Shown piece after piece: positions 1 through 64,000 of a stretch of DNA of 64,000 bases. The stretch's first letter is position 1. Each line of letters starts with the position of its first letter. The DNA is from Solobacterium moorei. GTDB lineage: Bacteria; Bacillota_I; Bacilli_A; Erysipelotrichales; Erysipelotrichaceae. The notes beneath the pieces are model-generated. The model was not told the origin of the DNA and searched no databases. It saw only the letters and a list, made by a program, of their open reading frames with translations. The translations under genes were made by a program, and so were the position numbers. Where the stretch lies: NCBI RefSeq assembly GCF_036323475.1, contig NZ_AP028934.1:992001-1056000 (forward strand), given 5' to 3'.

Positions 1-450
1 TTTCTTTGGTCCTTCCTTCCAACTACTGACATTGTCATCCCTCTGTTTTTGGGCAACATCGGCCATATAGAATACCTTTGGCAACTTGCAGGTTTTGGCA
101 TCTGGGCAATTGTTGCAGACATAGGGGAAACGAGATGTATGTTTGCATATTGGTGAAGAGATGAAATCGGAACATAGATCATTGCAGTTATCATGTTTAC
201 AGAACTTACAACGACCTTGTAGACAGTGAGTACATAACCTTGTGCGATTACATTGATTTTGTCTACCACACTTATTATGAGTATTGGCACGGACGACAAT
301 TCTAAGATGGTGTGTTATCTCATAGCGAATGGCCTTGGGACTCCTGTTAAGAGTAAGGGCAATCATCTTGAGCGTGATGTTAGGATCAGACAACAGATTT
401 TGAATAATGAGTCGTTCGTCAAAAGAAAGCTGTTTGTATGTGCTAGTCAT
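1..450 (-). CDS. IS30-family transposase, N-terminal part (cut by window edge)
   Basis: The reverse strand encodes the first 150 or so residues of the same transposase as the gene at 11415-12716. The ATG at 448-450 follows an AGGAGG ribosome site. The visible part holds the helix-turn-helix region (STYKQLSFDERL onward) and a Cys-rich stretch with several CxxC pairs, probably zinc-binding. The DDE catalytic domain would lie beyond the left edge. In the family this enzyme cuts and joins the element ends. Reading starts upstream of this ATG are possible but lack a good ribosome site. Confidence 0.9.
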   Translation of the reverse strand, partial: MTSTYKQLSFDERLIIQNLLSDPNITLKMIALTLNRSPKAIRYEITHHLRIVVRANTHNKCGRQNQCNRTRLCTHCLQGRCKFCKHDNCNDLCSDFISSPICKHTSRFPYVCNNCPDAKTCKLPKVFYMADVAQKQRDDNVSSWKEGPKK

Positions 451-563
451 AAAATATTCCTCCTTTTCTCCACTTTCCTGGCACATATCCCTTGTGCCAT
501 TATCATAAAAGGGAACTTTCACTAAGAAAATAGTGCAAAGAGGAACTTTTAAAAATAATTGAG
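1..563. mobile_element. IS30-family element, copy A (right part only)
   Basis: This stretch matches positions 12267-12829 (constant offset 12266) in every part I compared. It is the right part of a second copy of the complete element at 11194-12829. The outer end lies at 563, where the sequence reads AATTGAG and homology to the other copy stops. The left part lies outside the window. Copies that look identical suggest recent transposition. Confidence 0.93.
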
Positions 564-591
564 GTTTTATTCAATTATTTTGAAAACATAC

Positions 592-621
592 TTGCATGTT
601 TGATATTCAAATTGATAATAT
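592..621 (+). promoter_or_regulatory. possible promoter of the flavoprotein reductase gene
   Basis: TTGCAT and TAATAT are separated by 18 bases, about 60 bases before the coding start. A 13-bp palindrome, TTTGATATTCAAA (599-611), sits in the spacer and could bind a regulator. The site lies only 29 bases outside the end of the IS30 copy, so the element may have replaced older upstream control sequence. Confidence 0.35.
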
Positions 622-682
622 AGTAACTACAAGAGTTGTATATTGATGTAGGAGTAAGATATGAGTCTTACTCGGAGGATAT

Positions 683-2527
683 ATGAATCATAGAATATTG
701 AATGTGGTGGCTGCCTCGGCTGTGCTTTTGAGTGGTTGTGCTGCTTATTTAAAACCCGTAATAAAACCAGGGATAAAGACTGCAAAGGTAGCTGATGGTA
801 CATATGAGGGTAAAGCGGAAGGCTATGCAGTGGATGGTGAGATGAATCTCAGTGTTACGTTTCAAGATAATAAAATTGTATCCATTCAGACAATCAATTC
901 CGGTAGTACTCCTAGTATTTATCGAGGAATTGAGGAAAGACTATTTCCACGTATCATCAGTAGTCAATCTATTCATGTTGATGATATAACTGGTGCGACG
1001 ATTTCTAGTATTGCCGCAAAATACATCATTCAAAATATCATCAATGAAAATGGTGGTAATGCGGATGAATGGAAAATGGAGATTCCTAAGTCGACAGATG
1101 TTGTTAAAAAGTATGGCTATGATGTAATTGTGGTTGGCCTAGGTGCTTCTGGTATTTCGTCATATTTAAGTGCTGCTAGTAATGGGGCAACTGTATTTGG
1201 TATGGATTCAGCTGCTAAGATTGGTGGTAATGGTGCGATGTCAGCTGGCGCTATGGCTGTCAATCCACGAACACAAGTTGCACTGAATGACGGTAATCCT
1301 TTTGTAAACGAAGAAGATATAATTGAAGATTGGCTTTCCTATACGGATGGTGATGCCAAAGAAGAAATCATTCGCAAAATTGTTCAAGAATCAGGTAAGA
1401 CTTTAGATTGGCTAGAGACGAATTATGATTTCCATTTTGGTGAAAAGATGTTTGCCTTCTACCATCCCAAATTATGGCCATTATGGACGACGTATACGGA
1501 TAAATCAGGAACTGATAAAGATACGGCGTTTATTAACTCTATGAATCAGGCAGCTGCACTAAATGGTAAAAATGAATATATGATAGAGCTGACCGCAAAA
1601 GAATTTCTAAAAGATACCGATGGAAAAGTGGTTGGTGTAAAAGCAGTTTCCTATGATGGTACAACCTATGAAATCTATGGAAAGTCAGTGATATTAGCGA
1701 CTGGTGGTTTTCTTGGAAATGAAGAAATGTGTCAGAAATACACGGGAAGTGTATGGCACACCTATGGTATGACACAGTGTAATGGTGCAGGGATTCAAAT
1801 GGTGCAAGCATTTGGTGGCTCACTTATGAATCCTGATGCAGGGGTTGAAACACATATTGCCCAGATTGCCAATATTATCCGCTCTGATGATGTTAGTGCA
1901 GATGATAAAGCAATTCTTACTTCATTACTTTTAGATACTAGTGCAGTGATGGTAGATTCTTTAGGTAATCCATTTAATGAAAAAGCTGGAACGAACTTAG
2001 CGTTTAATGCATGGTTAGCCGGAAAAGAATTTTATACCATTTATAGTGCTGAAGAAATTATAAAAATGAAGACAAGTGGTATGGCATCTTTTCATAAGCC
2101 AACGTTTTTATCACAAGGTGGTAATTATGAACCTAATACACCAATTCCAAATATTGAAAATATTCTAGCGATTGGTGAAAAGTATGATGATGTAATTACT
2201 GCTGAATCAATCTCTGAGTTAGGTGATAAGCTGGGGTTTAAATTATCGATCACTGATGTACATGGTAAAACAACAGGAAAGTTCTATGCTATCAAAGGTG
2301 CAGCGTATATCTACTCTACAACTGGTGGATTAAATGTTGATGAGAACTTCAATGTATTAACTGCAGAACATGAGCCTATTTCAAATGTCTATGCGGTTGG
2401 AAATGACTCCATGGGTGTATTATTTGCGTCTAAAAAAGCATATATAACATATGGTGGTGTTGCCCAAGGATATGCATTAACTTCTGGACGATTAGCAGGG
2501 TATTATGCATCAGAGAATGCCAACTAA
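683..2527 (+). CDS. FMN- and FAD-binding flavoprotein reductase lipoprotein (fumarate/urocanate reductase-like)
   Basis: The 614-residue protein starts with a lipoprotein signal (LSGC, Cys19), so it should sit on the outer face of the membrane. Residues about 35-110 form an FMN-binding domain with DDITGATISS at 100-109; Thr106 is the expected site of covalent FMN attachment. From residue 146 there is a FAD_binding_2 domain with dinucleotide motif GLGASG (152-157). Related enzymes pass electrons from the membrane to fumarate, urocanate or other enoates. The catalytic region is unusual: where fumarate reductases have GxRFxNE, this protein has GNPFNEKAG, so the key Arg seems missing, and the GxNRLGGN motif near the C terminus is also absent. 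The substrate is therefore open. The ATG follows GGAGGATAT. The gene stands alone with its own terminator. Confidence 0.85.
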   Translation: MNHRILNVVAASAVLLSGCAAYLKPVIKPGIKTAKVADGTYEGKAEGYAVDGEMNLSVTFQDNKIVSIQTINSGSTPSIYRGIEERLFPRIISSQSIHVDDITGATISSIAAKYIIQNIINENGGNADEWKMEIPKSTDVVKKYGYDVIVVGLGASGISSYLSAASNGATVFGMDSAAKIGGNGAMSAGAMAVNPRTQVALNDGNPFVNEEDIIEDWLSYTDGDAKEEIIRKIVQESGKTLDWLETNYDFHFGEKMFAFYHPKLWPLWTTYTDKSGTDKDTAFINSMNQAAALNGKNEYMIELTAKEFLKDTDGKVVGVKAVSYDGTTYEIYGKSVILATGGFLGNEEMCQKYTGSVWHTYGMTQCNGAGIQMVQAFGGSLMNPDAGVETHIAQIANIIRSDDVSADDKAILTSLLLDTSAVMVDSLGNPFNEKAGTNLAFNAWLAGKEFYTIYSAEEIIKMKTSGMASFHKPTFLSQGGNYEPNTPIPNIENILAIGEKYDDVITAESISELGDKLGFKLSITDVHGKTTGKFYAIKGAAYIYSTTGGLNVDENFNVLTAEHEPISNVYAVGNDSMGVLFASKKAYITYGGVAQGYALTSGRLAGYYASENAN

Positions 2528-2532
2528 GCGAT

Positions 2533-2556
2533 AGAGCCTTTCGGCTCTTTTTTTAT
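2533..2556 (+). terminator. intrinsic terminator after the flavoprotein gene
   Basis: AGAGCC, loop TTTC, GGCTCT, then a run of eight T. Confidence 0.9.
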
Positions 2557-2587
2557 GTTAAGATAAAGGAAACAAGGGAGAACCTCT

Positions 2588-3397
2588 ATGACGCATGCGG
2601 ATATTAAAGCTATTTTTTTCGATGTGGATGGTACACTGATTTCACATCGTAAACATGCAGTACCTGTTTCTACAATTGACGCAATTGCACGTTTACGCAA
2701 GCAGGGGATATTGACTTTTGTGGCTACTGGTAGACATCCGATTGAACTAAAGAAGTTATTACCAGATTACTTAGAATTTGATGCATATCTCTGTTTGAAT
2801 GGGATGTACTGCTTCAATCGGCAAGAAGTCATTAGCACCAAACCAATTCCGAAAGAGGATATAAAAGGTCTATTAAAAACATTAAACTTAAAATCATTTC
2901 CATGTACATTTATTACACAGGATGAAATGTATATGAACTACGCAAATGATTTAGTTGCGGAAGTACAGCGTGATATTAGTTCTGATGTATCAAACACCAA
3001 AGATATATCACATGTACTACAAGAAGATATTCTACAAGTAATTCCATATGGTTTGGATGATGTAGAAATTAGCACAGTATTAGAATATATGCCACATTGT
3101 AAGGCAACCTCTTGGCATAAGCGTGCTAGGGATATTATCATCAAACAAGGTGGTAAGGATATTGGTATTCAAGAAATCCTACAGTACTACAATTTAGACG
3201 TGTCTCAAATCATGGCCTTTGGCGATGGAGATAATGATGTAAAGATGTTAGAGATTGCGGGTATAGCTGTTGCGATGGGAAATGGAAATGAGAATGTTAA
3301 AGCTGTGGCTGATTATGTAACGGATGATATTGATCAGGATGGTATTGCAAATGCACTGTATCATTATGGCATCTTTCATGAAACACTCATAAAATAA
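2588..3397 (+). CDS. HAD-superfamily Cof-type sugar phosphatase
   Basis: The 269-residue protein has HAD motif I near the N terminus (FFDVDGTLIS; the two Asp are nucleophile and acid/base). It has a Lys-containing stretch in the middle and motif IV near the C terminus (FGDGDNDVKML), which binds Mg2+. The Cof/YbjI subfamily has a large alpha/beta cap between motifs II and III, and its members hydrolyse sugar phosphates or other small phosphomonoesters in the cytoplasm. Substrate cannot be read from sequence. The start follows AAGGGAGAACCTCT. It stands between the terminator at 2533 and the next gene on the same strand, 43 bases downstream. Confidence 0.9.
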   Translation: MTHADIKAIFFDVDGTLISHRKHAVPVSTIDAIARLRKQGILTFVATGRHPIELKKLLPDYLEFDAYLCLNGMYCFNRQEVISTKPIPKEDIKGLLKTLNLKSFPCTFITQDEMYMNYANDLVAEVQRDISSDVSNTKDISHVLQEDILQVIPYGLDDVEISTVLEYMPHCKATSWHKRARDIIIKQGGKDIGIQEILQYYNLDVSQIMAFGDGDNDVKMLEIAGIAVAMGNGNENVKAVADYVTDDIDQDGIANALYHYGIFHETLIK

Positions 3398-3440
3398 CGA
3401 TAGATTCTACTTTATAATAAAGATAGAAAGAAGGTGTGAT

Positions 3441-3971
3441 ATGAAGGAAATAAATTATGCAGACCTAGTATTTCATCCTACGAATATGCTCGCAAATGAA
3501 CGGATGATTGTATGTGCTGGTAATCAGGATATTGGTTACAATGGTATGACTGTTTCTTGGGGACATTTTGGCTCAATATGGGGATATGATGGAAAACATA
3601 ATCTTCCTACGATACTTGTTTATATTCGTCCTTCTCGCTATACACTTGGATTTATGGAGAAGGAAGAATACTTTACAGTAAACCTTTTACCACAACCACT
3701 AAAAAGGGCTTTAGCGATATTCGGCTCAAAATCAGGTCGTGATTGCGATAAATTTAAAGAGGCAAATGTAACACCAGGATTTACTGATCATACTACTTAT
3801 ATCAAAGAGTCTAAGTATGTCTTTGTGTGTAAGAAGTTATATACAGGTGATTTGAACGAAGAAGGATTCAACGTTCCTGCAATTGTAGAGGACTGTTATC
3901 CGAATAAAGATTTCCATTGTTTCTTCGTTGGAGAAATTGCAAAGGTCTTACAGGCAGAAGATGGTGAGTAA
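3441..3971 (+). CDS. flavin reductase-like / flavoredoxin-type protein
   Basis: The 176 residues look like a split-barrel FMN-binding flavin reductase domain: an early stretch (VCAGNQDIGYNGMTVSWGHFG) and the family-typical pattern of Arg-Pro-Ser-Arg-Tyr-Thr followed by EYFTVNLLP. Members reduce free flavin or serve as FMN electron carriers such as flavoredoxin. It overlaps the next gene by one base (TAATG), so the two are probably translated together. Ribosome site AAGAAGGTG. Function beyond FMN binding is not determined. Confidence 0.8.
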   Translation: MKEINYADLVFHPTNMLANERMIVCAGNQDIGYNGMTVSWGHFGSIWGYDGKHNLPTILVYIRPSRYTLGFMEKEEYFTVNLLPQPLKRALAIFGSKSGRDCDKFKEANVTPGFTDHTTYIKESKYVFVCKKLYTGDLNEEGFNVPAIVEDCYPNKDFHCFFVGEIAKVLQAEDGE

Positions 3972-4258
3972 TGAGTATAGTAATTCATAGCCTTTCTGTT
4001 ATACTTATCGTTCTTGTTGTGTCGTGGCTAATCTATTATGCAAGACACAAACATGATCCAATGGGTAATCGCATTGATGTAGAAAAGACATATATGCTTG
4101 TGGGTTGTTTGATTGGTGCTGTAATTGGAATTTTATGTGGGATGTATCTGATTGACTCAGTCGCCTTAGGAATAGGACTAGGCATGTTAATAGGAATGAT
4201 GATTGGTATTACAGTACCCAAAATAAAGAAAAAGGAGAGAACATGGCAGCAGAAGTAA
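3971..4258 (+). CDS. small membrane protein of unknown function
   Basis: 95 residues with three predicted membrane segments: about 5-24, 41-60 and 64-84. The last two are rich in Gly spaced like a glycine zipper (GCLIGAVIGILCG, GIGLGMLIGMMIG). The C terminus is Lys-rich and probably cytoplasmic. The start codon overlaps the stop of the preceding gene, and the end overlaps the next gene by 16 bases, so it belongs to a three-gene translationally coupled unit. I do not recognise the family. Confidence 0.7.
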   Translation: MSIVIHSLSVILIVLVVSWLIYYARHKHDPMGNRIDVEKTYMLVGCLIGAVIGILCGMYLIDSVALGIGLGMLIGMMIGITVPKIKKKERTWQQK

Positions 4259-4596
4259 AAAAGGAAGTTTCATTTGATGTATTTGGACAATTAGATTTTC
4301 GTGCAGGTACAATCTTAAAAGTAGAAGATGTAGAAAAATCTACAAAACTAACGAAGTTAACAGTTGATCTTGGCGAGGAAGAACCTCGAACAATTGTATG
4401 TAGTCTTCGTGAAGTACGTGAAGACTATCAAAGTGTAGCGGGGAAACAGGCATTATTCTTAGTAAACCTCGCACCAAGAAAAATCATGGGAATTGAATCT
4501 CATGGTATGTTAGTTACACTTGGTTATGATGATGGTATTGCGGATACATTATTATTCCCAGAACATCCATTACCAAACGGTACAAGAGCTTCCTAA
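4243..4596 (+). CDS. tRNA-binding-domain protein (MetRS C-terminal/CsaA-like OB fold)
   Basis: 117 residues that match a free-standing EMAPII/Arc1p-type OB fold. The features are FRAGTILKVEDVEKS, RTIVCSLREVREDY, LFLVNLAPRKIMGIESHGM and a C-terminal proline-rich tail. The same domain forms the C terminus of bacterial methionyl-tRNA synthetase, and CsaA is a free version reported as a chaperone-like protein. The RKIMGIESHGM segment is the usual family signature. Ribosome site AAAGGAGAG lies inside the upstream gene. It is likely an RNA-binding accessory protein, but the partner is unknown. Confidence 0.85.
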   Translation: MAAEVKKEVSFDVFGQLDFRAGTILKVEDVEKSTKLTKLTVDLGEEEPRTIVCSLREVREDYQSVAGKQALFLVNLAPRKIMGIESHGMLVTLGYDDGIADTLLFPEHPLPNGTRAS

Positions 4597-4611
4597 AAGA
4601 ATCAAAAACAA

Positions 4612-4647
4612 ATACCGTTGTATATCTGATATGCATCGGTATTTTCT
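4612..4647 (+). terminator. probable intrinsic terminator
   Basis: An imperfect hairpin with ATACCG and CGGTAT outer arms, further pairing inside, and a short T-rich tail. It ends the 3441-4596 unit. Confidence 0.5.
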
Positions 4648-4681
4648 TTGGCGGATGAAGGGATAGTGATAATCGCTTTGG

Positions 4682-4907
4682 TTGTATTCAAATATGACTA
4701 TGATATAATTTGCTCGTTAGAATAGACTAACTTATGTAATCTATCTGCATGTCTCTAATTGTGATAAATATGGCGTGAACACTTTAGTAGTCTGTTTAAA
4801 ATATTCGCGTTACAATTTGGAAATGGTAGATGGAATCATGATGAATGATTCTACTTACATAAGAGTGATTACACAGGTAGTGTGATTGATAGACATAGGG
4901 AGAGAAT
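4682..4907 (+). promoter_or_regulatory. probable promoter and long leader of the ABC importer operon
   Basis: TTGTAT and TATAAT lie 16 bases apart (4682-4709). If used, the mRNA leader would be about 190 bases. It contains a perfect 7-bp hairpin, GAATCAT-GATGA-ATGATTC (4833-4851), with no T tract. I looked for a thiamine riboswitch because the importer family includes thiamine-precursor transporters, but its conserved core (CTGAGA and the paired motif) is absent. No other known riboswitch is evident. Confidence 0.45.
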
Positions 4908-5936
4908 ATGAAAAATATCGCAAAGAAACTATTGGCGACTGTATTATCTGTAGCACTTTTAGCAGGATGCACACCACTAACAAAGAAAGAATCATCCGCA
5001 CCAACTGAAACACCAAAGACAGTCGAACCAGTTGATGTAAACGTAGCAGCTTTAAAGGGACCAACATCAATGGGCATGGTTCAAATGATGAAGGAAAATG
5101 ATGAAGGTAAGATTACTTCAAACAATTATAAGTTTGAAATCTTATCTGCAGTAGATGAAGTAACACCAAAGATTGTAAAGGGTGATGTTGATATTGCGGC
5201 AGTTCCAGCAAATCTTGCATCTGTACTTTATAACAAGATGAAAAAGAACTTACAGGTATTGGCTATCAATACATTAGGTGTTCTATATATCTGTGAAACA
5301 GGTGATTCTATCCACTCCGTAGCAGACCTAAAGGGTAAGACAATTTATGCAAGCGGTAAGGGTGCTACTCCAGAGTATGTACTCAATTACATCTTAGAAA
5401 AAAATGGTCTTCAGGTAGGTACAGATGTTACGATTGAATGGAAGAGTGAACATGCAGAATGTGTTCAGGCTTTAGCACAAGATCTAAACGCTATCGCGAT
5501 GTTACCACAACCATTTGTAACTGCAGCCGCTGCTAAAAATGATAAGATTCACGCAGCATTAGACTTAACAAAGGAATGGGATGCAATCCAACAAAATGAA
5601 AAGAACAAGAGTTCGTTGATTACTGGTGTTGTAGTAGCACGTAAGGACTTTGTGGAAGCACACCCAGAAGCAGTTGTGGATTTCTTAAAGAAGTATGAAG
5701 CATCTATCAAGTTTGTAAATGAAAAAAACGATGAAGCAGCGACAATGATTGAATCGTATGATATTATTGCGGCAGCTGTTGCAAAGAAAGCATTACCATT
5801 CTGCAACATTACATACATTGCTGGTAAGGAGATGAAAGAAAAACTTTCAGGTTATCTCAGTGTATTAAATGAACAGAATCCAAAGTCAGTCGGTGGCAGC
5901 TTACCGGAAGATGATTTCTATTATGGAGCTAACTAA
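4908..5936 (+). CDS. ABC importer substrate-binding lipoprotein (NitT/TauT/NMT1 type)
   Basis: 342 residues. The N-terminal signal ends in a lipobox (LLAGC, Cys21), then a Ser/Thr/Pro-rich linker leads to a type II periplasmic-binding fold. The body resembles the SsuA/TauA/ThiY group: ALKGPTSMGMVQ near the start, GDVDIAAVPANLASVLYNK, DLKGKTIYASGKGATPEYVL. It should capture a small ligand outside the cell and deliver it to the permease and ATPase encoded next. The family binds sulfonates, nitrate, pyrimidine precursors or riboflavin, and no residue tells which. The gene overlaps the permease start by 14 bases. Confidence 0.88.
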   Translation: MKNIAKKLLATVLSVALLAGCTPLTKKESSAPTETPKTVEPVDVNVAALKGPTSMGMVQMMKENDEGKITSNNYKFEILSAVDEVTPKIVKGDVDIAAVPANLASVLYNKMKKNLQVLAINTLGVLYICETGDSIHSVADLKGKTIYASGKGATPEYVLNYILEKNGLQVGTDVTIEWKSEHAECVQALAQDLNAIAMLPQPFVTAAAAKNDKIHAALDLTKEWDAIQQNEKNKSSLITGVVVARKDFVEAHPEAVVDFLKKYEASIKFVNEKNDEAATMIESYDIIAAAVAKKALPFCNITYIAGKEMKEKLSGYLSVLNEQNPKSVGGSLPEDDFYYGAN

Positions 5937-6681
5937 ATCAAAGATTAAAATTTGGACAATACTGTTTTGGCTACTCGTATGGCAAGCCATCAGTATGATA
6001 TTAAATCAGGAGATACTACTGGTATCTCCTTTTACCGTTATTCTACGACTAACAGAATTACTAAAAACAGTAGATTTCTACCAATCCATTTTGCGTTCAC
6101 TCGTGAATATTAGTTTAGGCTTTGTACTAGCGATGATTGTAGGAATTTTGATGGCTATCTTTGCCGCAAAGTACAATTGGTTTAAACAGTTATTAGCTCC
6201 ACTTGTCTTTACAGTAAAGTCAATTCCTGTCGCATCCTTTATTATTCTTGTGCTTATATGGGTACATTCTGCACAATTGTCGATTGTGATTTCCTTCTTA
6301 ATGGTCTTTCCAATTTTCTATGAGAATGTACGAAAAGGGATTGAGATGTGTAATCATCAGTTGCTAGAGATGGCAGACGTATTCGAACTATCCAATTTTG
6401 CGCGTATTCGTTATATCTATACATCTAGCATTCTGCCATACTTTCAGAGTGCCTGCTCCTTAGCACTAGGTCTTGCATGGAAATCAGGCATTGCGGCAGA
6501 AGTTATCGGGTTACCTAAATTTTCCATTGGAGAACATTTACAACAGGCAAAGGTATATTTTGATACAGCTGATTTATTTGCATGGACACTTGTTATTATT
6601 ATTTTAAGTACAGTACTGGAAAAACTTGTGATGGCTTTAATACGTATGCTTATCAAGTATATAGAAACGGAGTGTTTATGA
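5923..6681 (+). CDS. ABC importer permease (NitT/TauT type)
   Basis: 252 residues with about six membrane segments, of the SsuC/TauC/ThiX family. The cytoplasmic EAA loop is visible around ELSNFARIRYIYTSSILPYFQSA. The ATG at 5923 is preferred over an upstream frame opening at 5869, because the protein then starts right before its first membrane helix (IWTILFWLLVWQAISM) and GGAAG lies upstream. It overlaps the binding-protein gene by 14 bases and the ATPase gene by 4 bases (ATGA). Confidence 0.9.
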   Translation: MELTKSKIKIWTILFWLLVWQAISMILNQEILLVSPFTVILRLTELLKTVDFYQSILRSLVNISLGFVLAMIVGILMAIFAAKYNWFKQLLAPLVFTVKSIPVASFIILVLIWVHSAQLSIVISFLMVFPIFYENVRKGIEMCNHQLLEMADVFELSNFARIRYIYTSSILPYFQSACSLALGLAWKSGIAAEVIGLPKFSIGEHLQQAKVYFDTADLFAWTLVIIILSTVLEKLVMALIRMLIKYIETECL

Positions 6682-7265
6682 TGGATACAATTCAATTACA
6701 CGATATTTGTAAAACATTTGATCAACATCCTGTTTTTATAAATTGGAACCATAACTTTGCAACAGGGATGGTACACGTCCTTAAAGGCCCATCTGGTTGT
6801 GGTAAGACAACACTGTTACGAATGTTAATGGGATTAGAAGCACCAGATTCTGGCACAATAACACCACTACAGAACTATCGTAAAGCAGCGGTGTTTCAAG
6901 AGGATAGACTCTGTGAGAATTTAAGTGTGATGCAGAATGTTTTGATGGTAGTACATGATGTGTCAAAAAAAGATTTACTTGATCAATTAAAACAAGACTT
7001 TTATCAAGTAGGTCTAGACGACATGTCCCAAAAGGTATCCACTTTATCTGGTGGTATGAAGCGCAGAGTCGCTATTCTACGTGCTATGTATGCAAAGGCA
7101 GATATCCTATTCTTTGATGAACCACTGAAAGGTTTAGATGATACTACAAAAGAAAAAGTCATGAAGTTTATCAAAGAAAGAATCAAAGATAAGACTGTCT
7201 TTTGGGTAACACATGACGCAGATGAATATACAGTTTTTGATAAATATCAGCTACATGAATTATAA
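6678..7265 (+). CDS. ABC importer ATPase (NitT/TauT type)
   Basis: 195 residues, short for the family (about 240-250) because the C terminus ends soon after the H-loop. All core motifs are present: Walker A GPSGCGKTT (37-45), Q-loop VFQED, signature LSGGMKRRV, Walker B ILFFDEP, D-loop and H-loop VTHD. It powers import of the ligand bound by the lipoprotein at 4908. The start is ATGATG; either ATG is possible, with CGGAG just upstream. The stop codon lies inside the terminator hairpin. Confidence 0.9.
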   Translation: MMDTIQLHDICKTFDQHPVFINWNHNFATGMVHVLKGPSGCGKTTLLRMLMGLEAPDSGTITPLQNYRKAAVFQEDRLCENLSVMQNVLMVVHDVSKKDLLDQLKQDFYQVGLDDMSQKVSTLSGGMKRRVAILRAMYAKADILFFDEPLKGLDDTTKEKVMKFIKERIKDKTVFWVTHDADEYTVFDKYQLHEL

Positions 7266-7281
7266 TAAATGTAGCTTTTTA
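7249..7281 (+). terminator. intrinsic terminator overlapping the ABC ATPase stop codon
   Basis: AGCTACAT (7249-7256), 12-base loop containing the TAA stop, ATGTAGCT (7269-7276), then TTTTAT. The left arm encodes the last residues of the ATPase. Confidence 0.75.
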
Positions 7282-7297
7282 TATGAGGATTAAAATC

Positions 7298-7609
7298 ATG
7301 TTTAGTAAGAAACTAATTTATGTAAAAGTATATGCAAATCATTGTAGCAATGCACTACTGTTTCAAAGCGAAGATACATCAATTCAACCAAGAGATATCG
7401 TGATTGTTTCTTTGCATGGAAAAGAAGTTCCGGCAATAGTTGTACAAGTTTCTCGTAAGATAAAGAATAAAAATATAAATCTAGAGTTTATCTTACGCAA
7501 AGCAGGTTTCTTTGAAAGAAATAAACTATCTACAGATGTTCATAATCGTGTGAAAAACGAAAAGCTTGCATGGATAGATGAGATTGAATATTGGAATGCG
7601 ATGGGTTAG
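7298..7609 (+). CDS. small conserved-looking protein, unknown function
   Basis: About 103 residues from the ATG at 7298, which follows ATGAGGA. The middle (IQPRDIVIVSLHGKEVPAIVVQVSRKI) reads like a small beta barrel of the kind at the N terminus of PriA, where a similar stretch precedes a charged helix. The C-terminal third is charged and probably helical. It sits 13 bases before the amidohydrolase gene and may be co-transcribed with it. I cannot assign a family with confidence. Confidence 0.55.
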   Translation: MFSKKLIYVKVYANHCSNALLFQSEDTSIQPRDIVIVSLHGKEVPAIVVQVSRKIKNKNINLEFILRKAGFFERNKLSTDVHNRVKNEKLAWIDEIEYWNAMG

Positions 7610-7621
7610 GAATGAGACTAT

Positions 7622-8929
7622 ATGAAAACAGAGATTAATAAAATTATTGATGCACAACAGGATGAGATGATTGCGTTAGGCAAAGAGTTGTTTATGCATC
7701 CAGAACTTGGTTATAAAGAATTTGAAACCAAAAAGATGATTCTAGAAGAACTGGCTAAATATGGTATTCATGCAGAAGCGGAATATTTTGAGACAGGATT
7801 TCAAGTGAATATTGGAGAAGGGAATCCACATATTGGATTAATTGCGGAACTAGATGCGATTCCTGTAGAAGGGCATCCATGTTCAAATCCAAAGGACCAT
7901 GCAGCTCATGCATGCGGACACAGTACGCAAGTCACAATCATGGTGAATGCAATCGTTGCGTTAAAGAAATCAGGTTTATTAGAGAAAAAAGGAAAAGTAA
8001 CACTGTTCTTTACACCGGCGGAAGAATATACGGATTTAGACTATCGTCGTAAGCTGATCCAAGAAGGAAAGATTCAATACATCGGTGGAAAGATGAACAT
8101 GCTAGAAGCTGGTGTATTTGAGGGTTGTGACTGTATCATTCACTTACATGCGATGGGATCTACGTATGCGTATGGATATGGTTCATCTTTAGCTGGATTT
8201 AAATACAAGAAGATTCTCTTCAAAGGCAAGGCATCACACGCAGGTGTACTGCCACATTTAGGCATCAATGCACTCAATGAATTTACATTATTCAATACGG
8301 CTCTAGGAATGTTACGTGAGACCTTTGAAGAGAAGGATATGGTACGTGTACATGGTATTCTTACAAAGGGTGGAGATACGATTAATAGTGTACCTTCAGA
8401 AGTTATATACGAATGTTATATTCGTACTTTAAATCAAGATAAGCTATTAGAAATTGATCATCAAATTACATCAATGGCACAGCACTGTGCTGCCGCATTA
8501 GGTGGAAGTGTAGAGTTTGCGGATATGATAGGATATCTACCATTTACCCCAAATCCAATACTCAGCGAAGTTGCACATCAAAACATCTTAGATTACACAA
8601 CAGAGGATAGAATCATCGCAAATGAAAGAAGTATCGCAGGTGGTGATGTAGGTGATGTATCTTGTTTCTATCCGATGATTCAGTTTGGATACAATGGTTT
8701 TAGTGGCGCAATCCATGGTGTAGATTTCAAAATTATAGACACATATAAAGCATTTGTGGAACCAGCAAAAATCGTATGTGGATGTGTTGTTGATTTATTA
8801 GAGAAACCAGAGTTAATCCAACAAATTAAAGCCTGTCATCACAGTATGAATAAAGAAGTATACCAAGCATATTTACAAGGAAAATGGGTAGAGAAAGAAC
8901 TGCTATCCAAAGATAGTAATTCTTTTTGA
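7622..8929 (+). CDS. M20-family metal-dependent amidohydrolase/peptidase
   Basis: 435 residues of the M20D-type amidohydrolase group (AbgA/AbgB, HipO-like). Metal-binding motifs are visible: HACGHS, the Glu pair in TPAEEYTD, and HLH; the dimerisation domain begins around KGKASHAGVLPHLGINALNE. These enzymes hydrolyse an amide bond, such as N-acyl amino acids or aminobenzoyl-glutamate, in the cytoplasm. It follows the ABC importer closely (terminator and a small gene between), so the importer may supply its substrate, as seen in thiamine-precursor salvage where a NitT-type importer pairs with an M20 deformylase. That link is inference. Ribosome site is weak (AGGAATGAG). Confidence 0.85.
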   Translation: MKTEINKIIDAQQDEMIALGKELFMHPELGYKEFETKKMILEELAKYGIHAEAEYFETGFQVNIGEGNPHIGLIAELDAIPVEGHPCSNPKDHAAHACGHSTQVTIMVNAIVALKKSGLLEKKGKVTLFFTPAEEYTDLDYRRKLIQEGKIQYIGGKMNMLEAGVFEGCDCIIHLHAMGSTYAYGYGSSLAGFKYKKILFKGKASHAGVLPHLGINALNEFTLFNTALGMLRETFEEKDMVRVHGILTKGGDTINSVPSEVIYECYIRTLNQDKLLEIDHQITSMAQHCAAALGGSVEFADMIGYLPFTPNPILSEVAHQNILDYTTEDRIIANERSIAGGDVGDVSCFYPMIQFGYNGFSGAIHGVDFKIIDTYKAFVEPAKIVCGCVVDLLEKPELIQQIKACHHSMNKEVYQAYLQGKWVEKELLSKDSNSF

Positions 8930-8993
8930 AAACATTTGACTATAGGTCAAAAATAGATATGATTAAATTGTAAGTAATGAAGGGGGAATTCAA

Positions 8994-9995
8994 ATGACAG
9001 ATACAGAAAAGAATGCAAGCATGATTTGTCCAAAATGTGGTGCAAGCTTAAAGATTGAGGCATATAACGATAATTACGATCAAATCGTATGTCCATATTG
9101 TGATTATAAGAGAATTGAACCAAAGAGAAAGTCTACTGCAGAGCAGATGGAACATGAAGAAAATATCGTTTATGCAAAAGAAAAAGGATATTTACGTGCA
9201 AATGATGAAATCGAAGAAATTAAGAAGAACCGTACACGCAAGAGGATTGGAATTTCTATAAGTGTATTATTATTTGCTGTGATTATTTTTAATTTTGTTA
9301 AAAAGATGAATCGTCCTAAGGTTGATCCGTTTTCTTACGTAACCATTGACTGTTCAGGTATTGATGGTAAAGGCAAATGTCAAATGAAACTAGAGGATGC
9401 CAAAGATGATAAAGGAGAAATCATTAATACAAGTAAGATCAAATATCAAATTTCTAAAACAGATGAATTCTCAAATGATGACACATTTACCGTGACAGCA
9501 GAAAGTGATACATATCAACTTACAGAAAAATCAAAGGTATATACAGTTAGTGGTCTTGATGAATATCTAAAAAATGTAGATGAACTGAGTCAAGATAATA
9601 TTGATTTGTTTGTTTCAGAAGCTTTGGCTAAATAACCTGATGTTACAGATAGTTCAGATGGTGCTACATTTAATTCCGTAACAGCAAAGAAACTCATCGT
9701 AATGTCTGCAGATCAAACTAGTACAGTATATGTGATTTCTGAAATTGACTATACTCTACAGGATGGCACGAAGGTTTCTTATTATCTTTCTACATACTTT
9801 AAGAATGTGGTACTTAGAAAGAACAGCAGTGGTGAATATTCTGTAGCTCATGGAGAATCTATGTATACAGGTGATATGATTCATCTAGTTGGTAGTAGAT
9901 TCTTTATTGGCTATGCAAGCCAAGAGGCAGCTGAATCAGCCGCAAGAACCAATCAAACACGAGACGCAGATTATTCCGCAATGGATATCAAGTAA
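8994..9995 (+). pseudogene. zinc-ribbon membrane protein split by a single in-frame TAA
   Basis: The 5' part (8994-9635) encodes 213 residues: a zinc ribbon with CPKC and CPYC pairs, a charged helical region, one membrane segment (ISISVLLFAVIIFNFV, about 83-98) and an extracellular domain. A TAA at 9633-9635 stops it. Reading continues in the same frame without another stop to 9995 (PDVTDSSDGATFNSV onward, then a second extracellular part). The sequence between has no start with a ribosome site. The simplest reading is one 333-codon gene with a recent nonsense change. Readthrough cannot be excluded. The start has AAGGGGG upstream. The protein resembles stress- or envelope-sensing zinc-ribbon anchors, but I do not know its role. 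Confidence 0.8.
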
Positions 9996-10057
9996 AACGT
10001 TCTATTGCATACATGAAGGTATAAGAATCCTGTTTCATATTATGATGATATCTTTGT

Positions 10058-10063
10058 TATAAT
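10058..10063 (+). promoter_or_regulatory. -10 box of the YwaF-like gene
   Basis: TATAAT immediately upstream of the gene. Transcription would begin near 10070, after an ATG at 10067, which supports the ATG at 10085 as the true start. No convincing -35 box is seen. Confidence 0.45.
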
Positions 10064-10084
10064 AGGATGCAGAGGGCTAACTGC

Positions 10085-10783
10085 ATGACATATTTCTTTC
10101 GCTATGAACCAGATGGAGTTCATAACATGTCTATCTTTATTATACGGGTTGTATTTGTGGCAGTTTTATTATTTGCATATATGCAAAAACATAATAAAAA
10201 ACTGTTACAAATTACCTTATCACTTGGATTATTCTTACAAGCAGCTTTGTTTATTTGGTATTCTGGAAACCCTGTTCTATTTACGAAGGAAGGACTGCCA
10301 CTATATCATTGCAGATTATCCGCAATCATGCTTGCGGTATCTTACTTCTTGAAGAAGGAAAAGTGGATGCGATACTTTGCATGGCTTGGTTTACTTGGTG
10401 CAATCATTGCATTCTCATTCCCGGATCCATCACCATTCTTATGGCCACATATAACCAATGTTACTTATATTGGCAGTCATATGTTATTGGGGTTATCTGC
10501 AGTCATCATTTTATGCAAAGAGGAAACTGAGTTAAATGATAAAGATATTTTCTTATATACAGTTTCGATGAATCTTGTAATTTCTTTTGCAAATCATTTT
10601 ATAGGGAGTAACTACGGGTATCTAAGGGCTTTACCAAAAATGTTTCCATTTGATTTTGTACCAATACAGTTAATCTTTATACTTTCTGTACTCATTAGTG
10701 TCATTATTAGCGTTACAGAAAAGATATATCTGTATATACATCGGTTTTATCATAAAAATGTTGAGGAAGACATCATTATTTAA
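10085..10783 (+). CDS. TIGR02206/YwaF-like integral membrane protein
   Basis: About 232 residues with six to seven membrane segments. The family pattern is visible: LPLYHCRLSAI after the second helix, a long helix GLLGAIIAFSFPDP, then YIGSHMLLGLSAVI and the C-terminal helix pair. YwaF-type proteins are widespread in Bacillota and have no known function. I chose the ATG at 10085 because GAGGG lies eight bases upstream and the probable transcription start follows the earlier ATG at 10067. A Lys/Glu-rich C terminus is cytoplasmic. Confidence 0.8.
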   Translation: MTYFFRYEPDGVHNMSIFIIRVVFVAVLLFAYMQKHNKKLLQITLSLGLFLQAALFIWYSGNPVLFTKEGLPLYHCRLSAIMLAVSYFLKKEKWMRYFAWLGLLGAIIAFSFPDPSPFLWPHITNVTYIGSHMLLGLSAVIILCKEETELNDKDIFLYTVSMNLVISFANHFIGSNYGYLRALPKMFPFDFVPIQLIFILSVLISVIISVTEKIYLYIHRFYHKNVEEDIII

Positions 10784-11084
10784 TGATAGAATAAAAAAAG
10801 TATCATAGTTTATAGAGGGGAATATTATGGACGATATCAAACAGGGATTTAGGAAGTACTTTAAAGCAGGAAATCGTGGATTTATTTTTTCTATGATTGC
10901 TTGCATAATTGGTATTGGTTTGATGACATTACCAAGGGTAATGCCAAAGCTGTTGGCCAATGAGAATAGTGCTGTATTGTTTAATGCCGATGATAGTAAA
11001 CAAGATGGTAAGTATACTTACATTGATATTATCGCAATTGATGATTATAGTGCGTGTCAAGGATCTGACTATTATTATTTAGTA

Positions 11085-11097
11085 ATGGATACTGATC
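11085..11097. repeat. target duplication of the outer IS30 element, left copy
   Basis: ATGGATACTGATC, repeated at 14455-14467. It flanks the outer element and marks the insertion point inside the membrane-protein gene. Confidence 0.9.
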
Positions 11098-11098
11098 G

Positions 11099-11128
11099 CT
11101 CAAGTGAAAAGTTAAATTCCACTTCTAA
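11099..11128. repeat. left inverted end of outer IS30 element
   Basis: Thirty bases that pair perfectly with the reverse complement of 14424-14453. It starts CTCAAGTGAAAAG and ends CCACTTCTAA. Confidence 0.92.
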
Positions 11129-11178
11129 AGAATAAACAATAAAGTGGAAGTAAGTCATTCAGAAATAGTACTGGCAAG

Positions 11179-11193
11179 GATTGATAATCCAAG
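11179..11193. repeat. target duplication of the inner IS30 element, left copy
   Basis: GATTGATAATCCAAG (15 bp), repeated at 12830-12844. It lies inside the outer element. Confidence 0.92.
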
Positions 11194-12829
11194 CTCAATT
11201 TTCAACGAAAGTTCCTTTTCAACGAAAGTTCCCCATTTTTAGGGCTAAAGAGAAGAAACATTTTACTGTAATAGTGTACTTATAAGATATTTTGTGATAT
11301 TGAATATGTATAGACAGGCGATTTGGGCATACGAAAGCTCGGCTTTCAATGATGGTTTAAATTTTTTCTCATCGAAAGTTCCTTTTTGTAGGTTAGGGAT
11401 ATGTGCCAAATCGGCTAGTGGATGATAGGTGTAAGCTTAACTTGTTTGATGTTGAGGTGAGTCAACTTGTTAAGACTTAACACCTTTTTGTTTAGTGATA
11501 GAGCGGCGATATCGATAGGTGAATTGTAGTTTAAGGATCTACGAGGATAATTGTTTACCATGTCAGACACATAGTTGATGTCCTTCTGGGTCAATGCATT
11601 CATACTCTTTCCCTTTGGAACACATTCTCTAAAGTGTTCATGGTTCTTCTCACATTTACCTTTCTGATCACTTCTTCCGGCCTTGCAGTAGTAGATGGAT
11701 ATTAGTTTTTCTCCTGTATATGCATCGGTCTCTAGACTTAGAGGATCGTGGAACTCAGAGCCATTGTCAGTAAGAATGATTGGAAAGGTCATAGAAAATA
11801 GTTCAGGTCCCAGTACATCCTTGATGATTTCGAATGCACGCTGGACAGCCAACATGCTTTTTTCCTTTAACAGAAAATATAACTGTAGATTCGATCTTGT
11901 ATGCAGGAGTGAAAGGACACATTTCTCTTCATCGCCTTGCTTGCCGAGTATTGTATCCATTTGCCATATATTGATGGAAACATCTTCATTCTCGATACGT
12001 TCGAGATAGTCTTCATATCTTCTGCCTTCAAGCCAATCATAGTTGATTGGTATCACGACATGTTTGCTGGAAGAGCGTGTTTTATATTTGACCTGACGCT
12101 TGAGGTCTACATTGATGATGGTGCCCATATGACGAAAATGAATATAACGATATGCGGTAGATACTGATATGTCCAACTGATTGTTGTGTATGATGATGTC
12201 TGGTGAAAGGTTCTGTTTGACGCCTTTCTCAAAGGCATCGACAATCATCTTCATTTGTGCTTCTGATTTCTTTGGTCCTTCCTTCCAACTACTGACATTG
12301 TCATCCCTCTGTTTTTGGGCAACATCGGCCATATAGAATACCTTTGGCAACTTGCAGGTTTTGGCATCTGGGCAATTGTTGCAGACATAGGGGAAACGAG
12401 ATGTATGTTTGCATATTGGTGAAGAGATGAAATCGGAACATAGATCATTGCAGTTATCATGTTTACAGAACTTACAACGACCTTGTAGACAGTGAGTACA
12501 TAACCTTGTGCGATTACATTGATTTTGTCTACCACACTTATTATGAGTATTGGCACGGACGACAATTCTAAGATGGTGTGTTATCTCATAGCGAATGGCC
12601 TTGGGACTCCTGTTAAGAGTAAGGGCAATCATCTTGAGCGTGATGTTAGGATCAGACAACAGATTTTGAATAATGAGTCGTTCGTCAAAAGAAAGCTGTT
12701 TGTATGTGCTAGTCATAAAATATTCCTCCTTTTCTCCACTTTCCTGGCACATATCCCTTGTGCCATTATCATAAAAGGGAACTTTCACTAAGAAAATAGT
12801 GCAAAGAGGAACTTTTAAAAATAATTGAG
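11194..12829. mobile_element. inner IS30-family element, complete copy A (1636 bp)
   Basis: Ends CTCAATT...AAAGTTCC on the left and the matching inverse on the right (AATTGAG), flanked by a 15-bp direct repeat. Contains one transposase gene on the minus strand. The non-coding left part (11194-11414) carries GAAAGTTCC motifs at 11207-11215, 11224-11232 and 11374-11382. The right end has the inverse motif at 12777-12786 and a one-mismatch copy at 12808-12817. These are probable transposase-binding repeats. The same element is at 1-563. Confidence 0.93.
11415..12716 (-). CDS. IS30-family transposase (inner element)
   Basis: 433 residues from the ATG at 12716, which follows AGGAGG. An N-terminal helix-turn-helix (FDERLIIQNLLSD... 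RSPKAIRYEI) is followed by a Cys-rich probable zinc-binding region with several CxxC pairs, then the catalytic core. The DDE residues are visible: WQMDTI, LTDNGSEFHD, and Glu in DQKGKCEKNHEHFRE. All expected core residues are present, so it should be active. The DDE enzyme acts on the ends at 11194 and 12829. A longer reading starting upstream at 12788 lacks a ribosome site. Confidence 0.93.
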   Translation of the reverse strand: MTSTYKQLSFDERLIIQNLLSDPNITLKMIALTLNRSPKAIRYEITHHLRIVVRANTHNKCGRQNQCNRTRLCTHCLQGRCKFCKHDNCNDLCSDFISSPICKHTSRFPYVCNNCPDAKTCKLPKVFYMADVAQKQRDDNVSSWKEGPKKSEAQMKMIVDAFEKGVKQNLSPDIIIHNNQLDISVSTAYRYIHFRHMGTIINVDLKRQVKYKTRSSSKHVVIPINYDWLEGRRYEDYLERIENEDVSINIWQMDTILGKQGDEEKCVLSLLHTRSNLQLYFLLKEKSMLAVQRAFEIIKDVLGPELFSMTFPIILTDNGSEFHDPLSLETDAYTGEKLISIYYCKAGRSDQKGKCEKNHEHFRECVPKGKSMNALTQKDINYVSDMVNNYPRRSLNYNSPIDIAALSLNKKVLSLNKLTHLNIKQVKLTPIIH

Positions 12830-12844
12830 GATTGATAATCCAAG
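12830..12844. repeat. target duplication of the inner IS30 element, right copy
   Basis: Second copy of GATTGATAATCCAAG. Confidence 0.92.
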
Positions 12845-13041
12845 ATGGTACTATTTTTAAGTTGAAAATGATTTTATTTTAGTTAGAATGAAGGTGAAGT
12901 AACAGAAAAATGAGCGCATGAAAGGTAGGCAGAATCTACTGTTCAAAAAATTTGTAAGAGTTGATTCTACTTCGTTGTTTGGTGAAAGTTATATGCCGAT
13001 CCTTCGTGTGTAATTGATTTTGAAACTTCTTGGTTATCTTC

Positions 13042-14316
13042 TTACTTTAGAAGATATGGTTTTAGAATTACTTCGTCTGGTGGGATTTCGGTAATTCCAA
13101 AATCATAGAGTTTCTTGGCCATTTCTTCGTTGTAGAAATGGAGCAGCTGTATGGACGATCTTCCGTGCAGCTTTTCTTTTGGATATGAATTAATATGGAT
13201 ACTGATGAGATTTGCCTTTTCTTGTGATGTAAGTCCCAATGCATGGAGATCACATCCCTTTGGGCATATCTCTCTTACCAATAGATGTAGGTTCTCTAGA
13301 CTACCTTTCTGCCAAGAGGCCATCGAATCACAGTAGAACATACGTGTCCTGCGAGTTCCATCTTCACGTATCTCCGCTTCTTCAGCTAGGACGAATTCAC
13401 TTCCTCTGTCTGTTAATATGACCTCGGCTTCTTTTTCGAACATTTCTTTTCCTAATATCTTTTCCAATAATAGGATCCCATCCAACATATGTAAGGAGTC
13501 CTTTACGGTTTGATAGATACATATCAACAGGTCATACTCTCTGAATTTGAAGGTCTGTAGGAAAGGTCCGTTGGACACGTCGTTGTATACCGTATCCATC
13601 TCTACGACCTTGGCATTTGGATTCTTTTCCATGTATATCAAGAAGTCGGAGTACTTTCTTCCTGTCAGGTATCGATTGTCTTTACGTGGCTTGTATGTAT
13701 TGCGCTTTTGTTTGGACATCTTTCGTCTTACGACACGTTTCAAATCGATGGCACCGATCGATACACCCACATCTTGGAAGACACCATTTTCGATATAGTT
13801 GTATATCGTCTTTTCGGATAGCTTGATCTCTTTGTGGCTTTGAAGAATAGAGTAGATGGACTGACCTTTCTTAATCAATGGTAATAAGAGTTCACCGAGC
13901 TGCTTGATATCATTTACTGTCGCATTGACACCTTGTCGTGAAGATGTAAGTGTCATCTGGTAGTCGTGCTGTGCATCGAGGGCAGAGTATCGATATTTGT
14001 CATAGCGACAAGAGCGATAGTTTCCACATCCATTACAAGCTCCTGGTGACTTGTCCCTGCGAGTACATTTGAAAGGGACATAATCGATACAATCCAGAGT
14101 ACAATAGCGTTCATGTTTACAGCGTTTGTAGTTAGCACACTCTAGAGGCAGATTACATTTGTATGCAAGGAAGCGATGTAGTTTGATTTCTTTTCCTATA
14201 GTTGATTTGTCTTTACCAAGGGTAGTAGCGATAGCTTGTTTGGTAGAACCATTTTCGATACCAGTTTCGATGATCTGTCTATCTGAATAAGACATGTGCG
14301 AATTCTTCGTTAACAT
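13042..14316 (-). CDS. IS30-family transposase (outer element)
   Basis: 424 residues, related to but clearly different from the inner element's transposase. An N-terminal helix-turn-helix (YSDRQIIETGIENGSTKQAIA... DKSTIGKEI) leads to a Cys-rich region (CANYKRCKHERYC, CNGCGNYRSC) and a DDE core: VEMDTVY, LTDRGSEF, and Glu in WQKGSLENLHLLVRE. The ATG at 14316 follows AGGAGG by eight bases. No disruption is seen in the frame. Confidence 0.92.
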   Translation of the reverse strand: MLTKNSHMSYSDRQIIETGIENGSTKQAIATTLGKDKSTIGKEIKLHRFLAYKCNLPLECANYKRCKHERYCTLDCIDYVPFKCTRRDKSPGACNGCGNYRSCRYDKYRYSALDAQHDYQMTLTSSRQGVNATVNDIKQLGELLLPLIKKGQSIYSILQSHKEIKLSEKTIYNYIENGVFQDVGVSIGAIDLKRVVRRKMSKQKRNTYKPRKDNRYLTGRKYSDFLIYMEKNPNAKVVEMDTVYNDVSNGPFLQTFKFREYDLLICIYQTVKDSLHMLDGILLLEKILGKEMFEKEAEVILTDRGSEFVLAEEAEIREDGTRRTRMFYCDSMASWQKGSLENLHLLVREICPKGCDLHALGLTSQEKANLISIHINSYPKEKLHGRSSIQLLHFYNEEMAKKLYDFGITEIPPDEVILKPYLLK

Positions 14317-14423
14317 AATGTTTTCCTCCTAAAAACACGAAGAATCGGCACTTATATTGAACTAGAAGTGTAAGAGTAAATTCAACTAGAGCTTGGTGAA
14401 TAACTAAATTCAACTTTCGTACC

Positions 14424-14453
14424 TTAGAAGTGGAATTTAACTTTTCACTTGAG
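14424..14453. repeat. right inverted end of outer IS30 element
   Basis: Partner of 11099-11128. Just inside lie AAATTCAACT repeats (around 14371-14414), which may bind transposase. Confidence 0.92.
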
Positions 14454-14454
14454 G

Positions 14455-14467
14455 ATGGATACTGATC
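14455..14467. repeat. target duplication of the outer IS30 element, right copy
   Basis: Second copy of ATGGATACTGATC. The reading frame of the broken host gene resumes here. Confidence 0.9.
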
Positions 14468-15197
14468 ATTTATTTAATGTTGTTAAAATTGATCAGAGTA
14501 CCTATAATCAGATGAAAGAGCAACAGGCTTATTGGATTACGTGTGTTGATGATGAAACTGGGGAGTTGGCTCCAAAACCATATCGGTTATATGGTGTTCA
14601 AAAGCTATTAACAAATGGATGTCTCGAAGCAATTGGTGCTTCTTATAAAAAGTCACCGGTAGAGATGCACAAGTATGTAGGTTCTTACTACTTCTCTAAT
14701 GGGGTTGAATATGATAAGGATACAGTAAGAATATTATTCTTAGTAGGCATTGTGGTTATTTTTAATGGTGCGGTGTCTGCATTTAAACTCAATAAGAAAA
14801 ATAAGAATATTGAAAATACAATTGCATACCTTGAAAGTACAGGTAGATTGTATGAAGCGTGGAATGAATTACAGACATACTTACAAACAAATAAGGATGG
14901 TTACTGTGTAATTCTAGATAACTATGTAGTTTCTAAACAGAATGGTATGATGAGACCATATGAAGATATTCTTTGGGCATATCGGTATGTCATGAGAAGA
15001 AACTTTGTTGTCGTAAATCAATACGCATTATGCCGGTTGGTTGATGGTGGAAGGATGGAACTAACACCTCCAGGATTTAGCAAGAAGGGCGCGATTGAGG
15101 AAATATTAAATACAATTGCGATGAAGAATCCTTCTGTTTTATTAGGCTATACAACAGAAAATCAACGTGCATATAATGAAATGACAAAACACTAAAC

Positions 15198-15234
15198 AAA
15201 ATATGTTCTTACAGAAATGTAGGAACATATTTTT
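15198..15234 (+). terminator. intrinsic terminator after the broken membrane gene
   Basis: Long stem AAATATGTTC-TTACA, loop GAAA, TGTA-GGAACATATTT, then TTG and further T. Confidence 0.85.
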
Positions 15235-15302
15235 GCTTTCTGAAGAAGATAATCATGGTTATGGGTATGCTATAATGAAAGCCAAATGAGAGGGGGAATT
15301 CT

Positions 15303-16661
15303 GTGATTAAAGAGCGTCAATTTTATCAACACTTAGCAGCGATGATGATACCTCTTGTGATTCAAGAGATTATAAATTTCTGTGTACAGATGCTTGATAC
15401 CGTCATGGTTGGATCTTTAGGAGATGCGGCAGTATCAGCGGTTACCTTGGCAGGACAGCCATACTTTATATTTAATGTCTTCGCGTTTGGTTTAACCTCT
15501 GCAGGGGCAGTTATGATTTCTCAATATTGGGGACAGAAGAATATTGAAAAGATCAAACATATCATGAGTGTAATGTTGTGGTCAGTTATCGTTGTATCTA
15601 TACTATATATGGGGGCTTGTTGGTTATTCCCGCGAGAAATCATTCATATATTTGCAAGCGATGAAAAGTTAGTGGAACTTGGTATATCCTATCTTCAAGT
15701 AGTTGTTGTTTCGTATCTATTGAATGGATTATCCATGTGGTATTTCTCATCATTATCCGCAAAGGAAAATGTTAAAATCAGTGCAGCGGTATATACGGGT
15801 TCTTTCTTTGTAAATCTAATCTGTAATTATCTTTTGATTTATGGAAACTTTGGTTTTCCAAAGCTGGGCGTTGTTGGAGCTGCAATCGGTACGATTGTCG
15901 CAAGAGCGTTCCAACTTGTATGTGCAAGTATTTATGCGCGTTATCACGAGAAGGATATTCGATTTGGCTTGCGTGATATTTTTGATTTTGATAAAACGAT
16001 GATTCCTACATATTTCCATTTAAGTCTTCCTGTGATTGGGGATGATTTGATTTGGAGTTTAGCGGTATCTACACAGTTAGCTATCATCGGCAGGATGAAT
16101 AGTGATTATGTTGCGGCTGCTTCCATTGCGAGTGTTGCCCAACAATTTGTAATGATTCTTGTCTATTCCATGACGAAAAGTGCTACGATTACTACAGGAA
16201 AAGCAGTTGGACAAGGTAATTATGAGCGCGTAAAACAAATCGGTAGAACCTTTTTGGTGTTATCTGCGTTTGTAGGTATCCTTGCGTGTGGAGTTGTACT
16301 TTTTATACGAACACCAGTACTATCTCTATATCCAAATGTGACAGTTGAGACAAAGAATCTTGCGTATCAGTTTATGACTGTTATCGCTGGTATTATGTTA
16401 TTTACAGGGATTGAAAATGCGGCAATTGTAGGTATTTTACGCGGTGCCGGAGATATGCATTATGCATTCCGCATTGATGCGGGTTGCATGTGGTTTATTG
16501 GCTTACCAATGGGATTACTTGCGGCTTTTGTTTGGAAGTTACCTGTAACGTATGTATATTTCTTCTTACGCTTTGATATTATTTTCAAAATTATTCTATG
16601 TATCCGTCGTATCTTAAAGGGCGAATATATTAAAGACTTTACGCGTAAGCCTGCATCCTAG
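15303..16661 (+). CDS. MATE-family multidrug/Na+ exporter
   Basis: 452 residues with twelve membrane helices in two similar halves. Family features: an early QEIINFCVQMLDTVMVGSLGDAAVSAV (the usual MvGslG stretch) and GAVMISQYWGQKN in helix 2-3, with the matching second-half segment (MTKSATITTGKAVGQGNYERVKQIG). MATE proteins expel cationic drugs or metabolites against Na+ or H+. The start is GTG with GAGGGGGAATT upstream; a TATAAT with an extended TG lies at 15271. It ends nine bases before nrdG with a shared AGGAGG. Confidence 0.9.
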   Translation: MIKERQFYQHLAAMMIPLVIQEIINFCVQMLDTVMVGSLGDAAVSAVTLAGQPYFIFNVFAFGLTSAGAVMISQYWGQKNIEKIKHIMSVMLWSVIVVSILYMGACWLFPREIIHIFASDEKLVELGISYLQVVVVSYLLNGLSMWYFSSLSAKENVKISAAVYTGSFFVNLICNYLLIYGNFGFPKLGVVGAAIGTIVARAFQLVCASIYARYHEKDIRFGLRDIFDFDKTMIPTYFHLSLPVIGDDLIWSLAVSTQLAIIGRMNSDYVAAASIASVAQQFVMILVYSMTKSATITTGKAVGQGNYERVKQIGRTFLVLSAFVGILACGVVLFIRTPVLSLYPNVTVETKNLAYQFMTVIAGIMLFTGIENAAIVGILRGAGDMHYAFRIDAGCMWFIGLPMGLLAAFVWKLPVTYVYFFLRFDIIFKIILCIRRILKGEYIKDFTRKPAS

Positions 16662-16670
16662 GAGGTATTT

Positions 16671-17192
16671 ATGTATTACGGAAATATAAAAGAATATGAC
16701 ATTGCGGATGGTCCAGGGGTACGTGTATCACTCTTTGTATCGGGTTGTACCAATCGCTGTAAAGGCTGTTTCCAACCACAGACATGGAGCTTCTGCTATG
16801 GAAACTTATATACCGAAGAAGTTGAAAATCATATCCTAGATGCACTAGGAAGAGAGTATATCCAAGGATTGACACTTCTTGGTGGAGAACCATTTGAACC
16901 AGAGAATCAGATAGAACTTGTCAAACTTCTTCGTAAAGTAAAGAAGCAATATCCAGAAAAAGATTTATGGAGCTATACAGGCTTTGTCTATGAAAGAGAT
17001 CTTGTAAAGGGTGGTAGAAGACATATAGAAGTTACGGATGAGATGTTAGATTTATTAGATGTACTGATTGACGGCCCATTTATGTGGCAGAAGAAGAATC
17101 TTCGTCTCATGTATCGCGGTTCAGAAAATCAACGTGTCATTGACCTTAAGAAAACACGTAAAGAAGGGAAAGTTGTACTACTAATTGAATGA
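16671..17192 (+). CDS. nrdG: anaerobic ribonucleotide reductase activating protein
   Basis: 173 residues of the NrdG radical-SAM family. The cluster motif is CTNRCKGC (Cys26, Cys30, Cys33), which binds the [4Fe-4S] cluster. It is preceded by DGPGVRVSLFVSG and followed by the TLLGGEPFEPEN glycine-rich stretch typical of SAM contacts. It makes the glycyl radical on NrdD. The AGGAGG ribosome site overlaps the end of the MATE gene. nrdD is not next to it, which is unusual, since nrdD-nrdG pairs are common. Confidence 0.92.
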   Translation: MYYGNIKEYDIADGPGVRVSLFVSGCTNRCKGCFQPQTWSFCYGNLYTEEVENHILDALGREYIQGLTLLGGEPFEPENQIELVKLLRKVKKQYPEKDLWSYTGFVYERDLVKGGRRHIEVTDEMLDLLDVLIDGPFMWQKKNLRLMYRGSENQRVIDLKKTRKEGKVVLLIE

Positions 17193-17223
17193 GAGTGGAA
17201 AAAAGAATTCCATTCTCATTTTT
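17190..17223 (+). terminator. intrinsic terminator after nrdG
   Basis: TGAGAGTGGAA, short A-rich loop, TTCCATTCTCA, then five T. It overlaps the nrdG stop. Confidence 0.85.
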
Positions 17224-17314
17224 ACATGATATAGTAATGTTTGAGTCGCTTTTGGAGACTAGATATGTTCTGCCATGCATGTACTAAAATGTTGTATTTG
17301 GAAATAAAATATAA

Positions 17315-17842
17315 TCTAACAGTAAACAAAAATGGCCTAGACAAGAAGAGAGGATTATCTAAGAGCCAACTCTGTATCGTTGTGGCAATCGATTGTCACA
17401 AAAATACATACGCTGTTATTTGTGGTCATGGAAAGCCATCTGCTTCACGTATCTTTGAAGCACTAAAGAATCATATCGCTTCCGGATCAACACTAGTACA
17501 TGATGGCGAAAGAGCACATGACAAGCTGATAAAAGAATTAGATTTGAAAGAAGAATTCTATAAAGCCAATACACACGACAAAGAATATCTAGAGAACATG
17601 GCATTGATAAACAATATGTGCTCGTGGTTAAAAAGGTATATCTATCGCTTCATTGGGATGAGAATGACTAATCTACAATCCTATTTAAATTGGTTTGTAT
17701 ATCTGTTTAGAGTAAAAGGTGCAGTAGAACTGTGGCCAAAGATGGATAGAATTTTACGACATTTGATATTATTCAACGGAACATATAAGAGAAATACTTG
17801 ATTTCATCGCATTTCCATAGGCCATTTTTGTTTACTGTTAGA
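17315..17842. mobile_element. deleted IS1595-like element with perfect inverted ends
   Basis: A 24-bp sequence at 17315-17338 (TCTAACAGTAAAC...GGCCT) is the exact reverse complement of 17819-17842. The DNA between (528 bp in total) holds only the C-terminal DDE half of a transposase. It reads directly out of the left inverted end, so roughly the first 120 codons are gone. The element seems to be an internal-deletion derivative that kept both ends. AAATATAA before the left end recurs a few bases beyond the right end, so an 8-bp AT-rich target repeat is possible but not clean. Confidence 0.75.
17339..17801 (+). pseudogene. IS1595-family transposase, C-terminal fragment
   Basis: The frame carries the ISXO2/DDE domain: RGLSKSQLCIVVAIDCHKN, an Asp in VHDGERAH, and N-rich helix INNMCSWLKRYIYRFIGMRMTNLQSYLNWFVYLF, which holds the final catalytic region. 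The N-terminal zinc ribbon and the DNA-binding part are absent. No start codon with a ribosome site opens the frame after the inverted end, so it is most likely not expressed. Confidence 0.75.
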
Positions 17843-17913
17843 AAAAAAATATAAATTTACGTATTTTTATAAAAGGATTTTATCTAAATTGTATGGATAA
17901 AATAGCAGTATTT

Positions 17914-17956
17914 TTTGAAAGTTATCTATATTCAAGAATACGGCGCATCTTTCAAA
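17914..17956. repeat. inverted repeat upstream of the EamA gene
   Basis: TTTGAAAG (17914-17921) and CTTTCAAA (17949-17956), 27 bases apart. Could be an operator or a weak RNA stem. The 196 bases between the transposase fragment and the EamA gene otherwise hold only the end of the remnant element. Confidence 0.35.
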
Positions 17957-17997
17957 GGACAACGAAATATCGCATTCTGAAGAAAGAGGAGTAGATT

Positions 17998-18882
17998 ATG
18001 AAGAACAAGAACATCTTAGGACATTTACAGATTATCATGTCCTCATCACTATTTGGCTTAATGCCGTTATTTACAAAGATGGCATATAGCTATGGCGCAA
18101 CCCCAATTACAGTTGCATTCTGTCGTTGTTTCTACGCGACAATCATCCTTGCGTTGATGTTGCCAATTATGAAAAAGAATATCTTCTCGATTGAGCGTAG
18201 ACAAATCGTACCAATGCTGAAGATTGCGATTCCATTTGGCTTAATTCCAGTTGCGTTATTTAATGCCTATACACACTTAGATTCAGGTATGGCAACGATT
18301 CTATTTTATACGCATCCAATCTTTGTTATGCTGTTGTCAATTATGATGTATCATGCATTTCCATCTAAGAAACAAATTCTATGTATGGTTCTATGTCTAG
18401 CAGGTATTGTTCTATTAAACGCAATTCAAGGGGAAATTAAAGTAATTGGTATTGCTATCGCAATTCTTGCAGGATTCATCTATAGCGTATATGTGATTGC
18501 TTGTGGTCAAAAGGGAATTGATGAAATTGATCCAACTATATTATCATTCTGGATTAACTTATTTGCGTCTATTGCAGTGGGTATTATTGGCATCGCTAGT
18601 GGTCAGTTAATGATTGTAACAGAACCAATGGGACAGGTATCTATGTTTATACTTGCATTAGTGGTATCTGTTATTGCAGTTTTACTATTCCAGCATGGTG
18701 TATTAATTACAGGTGGTTTAAAGGCTTCATTACTTAGTACATTTGAACCACTCACAAGTTTATTTATTGGTATGATTGTGTTTCATGAGTTATTAACTGT
18801 ACGTCAATGGATTGGTATCGTACTTGTTCTTGTATCTGTGATTCTACTGGTCATCCCAGTTGGAGCGAAAAAAGAAAGATAG
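17998..18882 (+). CDS. EamA/DMT-family transporter
   Basis: 294 residues with ten membrane helices arranged as two EamA repeats: SSLFGLMPLFTKMAY opens the first and AILAGFIYSVYVIACG the second. The late LSTFEPLTSLFIGMIVFHE is a family landmark. These proteins carry amino acids, drugs or metabolites, most often outward. Ribosome site AAAGAGGAG lies eight bases before the ATG. It stands alone between the remnant element and its own terminator. Confidence 0.88.
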   Translation: MKNKNILGHLQIIMSSSLFGLMPLFTKMAYSYGATPITVAFCRCFYATIILALMLPIMKKNIFSIERRQIVPMLKIAIPFGLIPVALFNAYTHLDSGMATILFYTHPIFVMLLSIMMYHAFPSKKQILCMVLCLAGIVLLNAIQGEIKVIGIAIAILAGFIYSVYVIACGQKGIDEIDPTILSFWINLFASIAVGIIGIASGQLMIVTEPMGQVSMFILALVVSVIAVLLFQHGVLITGGLKASLLSTFEPLTSLFIGMIVFHELLTVRQWIGIVLVLVSVILLVIPVGAKKER

Positions 18883-18888
18883 ATTCGT

Positions 18889-18920
18889 AAAGAAATATGC
18901 ATCTGGTATTTCTTTTTTTA
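18889..18920 (+). terminator. intrinsic terminator after the EamA gene
   Basis: AAAGAAATA, nine-base loop, TATTTCTTT, then T run. Confidence 0.85.
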
Positions 18921-18960
18921 TAGTTCACATTTAATTCATATTTAATTCACATTGAATTTG

Positions 18961-19021
18961 TTGACGAGAAAATCCAAAAGTATTATATTATCCTTAGTTA
19001 GTTTAGCGTAACTAACTAAGG
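18961..19021 (+). promoter_or_regulatory. promoter and large operator dyad of the DUF3793-flavodoxin operon
   Basis: TTGACG and TATATT lie 17 bases apart (18961-18989). Directly after comes a perfect 12-bp dyad, CCTTAGTTAGTT-TAGCGT-AACTAACTAAGG (18992-19021). It covers the expected transcription start and its right arm holds the AAGG ribosome site six bases before the ATG. It could bind an iron- or metal-responsive repressor (the TTAG...CTAA pattern recalls DtxR/Fur-type boxes), or form an RNA hairpin that hides the ribosome site. Confidence 0.75.
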
Positions 19022-19027
19022 ATAATT

Positions 19028-19582
19028 ATGCCGGAAGAACTCATTGTAGAACATTGTGCACCGACATTAGCCGGTGTCAAAACAGGAAACTTATTTAACT
19101 GTGGTTATTCTTGTAAAGAGCAGTTAATGAAGCAGATTGCGGAAATCAATCACCGTTTCAGAAATTGTGATCTTAGAATGACCGTCCTCAGTTATCCAAA
19201 AGATCGAGCACTCATATATCTGTATCGACCAACATGGTTGAAGACAGATTTATCTAAAGAAGATGTTGTTTCGATACTAAAAGAAAGAGGGTATCCTATC
19301 GAAGATATGTCTGCATGTATTGACGTATTGAGTCAACGCATTCAATCGTCAGGACAACGTGTATTCCCACATGAAATTGGATGTTTCTTGGGATATCCTG
19401 CAGAAGATGTTCGAGGTTTTATCGAGGATAATAAACCTTGTAAACTTGTCGGAACTTGGAAAGTTTATGGCAATGAAGAGATGGCAAAACATCTATTCCA
19501 AATATATGAGAAATGTACATATGCATATTTGGAACATTTTGAAAAAGGAATGTCTTTAGAGCAGTTAGTTAGATTTGTCTAA
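19028..19582 (+). CDS. DUF3793-family protein
   Basis: 184 residues that fit DUF3793: CAPTLAGVKTGNLFNC near the start, LRMTVLSYPKDRALIYLYRP, then FPHEIGCFLGYPAEDVRGFI and CKLVGTWKVYGNEEMA. Several Cys are well spaced for metal or cluster binding, but none is proven. The family often lies beside flavodoxin in anaerobic Bacillota, as here, and the function is unknown. The ATG is six bases after the dyad, which decides this start. Twenty bases separate it from the flavodoxin gene. Confidence 0.82.
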   Translation: MPEELIVEHCAPTLAGVKTGNLFNCGYSCKEQLMKQIAEINHRFRNCDLRMTVLSYPKDRALIYLYRPTWLKTDLSKEDVVSILKERGYPIEDMSACIDVLSQRIQSSGQRVFPHEIGCFLGYPAEDVRGFIEDNKPCKLVGTWKVYGNEEMAKHLFQIYEKCTYAYLEHFEKGMSLEQLVRFV

Positions 19583-19601
19583 ATTAAAGGAGGAAAAAAT
19601 C

Positions 19602-20024
19602 ATGAGTAAAGTAGCAGTTGTGTACACAAGTACAACAGGTAACACAGAAAAGATGGCAGAAGCTGTCGCTGAAGGTGCAAAGAGCAAGGGAGCAGAAGTT
19701 GTTGTATTAACAGCAGATGCATTCAACGCTGGTGAAGTAGCTAACTACGATGCAATCGCATTTGGTAGCCCAGCTATGGGTGTTGAACAGCTCGAAGAAA
19801 GTACCTTCGAACCAATGTTCGCAGACGTTGAAGGTAGTCTAGCTGGTAAGAAGGTTGGACTATTTGGCTCCTATGGTTGGGGTGATGGTGAATGGATGCG
19901 TACATGGCAGGATCGTGTAGCAGCAACTGGAGCTGTATTAGTACAAGATGGTGTTATGGCAAACTATGAACCTGATGATGGTGCATTAGCACAGTGCAAA
20001 GCGTTAGGCGAAGCATTAGCTTAA
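19602..20024 (+). CDS. flavodoxin
   Basis: 140 residues, a normal short-chain flavodoxin length. The phosphate-binding loop is TSTTGNTEKMA (residues 9-19), and the later SPAMGVEQLEES and FGSYGWGDGEWM segments form the isoalloxazine-side loops. It replaces ferredoxin as a low-potential electron carrier, usually when iron is scarce, which fits the suggested metal-type operator upstream. Start chosen at the ATG with AAAGGAGG upstream; an in-frame opening at 19575 has no ribosome site. Codon choice is unusually clean, which suggests high expression. Confidence 0.93.
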   Translation: MSKVAVVYTSTTGNTEKMAEAVAEGAKSKGAEVVVLTADAFNAGEVANYDAIAFGSPAMGVEQLEESTFEPMFADVEGSLAGKKVGLFGSYGWGDGEWMRTWQDRVAATGAVLVQDGVMANYEPDDGALAQCKALGEALA

Positions 20025-20042
20025 GTAAGGATATAAAATAAT

Positions 20043-20082
20043 AAAAACTGTCACTTTCTAAAGATGGAAGGTGACAGTTTTT
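20043..20082. terminator. bidirectional terminator between flavodoxin and iolB
   Basis: AAAAACTGTCAC and GTGACAGTTTTT with an 16-base interior. Serves the plus-strand flavodoxin operon and the minus-strand iol operon. Confidence 0.88.
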
Positions 20083-20085
20083 AGT

Positions 20086-20877
20086 TTAGAATTCTGCATC
20101 ATGTAACCATAAGAAGGATTCATCTTCATTGCGATCAGTTTGTAACCAAGGATTATTATCGATATGTCGAATCATCCAACATGTATAAAGCTGATAACCA
20201 GGCGCAGCCGATTGAGGGTGTAGTTCTCCTCCAGGAATTGCTGAGAATGAGTTGTTGACACTCTTAAATACCGAGTCACCAACAAAACTTGCACCAAATC
20301 CTTCTGGACGATCAAACTTAAAGAAATAGCATTCTGGTTGTGGATGACGGTGTGGTAAATATCCTGACCAGTTTCCTCGATCGTTTAGTACTTCTCCCAG
20401 TACCATATTTGACTCTGGAGAGATATCATGATCAAAGATAGTATTAACTCTACGGTTTGCTACATTACCAAACTTATGATGAGAGGATTTTGCATATGCC
20501 CACGGAGCATCCTTAGGGGTATAGATTTTTGCACCGAAATCTTTATTGTTTTTAGTTTTTTGTACCAGAATTTCAGTGTTATCGTTAGCATTGATAGTAA
20601 TCTTTATGTTTTTGGATGCATGCAAAGCCCATGGACCTTCAGAGAAGACATCCTTGCGAGTTGCATGTTGCGATGTATTTTCGAACTCATACAAAATATT
20701 GCCAGATAACAGAAGAATTGCTGTTTCTTCGAAATCAGACATAAAACTTCGAGATTGACCTTTTGCAAGTTGATAGACACGTATATCCATATTCATTGCG
20801 GAGTATTCATTATCGTATGTAGTCAGTATCATTTCGCCTGCAGAATCAAATTTTGGATATCCAAATAATTTAGACAT
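20086..20877 (-). CDS. iolB: 5-deoxy-glucuronate isomerase
   Basis: 263 residues of the IolB/KduI family, close to the usual 270. The protein turns 5-deoxy-D-glucuronate into 5-dehydro-2-deoxy-D-gluconate (DKG) in inositol breakdown. The metal-binding cupin motif is HRHPQPE, and the C-terminal landmark is HPQSAAPGYQLYTCWMIRH. The ATG at 20877 is used because AAAGGAAG lies eight bases upstream; it follows the iolC stop by one base, so the two are translationally coupled. It is the last gene of the minus-strand operon. It could instead act on a related uronate. Confidence 0.88.
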   Translation of the reverse strand: MSKLFGYPKFDSAGEMILTTYDNEYSAMNMDIRVYQLAKGQSRSFMSDFEETAILLLSGNILYEFENTSQHATRKDVFSEGPWALHASKNIKITINANDNTEILVQKTKNNKDFGAKIYTPKDAPWAYAKSSHHKFGNVANRRVNTIFDHDISPESNMVLGEVLNDRGNWSGYLPHRHPQPECYFFKFDRPEGFGASFVGDSVFKSVNNSFSAIPGGELHPQSAAPGYQLYTCWMIRHIDNNPWLQTDRNEDESFLWLHDAEF

Positions 20878-20878
20878 G

Positions 20879-21919
20879 TTAATCTTCCTTTCTGGCAATC
20901 ATTTCGCCATATAGTTCTTTTTCCTCTTTTATAAATGCATGAACTTGATCTGCAGATGGCAAATCATCAGAACAGTTATTGCTTTTTACCATCATGGAAG
21001 CTTCTGCAGAACCAAATTCTAAGCAGTCAATCATATCCCATCCTTGATATAGGCCATATAAGAAACCTGATGCGTATCCATCACCTCCGCCAAAACCTTT
21101 TCTTGCTTGAACCGGGAATGGTTTAATGGAAAATTTCTCACCATTATTAATGTATGCAGTAGAGCCTTTCATACCATGTTTTATTACAACAATTTTAGCA
21201 TTTTGAGATTGCCAATAGTTAGCAGATTCCGCATCTGTAGAACTAACATTGATAAACATTTCAGTTAAATCAAATTCTTCTCTAGAGCCCATAATTATGT
21301 CTGCTTCTTTTGCTACAGAAGAATAGTAAATTGCAATTTCATCTTTATTTTTCCAATTATATTTTCTGTAATCAATGTCAAAGATAATAATTGTATTATT
21401 TTTCCTTGCAAGCATGACGGCTTTTAAGGCAGCTTCACGAGATGGACTTTCAGCTAGTGCTGTACCTGAAATCAATATTGCTTTTGTTGATTTTATATAT
21501 TCTTCATCAATGTCTTCAACGCTCAGTTTGAGATCAGCCACTTGATTTCTATACATCAAAATATGACTCTTCTTTGGGGATAACATTTCGGTAAATGTTA
21601 AACCTAATTTTTCTCCATTTTTGCAGCGTGTGACTCTACTTGTATCAATACCTCTTTCATTAAAGTAATCTGTAACAAAATCTCCAAATTGATCATTTGA
21701 TACTTTTCCGATGAATCCGGTTTTTAAACCATGCTTATTTACACCAACTGCGATATTGGCAGGGGAACCTCCAACAAACATTTCGAATGTATGCACTTTT
21801 TTGAGTGGTTTAAAATCTTCTTTAATAGCATCTTGATAGGATGGATTAAAGTCTATTGCAATTCTACCTAGTAGAACAATATCAAGCGGTCTAGATTGGT
21901 CAAAGGTAATATATTTCAT
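20879..21919 (-). CDS. iolC: 5-dehydro-2-deoxygluconokinase (PfkB family)
   Basis: 346 residues. PfkB features: VGGSPANIAVGVNKHGLKTGFIGKV near the N terminus and the catalytic FGGGDGYASGFLYG with Asp as general base near the C terminus. The N-terminal LDIVLLGRIAIDFNPSYQ matches IolC rather than fructokinase. It phosphorylates DKG at C6 to give DKGP. It follows the aldo/keto reductase gene by 12 bases, with AAGGAAG. A role on another keto-sugar acid cannot be excluded, but it lies beside iolB. Confidence 0.88.
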   Translation of the reverse strand: MKYITFDQSRPLDIVLLGRIAIDFNPSYQDAIKEDFKPLKKVHTFEMFVGGSPANIAVGVNKHGLKTGFIGKVSNDQFGDFVTDYFNERGIDTSRVTRCKNGEKLGLTFTEMLSPKKSHILMYRNQVADLKLSVEDIDEEYIKSTKAILISGTALAESPSREAALKAVMLARKNNTIIIFDIDYRKYNWKNKDEIAIYYSSVAKEADIIMGSREEFDLTEMFINVSSTDAESANYWQSQNAKIVVIKHGMKGSTAYINNGEKFSIKPFPVQARKGFGGGDGYASGFLYGLYQGWDMIDCLEFGSAEASMMVKSNNCSDDLPSADQVHAFIKEEKELYGEMIARKED

Positions 21920-21931
21920 GTTTTTACTTCC

Positions 21932-22810
21932 TTATTTAGTAGGTATGACCCATTCATCTGGTGTATCTGGGTGAAGGGTATATGCAGTAGTTGTATTCAT
22001 ATTATCGAGAATAGATAATTCCTCATTGGATAGATTGAAGTTAAAAATCTGAGCGTTTTCAACCATTCTTTCTTTTTTGGAGGTTTTCTGCAATGGCAGA
22101 ATATTGTTTTCTAAACAATAACGTAATAGCAATTGTGCAATTGTGTGTCCTGATTTCTCAGATAGTTTTACTAAAACTGGTTCATCAAAAGCTTTGCCAC
22201 GCATAAGAGGCCCCCAACTTTCAATTAAAATATTTTTTTTAGAACAATATTTAAGTACTTCTTGTTGCTGATACTTTGGATGGAATTCAATTTGATTCAC
22301 CATCGGTATTATTTCTGCAGTTTCGAGTAAAGCATCAAGATGATGAGGAAGAAAATTTGACACTCCAATTGCTTTTAACTTGCCAACCCTATAAGCTTCT
22401 TCCATTGCCTTCCATGAAGATTGAATTCTTTGTTTCCAATCTTTTTTGTGACCCGGTGCAATTGGCCAATGTATCAGATATAGATCAATGTAATCAAAAC
22501 CTAATTCAGTTAAAGAAGAATTAATAGCATCTTTTGTTTCTGAATATCCTTGGTTGGTATTTGCTAATTTTGATGTAACCCAAAAATCTTCACGAGGAAG
22601 ACCGCTTTCTCGAATGGCTTGCCCAACTAAATTTTCATTCTTATATCCTTGGGCGGTATCAATATGGCGGTATCCGACTTCAACTGCATTTTTTATCATT
22701 TGCAATCCTTCATCGCTTGTAGGTGTTTTATATGTTCCGTAACCAAGAGATGGGATTTCTAATCCATTTGATAATAGATGTAAAGATGGTACTAGATTAG
22801 TAGTTTTCAT
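21932..22810 (-). CDS. aldo/keto reductase
   Basis: 292 residues of the AKR fold. The usual tetrad is visible: Asp and Tyr in HIDTAQGYKNE, Lys in VTSKLAN, His in LIHWPIAPG. It also has the AIGVSNF segment. These enzymes use NADPH to reduce aldehydes and ketones. It lies two bases after the ADH stop (GAGGA inside that stop region), so it is coupled to the ADH and to iolC. A likely job is reduction of an aldehyde or keto sugar in the pathway, or supply of the intermediate acted on by IolB. That is inference. Confidence 0.9.
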   Translation of the reverse strand: MKTTNLVPSLHLLSNGLEIPSLGYGTYKTPTSDEGLQMIKNAVEVGYRHIDTAQGYKNENLVGQAIRESGLPREDFWVTSKLANTNQGYSETKDAINSSLTELGFDYIDLYLIHWPIAPGHKKDWKQRIQSSWKAMEEAYRVGKLKAIGVSNFLPHHLDALLETAEIIPMVNQIEFHPKYQQQEVLKYCSKKNILIESWGPLMRGKAFDEPVLVKLSEKSGHTIAQLLLRYCLENNILPLQKTSKKERMVENAQIFNFNLSNEELSILDNMNTTTAYTLHPDTPDEWVIPTK

Positions 22811-22812
22811 TA

Positions 22813-23967
22813 TTAGTCCTCAATTAACTTTCTGTAGATAATCTTCAAATCGCCAGCACTCAATTCCTTTATTGTATTGCTAGGTGATCCAGATATCATT
22901 GCATCATTAGCCATTTTTTCAATCAGGTTTATATATAATTTTTTGTCGTAAATTACATCAGACATTTTCGGAATATTTAAGTGATAAAGTAACTGATGTA
23001 ATGCTTTGAAAAAGTCATCAGTCGCTTTGTTATTATCAACTTCAATTGATAAGCCAGCTTTTCTTGCAATAATTGCTAACTTATCTGTAATAGGTTCTTT
23101 TACATACTGGAGACATTCTTCAATTAACATCGCATTTGATAACCCGTGTGCTATATGGAAGTTTGCACCAATTGGACGCGACATTCCGTGTATGATAGTT
23201 ACACTTGAATTATTAAATGAGATACCTGCTTCTGTTGCTGCAAGAGCCATCATATAGCGTGCTTCAACATTTTCTGGCTCATCATAACAAATTGGCAGGT
23301 ATTTAAAAATTTTTTCAATAGCACTTAATGCCAACGTCTGTGATAGAGTCTGTGATTTTCTACTTGTAAATGCTTCTATAGCATGACACAATGCATCAAT
23401 TCCAGTTGCACTTGTAACGCTTTTAGGTGCTGTAATTGTAAAAATTGGATCAATAATTGCAACATCTGGAATTAGTGAAGAACCTGTTAGTAGCATCTTC
23501 ACATTGTTGATAGTATCGTTAATAATTGTGAACATCGTACATTCGGATCCTGTACCTGCAGTAGTAGGAATAGCAACCATTTTTGCACGCTCAGTAGTAA
23601 AAGGCTTTCCCATTTGTTCTGTAAGTGTTCCTGAACATTTATCCATCATTGCAATTGCTTTCATTGAATCAATAGGGGAACCACCACCAATTGCAATTAA
23701 AAAATCACATTTCTCTCTACGGTAAAGTTCTAGACCTTTATAGATCATTGTATCTGTTGGCTCTGCATTAATTTCGTGATATGTTACATAAGGAATATTT
23801 ACAGAATCCAATATATCAGTTAACTTCTTGTGGTTTCCTAGTTTTAACATCATGTCATCTGTTACAATGAAAGCCTTTTTACCTAAAACTTGCAGAGTTG
23901 TTACTGAATCTGATAATGCTCCTGTGCCATTGTAAATTGTTTTTGGCATTAAAAATTGTCTACCCAT
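22813..23967 (-). CDS. iron-containing alcohol dehydrogenase
   Basis: 384 residues of the Fe-ADH (class III) family. NAD-binding GGGSPIDSMKAIA; metal site built from Asp and His in DALCHAIEAF and HGMSRPIGANFHIAHG. The start is placed at the ATG at 23967 because GGAG lies eight bases upstream, while the ATG two codons earlier is only two bases from it. It is the first gene of the minus-strand operon. Members reduce aldehydes such as lactaldehyde or malonate/succinate semialdehyde; the iolC-IolJ chemistry downstream gives malonate semialdehyde, which fits as substrate but is not shown. Confidence 0.9.
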   Translation of the reverse strand: MGRQFLMPKTIYNGTGALSDSVTTLQVLGKKAFIVTDDMMLKLGNHKKLTDILDSVNIPYVTYHEINAEPTDTMIYKGLELYRREKCDFLIAIGGGSPIDSMKAIAMMDKCSGTLTEQMGKPFTTERAKMVAIPTTAGTGSECTMFTIINDTINNVKMLLTGSSLIPDVAIIDPIFTITAPKSVTSATGIDALCHAIEAFTSRKSQTLSQTLALSAIEKIFKYLPICYDEPENVEARYMMALAATEAGISFNNSSVTIIHGMSRPIGANFHIAHGLSNAMLIEECLQYVKEPITDKLAIIARKAGLSIEVDNNKATDDFFKALHQLLYHLNIPKMSDVIYDKKLYINLIEKMANDAMISGSPSNTIKELSAGDLKIIYRKLIED

Positions 23968-23993
23968 TTTCATTTCTCCATTTCATTTATAAA

Positions 23994-24043
23994 TATTTAG
24001 AATTGCTCTAAATTTTGAACAAGTTTAATATAAAACATATAGA
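23994..24043. promoter_or_regulatory. overlapping divergent promoters with a shared operator dyad
   Basis: Minus-strand promoter: TTGTTC (24017-24022) and TAAATA (23994-23999), spacer 17. Plus-strand promoter: TTGAAC (24015-24020) and TATAGA (24038-24043), spacer 17. A 7-bp dyad, ATTTAGA-ATTGC-TCTAAAT (23995-24013), covers the minus-strand -10 and spacer. It is the natural operator for the DeoR-type regulator encoded at 24057, which would control both directions. Confidence 0.7.
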
Positions 24044-24056
24044 ACTGAGGACTTTT

Positions 24057-24809
24057 ATGAAGCATGATCGAATTAATGTAATGGAACAGTATATTCAACA
24101 ACATCAATCCTTAACAAATGAAGAACTTTGCGAACGTTTCCATATATCTGTACAAACCCTTAGAAGAGATATTGATATTCTTGTTCAAAGAGGAAATATA
24201 GGTAAAGTATATGGAGGTGTAGTATGGGAAAATCGTGAGATTAAATCATATGTTGAGGATTCCCAAACTCGCAACACATCAAACACGTCTGCTAAAGAAA
24301 AGATTGGTAAAATAGCAGCTAAGGAAGTAAATGACGGTGATGTAATCTTCATCGATAGTGGTACGACTGCATACCGTATGGTCAAGCATTTAGTTACAAA
24401 AAATAATATTACGATCATTACCCATAGTATTGATGTAGTTATCCAAGTGCAGGGTTATAATCAGCTCCGCCTAATTGTACTAGGTGGTCAATATAATAAT
24501 TCTACAAATAGTATATTTGCGGATACGTCAGAAGTTTCATATAAAGTGGATAAGGCATTTATTGCCACTGTTGGAGTTGACTCTAAAGGGTGTTCTAATA
24601 CAAATCTTCCTGAAGGAAAGATTAAGAAATATATGATTGAAGAAGCAAACAAGACATATCTTTTAGCAGATCATTCTAAATTTAAGGTAAGAGCCTTTAA
24701 TCGTTTTGCATCTTTAGAGAAGTTTGATGTAATCGTCAGTAATCAAAAAAGCCCAGAGTGGTTAAATGAAATTTGTCATCAATACGATATTACTTATATT
24801 CATCAATAA
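24057..24809 (+). CDS. DeoR-family transcriptional repressor (IolR-like position)
   Basis: 250 residues. N-terminal winged helix-turn-helix with the family signature (LTNEELCERFHISVQTLRRDI, about residues 20-40), then the phosphosugar-sensing DeoR_C domain with IFIDSGTTAYRMVKHL, LIVLGGQYNNSTNS and FIATVGVDSKG. DeoR members are usually released by a phosphorylated sugar, so DKGP is a candidate effector. It faces the iol operon, and the dyad at 23995-24013 lies between them. The ATG at 24057 has GAGGA upstream; an in-frame TTG at 24015 is less likely because the promoter lies there. Confidence 0.88.
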   Translation: MKHDRINVMEQYIQQHQSLTNEELCERFHISVQTLRRDIDILVQRGNIGKVYGGVVWENREIKSYVEDSQTRNTSNTSAKEKIGKIAAKEVNDGDVIFIDSGTTAYRMVKHLVTKNNITIITHSIDVVIQVQGYNQLRLIVLGGQYNNSTNSIFADTSEVSYKVDKAFIATVGVDSKGCSNTNLPEGKIKKYMIEEANKTYLLADHSKFKVRAFNRFASLEKFDVIVSNQKSPEWLNEICHQYDITYIHQ

Positions 24810-24892
24810 CATAATAGTAAATGCTTTTCTTTGGAATATCAACGGGAAAGTGATAATATTATGATTAAGTTGATAATATTGATAATATTATT

Positions 24893-24920
24893 AGCTTGAG
24901 TTTAATGCTCAAGCTTTTTA
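24893..24920 (+). terminator. intrinsic terminator after the DeoR-family gene
   Basis: GCTTGAG, seven-base loop, CTCAAGC, then TTTTTAT. Upstream, TGATAATATT occurs three times (24851, 24871, 24880). Confidence 0.8.
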
Positions 24921-25015
24921 TATCATTCATATATCAAAAGTATTCATAGCAACCTATTGCATAAAATTATTTTATGATAATATGTCATTAACTTTTTTGG
25001 GGGTAGATTAAGAAA

Positions 25016-25630
25016 ATGAATAATATGGTATTTATGGTTTCGATCATTACAGTAACATTAATATCTATATGGATTATTGCAGCAATTCGATTATATCCAC
25101 TATATAGGAATTCGATATATCAAGAGTTATTTGGAAATTTCATTTCTTTTTTCTGGCATTACTATATCCGAAAAGATGCCTCTCAAAGTGGCTATTTAAA
25201 GACTCAAATTGGTTATCATAAATTACTTTTCAGTACTTTACAACAAGAAGGAAAACCAAGTATTAATTATTATGTGCTCTTTTATCAAAAAGGGGTTATA
25301 GTATTTACTTTCGATAAATTGAAAGGTTCTATAGCTGGTAAAGCAAAAGATAAATACTGGGTAGTAAAATCCGAAAATAATGTATCCTATAAATATCAAA
25401 ATCCATGTTCAAATTTAGAAATATACCTAAGAAGAATAGCTAACGTATTACCGGATACGCATATCGAAGTTCGTATTATTTATCCAGATGAAGTAATCTT
25501 TGAGACACTTAAATCAGATATAGCATGCATACATAAATCTGATTTGCCTGGTGAATTGAAAAACATTAAGGCTGAGTTTCTTACGGATGAACAGATATTA
25601 AGTAATTATCATAAATTGACAGGGAATTAA
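25016..25630 (+). CDS. membrane-anchored NERD-like protein, unknown function
   Basis: 204 residues. A single N-terminal membrane segment (about 7-28) is followed by a soluble domain. The soluble part has YYVLFYQKGVIVFTFDKLKGSIAGKAKDKYWVV then YQNPCSNLEIYLRRI, a pattern like NERD (nuclease-related) domains, where a hydrophobic strand, a Gly-rich turn, a Trp and an NP motif follow each other. No complete catalytic set is evident. It starts after a stretch with no clear ribosome site other than GGGGG at 25000. It lies four bases before the PRD regulator gene, so it is probably co-expressed. Assignment is tentative. Confidence 0.5.
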   Translation: MNNMVFMVSIITVTLISIWIIAAIRLYPLYRNSIYQELFGNFISFFWHYYIRKDASQSGYLKTQIGYHKLLFSTLQQEGKPSINYYVLFYQKGVIVFTFDKLKGSIAGKAKDKYWVVKSENNVSYKYQNPCSNLEIYLRRIANVLPDTHIEVRIIYPDEVIFETLKSDIACIHKSDLPGELKNIKAEFLTDEQILSNYHKLTGN

Positions 25631-25634
25631 TAGT

Positions 25635-27593
25635 ATGGATGAAAGAAAATTAAGAGAAAGTATAATGACATTAATTCGAATTGTCTTTGAAAACCATTCT
25701 CTGACTGCACAGGAAATAGCAGCGATGATGAACATTTCCGATCGTACTGTTAGAAAAAGAATAGATGATGCGAATAATTATTTGAAAGAAAATAATTTGG
25801 GGATGATTGAAGCAAAACCTAAAATAGGAATTGTTCTATATTCAAACTATGATCAAAGGCAAAGATTAGATAAAATGATTGGTAATGGTACACTAGCAGA
25901 AGAAAAAGTAAATGATCAAAGTCGTATTTTTAAGGCATTGAGATTTATTTTACGCTCAGTTAAGCAAGAACCAACATCAATTAAAGAGATTTCTAACGAG
26001 TTATTTTTGAGTGAACCAACTACTGCTAAAGTTATTAAAGAGTGTGAGGTTTGGTTGTCTGTTTTTAATATTTCTCTTCAAACGAAGAAGAATTTGGGGT
26101 TACAAATTATATGCTCGGAAGATGATTATAGACGTGCATTAAAAGAGTTTGTACAAATGGATAGAGAACAGAGAAGTGCTGAAGAGAATTTGAATTTCTT
26201 TTTTCCTAACTTGAATGTTGAACTAGTGAAAAATACATTATTAAAGTATGAAAAAGAGTGGAATTTTAATTTTACTGAAACCTCATTTACTGAAATTCTT
26301 GTGTATTTATGTATTGCAACATACGAAAATATTTCAAAAGAATTTATTAACCAAAGTTTTACAAAAGAAAAAGAATTACAGAAGTATACTGAATATCAGT
26401 TTGCAAAAAAATTATTTAGGAAAATAAATGAGAGGTTTGGTATTGATGATAATGAATATGAAATTGATTATTTGACTATTCAGATTTTATGCTCTCAATT
26501 CATTAGCAAGGATAAGCAATCTTTAAATGATTTGATGGATGAATATGATCATATTATCGACGAATTTGTCAGAAAGACAATTGATGTTGTAAGCAACGTA
26601 ACAAATATTGATTTAAAAAATGATACAAATTTTTATTGTGGATTATTGAATCACATCCGACCGTTACTATTTAGGTTAAAATATGGACAATCTCTAGATA
26701 CTACGATAACGGCAAATGTGAGAGAAAATTTCATGGATACGTTAAGAGTTTCTTGGTTAATATCAACTTTATTTGAGCAATACTTTAATATGTGTATTAA
26801 CGATGATGAACTTAGCTATATTGCTTTGTATATTCAAAGTGCGATTGATTCAGCTAAAACTACGCTAAAAACAATTTTGGTTACGGACCAGACGATGAGT
26901 GTTGCAAAGTTACTCACAGGAAGAATTGTTGGATCATTACGAGATATTGAAGATATAAAAATAGTTTCAGTACATGAATATAAAAAACAAGAATATAAAG
27001 ATGCTGAGTTAATATTGACTACTGTAGATATTGGTAATGATGATCGTATTTACAAACTAACGAACTTATTTTCAGACGAAAATATAGAAAATATTAGAAT
27101 TAGAATAAAGAATATAAAAGCAAAAAAAGATAGTAAAAAATTTAGCTTTGATCCAATTGTACATGCAATGTTTGAGCCTGATTTGATAATGACAAATATT
27201 GAAGTTAAAAGCAAAAATGAAGTAATTAAGATGTTATGTGAAAAATTATTAGCAAAGGGATATGTTAGCAAAAAATATTATGAATCGGTCCTTTTGAGGG
27301 AGAGTGCTTCAGATACTTCAATAGGTATTGGTGTAGCTATTCCACACGGGAATATGAACTATACAAATCAGTCAAAAATAGCGATAGCAACACTAAAAAA
27401 TCCAATTGAATGGAATGATGAAAAAGTAACTGTTATTTTCTTGTTGGCTATTATAATAAGCGATGAAAATGAGATGGATCGTTGGCAATCTTTCTACCGA
27501 CAATTTATTAAACTAACAGATAACGAAGATACGCTCCAAAAAATTAAAGGGTTTACAAATGAAGCAAATTTGTATTACTATCTCATTCAATAA
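25635..27593 (+). CDS. PRD-containing transcriptional regulator with EIIA domain (BglG/MtlR/LicR type)
   Basis: 652 residues. Order: two N-terminal helix-turn-helix regions (about 1-130), PRD1 (about 200-290), PRD2 (about 310-400), an EIIB-like part (about 415-480) and a C-terminal EIIA domain (about 510-650) whose active His is in VAIPHG. Such activators are switched by PTS phosphorylation. Some usual sites look changed: the first-PRD His position reads EILVYLCIATYENIS (no His), the second His of PRD2 reads YIALYIQSAID, and the EIIB-like part reads LVTDQTMSV where a Cys is expected. The His in LLNHIRPLLFRL and in the EIIA remain. The gene precedes the PTS genes it probably controls. Confidence 0.88.
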   Translation: MDERKLRESIMTLIRIVFENHSLTAQEIAAMMNISDRTVRKRIDDANNYLKENNLGMIEAKPKIGIVLYSNYDQRQRLDKMIGNGTLAEEKVNDQSRIFKALRFILRSVKQEPTSIKEISNELFLSEPTTAKVIKECEVWLSVFNISLQTKKNLGLQIICSEDDYRRALKEFVQMDREQRSAEENLNFFFPNLNVELVKNTLLKYEKEWNFNFTETSFTEILVYLCIATYENISKEFINQSFTKEKELQKYTEYQFAKKLFRKINERFGIDDNEYEIDYLTIQILCSQFISKDKQSLNDLMDEYDHIIDEFVRKTIDVVSNVTNIDLKNDTNFYCGLLNHIRPLLFRLKYGQSLDTTITANVRENFMDTLRVSWLISTLFEQYFNMCINDDELSYIALYIQSAIDSAKTTLKTILVTDQTMSVAKLLTGRIVGSLRDIEDIKIVSVHEYKKQEYKDAELILTTVDIGNDDRIYKLTNLFSDENIENIRIRIKNIKAKKDSKKFSFDPIVHAMFEPDLIMTNIEVKSKNEVIKMLCEKLLAKGYVSKKYYESVLLRESASDTSIGIGVAIPHGNMNYTNQSKIAIATLKNPIEWNDEKVTVIFLLAIIISDENEMDRWQSFYRQFIKLTDNEDTLQKIKGFTNEANLYYYLIQ

Positions 27594-27621
27594 GAGGTAG
27601 CACTGTAAGGAGGAATAAAAA

Positions 27622-28155
27622 ATGGATTTACAGGAGATTTTAAATCCTAATATTATTAATTTAGCAGTAGAAGGTAGCACAAAAAAAGAAGTACTTATAA
27701 ATTTAGCAAATGTACTAAAAGAAAATGAATATATTGATAATGTTGAACAGTTTGTAAAAGATATTTATTTACGAGAGGCGGAAGGGCCGACAGGAATGGG
27801 TTCTAATCTATCGATTCCCCATGGAAAGAGTGAAACAGTTAAAAAAATTGGTATTGCCATTGGTAGAACTGTTCACCCAATCGATTGGGAATCGAGCATT
27901 GAAGCATCTGGAATCCAAAATACAAATTTAATATTCTTATTTTGTGTAAGTGCAGATTCATCCTTCGAAACTAATCATATGTTGCTATTAAGTCAACTTG
28001 CTGGGAAATTAGGTAATGATTCTCGTATACATGCATTACAAGAGGCATCTAGTGCTGAACAGATAATCAAAATTATCTGTAGTGATGATGAAGAGTTAAA
28101 TAATTCATGCAAATGTAGTGATGAAGAGATTGTAGATTTAGATATTAATTTATAA
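27622..28155 (+). CDS. PTS system fructose-type EIIA component
   Basis: 177 residues, a PTS_EIIA_2 (fructose/mannitol) domain. The phosphorylated His is in LSIPHGKSE, with the usual GPTGMGSNL before it. It takes phosphate from HPr and passes it to EIIB. AGGAGG lies seven bases before the ATG. A terminator lies between it and the EIIB gene, so the two may be expressed at different levels. The final 25 residues are acidic and Cys-containing and not part of the domain. Confidence 0.92.
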   Translation: MDLQEILNPNIINLAVEGSTKKEVLINLANVLKENEYIDNVEQFVKDIYLREAEGPTGMGSNLSIPHGKSETVKKIGIAIGRTVHPIDWESSIEASGIQNTNLIFLFCVSADSSFETNHMLLLSQLAGKLGNDSRIHALQEASSAEQIIKIICSDDEELNNSCKCSDEEIVDLDINL

Positions 28156-28162
28156 AAATAAC

Positions 28163-28191
28163 AAAGATGGCAAAGAATACCATCTTTTTAT
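28163..28191 (+). terminator. intrinsic terminator between EIIA and EIIB genes
   Basis: AAAGATGG, nine-base loop, CCATCTTT, then T run. It separates the regulator-EIIA unit from the EIIB-EIIC-aldolase unit. Confidence 0.8.
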
Positions 28192-28244
28192 ATAAATAAA
28201 AAATTTCCGTTTTGAGTATATTGATAACTTTTTATCATTTGATG

Positions 28245-28268
28245 TTTACATGATAAATTTCATGTAAA
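28245..28268. promoter_or_regulatory. operator-like dyad before the EIIB-EIIC-aldolase operon
   Basis: TTTACATG, eight bases, CATGTAAA, a perfect dyad 27 bases before the EIIB ATG. Just upstream is GATAA-CTTT-TTATC. I cannot pick a clear promoter pair. A binding site for the PRD regulator is the natural guess. Confidence 0.45.
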
Positions 28269-28295
28269 GAGATATACATTGAGGAGGAATAATAC

Positions 28296-28610
28296 ATGAA
28301 AGTTGTTGGTATTACTGCATGTACTGCAGGTATTGCACATACTTATATTGTAGCTGAAAAAATTCAAAAGGCTGCAGAGGAAGCTGGGTGTACCTGCAAG
28401 ATTGAAACACAAGGAACAATTGGAACACAGAATGAATTGACGGCTGAAGATATTGCGAATTGTGATGTTGTTATTATTGCTCATGACATTCAAGTTCATG
28501 GAATGGATCGCTTTGAAGGAAAAGCTGTAGTAGACATTCCGATTACGGTAGCAATGAAAAATCCTAAGAGTTTGATTGCTACTATTCAAAAGAAGTTAGG
28601 TATTCAATAA
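28296..28610 (+). CDS. PTS system fructose-type EIIB component
   Basis: 104 residues, the typical length of a free EIIB of the fructose family. The phosphocysteine is in TACTAGIAHTY (Cys10), near the N terminus as expected. Near the C terminus is the usual GKAVVDIPITVA. It moves phosphate from EIIA to the sugar held by EIIC. AGGAGG precedes the ATG. The EIIC gene follows 22 bases later. Confidence 0.94.
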   Translation: MKVVGITACTAGIAHTYIVAEKIQKAAEEAGCTCKIETQGTIGTQNELTAEDIANCDVVIIAHDIQVHGMDRFEGKAVVDIPITVAMKNPKSLIATIQKKLGIQ

Positions 28611-28632
28611 AAGAAAGGGGATAAATACTTTT

Positions 28633-29742
28633 ATGAAATTACAAGATTTAAAGAAGCATTTGATGACTGGAATCTCGTATATGATTCCTATGGTTGTCGC
28701 AGGTGGTATTCTTGGCGCTTTAGCAAAAGGCCTTGGTGGATACCTCATCGGTAGTATGGCTCCGGAAGCTGGAGGCACAATTTTCTCCAACTTAAATGCA
28801 CTTGAATGGACACAATTCTGGTGGGCAATCTCAAAACTTTCGGACTATGCAATGAGTTTTGCAGTTGCTGTATTAGCAGCTGGTATTGCCTACTCTATTG
28901 CTGATCGTCCAGGTATCGTTCCTGCATTTATCATTGGTTATACTGCAAACCAGGCTAAGGCTGGCTTCATTGGCGGTATGATTATGGCATTTATTGTAGG
29001 TTATTTAGTTAAATGGATGACAACTTGGAAGATGCCAAAGGCAATGAAGAGTTTAATGCCAGTACTTATTATTCCTGTATTTGCAACATTCGTTACAGGT
29101 GTATTCTTCTTTATCGTAGTTGCTCAACCTATGGCAGCTGCAATGACAGCTTTACAAGCATGGATTAAGGGACTATCAACAGGTTCATTATTCATTATTG
29201 GTGCTGTTATTGGTGCATGCATGGGCTTAGATATGGGCGGACCAATCAATAAGACTGCATCCATGGCTGCAAATGCTCTATATGCTGACCATCCGGAAGG
29301 AATTGGTGCAGGTGCTGAAGCAGCAAAGATTATTGGTGGTATGACACCTCCGCTCGGTATTGGTATCGCTACTTTAATTGCTCCAAAGAAGTTTACATCC
29401 GAAGAAAGAGATGCAGGTATCTCCTGTATTCCTATGGGATTATGTTTTATTACAGAGGGTGTTCTTCCATTTGCTGCAAATGATCCAGCACGCGTAATTC
29501 CTTCATCAATGATTGGTTCTGCAGTTGCATCTGGTCTTGCGATGATGTTCTGTAAGACACAAGCTGCTCATGGTGGTGTATTTGTATTACCAGTTACAGA
29601 AAATTGGCCAATGTTCTTAGTTGCTTTAGCAGTAGGTTCAGCAATTACTGCTGTTATCTATGCTGTAATTAAGAAACCGCTAACTGAATCAGATGTTAAG
29701 GAAGAAGAGGTAACAGACGATTTAGACATTAATATTAGATAA
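28633..29742 (+). CDS. PTS system fructose-type EIIC component (permease)
   Basis: 369 residues, about nine to ten membrane segments. Family landmarks: HLMTGISYMIPMVVAGGI at the start, GACMGLDMGGPINKTA in the middle (substrate-binding region), and GITPPLGIG with EGVLPFAANDPARVIP later. It imports a ketose-type sugar or sugar acid while phosphorylating it. Fructose-family PTS attach phosphate to the C1 hydroxyl next to the keto carbon. Ligand is not set by sequence; the neighbours point to a keto-sugar acid rather than fructose. Confidence 0.93.
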   Translation: MKLQDLKKHLMTGISYMIPMVVAGGILGALAKGLGGYLIGSMAPEAGGTIFSNLNALEWTQFWWAISKLSDYAMSFAVAVLAAGIAYSIADRPGIVPAFIIGYTANQAKAGFIGGMIMAFIVGYLVKWMTTWKMPKAMKSLMPVLIIPVFATFVTGVFFFIVVAQPMAAAMTALQAWIKGLSTGSLFIIGAVIGACMGLDMGGPINKTASMAANALYADHPEGIGAGAEAAKIIGGMTPPLGIGIATLIAPKKFTSEERDAGISCIPMGLCFITEGVLPFAANDPARVIPSSMIGSAVASGLAMMFCKTQAAHGGVFVLPVTENWPMFLVALAVGSAITAVIYAVIKKPLTESDVKEEEVTDDLDINIR

Positions 29743-29773
29743 TTTGTTCAAACAAAAGAAGAGGAGAATTAAA

Positions 29774-30658
29774 ATGCTTGTATCAATGAAAGATATTTTA
29801 AAACATGCAAATGAAAACAATTATGCAGTTATGGCATGTAATAGTGTAAATATGGAAATGGCTAGAGCTGTTATTACTGCAGCTGCTGAAAAACATTCCC
29901 CAATCATTATTAATTTAGGAGTTGGACAGATGGCTAAACTAGCACATCCAACAGAAATGGTACCTTTGATTAAGGAACTAGCAGAAAGTGTTGATATACC
30001 AGTTGCATTAAACCTTGATCATGGTATGAAATATGAAGATGAAATTGCTGCTATGCAAAGGGGATTTACTTCAGTAATGATTGATTGTTCTTCATTACCA
30101 TATGAAGAAAATGTTGCGCGTGTAAATAATATCTGTACTTTGGCACATGCAAAAGGTATTTGTGTTGAGGGTGAGTTAGGCCACGTTGGACAAGCAGACG
30201 TAGGTGATAACGAAGAGTTGGATCTATATACAAATGTTGCACAAGCAAGAGATTATGTGGATCGTACAGGAATTGACTGTTTAGCAGTAGCAATTGGTAC
30301 GGCTCACGGGGATTATCCAAAGGGTATGATTCCAAAGTTAGACTTCCAGAGACTGGCGGAACTCAAGGCTGAATTAAAGATGCCGCTAGTATTACATGGT
30401 GGTTCTGGTGCAGGTGCAGAGAATATCAAGAAAGCAGTAGCAGGTGGTATTAATAAGATTAATGTATGCACAGATGCTTTCCATGCAGCAGAAGAAGCAA
30501 TGAAAGTAGCTTGGGCAGAAAATCCAAAAACAAGTTACTTAGAGATTATGATGATTGCTGAAAAGGCAATTAAAAAGTTTGTATCAGACTATATTGATAT
30601 TATTGGATCGGCGAATCGTTATGGCTACGGTGATGTAATCTCTGATAGTAAAGAATAA
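29774..30658 (+). CDS. class II ketose-bisphosphate aldolase (IolJ/GatY type)
   Basis: 294 residues. Zinc and catalytic features: NLDHGMKYED (His and Asp), GELGHVGQ (Glu and His), AIGTAHGDYPKG, VLHGGSGAG and INKINVCTD. This fold cleaves ketose bisphosphates to dihydroxyacetone phosphate plus an aldehyde. Candidates are tagatose-bisphosphate aldolase or IolJ, which cleaves 6-phospho-5-dehydro-2-deoxygluconate. The iolB-iolC operon nearby favours IolJ-type chemistry. AGAGGAG lies upstream of the ATG at 29774; the in-frame upstream extension from 29744 is unlikely. It is the last gene of the PTS operon. Confidence 0.87.
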   Translation: MLVSMKDILKHANENNYAVMACNSVNMEMARAVITAAAEKHSPIIINLGVGQMAKLAHPTEMVPLIKELAESVDIPVALNLDHGMKYEDEIAAMQRGFTSVMIDCSSLPYEENVARVNNICTLAHAKGICVEGELGHVGQADVGDNEELDLYTNVAQARDYVDRTGIDCLAVAIGTAHGDYPKGMIPKLDFQRLAELKAELKMPLVLHGGSGAGAENIKKAVAGGINKINVCTDAFHAAEEAMKVAWAENPKTSYLEIMMIAEKAIKKFVSDYIDIIGSANRYGYGDVISDSKE

Positions 30659-30673
30659 TCAAAGTTTGCTGAT

Positions 30674-30706
30674 AGGCGAAGGTTACTGATCTTCGCCTAG
30701 ATTTTT
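30674..30706 (+). terminator. intrinsic terminator after the aldolase gene
   Basis: AGGCGAAG, nine-base loop, CTTCGCCT, AGATTTTT. Confidence 0.88.
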
Positions 30707-30761
30707 AGCATTTGCGTTAAAATAAATGTAGAATAAATTTATACGTATTGGAGATTTGTAT

Positions 30762-30965
30762 ATGTCAAATGGAGTGTTTCGTTTTATTGTTATGTTAGTA
30801 ATCTTAGCAGCAGGAATGGGTTGTATCATATATGCAAAACTTTCTTTTGCTAAAAGACAAAGAACTAATCCAGATAATAAGTGGAACAAACAAGAAAATA
30901 CTTGGCGTTACTTTGGGTATGCATTGTGTATTCTTGATGTTATTATTGCGGGTTTCTTTAATTAA
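30762..30965 (+). CDS. small two-helix membrane protein
   Basis: 67 residues from the ATG at 30762, eight bases after GGAG. Two membrane segments (about 6-23 and 49-65) are separated by a Lys/Arg/Asn-rich loop (KRQRTNPDNKWNKQENTW). The topology looks like many small uncharacterised Bacillota membrane proteins. It lies alone between two terminators. I do not recognise the family. Confidence 0.6.
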   Translation: MSNGVFRFIVMLVILAAGMGCIIYAKLSFAKRQRTNPDNKWNKQENTWRYFGYALCILDVIIAGFFN

Positions 30966-30988
30966 CGATAACTGTATGCATACATGAA

Positions 30989-31024
30989 AAACACAATCCC
31001 TAAATGTATTGGGATTGTGTTTTA
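30989..31024. terminator. bidirectional terminator
   Basis: AAACACAATCCC, ten-base loop, GGGATTGTGTTT. Serves the small membrane gene (+) and the deacetylase gene (-). Confidence 0.9.
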
Positions 31025-32479
31025 ATTTGCGACACCGTGATGAGCAGTAAAACTGCCTGATGTTAGTGAAGAGAAATGATACCCATTCTGTAGACCCCAA
31101 ATGATAATACGTTCAACCGCATCAACAGAGAAGCCTTTCGAATCATGCTGTAATACAACAGAAGGACGATTATTTGCGGAAGCGTTTTGAACTTGAGTTG
31201 TTACATTCTCAAATACTTCATCTGCAGTGGAAGCTCCACCCGCATCACCGCTGGATACATTCCAATCAAAGTAAGTATAACCCTTTAAAGCAGCCTGTCT
31301 TACTAATGCCGTCATAATACCAGAGGTATAGTTACGGCTGACTGTATTAGAAGAACCACCCGGAAAACGGAATAGATTTGCATATGTTCCGGTCTGTTGG
31401 TAGATGATGTTGTTCATTGCGTTAAAGTCATTCCAGAAGGCATCTGTACTTGAATATACATTTGAGTAATCATGCGTATAAGAATGCTCTGCAACAACGT
31501 GACCTGCTTGTGCTTCTTTTTGAATCATATGGATATAGTCAGGTTGTAAAGCCGTTACAAAGAAGGTTGCTGGAATATTGTACTTTGCAAGTACATCTAA
31601 TAGGCGTTGTGTATGTGCACTTGGTCCATCGTCAAATGTTAAGTAGATTGTTTTATTATCTTCTGCCTGAATTTGATTTGCAGGAAGATCTTGAACATGC
31701 ACGATACGCTGTACTGTTGTTTCGTTGTTATGCGCATCTTTGCATGTATAGGTAAGTGTATAATCACCAGGAGTATTAACATCCACACTACCACTGACTA
31801 CAGTGTTTGCGGTGATATCTCCATCTAAATCGTCGATAGCTGTATAAGAATCCGCAAATTCATTTCCTCGAATCCATATAATATCATTACCACCAACGAG
31901 GGTAATTACTGGACCTTTACGATCATCATAGACAATCTTACGTTCAACAGTGGCTTTATTACCGTGAGAGTCAATGACTTTATAAGTGACGACTCCATCT
32001 TTTTCTTCACGTACAACTTTGTCTGTTAAATCACCATCAAAATCATCAAATGCAGTATACCCTTCTTCTTCATATGGATGATTGAAGAGAGTATAACTAT
32101 CGGGGTTTGATGTAAGTGTAACTTTTGGTGGAGTCGTATCTTGTACAACAACTGTACGTTCTTGAGATGCCTTTAATCCGTCTTTTTCAGCCGTGTACTC
32201 AATTTTATAAGAACCTAATTTACTTGTATCAACTGTACCTTTACTTTCAACATCTATTTTTTCACGAAGGAAGGTAAGAATTGTACCTTGTTTATAGGCC
32301 ACTGCACCTTGATCTTCGTATTTTGATTTATATTCTACTAGCGTTGTTTGATCGCCATTAACTTCAATCACGACTTCCCATTTATTTAGTAACAATACCA
32401 GACTTGCACTAAATAAAAATAAGACAGTAGCGAAAATCAAAAACTTTGTTAATGGTTTTTGGATTGCTTTTTTATTCAT
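31022..32479 (-). CDS. polysaccharide deacetylase with Ig-like (DUF5011-type) repeats
   Basis: 485 residues. An N-terminal membrane anchor (about 12-31) places it outside the cell. Residues about 40-265 form three Ig-like repeats with the pattern DTTPPKV...GYTAFDDFDGDLTDKV and DRKGPVI...SYTAIDDLDGDITANTV. The CE4 catalytic domain follows: TFDDGP (281-286, catalytic Asp and metal Asp), HSYTHD (metal His pair), RFPGG, DWNVSSGD and LQHD. CE4 enzymes remove acetyl groups from peptidoglycan N-acetylglucosamine or other polymers, and are linked with lysozyme resistance. The linear order and motif completeness suggest activity. It ends at a terminator shared with the small membrane gene. Confidence 0.92.
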   Translation of the reverse strand: MNKKAIQKPLTKFLIFATVLFLFSASLVLLLNKWEVVIEVNGDQTTLVEYKSKYEDQGAVAYKQGTILTFLREKIDVESKGTVDTSKLGSYKIEYTAEKDGLKASQERTVVVQDTTPPKVTLTSNPDSYTLFNHPYEEEGYTAFDDFDGDLTDKVVREEKDGVVTYKVIDSHGNKATVERKIVYDDRKGPVITLVGGNDIIWIRGNEFADSYTAIDDLDGDITANTVVSGSVDVNTPGDYTLTYTCKDAHNNETTVQRIVHVQDLPANQIQAEDNKTIYLTFDDGPSAHTQRLLDVLAKYNIPATFFVTALQPDYIHMIQKEAQAGHVVAEHSYTHDYSNVYSSTDAFWNDFNAMNNIIYQQTGTYANLFRFPGGSSNTVSRNYTSGIMTALVRQAALKGYTYFDWNVSSGDAGGASTADEVFENVTTQVQNASANNRPSVVLQHDSKGFSVDAVERIIIWGLQNGYHFSSLTSGSFTAHHGVAN

Positions 32480-32523
32480 ATAGTCAAATACCTCATCATC
32501 TATTCTAACATTAATAGCAATAA

Positions 32524-32555
32524 AAAGAAAAAACCATCAGTTTTATCACTAATGG
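32524..32555 (-). terminator. intrinsic terminator of the EF-hand-like gene
   Basis: On the minus strand CCATTAGT, six bases, ACTGATGG, then T run, beyond the stop at 32568. Confidence 0.75.
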
Positions 32556-32567
32556 TATACTAAGATT

Positions 32568-32873
32568 TTATTTACTAAATAAATCCTTAGCCTTGTCGAG
32601 TAAGCCTTCTCCAGCTTCCTTCGCTATGTTAGCTACATTTTGTAAATCATCAAGACCAAGCTTGCCATCTTCGCCAAGAAGACCTTTAACGATGTCGTTC
32701 TTCTTAACTTCAGCAGCGATACGGTCAAAGTCTTCCTTTGTTAACTTTCCATCATCGCCTAAGATACCCTTTAATACTTCGTTGTTTGCTGCGAAAGTCT
32801 TTAATTTTTCAGGGCTCTTCTTTAATTCTTCAATCGCTTTAGCAGCTAATTCTTGTACATTAATATCTGACAT
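32568..32873 (-). CDS. small acidic protein with two EF-hand-like loops
   Basis: 101 residues, helical and charged. Two similar units: ILGDDGKLTKEDFDRIAAEV and LLGEDGKLGLDDLQNVANIA. Each has helix, a D/E-D-G-K-L loop, then helix, which recalls EF-hands or dockerin-type loops. The loop lacks the full set of calcium ligands (first Asp replaced by Gly), so calcium binding is uncertain. The C terminus (AGEGLLDKAKDLFSK) is amphipathic. AAGGAG lies upstream of the ATG. Function unknown; codon use is clean, so it is probably well expressed. Confidence 0.7.
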   Translation of the reverse strand: MSDINVQELAAKAIEELKKSPEKLKTFAANNEVLKGILGDDGKLTKEDFDRIAAEVKKNDIVKGLLGEDGKLGLDDLQNVANIAKEAGEGLLDKAKDLFSK

Positions 32874-32935
32874 TTTATTTTCTCCTTTTAGGTTGAAGTT
32901 ATCATAATGGATATTAATCTTTTGTACAAGCGAAA

Positions 32936-33460
32936 CTATTCTGCCTCAGTTGTGTCCTTTGGAGATGTGATAGGGAAGTGGATTTCGTCCGCATAGAGGA
33001 AACTTTCTATACAGGAAGTATACTGTTGGATTGTATCTAGTATTTTATGCATTTGATCATCTGCACTATCTGGTTGAATACGTTCTACAATAGGAACCTC
33101 AATCATACCGAAAGCAGGATTATGTATGATTTTATCATGCCATTCTGAATCGGCTAGAAGTATACTGTATGCATGTTTTACTTTCTCATTTTGTGATACT
33201 AACCAAAGTTCAATGCCAAGTGTACGGTGGTCTAATGCAATGATAAACTTTAGATAGCGGTCATATAAAAATGCATCATGAATGGAGAAGTAACTGTAGT
33301 CCATAAATCCTGGTGTAATTTCACTAACAGTGAACACAGCAGGGATAGAATTATGTAACTTTGTAAAATAATTCATGATTTCGATATATGCAACCTGTAA
33401 ATCACCTTGATTCACTACTTTTTGGTAGGTATCAAGATAATAGTTCGTATCTTTCGCCAT
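32936..33460 (-). CDS. conserved hypothetical protein (DUF7000-like)
   Basis: 174 residues from the ATG at 33460, eight bases after GGAGG; a longer reading starts inside that ribosome site and is not likely. Sequence: helix-rich N terminus (YYLDTYQKVVNQGDLQVAYIEIMNYFTKLHNSIP), then an alpha/beta part with SIHDAFLYDRYLKFIIALDHRTLGIELWLVSQN. It resembles DUF7000-type proteins of Bacillota with no known activity. No membrane segment. It is divergent to the CPBP gene and stands alone. Confidence 0.6.
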   Translation of the reverse strand: MAKDTNYYLDTYQKVVNQGDLQVAYIEIMNYFTKLHNSIPAVFTVSEITPGFMDYSYFSIHDAFLYDRYLKFIIALDHRTLGIELWLVSQNEKVKHAYSILLADSEWHDKIIHNPAFGMIEVPIVERIQPDSADDQMHKILDTIQQYTSCIESFLYADEIHFPITSPKDTTEAE

Positions 33461-33565
33461 AGAATTAACCTCCACATAATCAAATTATACTTCATATAAC
33501 TTTAAGATTATATGATTTTATCATACTTCATGATTCATATATAATAAAGAACGGAGGTTCATTCT

Positions 33566-34420
33566 ATGAATTTTGACAGAATAAAAAATAACAGCCGTAA
33601 TATTCTAAGATCAATAGGATTAATAATCCTTGCACTTGCTATCTACAATGTTGTTTCAGATGTAGTAGTTGGACTAGGAAATAGTTTCTTTACAGATGAA
33701 CAGATTGAAGCACTAAGCTACTATTTCTTTGATACAGTTATCTGTGTATTAACATGTATCTTGTTATTTGCTGTGTATTACTTTACTTCTAGAAAGAAGA
33801 CGGGTCTTGCTCTAGCAGATTCTAAGATGCCTAAGTGGCTGATTGTTCCTTTTGCGATTGCAATTACACTTGGTATGGGTTTAGTTAGTGCCCTATGGTT
33901 AGACTTTACATATGATCAGCTTGCAAATGTACCATTTGTTGCCCAGAGCATTGAAAGCTTTGACTCTGCTTGGTCTACAATAGGAGAAGATCCATATATT
34001 TGGGTATGCTTATCCGTTGTTATCTTTGGCCCGATTGCAGAGGAACTATTATTCCGTGGTATTATTCATAACTCAATCAAGAAGGTATGCAATCCATATA
34101 TCGCAATCGTATTATCTGGTTTAATGTTTGGTATCTGGCATGGTGAGTTTGTACAGTCAGTATATACAACATTCTTCGGTATCGCTTTAGCAGTGGTATA
34201 TGAATACAGTGGCTCTTTATGGGTGCCAATTGGCATGCATATTTTGAATAACTTTACATCTACTTTACCACCTGCACTTGATACAACTTCTAACTACTTA
34301 CTTATCTCACACACGGAAGAGATTATGTTATTACCTACGATACTATTACTCATCTACATGATTCATTCTATCCATAAGAAGGAGAAAGAAAACCATGAAA
34401 TTAATTCTATATCATGCTAA
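33566..34420 (+). CDS. CPBP-family intramembrane metalloprotease
   Basis: 284 residues with about eight membrane helices. The CPBP (Abi) motifs are EELLFRG (Glu159-Glu160), FGIWHGEFVQ and HILNNF, which hold the metal-binding Glu and His. Family members include the Rce1-like CAAX proteases and bacteriocin-immunity proteins. The actual substrate is unknown. Start after ACGGAGG. It overlaps the dehydrogenase gene by 26 bases. Confidence 0.9.
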   Translation: MNFDRIKNNSRNILRSIGLIILALAIYNVVSDVVVGLGNSFFTDEQIEALSYYFFDTVICVLTCILLFAVYYFTSRKKTGLALADSKMPKWLIVPFAIAITLGMGLVSALWLDFTYDQLANVPFVAQSIESFDSAWSTIGEDPYIWVCLSVVIFGPIAEELLFRGIIHNSIKKVCNPYIAIVLSGLMFGIWHGEFVQSVYTTFFGIALAVVYEYSGSLWVPIGMHILNNFTSTLPPALDTTSNYLLISHTEEIMLLPTILLLIYMIHSIHKKEKENHEINSISC

Positions 34421-35390
34421 TGCGATGATGAAAGAAATTGCCGAAAACTGGGCAAAAGAAAATCAGATTGAAGTAACAGTATTATCAGAATTATTGACTG
34501 CAGAAAGTGTAAAACTTGCAAAGGGATATGATGGCATCATCAACTCTCAAGCTGCAGGTACTATCGATAAAGAAATTTATAGCACATTACGCGATTATGG
34601 TATTCGCCAGATTGCTTTAGTTAGTGCTGGATATGAATTATATGATTTAAAACTTGCAACAGAAAATAACTTAGTGATTACAAATGTTCCTAGTTACTCA
34701 CCAGAATCGATTGCAGAATATACAGTATTAACTGGTTTAAATCTTGTTCGCAATAACAATACTATCATCGCTAGCGTCGCAAAGAACGACTTCCGTTGGC
34801 AACCATCCATCTGTGGAAGAGTTATGGGAGATATGAAAGTGGCGATTATCGGAACAGGAAGAATTGGACAAATCACAGCGAGATTATTCCATGGATTTGG
34901 ATGTGAACTTGTTGGATTTGATCTATATCAGAATGAAGGTATTAAGAGTATCCTGACATATAAAGACTCGATTGAAGAAGCAGTTAAGGATGCGGATATT
35001 GTTTCCATCCATATGCCAGCAACCGTAGATAACCGTCATTGCTTTGACTATGAGATGTTTAAGAAGTTTAAGTCAGGTGCTATCCTACTAAACATGGCAA
35101 GAGGCTCTATTGTTGATACAGAAGGGTTACTAAAGGCTTTGGATGAAGGTATTCTATCTAGTGCAGGTATTGATACTTACGAGTATGAAATGCCATATAT
35201 CCAAAAGGATTATCAAGATAAGGCAATCGAAGATAAGGTATTTGCACGTCTAGTACATCATCCACGTGTGATGTATTCACCACATATTGCATACTTTACA
35301 GATGAAGCAATTAAGAACCTTGTAGAAGGCGCATTAAACGCTGCTGTTGAAGTGATTACAACTGGTACATCTAAATCTAGAGTAAACTAG
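34395..35390 (+). CDS. D-2-hydroxyacid dehydrogenase (D-lactate dehydrogenase type)
   Basis: 331 residues with the D-LDH layout: an N-terminal catalytic domain, then NAD-binding GTGRIGQITARLFHGFGCELVGFD, then catalytic Arg (NMARGSIVD), Glu (AGIDTYEYE) and His (SPHIAYFTDEA). It reduces pyruvate or another 2-keto acid to the D-hydroxyacid with NADH, which fits fermentation. Start ATG follows AGAAGGAG in the upstream gene, and the overlap of 26 bases shows coupling. Confidence 0.88.
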   Translation: MKLILYHANAMMKEIAENWAKENQIEVTVLSELLTAESVKLAKGYDGIINSQAAGTIDKEIYSTLRDYGIRQIALVSAGYELYDLKLATENNLVITNVPSYSPESIAEYTVLTGLNLVRNNNTIIASVAKNDFRWQPSICGRVMGDMKVAIIGTGRIGQITARLFHGFGCELVGFDLYQNEGIKSILTYKDSIEEAVKDADIVSIHMPATVDNRHCFDYEMFKKFKSGAILLNMARGSIVDTEGLLKALDEGILSSAGIDTYEYEMPYIQKDYQDKAIEDKVFARLVHHPRVMYSPHIAYFTDEAIKNLVEGALNAAVEVITTGTSKSRVN

Positions 35391-35449
35391 GCATATTCTT
35401 TGTGTTTTATGCTTACTTTGACTATCATCAAAGTAAGGAGTAAAAGAAT

Positions 35450-35836
35450 ATGAAAAAAATATTGGTTCTTGCTTTATCATTGTTTTTAGCTGGATGTATG
35501 GTTACTAAGACAAGTGAAACATCCAGTAGCTATCAAACAATTACATCAACAGAGGCTCAAAAGATGATTGAAGAAAACAAGGATGTAGTCATTCTTGATG
35601 TTCGAACAGCAGACGAGTATGCAAGTGGACATATCCCTAACGCTATCAATCTTTCTAATGAAGATATTCAAGCAGGTAAGGTAGATAGCTTAAAGGATAA
35701 GAAACAGCTCATTATGGTATATTGTCGTAGTGGTAACCGTAGTCGTCAAGCAGCACAGAAATTAGCTGAACTTGGCTATACAAATGTTGTAGACTTTGGT
35801 GGTATCCAAAGTTGGCAAGGAGATATCGAAAAGTAA
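35450..35836 (+). CDS. rhodanese-like lipoprotein
   Basis: 128 residues: lipoprotein signal (LAGC, Cys16), short linker, then a single rhodanese domain. Landmarks are ILDVRTADEYASGHIPNAINL and the active-site loop CRSGNRSRQAA with catalytic Cys. Thus it is anchored outside the membrane. Rhodaneses transfer sulfane sulfur. TAAGGAG lies upstream. Confidence 0.92.
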   Translation: MKKILVLALSLFLAGCMVTKTSETSSSYQTITSTEAQKMIEENKDVVILDVRTADEYASGHIPNAINLSNEDIQAGKVDSLKDKKQLIMVYCRSGNRSRQAAQKLAELGYTNVVDFGGIQSWQGDIEK

Positions 35837-35862
35837 AAAACTGGTCACAAACCAGTTTTCTT
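35836..35862. terminator. bidirectional terminator after the rhodanese gene
   Basis: ACTGGT, loop CACAA, ACCAGT with A and T runs on each side. Confidence 0.85.
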
Positions 35863-36665
35863 TATGATAAATGCTCAGTTTTACAGATTTCCTTTTCATG
35901 TTGTAAAGCAAACCACAGTTTTGTGCCATCACCAATTTCGTCAGCTTCTAAACGTATTGGTGTAAAGTTTAACTTCTCCACGATACTTGCATTTATAATT
36001 CGTTGAGGTTCATCAACCTCTAAAGAATAGTAATAAGGCTCTGGCTTTGTATCAGGCCCATACTGTGCAATATCAGGGTCTAGTGCAATAGCAGTATATA
36101 AATCCGTATTCTCATACGAATAACGTAATGCATGGTCTTTAATCATCTGTACCATGTTACGGAATATCGATTGTCTACGATAAGCAGTAGTTACATATGA
36201 ATTTGTAATTAGTAAAGTTTCTCCTGAAACTAGTAGGGAGGAGCTTTCTTTATTTGGTGGATAAGCAATCTCAGGGAAGTAATTACCACAGAGACAATAA
36301 TGTTCAAGATAAGTCCAATCAGATTCATCTGCACAGAAGTTAAATACTTTTTCATTGGTTAAAAGTGTATCCATGGATGCATGTAAACCCGATATGTCTG
36401 CAATAATCGTATCACCCTCATACACAAGTATTGTGATACGTTCTAATACATTACTATCAATCTCACTAACATGCTTAATCTCTTTACCATTTGATGAAAT
36501 CACTGGTAAAGCAAATAAACAGTATACATACTTACCAATAGATAAAACAGAATAATAGTCAGTATGAATTTCATACCAATCTAAAAGTGTACCTCTATCA
36601 TCTGGCAAATATTTCTCTAATCGAGTTAATGCTTTGGTTAAGTATAATTTTGAAAGGTTATCCAT
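35862..36665 (-). CDS. hypothetical protein, possibly GNAT-fold
   Basis: 267 residues without membrane segments. A region around LLITNSYVTTAYRRQSIFRNMVQMIKDHALRY looks like the GNAT acetyl-CoA loop (YRRxSIF where GNATs have RGxGxG/A), followed by strands up to PIRLE. The N-terminal half has a second mixed alpha/beta part (YYSVLSIGKYVYCLFALP). If it is a GNAT, the acceptor is unknown. It lies between the rhodanese and hicA genes, alone on its strand. Assignment is weak. Confidence 0.5.
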   Translation of the reverse strand: MDNLSKLYLTKALTRLEKYLPDDRGTLLDWYEIHTDYYSVLSIGKYVYCLFALPVISSNGKEIKHVSEIDSNVLERITILVYEGDTIIADISGLHASMDTLLTNEKVFNFCADESDWTYLEHYCLCGNYFPEIAYPPNKESSSLLVSGETLLITNSYVTTAYRRQSIFRNMVQMIKDHALRYSYENTDLYTAIALDPDIAQYGPDTKPEPYYYSLEVDEPQRIINASIVEKLNFTPIRLEADEIGDGTKLWFALQHEKEICKTEHLS

Positions 36666-36749
36666 GATTGAATTGTAACATTTTTATCTATTTTTGTATG
36701 GAGAGTACTGTGTTTACAAATAGAAAGTAAGTAGGATATGAGCAATATA

Positions 36750-36785
36750 TTGACACCATATATGACACCAATTATAATAAGGAGG
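36750..36785 (+). promoter_or_regulatory. consensus promoter of hicAB with direct repeat
   Basis: TTGACA (36750-36755) and TATAAT (36773-36778), spacer 17. TGACACCA occurs twice in it (36751-36758 and 36763-36770), a likely HicB operator. The GGAGG ribosome site (36781-36785) lies right after the -10 box. The expected transcription start (about 36785) would leave most of it out of the mRNA. Confidence 0.85.
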
Positions 36786-36792
36786 AAGATGA

Positions 36793-37041
36793 ATGTCTAA
36801 ATGGGATAAGCTTTTAAGTAAGATTTTATCTTTATCGAAAGATATGCGTTTTCAGGAATTAAAAAGAGTATTAGAGTACTATGGATATCAAATGAAAGCA
36901 CCATCAAGTGGTAGTAGTCATTATACTTTTCGTAAACCAGGTAAAAATCCTATTACAATTCCAAAACATGAACCTATTAAAAGGATATATGTTGAAATGG
37001 TTAGAAAGATAGTAGAGGAGGATCTTAATGAATACAGTTGA
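36793..37041 (+). CDS. hicA: HicA-family mRNA interferase toxin
   Basis: 82 residues. HicA pattern: ELKRVLEYYGYQ helix, catalytic His43 in GSSHYTFRKPG, ITIPKHEPIKRIYVEMVRKIVEE. A 17-residue N-terminal extension precedes the usual fold. The toxin cleaves mRNA and tmRNA when free. Its stop overlaps the antitoxin start by 14 bases. Overall length is above the typical 60 residues because of the extension. Confidence 0.9.
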   Translation: MSKWDKLLSKILSLSKDMRFQELKRVLEYYGYQMKAPSSGSSHYTFRKPGKNPITIPKHEPIKRIYVEMVRKIVEEDLNEYS

Positions 37042-37390
37042 ATATTACCTACAGTGTCCATATCGTTTAGAGATTATTCCTGACGTAGACGAAGGGGGAT
37101 ATGTCGCAAGTTATCCTGAACTAAGTGGTTGTATTACTGTTGGCAAAACGTTGGATGAGGTTGCTAAGAACGCTGAAGATGCCAAGAGGGAATGGCTTAT
37201 TGCTGCTTTGGAAAGTAATATCTCTATTCCAGATCCAACAACTTCTGAATATTCTGGACAGTTTAAGTTACGTCTTCCAAAGAGCCTTCATCGATCTTTG
37301 GCACAACACTCTAGAGAAGAGGGTGTAAGTATGAATCAATATTGCGTATATCTATTATCAAAAAATGACGCAATCAAAAAATGTAAATAA
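37028..37390 (+). CDS. hicB: HicB-family antitoxin with ribbon-helix-helix C terminus
   Basis: 120 residues. The partial RNase-H-like HicB fold is YRLEIIPDVDEGGYVASYPELSGCITVGKTLDEV. The C-terminal part (FKLRLPKSLHRSLAQHSREEGVSMNQYCVYLLSKN) is a ribbon-helix-helix DNA-binding domain. It neutralises HicA and represses the promoter at 36750. Start ATG has GAGGATC upstream, inside hicA. Confidence 0.93.
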   Translation: MNTVEYYLQCPYRLEIIPDVDEGGYVASYPELSGCITVGKTLDEVAKNAEDAKREWLIAALESNISIPDPTTSEYSGQFKLRLPKSLHRSLAQHSREEGVSMNQYCVYLLSKNDAIKKCK

Positions 37391-37397
37391 ATATATT

Positions 37398-37424
37398 AAA
37401 AAGCCAGGGTTGTCTGGCTTTTTG
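37398..37424. terminator. bidirectional terminator between hicB and lysS
   Basis: AAAAAGCCAG, six-base loop, CTGGCTTTTT. Confidence 0.92.
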
Positions 37425-37427
37425 TAT

Positions 37428-39077
<1,650 letters not shown>

Positions 39078-39083
39078 TCATAT

Positions 39084-39290
39084 AAAAAGCTCTACGTCAA
39101 GGGACGAGAGCTTTGTTCGTGGTACCACCCTAATTTACAGTATCTATACTGCCTCATTTTTGATTGTTAACGCGATCGCGGAATGACTCGGGAGTCCTTG
39201 TCAACATATATCCTCTCTGTTTCACTTTCACCATCAGAAACTCGCTGTAAGATACTCTATATGTTCTATCTCCGTCGTTGTCCTTCAACA
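39084..39290 (-). promoter_or_regulatory. T-box riboswitch leader of lysS
   Basis: The minus strand carries the T-box sequence AGGGTGGTACCACG (39118-39131), AGCGAG and GATGGTGAAAG of Stem I, and the terminator AAAGCTCT...AGAGCTTTTT (39084-39114). AACATATA and TATATGTT form a Stem I helix. A candidate specifier is AAG (Lys) at 39197-39199 in GACAAGGACTCC. Uncharged tRNA-Lys would pair with the leader and prevent termination. The specifier reading is tentative; the T-box itself is clear. Confidence 0.9.
39086..39114 (-). terminator. T-box terminator hairpin before lysS
   Basis: AAAGCTCT, 13-base loop, AGAGCTTT, then T run, on the minus strand. Competes with the antiterminator that contains the T-box sequence. 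Confidence 0.85.
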
Positions 39291-39295
39291 TGCAT

Positions 39296-39324
39296 AGTGT
39301 AACAATTTTTTTTCAAAACTGCAA
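39296..39324 (-). promoter_or_regulatory. promoter of the lysS T-box transcript
   Basis: On the minus strand TTGCAG (39319-39324) and TACACT (39296-39301), spacer 17. The first base of the IS1202-type target repeat (39324) touches the -35 box. Confidence 0.6.
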
Positions 39325-39352
39325 TTAACTTTACTGGTTTTCTTCAGTGTTT
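39324..39352. repeat. target duplication of the IS1202-type element, left copy
   Basis: Twenty-nine bases (starting ATTAACTTTACTGG, ending CTTCAGTGTTT) repeated at 40881-40909. The repeat includes the last codons and stop of uraA. Confidence 0.92.
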
Positions 39353-40880
39353 CTGAATCGAAGTTGATATTGTCTTAATGAACCGAAAGGGAAAATGCCC
39401 CATTTATAGAAAGGAATTGTTATGATTCATTCCATTAGATTGGATTGAATATGAAAAAGATTATATTAACCCCTATGGAAGAAAACAAATACAACATTAT
39501 TAAAGAACTGGTTGATCATTCTGGCAATAAACGCCGTGCGGCATTAAAACTAAATTGTTCTATTCGTACTATCAACCGCCTGATTACACGTTATAAGTCT
39601 GAAGGCAAATCCTCATTTTCACATGGTAATCGTGGACGATTACCATCAAACACATTCTCACTGGAAACGAAAAACAAAATCATTGAACTCTATCTTAACG
39701 AGTATCTTGATGCCAACATCACTCATTTCAGTGAAATCGTCCAGATGGACCTCGGCATCTCCATCAGTGACACCACTATTAGAAACTGGTTATCAGAACA
39801 CGATGTCTTGTCCCCAAAGGCCCATCGAAAAACCAAGAAACAATTAAAGGAACGTTTGACAAAACGATTAGACCAAACAACATCTACAAAGGCCAGAAAC
39901 GCAATCAATGAACAAATCGAATCAATTGAAGATGATACGCCTCATTCACGAAGATCTAGATCCAAATATATGGGAGAGATGATTCAAATGGACGCTTCAA
40001 GCTACGAATGGATTCCTGGCGAGATATGGCATCTACACCTAGCTGTAGATGATGCGACCGGTACTGCTGTTGGAGCCCACTTTGATATACAGGAGACCCT
40101 ACGTGGCTATTACAACGTTTTCCATCAGATACTAGTCGACTATGGCATACCCGCTCTATTCTATACGGATAAACGAACCGTATTTGAATACAGAAAGAAA
40201 ACCAAGGCCTTCGACGACGAGGATACCTTCACACAGTTCTCCTACGCCTGCCATAACCTTGGTGTCGAAATCAAAACAACGAGCATCGCACAAGCCAAAG
40301 GACGCATCGAACGTCTCAACCAGACTTTCCAATCACGTTTGCCAGTTGAACTTAGACGTGCTCGTATTACTTGTATGGCGGACGCGAATAAGTTCCTAAA
40401 ATCCTACCTAAAGGAATTCAATGCAAGGTTCGCCCTACACTTGAATAGTACCAATTCTGTATTTGAAGTACAACCAGATATAGAAACAATCAATCAAACA
40501 TTGGCAATCATTTCATCGAGAATAGTCGATCAAGGCAACTGTATCAAGTTCAAAAACAAGTATTGGATGGCCTATGACAAGGAACACAATAGAATTCCAC
40601 TAAGACCTAAGATGGAGGTATTGGTTATTGAATCATTTGATCAAAAGATCTTTGTCAATGCGATGGATACACTATACATCTTAGAAGAAGTACAAGTGTT
40701 TGAAGAAAATTCGGGTGAGTTCGATAATATCATTGAAACTCCTGAGAAAAAGAAAGTATATATTCCGCCGATATCTCACCCTTGGAGGAAGTATTCATAT
40801 CAATTATTTACAAAAAAGCAGAACTATTATAGCTCCGCTAATGTTCGTTAATTTTTAAGACATTTTCATTTTTGGTTGAC
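39353..40880. mobile_element. IS1202-type (ISNCY) insertion element, complete (1528 bp)
   Basis: Flanked by a 29-bp direct repeat. The ends are imperfect inverted repeats of about 26 bp, sharing TGTCTTAA and several positions outside it (left CTGAATCGAAGTTGA, right inverse GTCAACCAAAAATGA). One transposase fills it. Long target repeats (24-29 bp) are known for IS1202. It lies exactly between the uraA stop and the lysS promoter, so neither is damaged. Confidence 0.92.
39451..40851 (+). CDS. IS1202-type DDE transposase
   Basis: 466 residues from the ATG at 39451; an in-frame TTG lies two codons upstream. An N-terminal helix-turn-helix pair (NIIKELVDHSGNKRRAALKLNCSIRTINRLI and VQMDLGISISDTTIRNWLSEH) is followed by the DDE domain. 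Catalytic residues are probably Asp in MIQMDASSYEW, Asp in LFYTDKRTVFEY, and Glu in KGRIERLNQTFQSRLP. The frame is intact. Ribosome site is weak (TTGGATTG). In the family this enzyme moves the element with a long target duplication. Confidence 0.9.
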   Translation: MKKIILTPMEENKYNIIKELVDHSGNKRRAALKLNCSIRTINRLITRYKSEGKSSFSHGNRGRLPSNTFSLETKNKIIELYLNEYLDANITHFSEIVQMDLGISISDTTIRNWLSEHDVLSPKAHRKTKKQLKERLTKRLDQTTSTKARNAINEQIESIEDDTPHSRRSRSKYMGEMIQMDASSYEWIPGEIWHLHLAVDDATGTAVGAHFDIQETLRGYYNVFHQILVDYGIPALFYTDKRTVFEYRKKTKAFDDEDTFTQFSYACHNLGVEIKTTSIAQAKGRIERLNQTFQSRLPVELRRARITCMADANKFLKSYLKEFNARFALHLNSTNSVFEVQPDIETINQTLAIISSRIVDQGNCIKFKNKYWMAYDKEHNRIPLRPKMEVLVIESFDQKIFVNAMDTLYILEEVQVFEENSGEFDNIIETPEKKKVYIPPISHPWRKYSYQLFTKKQNYYSSANVR

Positions 40881-40909
40881 ATTAACTTTACTGGTTTTCT
40901 TCAGTGTTT
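40881..40909. repeat. target duplication of the IS1202-type element, right copy
   Basis: Original copy, overlapping the end of uraA including its stop codon at 40888-40890. Confidence 0.92.
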
Positions 40910-42246
40910 TCTGGTTCTTTTGATAAAAGTTTATTTACGATAATACCGAGGATCAATGCACAAGCTACAGATGTGATTGTAATCTTACCGAAGCTTAGTG
41001 ATAATCCACCGATACCAGAAATTAAGATACTTGAGATAACAAATAGGTTTTTGTTGTGGTCTAAATCAATCTTCTGTACCATTTTTAATCCACTGACAGC
41101 GATAAATCCATAGAGGGCCATACATACACCACCCATAACACATGCTGGGATAGTGGAGATGAATGTAACAAATGGGGTGAAGAATGAGATTAAGATACAT
41201 TCAAGTGCAGCGCCAATAATTGTTAATACAGAAGCGTTCTTAGTGATAGCTACACAAGCTACGGATTCACCGTATGTTGTATTAGGGCATCCACCAAAGA
41301 ATGCGCCAACCATAGAACCAACACCATCACCAAGTAATGTTCTATCAAGACCTGGATCTTTTAATAAATCTCTTTCAATAATACTTGAGATGTTCTTGTG
41401 GTCGGCGATATGTTCTGCGAATACTACGAAGGATACTGGAATGTACGCTACTGCAATTGTTCCGATATAGCCAAAGTCAATATCCTTAATACCTTCTAGT
41501 GCTGTTACAAATGTGAAGTCTGGAATCTTGAAGAAGGTAGAGAATGATACACCGTTCGCAAATAAATCAACGATAGGTTGATAGTTTAATATCTGCATTG
41601 GTTCATAACCTGTCTGAACTCCGATAAATGTTAGGATAGCGGCTACGATATAACCAGCTAAGATACCGATGATGAATGGAATCATCTTGGCGTGGGACTT
41701 ACCATAGGTACTTGCAAGCATTACACCAATTAAGGCAATGATACCAACAAGTACAGCAAATTGTGTTCTTGCGCCTGTTAAACTACTTGTTTGTAAATCA
41801 CCAACTGCATTGGCTGCTAGTGATAGACCGATAATTGCGACTGTAGGACCGATAACAACTGGCGGCATGATGCGATTTACCCAATCAACACCGATACGCT
41901 CAATAAATAGTGCAATCACTACATATACAAGTCCTGCAAACGCTGCACCAATAATGAGTCCAACATATCCAGCTGCTACCGTTGTAGCTCCAGCAAACGC
42001 AGCGGACATCGAACCAATAAACGCAAAAGAAGAACCCAAAAATACCGGGCTCTTCTTACGAGTGAATGCAACATAAACAAGGGTACCAACACCGGCACCA
42101 AAAAGAGCAGCAGCGGTATTCATACCGTTTTTGATGATGAGAGGTACTGCGATTGTTGCGGCCATAATTGCTAGCAACTGTTGGAATGCAAAAATAACTA
42201 ATTGATGAAACTGTGGTTTGTCTTCAACTTTGTAAATCAATTTCAT
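40888..42246 (-). CDS. uraA: uracil permease (NCS2 family)
   Basis: 452 residues with about fourteen membrane helices. Landmarks are LLAIMAATIAVPLII, FAEHIADHKNISSII and the uracil-type loop GGCPNTTYGESVACVAITKNAS. UraA-type proteins import uracil with H+. The start ATG has GGAGGAATTT upstream. Its stop codon lies inside the target repeat of the IS1202-type element. Nearest genes do not concern pyrimidines, and no PyrR-type attenuator is visible before it. Confidence 0.92.
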   Translation of the reverse strand: MKLIYKVEDKPQFHQLVIFAFQQLLAIMAATIAVPLIIKNGMNTAAALFGAGVGTLVYVAFTRKKSPVFLGSSFAFIGSMSAAFAGATTVAAGYVGLIIGAAFAGLVYVVIALFIERIGVDWVNRIMPPVVIGPTVAIIGLSLAANAVGDLQTSSLTGARTQFAVLVGIIALIGVMLASTYGKSHAKMIPFIIGILAGYIVAAILTFIGVQTGYEPMQILNYQPIVDLFANGVSFSTFFKIPDFTFVTALEGIKDIDFGYIGTIAVAYIPVSFVVFAEHIADHKNISSIIERDLLKDPGLDRTLLGDGVGSMVGAFFGGCPNTTYGESVACVAITKNASVLTIIGAALECILISFFTPFVTFISTIPACVMGGVCMALYGFIAVSGLKMVQKIDLDHNKNLFVISSILISGIGGLSLSFGKITITSVACALILGIIVNKLLSKEPENTEENQ

Positions 42247-42271
42247 GTGAAATTCCTCCCTTTAGTTAGGT

Positions 42272-42300
42272 ATGATATCAAATGCATAATGGATTTACAA
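42272..42300 (-). promoter_or_regulatory. probable promoter of uraA
   Basis: On the minus strand TTGTAA and TATCAT, spacer 17, 26 bases before the ATG. Confidence 0.55.
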
Positions 42301-42380
42301 TAATGAATTTTACTAATTTTTAAACTTTTGTTTAATATGATTTATAATAAAAACAGTTAAATCATTCGGAGGTGAATGTT

Positions 42381-43109
42381 ATGAAAAAAGTTGCGGCGTT
42401 TTTCGATATTGATGGAACAATCTATCGTGAAGGTCTGATTACAGAAGTGTTCAAAAAGATGGTTACACATGAGATTGTTTCTGGTTCACGTTGGACAGAT
42501 GAAGTAAAGCCTGCTTATATGGCTTGGGATCGTCGTATGGGTGACTATGATAATTACTTACAAAAGATGGTAGAAATTTTCAAAGAGACCACAAAGGGAA
42601 TCTCTGCTGTACATATTGAACATATTGCACAGAAGGTTATTGAACAGAAAGGTGAACGTGTATATCAATTCGCAAGAAAAGAGATTGAACGCCATCGAAA
42701 ACAAGGGCATCTCTTAATTGCGATTTCTGGTTCTCCAGAGCCACTTGTCAAAGAGATGGCTGAGAAGTATAAGTTTGATGACTTCCGTGGTACGCAATAT
42801 CTGAAGGGTGAGAATGGAATTTACACAGGAGAGGTTGTACCAATGTGGGACAGTGTTTCTAAAGAAAAGGCAATTCTAACATTACAGAAGAAGTATGATT
42901 TAGACCTACAAGCATGTTATTCCTATGGTGATACAAATGGTGACTTTACAATGTTTAAGAATACAGGGCATCCTTGTGCAATCAATCCAACGCGAGAATT
43001 ATTGCAGCGTATCCAGGGAGATAAAGAGTTATGCGAGCGCATGCGTGTTGTGGTAGAAAGAAAAGACGTTATCTACAATATCGATATCAATAGTTTACAT
43101 CTAGAGTAG
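42381..43109 (+). CDS. HAD-IB family phosphatase (SerB-like)
   Basis: 242 residues from the ATG at 42381, eight bases after CGGAGGTG. HAD motif I is AFFDIDGTIYREG, motif II lies in AISGSPEPLVKEM, and motif IV is YSYGDTNGDFTMF. The alpha-helical cap (VTHEIVSGSRWTDEV...) fits the IB group, which includes phosphoserine phosphatase and phospholipid-head phosphatases. Substrate is not determined. It heads a three-gene unit with the Nudix and UPF0158-GNAT genes. Confidence 0.88.
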   Translation: MKKVAAFFDIDGTIYREGLITEVFKKMVTHEIVSGSRWTDEVKPAYMAWDRRMGDYDNYLQKMVEIFKETTKGISAVHIEHIAQKVIEQKGERVYQFARKEIERHRKQGHLLIAISGSPEPLVKEMAEKYKFDDFRGTQYLKGENGIYTGEVVPMWDSVSKEKAILTLQKKYDLDLQACYSYGDTNGDFTMFKNTGHPCAINPTRELLQRIQGDKELCERMRVVVERKDVIYNIDINSLHLE

Positions 43110-43121
43110 AAGGATAAAGAA

Positions 43122-43703
43122 ATGAGCCGACAGAATTTAATCGACCAGTTACAGACATATCAATCATTTAACGAACAAGAAGAAGCTGACCGTAAAGTAA
43201 TGTTAGATTTATTAGAAACAACGAAAGATATTTTTTATCGCACCAATTTACTAGCACACTTTACTGCATCTGCGTGGGTGTTAAATAAAGCACATACGCA
43301 TGTACTCATGGCATTTCATAATATCTTTCAATCCTATGCATGGCTTGGTGGTCACGCAGATGGAGAAGAGGATCTTCTTTCTGTTGCACTAAGAGAAGTA
43401 CAAGAAGAGAGTGGGATTTATACAGTGAAACCTATTACAGAAGATATCTTCTCGCTAGAGACGATTGTAGTAAGTGGACATGAGAAAAAAGGTAAGTATG
43501 TTCCAAGTCATCTTCATTTAAATGTAAGCTATCTTTTAGAAGCTGATGATACAGAGAGTTTACATATCAAACAAGATGAAAACAGTGCGGTAAATTGGTT
43601 TCCGATTGATCAGGTGTTAGACGTTGTTTGTGAGCCATGGATGGTAGAACGTATCTATAAAAAACTGAATCAAAAACTGAAAGAGAGTAAATATGAAAGT
43701 TAA
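43122..43703 (+). CDS. Nudix hydrolase
   Basis: 193 residues. The Nudix box GGHADGEEDLLSVALREVQEESGI keeps all key residues (Gly, RE, EE, G), so it should hydrolyse a nucleoside diphosphate linked to another group. The N-terminal 60 residues form a helical lead. It overlaps the next gene by 11 bases. Several such proteins in Bacillota act in nucleotide clean-up, but the substrate is not readable. Confidence 0.88.
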   Translation: MSRQNLIDQLQTYQSFNEQEEADRKVMLDLLETTKDIFYRTNLLAHFTASAWVLNKAHTHVLMAFHNIFQSYAWLGGHADGEEDLLSVALREVQEESGIYTVKPITEDIFSLETIVVSGHEKKGKYVPSHLHLNVSYLLEADDTESLHIKQDENSAVNWFPIDQVLDVVCEPWMVERIYKKLNQKLKESKYES

Positions 43704-44568
43704 TTTAATGGATGTCATCGATGCAATGGAGATGATTAATGATGATGAAACGTATTATTACAACACGCAGAATGAAGAGATTGTGTATGAATTAAACGAG
43801 GATGATGATTACGATTTCTATATTCCACTTCCTACAAAATATCAAATAAACGAATATCGGATTATGTCTAATTTCGTAAGAACAATTGAAGATGACAATA
43901 AGCGTAGTTGGTTTGAAAACGCAATCCATGGTCGAGGTGCTTTTCGCTTTTTCCGTGCAACACTAGAACGTTTTGGTATGGAAACAGAATGGTATCACTA
44001 TCGTGACGCATACAGACGTGAAATCGCAATTGAATGGTGTGAAAAACACGGCATTGTCTATGATATGACAGCGAAAAGTGAAGAAGTGGATGATGATTGG
44101 GATGAAGAAGATGTTGTTGAAGAGAAAGAACCAATCAAACAGGTACAGATACCACTTCGCTTTGTACGTATTGATGAGGATAACTATATGAGTGCTCTAT
44201 CACTCTGTGATACATATTTACAAGAACTAGACCAGTATGCCGGTATTTCTTCTTCAAGTGATTATGATCGTGCACAGGATTATCTAGAAGAATCACTTGA
44301 AGAAAAAGATATCTATGTACTCAGTGATCATGGTCGATTTATCGCAATGGCAATCTGTAGAATGGATGGTAGTGTAACGACTATCACAGACCTATGCGTT
44401 GTCAAAGACAAACGTAGAAGTGGTGTGGCTCATCAGCTCATTTGCGAGATTCAAAAAGAGGAAGTACAACCACTTCATTTTGAAGTACCAACAAATAATC
44501 CGAACATGCATGCATTCTTACAGGCAATTGGCTATGCAAAAATCATCCATACAACCTATACAAAGTAA
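43693..44568 (+). CDS. UPF0158-GNAT fusion protein
   Basis: 291 residues. The first 130 match UPF0158: MDVIDAMEMINDDETYYYNTQNEEIVYEL, the GRGAFRFFRATLERFG stretch and EWYHYRDAYRREIAIEWCEKHGI. A 20-residue acidic linker follows. Then comes a GNAT acetyltransferase domain with YVLSDHGRFIAMAICRMDGSVTTITDLCVV and the acetyl-CoA loop KDKRRSGVAHQLICEI (here RRSGVA). UPF0158 proteins are normally free-standing. The fusion suggests the two functions work on one target. It overlaps the Nudix gene by 11 bases. Confidence 0.82.
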   Translation: MKVNLMDVIDAMEMINDDETYYYNTQNEEIVYELNEDDDYDFYIPLPTKYQINEYRIMSNFVRTIEDDNKRSWFENAIHGRGAFRFFRATLERFGMETEWYHYRDAYRREIAIEWCEKHGIVYDMTAKSEEVDDDWDEEDVVEEKEPIKQVQIPLRFVRIDEDNYMSALSLCDTYLQELDQYAGISSSSDYDRAQDYLEESLEEKDIYVLSDHGRFIAMAICRMDGSVTTITDLCVVKDKRRSGVAHQLICEIQKEEVQPLHFEVPTNNPNMHAFLQAIGYAKIIHTTYTK

Positions 44569-44592
44569 AAGGAAATCGCAAGATTTCCTTTA
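44568..44592. terminator. bidirectional terminator
   Basis: AAAGGAAATC, loop GCAA, GATTTCCTTT. Between the UPF0158-GNAT gene and the penicillin-binding protein gene. Confidence 0.85.
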
Positions 44593-45999
44593 ATATAGGC
44601 TATTTAAATATCTTACAAGTCTTTGTGTAATACCATATAATTCAGCACTACCATCATTGTTGTTTGCGCTAATACAGAAAGAGTAACGATCTGTAAATCC
44701 CATCATATAGCTGTGAATACGATTATTAGCACATTCAGCAGTACCAGTTTTGGCATATACCATGCCATAACCACTTTCTGTTAAACCATACTCTAAGGCT
44801 GCACTATGCATATATTCCTTAAGTTTTTCATTCACATTATGTGTTGTGGTTGTACTTAAGGAATTCTTTGAGGAACGATAGAGCGTTCTTCCATCGGATT
44901 GAATAGACTTAACAATTTGTGGTTGTAACATTACACCATCATTTGCGATTGCCTGTGCCATCATCGCAATATGAAGGGGAGTAATGGTTGTATTTCCTTG
45001 TCCAAATGCAGTTTGTGCAAGTTCTGCGTTATCATTATTTCCGATGTTGTAACTGGAATGAATGGTATCTAGATATGGGATGGTAATATCTTTTCCTACC
45101 ATGAAGGCATTCATCATCTTACTGAGTTTATCTGCTCCAACACGGATTCCTAAATCCGCAAAGTAACAGTTACAGGATTTCGCTAGAGCAGTGTTCATAT
45201 CGATTGTACCAAATACTTGATTTTGGAAATTGGTAATTACAAAGTTACTACCTGCAGGGATGTAGCTGCCAGTATCGTTAAACTGGAAGAAACTATCATC
45301 AAGATTTTCGTCTTCCTGCATGGTTAAGGCTGCTGCCGCAGTTACGACTTTAAAGGTGCTGCCTGGTGGATCTTTTTCAAAGGTACCACGACGATATTGT
45401 GACTCCGTAACGTTGCTTGCAAGCATACTATCTGGATCATTGACATTAAAGTCGACTGTGCTTTGTGAACTAAGACATAGAATTTCTCCAGTTTGGTTAT
45501 CAAGTACGGTGATACTTCCTTCCGTACCATTTAATAGTTGGTAGGCATAATTTTGTAAGTCTGTATTTGTAGTGAGCTTTACGAGTGCCCCTTGATTGTT
45601 TTTATCAAGCTGGAAGAGGAGATAGTCTTTTAGATTTCCTCGTAGACCAAAACTATTTTGACGATGATCGTTTACGGAGTAGTAACCCAGTAACCATGCA
45701 TAACTCAGATTCTGTGGATAGTCTGCAGTCGCTCTTGTTTCAGCAGCCGCATTTCCAAGGATGGTATTTCCATCTCGGTCAACAATCGTTCCTTCAATCG
45801 CGTAGGATTTAATCGCATCGTAAATAATCTGATATTTTGTTGTGTTTGCGTTTGTATTTATATGTGGATTAATTAAATACTTATAGGCAAAAAATGAGGT
45901 AAACACTACACTAACAATGATACCTCCGACTTCTACAAGTCGTATTCTACTCATTGATATCGATTCTGGTGAACGCTTGTTCGTCATTGTTTTCATCAT
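44590..45999 (-). CDS. penicillin-binding transpeptidase (class B, paired with FtsW/RodA)
   Basis: About 469 residues. A single N-terminal membrane segment (about 22-40) precedes an extracellular transpeptidase. Active-site motifs are STFK (Ser214, Lys217), SCN, and KTG (AKTGTAE). It lacks the usual large dimerisation region of class B PBPs (600 residues or more). It makes peptidoglycan cross-links with the polymerase encoded just upstream. The true start is uncertain: two ATG in a row at 45999 and 45996 follow AAGGAG, with a third at 45987. The gene overlaps the FtsW-type gene by about 50 bases. Confidence 0.9.
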   Translation of the reverse strand: MMKTMTNKRSPESISMSRIRLVEVGGIIVSVVFTSFFAYKYLINPHINTNANTTKYQIIYDAIKSYAIEGTIVDRDGNTILGNAAAETRATADYPQNLSYAWLLGYYSVNDHRQNSFGLRGNLKDYLLFQLDKNNQGALVKLTTNTDLQNYAYQLLNGTEGSITVLDNQTGEILCLSSQSTVDFNVNDPDSMLASNVTESQYRRGTFEKDPPGSTFKVVTAAAALTMQEDENLDDSFFQFNDTGSYIPAGSNFVITNFQNQVFGTIDMNTALAKSCNCYFADLGIRVGADKLSKMMNAFMVGKDITIPYLDTIHSSYNIGNNDNAELAQTAFGQGNTTITPLHIAMMAQAIANDGVMLQPQIVKSIQSDGRTLYRSSKNSLSTTTTHNVNEKLKEYMHSAALEYGLTESGYGMVYAKTGTAECANNRIHSYMMGFTDRYSFCISANNNDGSAELYGITQRLVRYLNSLY

Positions 46000-47377
46000 C
46001 TCCTTGTTCTAAATCTTCATCATCAAATTCATCATTACGCTCTGACATCTGCAGTAGTATACCCGCAAAGAAGAAGACGATTGCTTGATAGGTTCCGCCA
46101 CGTGATAAAAACGGGATAGGTAAACCGGCTAACGGAATGATATTACAAGAGCCCAAGATGACAAGCATCGCTTGCATAAACAGGAGTACTGTCGCACCAT
46201 AGGCAACAACTGCGTCTTGCTTATTTATTTGAATTAAACGTCTACTTAACTCACTACCACGGATGCCTATCTGTAATAATAGGAATACAACAATAAAGCC
46301 TAAAGGCATACCAAATGAGTTCACCAATGTCACAAATGCCATATCACTTTCCGGAACTGGGATTGCGGTAAAGTTAACAGTATTACCAAATAGCCCAGAC
46401 ATCCATAAAGCACGTTTTCCTTGGAATAATTGGTAACCTGCACCATATGGGTCGGAGTTGATATTTGCGGTGATAGAGAAACGTAAATATACTTTACGAA
46501 CAATTGGCCAAAGAATTTTAGTTACTCCATTTAATGTACCTGCAGTAGCGCTAGGCGCAAGAATCTTATACAGTAAGAAAAGAATTATAATCGCAGAGAT
46601 TGTAGCAATTGCAATTGTTAAAAGATAGATTCTCTTTTTTCTACCTTTTTCCATAAAGATGTATAACATGGAAAGGTGCAAGAAATAGAGAATGTAGAAT
46701 GAGCCTAGCTCATGAATCAGAACAGATCCAATAAAGTTAACGATAAAGAATGCACTAGAAAGAATTAAAATTGAACGATTTGAATAAGTTTTTCTAGCAG
46801 AAAACAAAGAACTATAGAATAGGATTGCGGTGATCTTAGCAAAATCCGTTAACTGTAATGACACAGAGCCAATCTTGATCCAAGCAGTTGTGCCATAGCC
46901 ATTGGTATCTTTTCCAAAGAAAAGAAGGGCTATGTAAAGACAGGCAGACACGAACAATAAGAAATAGGTCGTATAGTTAAAACTTAATGCTTTTCGTATC
47001 AAACGATACATGAGGATTAATACGATTGCGATTGCAAGTCCTGCAAAGTATTTGACCATACTGAACTGTGAAATAACTTGATATTGCGCATCGATTATCA
47101 CTTGTAATGCAATGCCAATTGCCGCAAGTCCAGTAAATGCCGCAAACATACGCATATCTGCAGCCTTGTTATAGAAATAAGTGCCAGAGAAGGCAATGAC
47201 TAGCAATAAAGGTACTAAAGTTGTTAAATATTGAATGCCAGCGTTCATTGATTTCCAGAAGACAAATCCACCTAATAGAAATGTAAACAATATGGCAATA
47301 ATCATCCATATCGCATCTTTACCAGAACGCGTATCAATTTCTTCCACTTCTGGCGAAAGGGTCTTTTTAAAAAACAT
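45947..47377 (-). CDS. FtsW/RodA/SpoVE-family peptidoglycan glycosyltransferase
   Basis: 476 residues from the ATG at 47377, nine bases after AAGGAG; an upstream in-frame opening at 47455 is unlikely. About twelve membrane segments. SEDS landmarks are visible late: GAGYQLFQGKRALWMSGLFG, ESDMAFVTLVNSFGMPLGFIVV, and LAGLPIPFLSRGGTYQAI. The Asp of the family active site is in the ESDMAF stretch. It polymerises lipid II and works with the overlapping PBP gene. A hydrophilic acidic C terminus (EFDDEDLEQGDDENNDEQ) is unusual. Confidence 0.9.
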   Translation of the reverse strand: MFFKKTLSPEVEEIDTRSGKDAIWMIIAILFTFLLGGFVFWKSMNAGIQYLTTLVPLLLVIAFSGTYFYNKAADMRMFAAFTGLAAIGIALQVIIDAQYQVISQFSMVKYFAGLAIAIVLILMYRLIRKALSFNYTTYFLLFVSACLYIALLFFGKDTNGYGTTAWIKIGSVSLQLTDFAKITAILFYSSLFSARKTYSNRSILILSSAFFIVNFIGSVLIHELGSFYILYFLHLSMLYIFMEKGRKKRIYLLTIAIATISAIIILFLLYKILAPSATAGTLNGVTKILWPIVRKVYLRFSITANINSDPYGAGYQLFQGKRALWMSGLFGNTVNFTAIPVPESDMAFVTLVNSFGMPLGFIVVFLLLQIGIRGSELSRRLIQINKQDAVVAYGATVLLFMQAMLVILGSCNIIPLAGLPIPFLSRGGTYQAIVFFFAGILLQMSERNDEFDDEDLEQGDDENNDEQAFTRIDINE

Positions 47378-47535
47378 AGTATTATGCTCCTTAATATGAA
47401 TAAGAATAACTTTTTTAAAGAAAAGTCGCAAGTAAACAAAATATAGAGTCACCATGTCGAATTTTCATAGTGAAAAGGCTATACTGATGGTAAGTGATTT
47501 CGAAAATAAATATCATCATAAGGAGGTATACCATC

Positions 47536-48546
47536 ATGGAAAAGATACTATTTGGTAAGAAACAAAGTGGAGAAGATATCTATCTTTATACTTTAGAAAA
47601 TAAGAAATTCAAGGTACAGGTAACTGATTATGGTGCCACGCTTGTTTCTTTGATTGATAAAGAAAGTGGTAAAGATATTGTTCAAGGCTATCCAACAGCT
47701 GAACAATACCAGAAAGAGACAACCTTCTTAGGTGCCTCGGTAGGAAGAACCGCAAACCGTATTGGGAAAGGCAAGTTCTCCTTAAATGGAAAAGAATATA
47801 CTCTGTTTATCAATAATAACGGTAACTGTAACCATGGTGGTAAAGAGGGTTTTGATAAGAAGATGTACGCAGTAGATTCTACAGAGGATTCTATTACATT
47901 TTCACGTGTATCCCCAGATGGAGAAGAAGGATATCCTGGTAATCTAGACTATGCAATTACTTATCGTTTATCTGAGAAGGGATTACACATCGAAACAACA
48001 GCCACAACTGACAAAGATACTTTATTTGCATATACAAACCATGCATACTTTAATCTAAGTGAGAGTGATTCCATACTCAATCATACTCTTATGATTCCTA
48101 CAGATTACTATGCATTATTAGATGAAACATGTTTAACAAAGCCAGAATTTCATGCAGTAGAGAATACTGCTTTTGACTTCCGTCAGGCAAAGAAGATTGG
48201 CCAAGATATTAATCAAGATGATATACAACTTGTATATGGTAAAGGTTATGACCACCACTTTCCAATTCTGGCAGAAGGACTTCGCACAATGGCAATTCTT
48301 TCCGATGGAAAGCTAGAACTAGAAATGGCATCTGACTATCCGGGTTTCCATCTATATACAGCGAATTGGTTAAATGGCGCAAGTGGAAAGTATGGTCATC
48401 ACTATCCAGAGAGAAGCTCTGTATGTTTAGAAGCAGAGTATCTACCAAATGGCATTAACTACCCTCATATTGAACCAAAGCCTATCATTCGTGCTGGTGA
48501 AACGCAAAAACATCGCATCGACTTTTTGGTTCGACATGTGAAATAA
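47536..48546 (+). CDS. galM: aldose 1-epimerase
   Basis: 336 residues from the ATG at 47536 (AGGAGG upstream). Galactose mutarotase features: FLGASVGRTANRIGKGKF (Arg), NNGNCNHGGKEGFDKKMY (first catalytic His), FAYTNHAYFNLS (second His), and the C-terminal VCLEAEYLPNG with Glu as the general base. It converts alpha and beta anomers of aldohexoses. It lies next to the GH32 gene, so the pair probably handles sugars released from sucrose or related compounds. Confidence 0.92.
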   Translation: MEKILFGKKQSGEDIYLYTLENKKFKVQVTDYGATLVSLIDKESGKDIVQGYPTAEQYQKETTFLGASVGRTANRIGKGKFSLNGKEYTLFINNNGNCNHGGKEGFDKKMYAVDSTEDSITFSRVSPDGEEGYPGNLDYAITYRLSEKGLHIETTATTDKDTLFAYTNHAYFNLSESDSILNHTLMIPTDYYALLDETCLTKPEFHAVENTAFDFRQAKKIGQDINQDDIQLVYGKGYDHHFPILAEGLRTMAILSDGKLELEMASDYPGFHLYTANWLNGASGKYGHHYPERSSVCLEAEYLPNGINYPHIEPKPIIRAGETQKHRIDFLVRHVK

Positions 48547-48591
48547 AGAGAAAATGACTTATAATAAACATGTGGTAATAGGAGGCAAAAC

Positions 48592-50115
48592 ATGACAACA
48601 GTCAATGAATTAGATAAAAAGCGGATGTTAATGAAGAGAGATACAGATGAATTGGTGCGTGTACATGAAAAAAATGTCGCATCTATGTGGCGTGCAACAT
48701 ATCACGTAGAACCAGTCACTGGCTTAATGAATGATCCAAACGGTTTTACTTACTGTAATAAGAAGTGGCATCTATTTTATCAATGGTTTCCATTTGGCCC
48801 AGTCCATGGCTTAAAGCATTGGTACCATGTGACAAGTCCAGATTTAATTCATTGGGAAAATCGTGGCGTAGCACTCTTGCCAACAGGAAAATACGAAAAT
48901 TGTGGTTGTTATAGCGGTACAGCAATCAGTGAAGGTGACACAATCTATTTTGTCTATACGGGAAACTACCGTGATGAAAATCGTATCCGTAGACCTCACC
49001 AGCTTCTTGCAACTCTAGAAGGCGATGAACAATACACAAAGGCAATGCGTCCTTTGATTACTCCAAATGAGAACTATACAGAACATCAACGCGATCCAAA
49101 AATCGTGCGTATTGATGATATGTACTATATCTTCTTAGGTGCCCAAAATAAACAAGAACAGGGTGTTATTTTAGTATATTGTTCCGATTCAATTCTGACA
49201 GACTGGAAATTCCTTGGTGAGCTGAAAGTCAAAGGATATGAAAATGGCTTTGGATACATGGTTGAATGTCCAGATGTACAAAAGATAGGATTACACGATG
49301 TGCTCATCTTTAGTCCACAGGGAATTGAACCTAGTGTAGATGAATTCCACAATAAGTTCAACAGTGTATATCTGATTGGTGATTTAGATTTAGAAACACT
49401 TACATTTACACCAGATGGACCAATGCAAGAACTTGACCGTGGCTTTGATTTCTATGCACCACAATGTGCTTCACAGAATGTTTATTCCGATTGTTCAATC
49501 ATGTCCGCATGGTTTGGTGTTCCAGATTATACATATCCACCAACAGATGAAGAAGGTTGGTCAGGACTACAAACCTTTGCACGCGAATTAACAATCCGCA
49601 AAGGTAAGCTATATCAGACACCAGTTCGAGGCATTGAATCCATAAAGAAAGATGAACTCTTCTGTGCAAAGAATGGTGAAATTATCAGCGATAAACTACA
49701 TGGACAAATGCCAAATAGTGCGATTATTCGCATTGAAAATCCTGATGCAGAATCACTTGATTTAAACCTATTCTCACGTAACTACGTTATCGCAAGAGGA
49801 TTTGCGATTTCCTATGATAAGTACGCAAAGCGTCTACGTATTGACCGTTCTGATTTAACAAATCAGCTCAATGTAGAATATGGTACAGAACGCCAAATTA
49901 TCTTAGAAAATGGTTTAACTTCAATGGATATCTTAGTGGATCATAGTACAGTAGAAATTTTCGTTAACGAAGGAGAATACGTATTATCTGCTCGTATCTT
50001 CCCAACCAAGGAAGAACATATGATTCGTATGGGTGGCAAGAATCTCAATCTATCTATCTGGAGTGCAGAACAAACTGTGGATGATGCGCCAATATTCTTC
50101 GCAGAGAATCAATAA
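48592..50115 (+). CDS. scrB: GH32 beta-fructofuranosidase / sucrose-6-phosphate hydrolase
   Basis: 507 residues of the GH32 fold. The nucleophile Asp48 is in MNDPNG, the transition-state Asp in RDPKIV, and the acid/base Glu in VECPDVQ. The C-terminal beta sandwich is present (VDHSTVEIFVNEGEYVLSARIFPT). No signal peptide, so it works in the cytoplasm, probably on sucrose-6-phosphate or short fructans. No sucrose PTS is in the window. AGGAGG precedes the start. It follows galM by 45 bases. Confidence 0.93.
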   Translation: MTTVNELDKKRMLMKRDTDELVRVHEKNVASMWRATYHVEPVTGLMNDPNGFTYCNKKWHLFYQWFPFGPVHGLKHWYHVTSPDLIHWENRGVALLPTGKYENCGCYSGTAISEGDTIYFVYTGNYRDENRIRRPHQLLATLEGDEQYTKAMRPLITPNENYTEHQRDPKIVRIDDMYYIFLGAQNKQEQGVILVYCSDSILTDWKFLGELKVKGYENGFGYMVECPDVQKIGLHDVLIFSPQGIEPSVDEFHNKFNSVYLIGDLDLETLTFTPDGPMQELDRGFDFYAPQCASQNVYSDCSIMSAWFGVPDYTYPPTDEEGWSGLQTFARELTIRKGKLYQTPVRGIESIKKDELFCAKNGEIISDKLHGQMPNSAIIRIENPDAESLDLNLFSRNYVIARGFAISYDKYAKRLRIDRSDLTNQLNVEYGTERQIILENGLTSMDILVDHSTVEIFVNEGEYVLSARIFPTKEEHMIRMGGKNLNLSIWSAEQTVDDAPIFFAENQ

Positions 50116-50138
50116 AAGCAGGGAAACCTGCTTTTTTC
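50114..50138 (+). terminator. intrinsic terminator after scrB
   Basis: AAAAGCAGG, loop GAAA, CCTGCTTTT, T run. Confidence 0.92.
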
Positions 50139-50156
50139 AATCATTGGTTGAAAAAT

Positions 50157-50176
50157 ATCAATGAATCATCAATGAA
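50157..50176. promoter_or_regulatory. direct repeat before the XRE-TPR regulator gene
   Basis: ATCAATGAA occurs twice, 11 bases apart (50157-50165 and 50168-50176), one helix turn. It may be an autoregulatory operator. Confidence 0.35.
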
Positions 50177-50219
50177 CAGTTGTACTATTAATCTATAAGA
50201 TGTTTCTAGGAGGTGTACC

Positions 50220-51233
50220 ATGACACTAGGAAAAACACTTAAACAATTGCGAAAAGAAACATGCTTATCTCAAGAACAACTGGCCACAAAACTCAACATC
50301 ACTGCACAAGCAGTCTCAAAATGGGAGAATGAAGAATCTTATCCAGATATTTTATTCTTGCCAAAAATCGCTGCGATATTTGGTATCAAAATTGATGAAC
50401 TCTTTGATTACAACCAGGAGAGTGCGTATCAACAGATTGAAAATATGTTAAATCATGAACGTTACTTTACGCATGCGGATTTTAGTAAATCAGAAAATTT
50501 CTTATTACAACAATTATCCATAAATCCAAATGATTTACATGCATTAACGTTACTTGGTGACTTATATCATGAATATGCATTGAAATTGGATGAGAAAGCA
50601 GCTGCTTATACCAAACAAGCGCTAGCTTTAAACCCAGATGATAAAACACTTCATAATACATTCCATCATGCAATGCATGGAGGAAGACTGGATTGGAATG
50701 TCGCAAATCACAGTGAATTAATTCAGTATTATCAAAACTTCATTCAAGAACATCCCACAATCACAAGAACATACTTATATCTTCTAGATAATTTGATTGA
50801 TGATGATAGACTTGATGAAGCTAAAAAAGTACTGGAAAGAAGAAGTGCAATTATTCAAGATTGTTTTAATGATTTCTATCACTTGTTGATTCACGAGTCG
50901 ACATATGGTTTTCAAGTGACGTGCAAAGAATATGATATCTATTTAGAAAAGAATCAAGAGTGGCAAGCGTACTTCTTGGTGGCAGGTAGATATGCAAGCC
51001 ATGGTGAATATGAAAAGGCAATATCATTATTTGAAAAATCCTTTGCATTACAGCCAAAACCTCGCTATATCGATCATCTTGAATCCATTGCCCAACTTTA
51101 TTTACGTATGCATCAAAATAACAACGCGAAGCAAGCATACAAACGTGAATTACAGTTATTAAAAGAAGAATGGCAACAAGAAGACTCGGCGGATGTACAA
51201 AGAGTAAAAGTATTACTGGCAAAGTATAATTGA
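50220..51233 (+). CDS. XRE-family regulator with TPR-like C terminus
   Basis: 337 residues. An N-terminal Cro/CI helix-turn-helix (LKQLRKETCLSQEQLATKLNITAQAVSKWENEESYPD, residues 8-44) is followed by helical TPR-like repeats to the end. Family members are cytosolic regulators, often answering peptides or internal metabolic state. AGGAGGTG lies upstream. No adjacent target gene is obvious. Confidence 0.85.
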   Translation: MTLGKTLKQLRKETCLSQEQLATKLNITAQAVSKWENEESYPDILFLPKIAAIFGIKIDELFDYNQESAYQQIENMLNHERYFTHADFSKSENFLLQQLSINPNDLHALTLLGDLYHEYALKLDEKAAAYTKQALALNPDDKTLHNTFHHAMHGGRLDWNVANHSELIQYYQNFIQEHPTITRTYLYLLDNLIDDDRLDEAKKVLERRSAIIQDCFNDFYHLLIHESTYGFQVTCKEYDIYLEKNQEWQAYFLVAGRYASHGEYEKAISLFEKSFALQPKPRYIDHLESIAQLYLRMHQNNNAKQAYKRELQLLKEEWQQEDSADVQRVKVLLAKYN

Positions 51234-51241
51234 TATGATAT

Positions 51242-51276
51242 AAAAGGGATTAACCTTATTGGCTAATCCCATTTTC
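51242..51276. terminator. bidirectional terminator
   Basis: GGGATTAACC, five-base loop, GGCTAATCCC, with one mismatch; A tract upstream and T tract downstream. Confidence 0.8.
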
Positions 51277-52544
51277 TATACTTCTGTTGAATTGTTTTTC
51301 TGATTGAGACGTTCTTTTGCGACGGATAACATTAGCTTAATACGGTTTTCTTGGTTAACCTTCGTAGCACTAGGGTCATAGTCAACAGCTGTGATATTTG
51401 CGTTTGGATACTTCGCACGGATACGATTGACTACACCTTTACCAGCAATGTGGTTTGGTAAACAACCAAATGGCTGTGCACAGACAATATTTTCATACCC
51501 TGTTTCAATTAACTCAATCATCTCAGCAGTTAATAACCATCCTTCGCCCATCTTAACACCAAGGGAGAGGATACCATTTGGCTTTTTCATCAGTTCTTGG
51601 AAGGACATTGGACCGTGGAAACCTGCACTTTCCATGGCTTTTGCCATAGCGATACCAATGCTATCTAAGAATGCTAGTAAAAGATCAGCTACTTTGCGTT
51701 TTACAAATGAACCACCATAGATTTGTACGTCTAATGTAGCGTTAGCGACACAGTATCCAATATATCCCATAAGACCTGGCATATTGACTTCACAATCTTG
51801 TGATTCTAGGAAGGAGACTAGGTCATTGTTCCCCACAGGAGAGAACTTAACATAGATTTCTCCGACAACACCAACTTTTACCTTTGGTGTACGGTTCACT
51901 GGAATTTTAGCGAAGTCATTTGCGATGTCTTTGAAGCGACGCTTCATAGAGAAGATTGTGTAGTTCTTATTGTGGTTCAACCAATCCTGTACTTGTGCTG
52001 TCCACTTGGCAACACATGTGGCCGCATCACCCTTATTAATTTCATAAGGTTTTACTTGGTTGTGTAATGCGGCAATTAAGTCGCCGTATTCTGCTGCGGC
52101 TAGAACCTTGAGCAGAAGACGTAAACTTATTGGCATTGAGGAGCCTTTTTCAAGACCTGACGCATTCAGTGATGCGACAGGGATATAATCATAGCCTGCT
52201 TTTACAAGTGCCTTACGTAATAATTTAATGTAGTTAGAAGCACGACAGCCCCCACCTGATTGTGAAATCAATAGGGCTGTATGCTGTAGGTCATATTTAC
52301 CACTGTTTAAGGCATCTAAGAACTGACCAATAATTAATAATGCTGGATAACATGTATCATTGTGTACATACTTCAAACCAAGCTGGGCAACTTCTGCGCC
52401 AGAGTTTTCTAGCATGACAATACGATAGCCTTCGCTTTCCATGGCAGCCTTGATTGCCGCAAACTGCATCGGGGCCATGTTAGGCGCAAGAATCGTATGT
52501 GTTTTTAACATGTCTTTTGTAAAGTTAGGTGTCATGTATTCCAT
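51276..52544 (-). CDS. acyl-CoA dehydratase activase-related protein (DUF2229/HgdB-like part)
   Basis: 422 residues. Conserved Cys positions typical of the iron-sulfur dehydratase-related group: NDTCYPALLI, SGGGCRASNYI, and CAQPFGCLPNH near the C terminus. The N terminus overlaps the stop of the upstream large gene by one base (TAATG), so translation is coupled. In other Bacillota this part is fused to the activase as one protein of about 1400 residues. Here they are two proteins. The reaction is unknown; it could be an ATP-driven electron-transfer or cluster protein. Confidence 0.85.
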   Translation of the reverse strand: MEYMTPNFTKDMLKTHTILAPNMAPMQFAAIKAAMESEGYRIVMLENSGAEVAQLGLKYVHNDTCYPALLIIGQFLDALNSGKYDLQHTALLISQSGGGCRASNYIKLLRKALVKAGYDYIPVASLNASGLEKGSSMPISLRLLLKVLAAAEYGDLIAALHNQVKPYEINKGDAATCVAKWTAQVQDWLNHNKNYTIFSMKRRFKDIANDFAKIPVNRTPKVKVGVVGEIYVKFSPVGNNDLVSFLESQDCEVNMPGLMGYIGYCVANATLDVQIYGGSFVKRKVADLLLAFLDSIGIAMAKAMESAGFHGPMSFQELMKKPNGILSLGVKMGEGWLLTAEMIELIETGYENIVCAQPFGCLPNHIAGKGVVNRIRAKYPNANITAVDYDPSATKVNQENRIKLMLSVAKERLNQKNNSTEV

Positions 52545-55465
52545 TAGGCTTGTTCCTTTCTTTCGTCTAGAGCGGCGAACAATGAACGAATACGGATATT
52601 GATGGCACCGAGGTTGGTGATTTCATCAATCTTTAGCTGTGTATAGAGTTTATTTCCTTCTTGTAAAATTTCCTTTGTTTCATCGGATGTTACGGCGTCA
52701 AGACCACATCCGAAGGATACAAGTTGGACTAAGTCCATGTCTGCGTGATTGACACAGTATTTCGCTGCGGCGTAAAGGCGGCTATGGTAGGACCATTGGT
52801 TTAAGACAGAAGTATCAAATTTCTGAACTAAGTTAGAGATACTATCCTCTGTAATGACGCAAGCACCATGTTGCACAATCAACTTATCGATACCGTGGTT
52901 CACTTCTGGGTCGACATGGTATGGACGACCAGCAAGAACGATAATACGTTTGCCTTCATTACGGGCTTCTGTCATCATACGCTGTGCTTCGTTACGTGTA
53001 TCTTCCATGTGCTTACGGTAGGCAGTATACGCTACTTCGATTGCATTATGGATATCTGCTGTCTTTAAATCTGGGAAGTACTTCTGCATGATTTTTGGCA
53101 TCAAGCGAACGAAGTCTTTACGTTGTTCTAGGTTGAGATATTCATAAATAAACTTTGTATCTTCTAGTTCACGAATATTGCCGGCTAGAACTTCAGGGTA
53201 GTAGGCAACGACAGGGCAGTTATAGTGGTTATCACCTAAGCCTTCATCAATGTTATAACTCATACATGGATAGAAGATGACGTCTACATCTTTTTTGAGT
53301 AAAGCCATGATATGACCATGTGTTAATTTTGCAGGGAAACATACGGTATCACTAGGGATAGAGCCTTGACCTGCTTGATATAACTTACGGTTACTAAATG
53401 GACTTACGATTACCTGGAAGCCTAGGCTTGTAAAGAAGGCATGCCAGAATGGTAGAAGCTCATACATGTTAAGAACCATCGGAATACCGATCTTACCACG
53501 TGTACCATTACCTGGATTTTTCATTAACTGGCTTAACTGTCGTTGCTTGTAAGCATATAAGTTAAGCGTATCGTCATTGGACTTACCAGTAATAGGGCGA
53601 TCGCAACGATTACCTGTGATAAAGCGTTTACCATCTTGGAAGACACTGACAGTCATCTGACAGTGGTTACCACAAAGTCCACACTGAACGTTTTGAACCT
53701 TCTGTGAGAAGTTATTGAGTTCTTCGAGTGTTAGGATGGAAGAGATTGTACCTGGTTTACTGTGTTCTTTACCGTGTAATGCGGCACCATAAGCACCCAT
53801 CAAGCCGGCAATATCAGGACGTACAACATCCACACCCATCTCTTTTTCAAAGGCACGTAATACAGCTTCGTTATAGAATGTACCACCTTGTACAACAATC
53901 TTCTTACCGAGCTGTTCAGGGCTAGAAGTACGAATTACTTTATATAACGCATTCTTAACGACAGAAATGGAAAGACCAGCAGAGATACAGTCAAAGCCTG
54001 CACCATCTTTCTGTGCTTGCTTAACACTGGAGTTCATAAATACTGTACAACGGCTACCAAGGTCAACTGGTTGCTTAGCGAAGAGTGCTTCTTGTGCGAA
54101 GTTTTTTACACTATAGCCAAGGGCAGCGGAGAATGTCTGTAAGAATGATCCGCAGCCAGAAGAACATGCTTCGTTTAAGAAGATATCAGAGATTGCACCA
54201 TTTTCAATCTTGAAGCATTTCATATCCTGTCCACCAATATCAATGATGAAATCAACATCAGGCATAAAATGCTTGGCAGCTGTAAAGTGGGCAACTGTCT
54301 CTACTAGACCAAAGTCTGTATGTAGTGCATGGGTCATTAAGGCTTCACCATAACCTGTTGTTGTTACAGATTGAATCTTTAAGTTCGGATGTTGTTCATA
54401 TAATCCCTTTAAGACATCAATGACGATAGGAAGCGGGTTACCACTGTTGGATTGATAATCTGTAAAGAGTAAATTTGCATGATCATCAATAACCGCAACT
54501 TTAATTGTTGTGGAGCCGGAGTCGATACCAATATGAACGGGATCGGCATTTTCATCAAAATCAACGCGTGGAACACTTGCCTTCGCATGACGTTTCTTAA
54601 ATTCGTTATATTCTTCAACATTGTTGAAGAGCGGTGGTAAGCTTGCGTATGTTGCAGTTTTACCATAGTTGGCTAAGCCCTTAACAACATCGTCAAAGAC
54701 AACTTCCTTATCGGCGTAATATGCAGCACCTAGGGCAACGTACAAAAGGCTGTTTTCAGGACAGATACCTTCAATCTTCAGTGTTTCGTTGAAGCTATCA
54801 CGTAAGCACTTGGAGAATGTTAGTGGTCCACCTAAATATAAAATCTTACCAGAGATTGGACGTCCTTGGGCAAGGCCGGCAATGGTTTGGTTAACAACTG
54901 CTTGGTAAATTGAAGCCGCAATATCACTCGATAAAGCACCTTGGTTGATTAATGGCTGGACGTCACTTTTTGCGAATACGCCACAACGAGCCGCAATTGT
55001 GTATTTACGAGTTGCTTGTTGAGCGGTCTTATCCATCTCATCAGCGCTCATCTTTAGAAGGGTAGCCATTTGGTCGATAAAGGCACCAGTACCACCAGCA
55101 CAAGAACCATTCATACGAACTTCTGTACCATTTGTTAAGAATAAGATTTTAGCATCTTCGCCACCAAGCTCGATGATACAGTCAGTGCCAGGGTTTAGAC
55201 GGTTCGCCGCAACTCGGTCCGCAAATACTTCCTGTACGAAACTAACACCACAACTATCAGCTAAGCCCATTCCAGCAGAACCAGAAATCGCAAAGTATGC
55301 TTTCTTACCTTTTAAATAGGTATCATTTAAAGACGTTAACAGTTCACGTGTCTTCTCAAGAATGTGACTGTAATGTCTTTCATATGCGGAATAGATGATT
55401 TGATCATTCTCATCCAGTACAACGCACTTGATGGTCGTTGATCCGATATCCATACCAATACGCAT
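52544..55465 (-). CDS. large double ASKHA-domain activase (BadF/HgdC-type) with DUF2229 part
   Basis: 973 residues. Two ASKHA ATPase domains lie in tandem. The first has IGMDIGSTTIKCVVLD, LGGEDAKILFL and NGSCAGGTGAFIDQMA; the second has IGIDSGSTTIKVAVID, DIGGQDMKCFKI and NEACSSGCGSFLQTF. Cys in these loops usually hold a [4Fe-4S] cluster at the dimer face. From about 620 a QCGLCGNHCQMTV motif and then a DUF2229 domain (GIPMVLNMYELLPFW, DTVCFPAKLTHGHI) follow. Activases use ATP to force an electron to a low-potential partner such as 2-hydroxyacyl-CoA dehydratases. No dehydratase gene is nearby, so the partner is open. Confidence 0.88.
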   Translation of the reverse strand: MRIGMDIGSTTIKCVVLDENDQIIYSAYERHYSHILEKTRELLTSLNDTYLKGKKAYFAISGSAGMGLADSCGVSFVQEVFADRVAANRLNPGTDCIIELGGEDAKILFLTNGTEVRMNGSCAGGTGAFIDQMATLLKMSADEMDKTAQQATRKYTIAARCGVFAKSDVQPLINQGALSSDIAASIYQAVVNQTIAGLAQGRPISGKILYLGGPLTFSKCLRDSFNETLKIEGICPENSLLYVALGAAYYADKEVVFDDVVKGLANYGKTATYASLPPLFNNVEEYNEFKKRHAKASVPRVDFDENADPVHIGIDSGSTTIKVAVIDDHANLLFTDYQSNSGNPLPIVIDVLKGLYEQHPNLKIQSVTTTGYGEALMTHALHTDFGLVETVAHFTAAKHFMPDVDFIIDIGGQDMKCFKIENGAISDIFLNEACSSGCGSFLQTFSAALGYSVKNFAQEALFAKQPVDLGSRCTVFMNSSVKQAQKDGAGFDCISAGLSISVVKNALYKVIRTSSPEQLGKKIVVQGGTFYNEAVLRAFEKEMGVDVVRPDIAGLMGAYGAALHGKEHSKPGTISSILTLEELNNFSQKVQNVQCGLCGNHCQMTVSVFQDGKRFITGNRCDRPITGKSNDDTLNLYAYKQRQLSQLMKNPGNGTRGKIGIPMVLNMYELLPFWHAFFTSLGFQVIVSPFSNRKLYQAGQGSIPSDTVCFPAKLTHGHIMALLKKDVDVIFYPCMSYNIDEGLGDNHYNCPVVAYYPEVLAGNIRELEDTKFIYEYLNLEQRKDFVRLMPKIMQKYFPDLKTADIHNAIEVAYTAYRKHMEDTRNEAQRMMTEARNEGKRIIVLAGRPYHVDPEVNHGIDKLIVQHGACVITEDSISNLVQKFDTSVLNQWSYHSRLYAAAKYCVNHADMDLVQLVSFGCGLDAVTSDETKEILQEGNKLYTQLKIDEITNLGAINIRIRSLFAALDERKEQA

Positions 55466-55656
55466 AGTAGATCCTCCTCTAAGTCTAAAAATGCAAAAAG
55501 CCGTGTATGTTCACGCCTTATAATTGTCATTTGTCATCAATTTTAATAATTTCTATCTGAAAAAACAATGAAAATGCGATGAGATGTTACAAAAATGAAA
55601 TATCCAAGCAAGATAAATTGATGTACAATATAGCAAAATGAAAGGATGAAAAAAAT

Positions 55657-57090
55657 ATGAAAGCACCATTTTCAGAATATTTAAATACACTTGCGCCAAG
55701 TTTAAAGCAATTAGTGTCTAAACTAGGCAAAGATTATGATTATGTTAGTGTTCTTTCGACAGATTCTAAGGGCTTTGCGATTCGCATCTCTCAACAGGTG
55801 AAAGTTATCAGTTCTTCCAATCTAACGACAGAACGCGGTAGTGTTGTGCGTGTCTATAAAGATGGTTTATACAGTGAATATGCATTTAATCACTTCGATG
55901 CAAACTCCATTGAAGAAACGTATCAAAAGATTAAGAAGGAACTTGATGCACAGCTAGCAGTATTAAAACTAACAAAGACAGTGGTATACAACACAAAGAA
56001 GTTAGAGGATGAACCACTCACACTTTTTGTAGAAAAGGAATGTGAACAGTTACCAGAAAATACAGATATTGAAAAGCTAGTAAATGACTTAAATTCTTAT
56101 TCACTTGAGGCAATCAGTAAGGATGAACATGTTGTTGACTGTATGGTGATTGCACAATCCACACACGTTTCAAAGTTATTCTTAACTGTAAATCGTGATT
56201 TAAGACAGAGCTATGTGTATTGCGAAGGGGTAGTCGCACCAATCATCGTGATGGATGGCAAAAATGAAATTGGCTACCAGGGATTATCCGCTTTAGGTGG
56301 ACCTGAAGTGTTTACACAGTTAAAGGATAAGATTGATTATGCAGTGAAATTTGCAAAAGAAGTATTAACTGCAGATCCAATTGAACCAGGTGAATATGAC
56401 ATCATCACAACACCGGAAGTATCAGGACTTATCGCGCATGAAGCGTTTGGTCATGGTGTAGAGATGGATATGTTCGTTAAAAACCGTGCACTTGGTAAAG
56501 ACTTTATCAACAAGCGAGTAGGTAGTGATCTTGTGACCATGCATGAAGGTGCACTCTGTGCAGATAACGTAACTTCCTTTGCGTTTGACGATGAAGGAAC
56601 ACTTGCCGGAGATGTCGTTGAAATCGAAAACGGTATCTTACGTAGCGGTATCTGTGATGCATTAAGTGCACTACGTTTAGGTGTAAAGCCAACTGGCAAC
56701 GGCAAGCGTCAAAACTATGAACATAAAGTTTATACACGTATGACGAATACACTCTTTGATTCCGGTACAGACAAATTAGAAGATATGATTGCGTCTGTGA
56801 AACACGGATATTTACTAGAAGGTATGTCCTCTGGTATGGAAGATCCAAAGCACTGGGGTATTCAATGTATTCTCAAGCTTGGACGTGAAATCAAGGATGG
56901 TAAGTTAACGGGTAAGGTTGTTGGACCAGTCATCATGACAGGATATGTAACAGAAGTATTAGGTAATGTTTCAATGTTATCTGGTGACCGTGGAGTATAT
57001 GGTTGTGGTGCTTGTGGTAAGGGCCACAAGGAATGGGTCAAAGTCAGTGATGGCGGACCATATTTAAAGACGAAAGGAAGATTAGGCTAA
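55657..57090 (+). CDS. tldD: TldD-type metalloprotease subunit
   Basis: 477 residues. The zinc motif HEAFGH (His261-His266) with Glu262 as base is intact, and the glycine-rich later part (GYVTEVLGNVSMLSGDRGVYGCGACGKGHKEWVKVSDGGP) fits the family. TldD pairs with TldE as a heterodimer whose TldD half holds the catalytic site. It trims small modified peptides such as microcin B17 and CcdA in other bacteria. No peptide precursor gene is evident nearby. GAAAGGATG precedes the start. Confidence 0.92.
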   Translation: MKAPFSEYLNTLAPSLKQLVSKLGKDYDYVSVLSTDSKGFAIRISQQVKVISSSNLTTERGSVVRVYKDGLYSEYAFNHFDANSIEETYQKIKKELDAQLAVLKLTKTVVYNTKKLEDEPLTLFVEKECEQLPENTDIEKLVNDLNSYSLEAISKDEHVVDCMVIAQSTHVSKLFLTVNRDLRQSYVYCEGVVAPIIVMDGKNEIGYQGLSALGGPEVFTQLKDKIDYAVKFAKEVLTADPIEPGEYDIITTPEVSGLIAHEAFGHGVEMDMFVKNRALGKDFINKRVGSDLVTMHEGALCADNVTSFAFDDEGTLAGDVVEIENGILRSGICDALSALRLGVKPTGNGKRQNYEHKVYTRMTNTLFDSGTDKLEDMIASVKHGYLLEGMSSGMEDPKHWGIQCILKLGREIKDGKLTGKVVGPVIMTGYVTEVLGNVSMLSGDRGVYGCGACGKGHKEWVKVSDGGPYLKTKGRLG

Positions 57091-58370
57091 TGTTAGAGAA
57101 GATTATTCAAATTCTAAAAGAATCTAAAGCTGATGCTTGGGAAATCACAGACATAAAAACACGTGGCTGGGAATTCTATTTTATTCGTCATGATTTAGAC
57201 CAAAACCGTGTAAAAGATGTAGAACATATCAAACTTACGGTTCATCGTTCTTTAGATAATGGTGAAGCACTTGGTAGTGCAAGTGATGAAATCAATCCAA
57301 CAGATTCCATTGAAGACATCAAACATAAAGTGGATCAACTCATCTACACTGCAGGCTTTGTAAAAAACAAGGTATATTCCCTTGTAAAGCCAAGTCAGGA
57401 TGTAGTATCCAATCAAAAGGCAGTCGATATTGCAAAGGTCGCAGAAGACTTTATTACAACAATGCGTTCCATTCATGAAACGGAAACAGAAGATATCAAC
57501 AGCTATGAAATCTTCGCTAACGAAGTAGAACGTCGTTATATAAACTCCGAAGGCGTGGATATTTGTGAGACATATCCAAGTTCCATGGTAGAAGCAGTTG
57601 TCAATGCCCGTAAAGATGGTCATGAAATTGAACTCTATCGTATGTACAACTCCGGTGGTTGCGATAAAGAAGGTTTAACACGCGATGTCACTAAGACATT
57701 ACAGTATGGTAAAGACCGTCTGAGTGCAGTACCTACACCAAAGCTACCAAAGATGGCTGTTATCTTTAGTACAAGCGATTCTACAAGCATCTATCAATAC
57801 TTCATCCAGAAGCTAGCTGCAGGTAGTGTATATCGTAAACTCAGTGATTGGAAGCTTGGCGAAGCCATCGCCCAGGATGTAAAGGGTGATAAGGTTACAC
57901 TTCAGACAGTAAGAGAACTACCGAACTCATCACAGAACTTTAACTACGATGATGAAGGGGCACCAATCCGTGAAGTAACACTCATAGATGCAAATGTTCC
58001 AACGCAATACTGGGGTGGCTGTATGTTTGCTAGTTACATGAACCTCAAGGATAGCTTCAAGATTTCTAACGTCGTTGTCTCAGGCGGACAAAAGGATGAG
58101 GCAACACTACGTACAGGTAAGTATTTAGAAGTCGTTGAATTCTCCGATTTCCAAGTAGATCCAGTGACAGGAAATGTCTTTGGTGAAATCCGCCTAGGAT
58201 ACTTACATGATGGAGATAAGGTGACAGTTGTTTCTGGGGGATCCTTATCCGGAAGTATGAACGACTACGTAAAGGAACTATACATGTCCAAAGAAACCGT
58301 ACAGTACAATAACCTAGTCGTACCATCTGTAACACGCTTAGAAGGCATGACAATTACAGGTGCTGAATAA
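57090..58370 (+). CDS. tldE: TldE/PmbA-type protease subunit
   Basis: 426 residues of the PmbA family, with no catalytic zinc motif, as expected for the inactive partner. Fits PmbA in IYQYFIQKLAAGSVYRK, LLSG-type EVTLIDANVPTQYWGGCMFASYMN and C-terminal EIRLGYLHDGDKVTVVSGGSLSGSMNDYVKE. It starts on the last base of the tldD stop codon region, so the two are co-translated. Confidence 0.92.
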   Translation: MLEKIIQILKESKADAWEITDIKTRGWEFYFIRHDLDQNRVKDVEHIKLTVHRSLDNGEALGSASDEINPTDSIEDIKHKVDQLIYTAGFVKNKVYSLVKPSQDVVSNQKAVDIAKVAEDFITTMRSIHETETEDINSYEIFANEVERRYINSEGVDICETYPSSMVEAVVNARKDGHEIELYRMYNSGGCDKEGLTRDVTKTLQYGKDRLSAVPTPKLPKMAVIFSTSDSTSIYQYFIQKLAAGSVYRKLSDWKLGEAIAQDVKGDKVTLQTVRELPNSSQNFNYDDEGAPIREVTLIDANVPTQYWGGCMFASYMNLKDSFKISNVVVSGGQKDEATLRTGKYLEVVEFSDFQVDPVTGNVFGEIRLGYLHDGDKVTVVSGGSLSGSMNDYVKELYMSKETVQYNNLVVPSVTRLEGMTITGAE

Positions 58371-58387
58371 ATCAATCTATTTTATAC

Positions 58388-58417
58388 AAGACTGTAGCGA
58401 AAGTTATGGTCTTTTTC
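58388..58417 (+). terminator. intrinsic terminator after tldE
   Basis: AAGACTGTAGC, loop GAAA, GTTATGGTCTT with wobble pairs, then T run. Confidence 0.85.
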
Positions 58418-58464
58418 ATACTCTAGAAAAATATGATAATCTCAAATGACAAAATCAGTGATAC

Positions 58465-58492
58465 TTGATAAAGTTAGTTTGCTGATACTAAC
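58465..58492 (+). promoter_or_regulatory. promoter-like region with dyad before the DUF438 gene
   Basis: TTGATA and TACTAA, spacer only 15, and a dyad GTTAGT...ACTAAC (58473-58492) that partly covers them. Weak. Confidence 0.3.
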
Positions 58493-58506
58493 AGGAGGTG
58501 TCTGAT

Positions 58507-60033
58507 ATGAAAGAATATTTAAAGAATGTAAATGATGAAAAACTAAAAACAGTTTTTGAAGTACGTAATGCATATGACGAGGGAAAACTCACAATGGAGG
58601 AAGCCCGTGCCATTCTCAAAGAGAAGGTGCACACTTTAGAACCATATGAAGTAGCCCTTATTGAACAAGAATTAAAAGAAGAAATCGATGATGAATGCCG
58701 TAAGGAAGATATCCAAGCGATATTAGACTTATTTGATGGCATCTTAAATACAAGTAAACCAAGTTTGCCTAAGACACATCCTATCGCATGTTATTATCGT
58801 GAAAACGAAAAGATGAAAGAACTCTTACTATCCGTAGAAGACCTTGTACAATACCCAGTTATCAAGAACCAATGGTTTGAATTATATGATCAGATTATTC
58901 AATGGCGTAAGCATCTTTCTCGCAAGCAGAATCAATTATATCCAGTGCTTGAAAAGAAGGGCTTTACACGTCCTACAACGACAATGTGGACATTAGATGA
59001 CTTTATCCGTGATGAAATCTCACAAGCCTATAACTTAATTAAAGAGGGCAAGGAAGATGAATTCATCGAACTACAAAGTACAGTTGTAGCAGATGTAAGA
59101 GATTTAATGCAGAAGGAAGAAACTGTACTTTATCCAACCTCCCTAGCTTTAATCTCTGCAGAGGAATTTGAGCATATGAAGTCGGGTGATCAAGAAATTG
59201 GTTTTGCGAATATCACAGTTGAACCAACAAAGACAGAAATACCAGCAGCCTCAAAACCAACAGAAGGATTTACAAATGAACTTGCAAATCTTCTTGGTAA
59301 GTATGGCTATCATATTGGTAACGACCAAGAGTTTGATGTGAAGACAGGCAAGATGACACTTGAACAAATTAACTTGGTATATCAACATATGCCAGTTGAC
59401 TTATCATACGTTGATGAAAACGAAATTGTTCGTTTCTACACAGACACAAAGCATCGTGTATTCCCACGTTCTAAGAACGTTATCGGACGTGATGTAAAAA
59501 ACTGTCATCCAAAGAAGAGTGTTCATATCGTTGAAGAAATTATTGAGAAGTTTAGAAGCGGCGAACAAAATGAAGCTGAATTCTGGATCAACAAACCAGA
59601 AATCTTCATCTACATCAAGTATGTTGCGGTAAGAGATGAAGACGGCAAGTTTAGAGGTATCCTAGAAATGATGCAGGACTGCACACACATCCGTGCATTA
59701 ACAGGTTCCCAAACACTTCTAACATGGTCTAATAATGAACATGGCATCGTAGAAGAAGAACAACCTGCACCAGTAGAAGAAAAGCCAGTGGCTACAAGTT
59801 CTTCTAAAATTGATCCTGAAAGCATTACACCGGAGACAAAGCTAAAGGATTTGTTAGATGCTGATCCTAATCTAAAGCAGTATCTCTTTACAATCAGTGA
59901 TAAGTTTAGAGCACTTGATACTCCTCTTGCCAGAATCATGTTGCCAAAGGCTACAGTGGAAAAGATGTCTGAACGAACAGGTGTAGCACTGGATGAAATC
60001 ATTTCTAAACTAAAACAATACTTCCAAAAGTAA
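58507..60033 (+). CDS. DUF438/hemerythrin-like/PAS/DUF1858 sensor-type protein
   Basis: 508 residues from the ATG at 58507 (AGGAGG upstream). The N-terminal DUF438 helical domain (NVNDEKLKTVFEVRNAYDEGKLTMEEARAILKEKV...) is followed by a hemerythrin-like helical bundle (HPIACYYRENEKMKELL... WRKHLSRKQNQLYPVLEKKGF). The usual His in HPI and RKHLSRKQNQLYP could bind iron. A PAS-type domain follows from about 295 (MPVDLSYVDENEIVRFYTDTKHRVFPRSKNVIGRDVKNCHPKKS). Last comes DUF1858 (ITPETKLKDLLDADPNLKQYLF). The last is a probable oxygen- or redox-sensor module. No output domain is seen. Confidence 0.86.
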   Translation: MKEYLKNVNDEKLKTVFEVRNAYDEGKLTMEEARAILKEKVHTLEPYEVALIEQELKEEIDDECRKEDIQAILDLFDGILNTSKPSLPKTHPIACYYRENEKMKELLLSVEDLVQYPVIKNQWFELYDQIIQWRKHLSRKQNQLYPVLEKKGFTRPTTTMWTLDDFIRDEISQAYNLIKEGKEDEFIELQSTVVADVRDLMQKEETVLYPTSLALISAEEFEHMKSGDQEIGFANITVEPTKTEIPAASKPTEGFTNELANLLGKYGYHIGNDQEFDVKTGKMTLEQINLVYQHMPVDLSYVDENEIVRFYTDTKHRVFPRSKNVIGRDVKNCHPKKSVHIVEEIIEKFRSGEQNEAEFWINKPEIFIYIKYVAVRDEDGKFRGILEMMQDCTHIRALTGSQTLLTWSNNEHGIVEEEQPAPVEEKPVATSSSKIDPESITPETKLKDLLDADPNLKQYLFTISDKFRALDTPLARIMLPKATVEKMSERTGVALDEIISKLKQYFQK

Positions 60034-60039
60034 TCCAAT

Positions 60040-60064
60040 CAGGAGTTTATAACTCCTGTTTTTC
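60040..60064 (+). terminator. intrinsic terminator after the DUF438 gene
   Basis: CAGGAGTT, three-base loop, AACTCCTG, T run. Confidence 0.9.
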
Positions 60065-60129
60065 TTATCAACTAGTAAGAAAATAGTATAGTTTCAATAC
60101 GGTTTTGGGCTATACTGTAAGTAACAAAG

Positions 60130-60180
60130 ATTGCGTTATAAATGCCTTGAGATAGTGGCTTGGTATATGATAAACGCAAT
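60130..60180 (+). promoter_or_regulatory. structured RNA leader candidate before the M32 carboxypeptidase-xpt operon
   Basis: ATTGCGTTAT (60130-60139) pairs with ATAAACGCAAT (60170-60180), with one bulge. Inside, ATGCC can pair with GGTAT and GCC with GGC. The hairpin ends 19 bases before the ATG and partly abuts the AGGAGG site. It does not match the purine riboswitch despite xpt being in the operon. Confidence 0.45.
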
Positions 60181-60198
60181 GAAATAGGAGGAAATATC

Positions 60199-61695
60199 AT
60201 GACATACGAAGAGAAACTACAACAATATAAAGATTGGATATTTCGCCGTTCTGCATATCAGATGGCATTAGCAATCATTGGCATAGACAAACAGACCGTC
60301 GCACCATCCGCAGGAGCTGCTTATCGTGATGAACGTTCCGCGTATCTTGCGGGAGAATTATTCTCGATTGAAACAGATCCAGCAATGGTTCAACTCTTAA
60401 AGGAATTAAAGGATGATCCACAGATTGATGGTGACAACAAACGTGCGATAGAGCTTTACTATAAGCAAGCAATGGACACGATGTGCATTCCAAAGGAAGA
60501 GTTTGTCGCATACCAAAAGCTACGCGATGAATCCTTTGATGCATGGATTAAGGCAAAGTCACAATCCGACTATTCTATCTTTGAACCATACTTGAAGAAG
60601 ATTATCGAAGTTAGTAAGAAACTGTATCGCTATCGCAATAGCGATAAGAATTTATATGATCAAATGCTTGATGACTATGAACCGGGAATGACACAAGAAA
60701 AGTACGACGTATTCTTTACGGCACTAAAGGAAAGACTTGTACCACTTATCCAAAAGGTTACAAAGGCAAAACAAAAGAATGAAGCATTCTTGCATCAAGA
60801 ATTCCCAATTGAAGATCAAAAGAAATTCATGATACAACTACTTGCATATCTACACTTTGATTCATCATGGGGATATCAGAATGAATCTGAACATCCATTT
60901 ACATCATGGACATGCGAAAATGATTGCCGTACTACAACGAAGTACGTGATCAACGATGTTGTCTCAGCAGTATTATCTACAGTTCACGAAGTAGGACATG
61001 CATACTATGAACATAATGTAGATCCTAAGTATGATGGCATGATTCTATCCGAAGGAATTTCATCTGGTATGCATGAATCACAATCCAGATTGTGCGAAAA
61101 CTATTTGGCACGTACAACAGCCTTCTGGAAATATCATTATCCAAAGCTTCAAGAAACATTCCCAACCCAGCTAGGCAATGTATCAATAGAAGAATTTTAT
61201 GAAGCAATCAACGTCGCAAAACCATCCTTTGTTCGTACAGAGGCAGACGAATTAACGTATCCATTACATATCTTAGTTCGTTATGAAATTGAAAAGGGAC
61301 TCTTCAATGGAATAATCTCCACAGAAGGCTTAAATGAGACTTGGAACAAAATGTATAAAGAATACTTGGGTGTTGATGTACCAAATGATAAAGTGGGTAT
61401 TTTACAAGATGTACACTGGTCAGATGGAAGCTTTGGTTACTTCCCAACTTATGCACTCGGTACTGCATTTGCGGCACAATACATGCATGCAATGCGTAAA
61501 GACCTAAATGTAGATACATTACTAAGTAATAACCAATATGATGTCATCATGAACTGGCTTAAGGAACATATCCATAAGTATGGATTCAGATATGAAGCAC
61601 CAGAACTAATGAAGATGGTATCAGGAGAAGAATTTAACGTAAATTACTACTTAGATTACCTTGAAGAGAAGTATACAAAACTATATAGCCTATGA
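60199..61695 (+). CDS. M32-family metallocarboxypeptidase (Taq type)
   Basis: 498 residues from the ATG at 60199 (AGGAGG upstream; an in-frame opening at 60160 is not needed). The zinc motif is HEVGH (His263-His267). Other family landmarks are PFTSWTCENDCRTTTKYV, SEGISSGMHESQSRLCENYLAR, and FVRTEADELTYPLHILVRYEIEKGL with metal-binding Glu. It removes C-terminal amino acids from peptides in the cytoplasm. It overlaps xpt by four bases (ATGA). Confidence 0.92.
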   Translation: MTYEEKLQQYKDWIFRRSAYQMALAIIGIDKQTVAPSAGAAYRDERSAYLAGELFSIETDPAMVQLLKELKDDPQIDGDNKRAIELYYKQAMDTMCIPKEEFVAYQKLRDESFDAWIKAKSQSDYSIFEPYLKKIIEVSKKLYRYRNSDKNLYDQMLDDYEPGMTQEKYDVFFTALKERLVPLIQKVTKAKQKNEAFLHQEFPIEDQKKFMIQLLAYLHFDSSWGYQNESEHPFTSWTCENDCRTTTKYVINDVVSAVLSTVHEVGHAYYEHNVDPKYDGMILSEGISSGMHESQSRLCENYLARTTAFWKYHYPKLQETFPTQLGNVSIEEFYEAINVAKPSFVRTEADELTYPLHILVRYEIEKGLFNGIISTEGLNETWNKMYKEYLGVDVPNDKVGILQDVHWSDGSFGYFPTYALGTAFAAQYMHAMRKDLNVDTLLSNNQYDVIMNWLKEHIHKYGFRYEAPELMKMVSGEEFNVNYYLDYLEEKYTKLYSL

Positions 61696-62261
61696 GAGAG
61701 TTAGAAGAGAAGATATTACAGGATGGTAAGGTTTTTCCAGGAAACATTCTAAAGGTAGATAGCTTTCTGAATCATCAAATCGATGTTGAAATGCTTGATA
61801 AGATGGCAGATGAATTTTACCGTTTATATAAAAATGAAAAGATTACACGTATCTTAACGATTGAGGCCTCTGGTATTGCGGTTGCAGTACCAATTGCCCA
61901 ACGTTTCCACGTACCTGTTGTTTTCGCAAAGAAGTCAAAATCTAAGAATATTGGGGATGGTGTATATACCTCGCACGTACATTCTTATACTTACAACAGG
62001 GATTTTATAGTAACAGTATCCAAAGATTACTTAAACGAAGATGATCATATTTTAATTGTCGATGACTTCCTAGCAAATGGTTTAGCAGCAGATGGCCTCA
62101 TTGATATTGCAAACCAAAGCGGCGCAAAGGTTGTGGGATTTGGTATCTGTGTAGAAAAACTCTTCCAAGGTGGTGGAGAGAAGTTACGTAAACAAGGCTA
62201 TCGTGTTGAAAGTCTTGCAAAGATCAAAAGCTTCGATAACAACAAAGTAAACTTTGAATAA
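61692..62261 (+). CDS. xpt: xanthine phosphoribosyltransferase
   Basis: 189 residues, the normal length. The PRPP loop is ILIVDDFLANGLAADGL, and the family-specific N-terminal stretch is FPGNILKVDSFLNHQIDVEML. It makes XMP from xanthine and PRPP in purine salvage. It starts inside the stop codon of the M32 gene. In many Bacillota xpt sits under a purine riboswitch next to a xanthine permease; here neither is seen. Confidence 0.93.
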   Translation: MRELEEKILQDGKVFPGNILKVDSFLNHQIDVEMLDKMADEFYRLYKNEKITRILTIEASGIAVAVPIAQRFHVPVVFAKKSKSKNIGDGVYTSHVHSYTYNRDFIVTVSKDYLNEDDHILIVDDFLANGLAADGLIDIANQSGAKVVGFGICVEKLFQGGGEKLRKQGYRVESLAKIKSFDNNKVNFE

Positions 62262-62296
62262 TTGATTTGTATCGCTATAGAAAAGGAGAATATACA

Positions 62297-63466
62297 ATGG
62301 AAAGCTTTGAACATTACATTCCAACCAAACTCTATTTTGGCAAAGGAGCAATTTCACATCTAGCTAAGAGCTTAAACGAATATGGTAAGCGCGTACTACT
62401 TACTTATGGTGGTGGCTCTATTAAGAAAATTGGATTATACGATGAAGTAATGAAGATTCTAAATGAAGGTGGATTTACTGTCGTAGAATGTGCAGGTGTT
62501 GAACCAAACCCACGTATTGAAACAGTAGAGCGTGGTTCTAAGCTATGTAAAGAACACAACATCGATGTGATTTTATCCGTCGGTGGTGGTAGTACGCTAG
62601 ACTGTTCAAAGGCAATTGCAGTAGGTGCATATTACAAAGGCGATGACTATTGGCAGATGGTACTCGATTCTCGCGGCACTTCCAAAGCATTACCACTTGT
62701 TGATATTCTGACACTCGCCGCAACAGGTTCTGAATTTGATGGTGGTGGTGTTATCTCCAACATGGCATTAAACAAAAAGATTGGTAGATCCTTTACATTT
62801 CCACAGGTATCCATTTGTGATCCAACCTATACATACTCCGTATCTGCATATCAAACCGCTGCAGGTTCTGCCGATATTATGAGTCATATCATGGAAGGCT
62901 ACTTCTCAAGAACAGATGATTCAGACCTCTCTGAAGCAATCCAAGAGGGTGTACTAAAATCAGTGATTAAGAATCTTCCAATCGCATTAAAAGAACCTAC
63001 AAACTATTCTGCACGTGCTAATTTGATGTGGAATTCTTCAATCGCATGTTCTGGCATTCCAGAATATGGCAAGCTTGATACATACTGGCCATGTCATGCG
63101 ATGGAACACGAATTAAGTGCATACTATGACATCACACACGGTGTAGGTCTAGCAATTCTTACTCCGAGATGGCTAGAGTATATCCTTGCAAAGGATCCAA
63201 CGATTACACCACGTCTAGCAAAGTTTGCAAGAAATGTATGGGGTCTACAAGGTGATGATGAAGCAGCTCTAGCAAAGCAGGGGATTCAGGCATTACATGA
63301 CTTCTTCAAGTCCAATGGAATTCCAATGACACTGACGGAAGTAAACATTAATGAAGAACACTTCCAAGCAATGGCAGAGTCCGCATGTTCACATGACCGA
63401 TTAAAGCGTGCATATGTTCCTTTAACAGTGGAAGATGTAAAGAAGATTTACCAGATGTGCCTATAA
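62297..63466 (+). CDS. iron-containing alcohol dehydrogenase (butanol dehydrogenase/YqhD-like)
   Basis: 389 residues from the ATG at 62297 (AAAGGAG upstream). NAD(P)-binding GGGSTLDCSKAIA, then the metal-binding pair in HAMEHELSAYYDITHGVGLAIL. The long LHDFFKSNGIPMTLTEV C terminus fits the BdhA/YqhD group, which reduces aldehydes to alcohols with NAD(P)H. It is different from the ADH at 22813. It follows xpt by 35 bases, so it may belong to the same operon. Confidence 0.92.
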   Translation: MESFEHYIPTKLYFGKGAISHLAKSLNEYGKRVLLTYGGGSIKKIGLYDEVMKILNEGGFTVVECAGVEPNPRIETVERGSKLCKEHNIDVILSVGGGSTLDCSKAIAVGAYYKGDDYWQMVLDSRGTSKALPLVDILTLAATGSEFDGGGVISNMALNKKIGRSFTFPQVSICDPTYTYSVSAYQTAAGSADIMSHIMEGYFSRTDDSDLSEAIQEGVLKSVIKNLPIALKEPTNYSARANLMWNSSIACSGIPEYGKLDTYWPCHAMEHELSAYYDITHGVGLAILTPRWLEYILAKDPTITPRLAKFARNVWGLQGDDEAALAKQGIQALHDFFKSNGIPMTLTEVNINEEHFQAMAESACSHDRLKRAYVPLTVEDVKKIYQMCL

Positions 63467-63500
63467 AATAATGTATATTTAAAAAGTGAACCCCATCGTT

Positions 63501-64000
63501 TGTATCGACCCCAAAAGTTAGACCAAGAATCTAACGAATGGAGGTCGGTATTTTTATGACAAAACACAGTTTTGAATTCAAGAAAAAAATAGTTTTAGAA
63601 TATTTGAATGGTAAAGGAGGAATTCTATATCTTTCTAAAAAATATGGATTAGGCTCTAAATCCCAGCTACACAAATGGGTGAAAAACTATAAAGCATTTG
63701 GAAATGATGGTTTATTGCGCTCACGAGAAAATGAAGTTTATTCTTTCGAAATGAAACTTTCTATTGTAGAGTTGTATTTAACAAGTGAAATCACATATCA
63801 AGAGTTGGCTATACAGAATGGCATTAAGAATCCAGCTACGATTGGCAACTGGGTTAATCGCTTTCGTATAGCAGGTCCTGATGCGTTAAAATCACGTCGG
63901 AAGGGGCGAAGGAAAGCTATGGATAAGACAGATAGAAAGACTCAAAACAAACTCGTAGAAGAGGCATCCGTTAATACAAGTGTAGAACATATAAAGAAAT
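63501..64000. mobile_element. IS3/IS150-type element, left part
   Basis: Starts near TGTATCGACCCCAAAAGTTAGACC, typical of IS150-group ends. Extends past the window. The right end and orfB are not visible. Confidence 0.78.
63556..64000 (+). CDS. IS3-family transposase OrfA-type protein (cut by window edge)
   Basis: The frame is open for 148 codons to the edge. Two helix-turn-helix units: FKKKIVLEYLNGKGGILYLSKKYGLGSKSQLHKWV and ITYQELAIQNGIKNPATIGNWVNRF, then a basic stretch (SRRKGRRK). This is the DNA-binding OrfA half; the DDE half would be encoded in orfB after a frameshift. The start ATG follows GGAGG by 9-10 bases. Confidence 0.82.
   Translation, partial: MTKHSFEFKKKIVLEYLNGKGGILYLSKKYGLGSKSQLHKWVKNYKAFGNDGLLRSRENEVYSFEMKLSIVELYLTSEITYQELAIQNGIKNPATIGNWVNRFRIAGPDALKSRRKGRRKAMDKTDRKTQNKLVEEASVNTSVEHIKK

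Follow-up and report, generated by a model that had tools for sequence, protein, structure and literature searches.

A large inverted repeat at the DUF3793-flavodoxin promoter of Solobacterium moorei, a probable DtxR-type operator

The closest described elements are the operators of DtxR/IdeR in Actinobacteria (TTAGGTTAGSCTAACCTAA), with TTAGGNNNNCCTAA as the site of one IdeR dimer (PMC8464063, in the portion consulted). TTAG-N6-CTAA has this one-dimer spacing, and the 19-bp consensus contains it twice, 5 bp apart. The element described here shares TTAG-N6-CTAA, iron-uptake targets and promoter placement with these operators; however, its motif opens with GTTAG, its half-site is followed by C or T instead of reading TTAGG, its boxes are mostly single or separate, and its proposed regulator lacks the SH3-like domain. 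The second relative is MntR of the Bacillus subtilis type, which has the same two-domain size as this regulator and is its best sequence match among solved structures; yet the protein falls under the NCBIfam MntR cut-off, carries a His where MntR has a Glu ligand, and would serve targets that include feo and flavodoxin genes.

According to the passages of PMC10317159 at hand, low-GC Gram-positives use Fur for iron, and their DtxR proteins are limited to manganese; similarly, an excerpt of PMC7762939 states that, among the members described to date, those lacking the SH3-like domain are unresponsive to iron in vivo. In Clostridioides difficile, the iron regulator studied is Fur (PMC6311696, excerpt), and fldX, likewise a flavodoxin gene, is up when iron is withheld; as described in the consulted part of that report (PMC10913485), fldX is monocistronic, unlike the DUF3793-flavodoxin operon. 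Open-licence papers, which are weak evidence of absence, yielded nothing on the motif, on DtxR in Erysipelotrichaceae or on DUF3793 function. This kind of element is already known; judged by the same literature, the motif, its reach over Erysipelotrichales and Clostridia, and its link to a short DtxR, to DUF3793 and to flavodoxin or NrdI are apparently new.

The window, i.e., the whole stretch of 64,000 nucleotides that was analysed, contains the following features at this locus:

18961..18966, + strand: -35 box TTGACG, seen in the sequence and also chosen by promoter picking blind to the box (locus L005)
18984..18989, + strand: -10 box TATATT, spacer 17, also chosen by promoter picking
18987..19026, no strand: whole dyad, two perfect 17-base arms and a 6-base loop, from an inverted-repeat search with a chance test
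18994..19019, no strand: putative operator core TTAGTTAGTT-N6-AACTAACTAA, the proposed DtxR-family binding site
18997..19016, no strand: the box as GTTAG-N10-CTAAC, offset 13 bases from the first -10 base
19018..19022, + strand: likely ribosome site AAGGA, partly within the right arm, by eye
19028..19582, + strand: DUF3793 gene, 184 aa (PF12672, E 2.9e-55)
19602..20024, + strand: short-chain flavodoxin gene, 140 aa (PF00258, E 5e-19; TIGR01753 above cut-off)

The PF12672 and PF00258 matches bear out the identities originally given to the two genes. The dyad is real and larger than the original prediction stated: the 12-bp arms then described (18992-19003 and 19010-19021) were correct as far as they went, indeed starting two bases past TATATT and ending six bases before the ATG at 19028, and 5 bp per arm were missed. 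At full length the arms (18987-19003 and 19010-19026; 17 nt each, 100% complementary, 6 nt apart) extend over the final three -10 bases, and the right end lies one base 5' of the DUF3793 ATG. These are the longest perfect arms in the window at loops of 3-10; of 60 first-order Markov sequences, each 64 kb long, 59 had a longest arm of 8-12 bases and one reached 14.

We favor the reading, to which we give a probability of about 0.68, that the dyad is a DtxR-type operator of the DUF3793-flavodoxin operon and part of a metal regulon, most likely one for iron. A homodimeric DtxR-family repressor carrying a divalent metal (Fe2+ being the most likely) would sit on the dyad over the transcription start and block RNA polymerase; under iron scarcity, this repressor would lose its metal and leave the dyad, and the operon would be turned on, so that flavodoxin and DUF3793 would be made alongside uptake proteins for iron and other metals under the same box. 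Flavodoxin is an iron-free stand-in for ferredoxin.

The core 26-mer has a single exact copy, in the window and in the 2.6-Mb genome alike; three mismatches admit one further genome copy, before a gene that resembles EcfT by eye. Since the exact copy is unique, the search was shifted to a shorter core motif, GTTAG and CTAAC with a gap between them, which is the part found to be conserved by comparing relatives. With gaps of 0-16, the genome has 17 sites at gap 6 and 8 at gap 10, excesses with Poisson probabilities of 3e-16 and 6e-6; another 8 sites, at gap 9, are near-identical copies of one sequence, and the 14 other gaps together give 13 sites, on average about one per spacing. The other spacers served as control because a backwards pattern, which often exceeded the motif count (e.g., 167 vs 58), proved an unfair null. 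Thus, the suggested genome search for further copies of the dyad failed for the exact 26-mer and succeeded for the shorter motif, which recurs at genes including feoA/feoB. A copy of the gap-9 repeat, GTTAGACCAAGAATCTAAC, lies in the window at 63517-63535 (G000:C1:1055517).

Two further sites fall in the window:

4716..4731, no strand: exact GTTAG-N6-CTAAC, 12 bases past the first base of TATAAT (4704-4709)
58473..58492, no strand: GTTAG-N10-CTAAC, just 5' of a hemerythrin-PAS gene (ATG 58507)

The first of these (L055) precedes a gene for an NMT1/phosphonate-type binding protein (4908). Elsewhere in the genome, gap-6 sites lie before feoA/feoB, a ZnuA-type binding protein gene (two boxes), two Trep_Strep ECF transporter genes, an ABC transporter gene, class I aldolase and phospholipid-methyltransferase-like genes, a thiamine transporter gene (two boxes, about 400 bases away) and a surface-type protein gene that has no Pfam family. 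The shared theme of the box-bearing genes is metal uptake and use, which does not account for the aldolase, thiamine transport and methyltransferase sites. Among the 17 exact N6 sites, one is intragenic (L054) and two have no clear target (L057 and L058); the 8 N10 sites include an identical pair next to a repeated element (L097) and one intragenic site (L098). Class I fructose-bisphosphate aldolase is the metal-free type, and the box just 5' of its gene (L048) might mark a metal-sparing switch. The L097 pair, at about 1040 and 3175 of that locus, is one 20-base palindrome (GTTAGTTAACATTAACTAAC) present twice at a distance of about 2.1 kb, with the same left flanks; the two copies surround transposase-like frames and mimic the N10 box. 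Near-identical 424-aa frames at 13042-14316 of the window and at 1718-2992 of L057 appear by eye to be copies of one transposase.

The box is conserved with the operon. DUF3793 was matched in 35 of 60 related genomes, and 30 of these matches were taken as loci. In the genus of the window, an exact box (gap 6 or 10) lies within 200 bases 5' of DUF3793 in 14 of 17 loci, with a flavodoxin-like sequence following DUF3793 by eye. In the other family of the order, the flavodoxin-like gene comes first and DUF3793 second in 12 of 13 loci, and in all 12 an exact box precedes or overlaps the first gene's start; L014, the remaining locus, pairs a lone DUF3793 gene with a double box. Three of these first genes (L019, L027 and L030) are NrdI, according to Pfam in three of three and NCBIfam in both of the two tested; NrdI is the flavoprotein of class Ib ribonucleotide reductase. 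Because the box stands at the first gene in both orders, it is tied to the operon promoter while the first gene changes. Many DUF3793 promoters (L018, L013, L004, L017 and others) are double, with a box close to the -35/-10 spacer and another at the start site, the distances varying.

A scan of named genomes confirmed nothing when a single DUF3793 sequence was the query and at least 586 stretches when an alignment was used; the best 80 of these, mostly clostridial, were kept, and the counts that follow refer to them. In the 300 bases upstream, exact boxes number 68 at gap 6 and 2 at gap 10, and the 15 other gaps have none. An exact box is present at 43 of the 80 loci and absent within 300 bases at 37; TTAG-N6-CTAA occurs in 4 of the 37 other loci (L113 left out). 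Flavodoxin is the direct same-strand neighbor of DUF3793 in 44 of the 80.

Which protein would read the box? DtxR-family genes were found in 58 of the 60 related genomes. The genome of the window has one, at about 757.1-757.5 kb (L096, G000:C1:755000-760000); its 125-aa product matches PF01325 with 46.4 bits and PF02742 with 48.8 bits (cut-offs 26 and 27). The domain matches stop at residue 120, and the C-terminal SH3-like domain is absent; the NCBIfam MntR equivalog scores are 80.2 and 76.4, below the cut-offs of 153 and 138. Of 32 dtxR promoters read, a set that includes L102-L104, chosen for boxes already seen there, and the misread L094, which is not a DtxR, 7 have an exact box and 11 a box at up to one mismatch; L070 and L088 yielded no frame. 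The window's own dtxR promoter has no box, nor do any of 20 further dtxR promoters of the same genus; a DtxR-like frame lies within 2.5 kb of DUF3793 in 6 of the best 80 of at least 586 named loci, two of them weak. In Anaeromassilibacillus sp. An200, one box lies between a divergent DUF3793-flavodoxin pair and dtxR, and another heads a feoA and feoB set adjoining a second dtxR; this genome has six dtxR genes, and 11 of 17 boxes are no more than about 15 kb from one of them.

Box density tracks short DtxR genes, a comparison confounded by kinship, base composition and genome size: among 149 genomes, classed by frame length (G078, with a 154-aa frame, grouped with long), there are 2.81 boxes per Mb in those with a short DtxR (26), 0.16 in those with long ones only (11) and 0.66 in those with none (112). 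Restricted to the 11 short-DtxR genomes that belong to neither of the order's two families, the density is 1.14 boxes per Mb, and G202, the sole genome of the window's family that gave no DtxR match, has no box. The half-site geometry, the boxes at some dtxR promoters and this density pattern lead us to prefer DtxR over Fur. The early guess of a metal-dependent regulator holds up in its general form, given the sites at feo and other metal genes, and as far as sequence can tell, the regulator probably belongs to the DtxR rather than the Fur family. Like DtxR/IdeR sites, the boxes are placed over iron-uptake promoters (the feoA/feoB sites, and the position at the -10 box); the half-site spacing fits for the motif class, in which gap 6 dominates, and for the window's own site with one mismatch.

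Several observations weigh against the DtxR-operator reading. The window's site is of the rarer N10 form, which the same protein would have to read, and the best N6 box inside it (18997-19012) has one mismatch. The dtxR gene is itself box-less in this genome and in the 20 further same-genus promoters, as are the 37 named loci counted above, and the regulator, with no third domain, has MntR as its closest solved structures. Some of the 17 gap-6 sites precede genes that have no evident connection to metals, or are situated within or next to unrelated genes.

We lean toward iron as the signal because feo and flavodoxin genes are among the targets. The main rival, that the same operator and regulator family answer to manganese or to iron plus manganese in an MntR-like regulon, is unlikely. 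It draws on the solved structures, on the best NCBIfam rows, which are MntR though below the cut-offs (80.2 vs 153), on the ZnuA-type binding protein among the targets, and on the metal site: ligands Met10 and Cys102 favor iron (PMC10317159, as far as consulted), and the window's protein has an Asp where iron sensors have Met. Against it stand the feoA/feoB and flavodoxin targets and the relatives: at the Met10/Cys102 positions, the window's species has Asp and His, its genus mostly Asp and Cys, and the other family mostly Met and Cys, so that the iron-sensor Cys is kept in the same genus and the pair in most of the other family. Besides this His in place of Cys, the window's DtxR has Asn for a conserved His; both positions align with MntR metal ligands, and by eye the conserved His and Cys persist in the 30 remaining aligned rows (with the misread L094 set aside) and in all 20 further proteins of the same genus.

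A Fur-family protein (PerR-like, next to rubrerythrin) would be the reader according to a second rival, which we consider improbable. Reviews, in the parts consulted, assign iron control in low-GC Gram-positives to Fur, and one of the gap-6 sites, an exact box, lies upstream of the genome's one clear Fur-family gene. In relatives, however, 8 Fur-family genes were read and none has the box; compared by eye, the published Fur consensus GATAATGATAATCATTATC (source seen in part) is unlike the motif.

The DtxR-operator reading predicts a site in DNA, and the place of the box relative to the promoter bears on this point. In 106 upstream regions, the best -35/-10 pair was picked without using the box; 51 had a pair, and 45 of these also had a box. 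A box starts 13-17 bases past the first -10 base in 30 of the 45 promoters, whereas 20,000 random placements gave 1.5 such promoters on average and 8 at most; the window's core is at offset 13. In a few promoters (e.g., L027, L030, L031 and L167), the picked -10 TAACAT overlaps a box. The interquartile range is 13-16 for the -10 offset vs 19-94 for the distance to the gene, which ranges from 12 to 230 and, for named loci, runs to the match start, which may differ from the start codon. In 6 of the 45 promoters, a box lies within the untranscribed -35/-10 spacer. Since the box-less same-genus loci L009, L011 and L012 were left out, together with L113 (same contig as L006), the test speaks to position, not presence. 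A box that is fixed to the -10 element and variable to the start codon points to a DNA operator rather than an RNA hairpin.

It had also been proposed that the dyad, folded as RNA, hides the ribosome site; we now regard this as very improbable. The right arm does overlap the likely ribosome site, and the predicted fold contains a 10-bp stem, but folding of the transcript from 18994 gains nothing over shuffled sequences (z -0.82, with 44 of 200 shuffles as good). RNA synthesis likely starts at about 18996, within the left arm, and in relatives the position of the box is constant with respect to the -10 element rather than the start codon. That the dyad is a chance palindrome has next to nothing in its favor: the outer 7 bases of each arm, outside the shared motif, may be chance, yet the motif excess, the conservation before DUF3793, the -10 offset and the Markov arm test all speak against it.

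What DUF3793 does is a separate question. Its predicted fold is confident (mean pLDDT 96.5); the model has no Foldseek match among solved structures at E 0.001, and the best row of a second structure comparison is 2guk (Z 6.2, rmsd 3.7, 104 residues), from which no function follows. All of 48 DUF3793 sequences compared share PHEIG, FL, YP and a single invariant Cys, and a full-text literature search on the family returned nothing beyond fungal splicing work.

A broader scheme, which we offer tentatively and rate at somewhat less than even odds, joins these threads: short SH3-less DtxR proteins, not Fur, may be the main iron repressors of Erysipelotrichales and many gut Clostridia, acting via GTTAG-N6-CTAAC; in the window's species, with the operators kept, the metal site would have been rebuilt (His to Asn, Cys to His); and DUF3793 would be a new low-iron partner of flavodoxin-fold proteins, be it flavodoxin or NrdI. 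If this is true, a rebuilt sensor with unchanged operators would be a natural experiment in the change of metal preference. An iron regulon under a short DtxR would depart from the Fur-iron and DtxR-manganese rule (PMC10317159, in the passages seen), and a box at feo and flavodoxin genes that tracks the short DtxR makes for a direct test of the statements taken from parts of PMC10317159 and PMC7762939. Through the box, the metal regulon of many uncultured gut species could also be recognized by a simple sequence signature, and DUF3793 would gain a functional context. Within the operon itself, an AGTTAG-N6-CTAACT box with one mismatch (19567-19584) spans the end of DUF3793, just 5' of the flavodoxin ribosome site.
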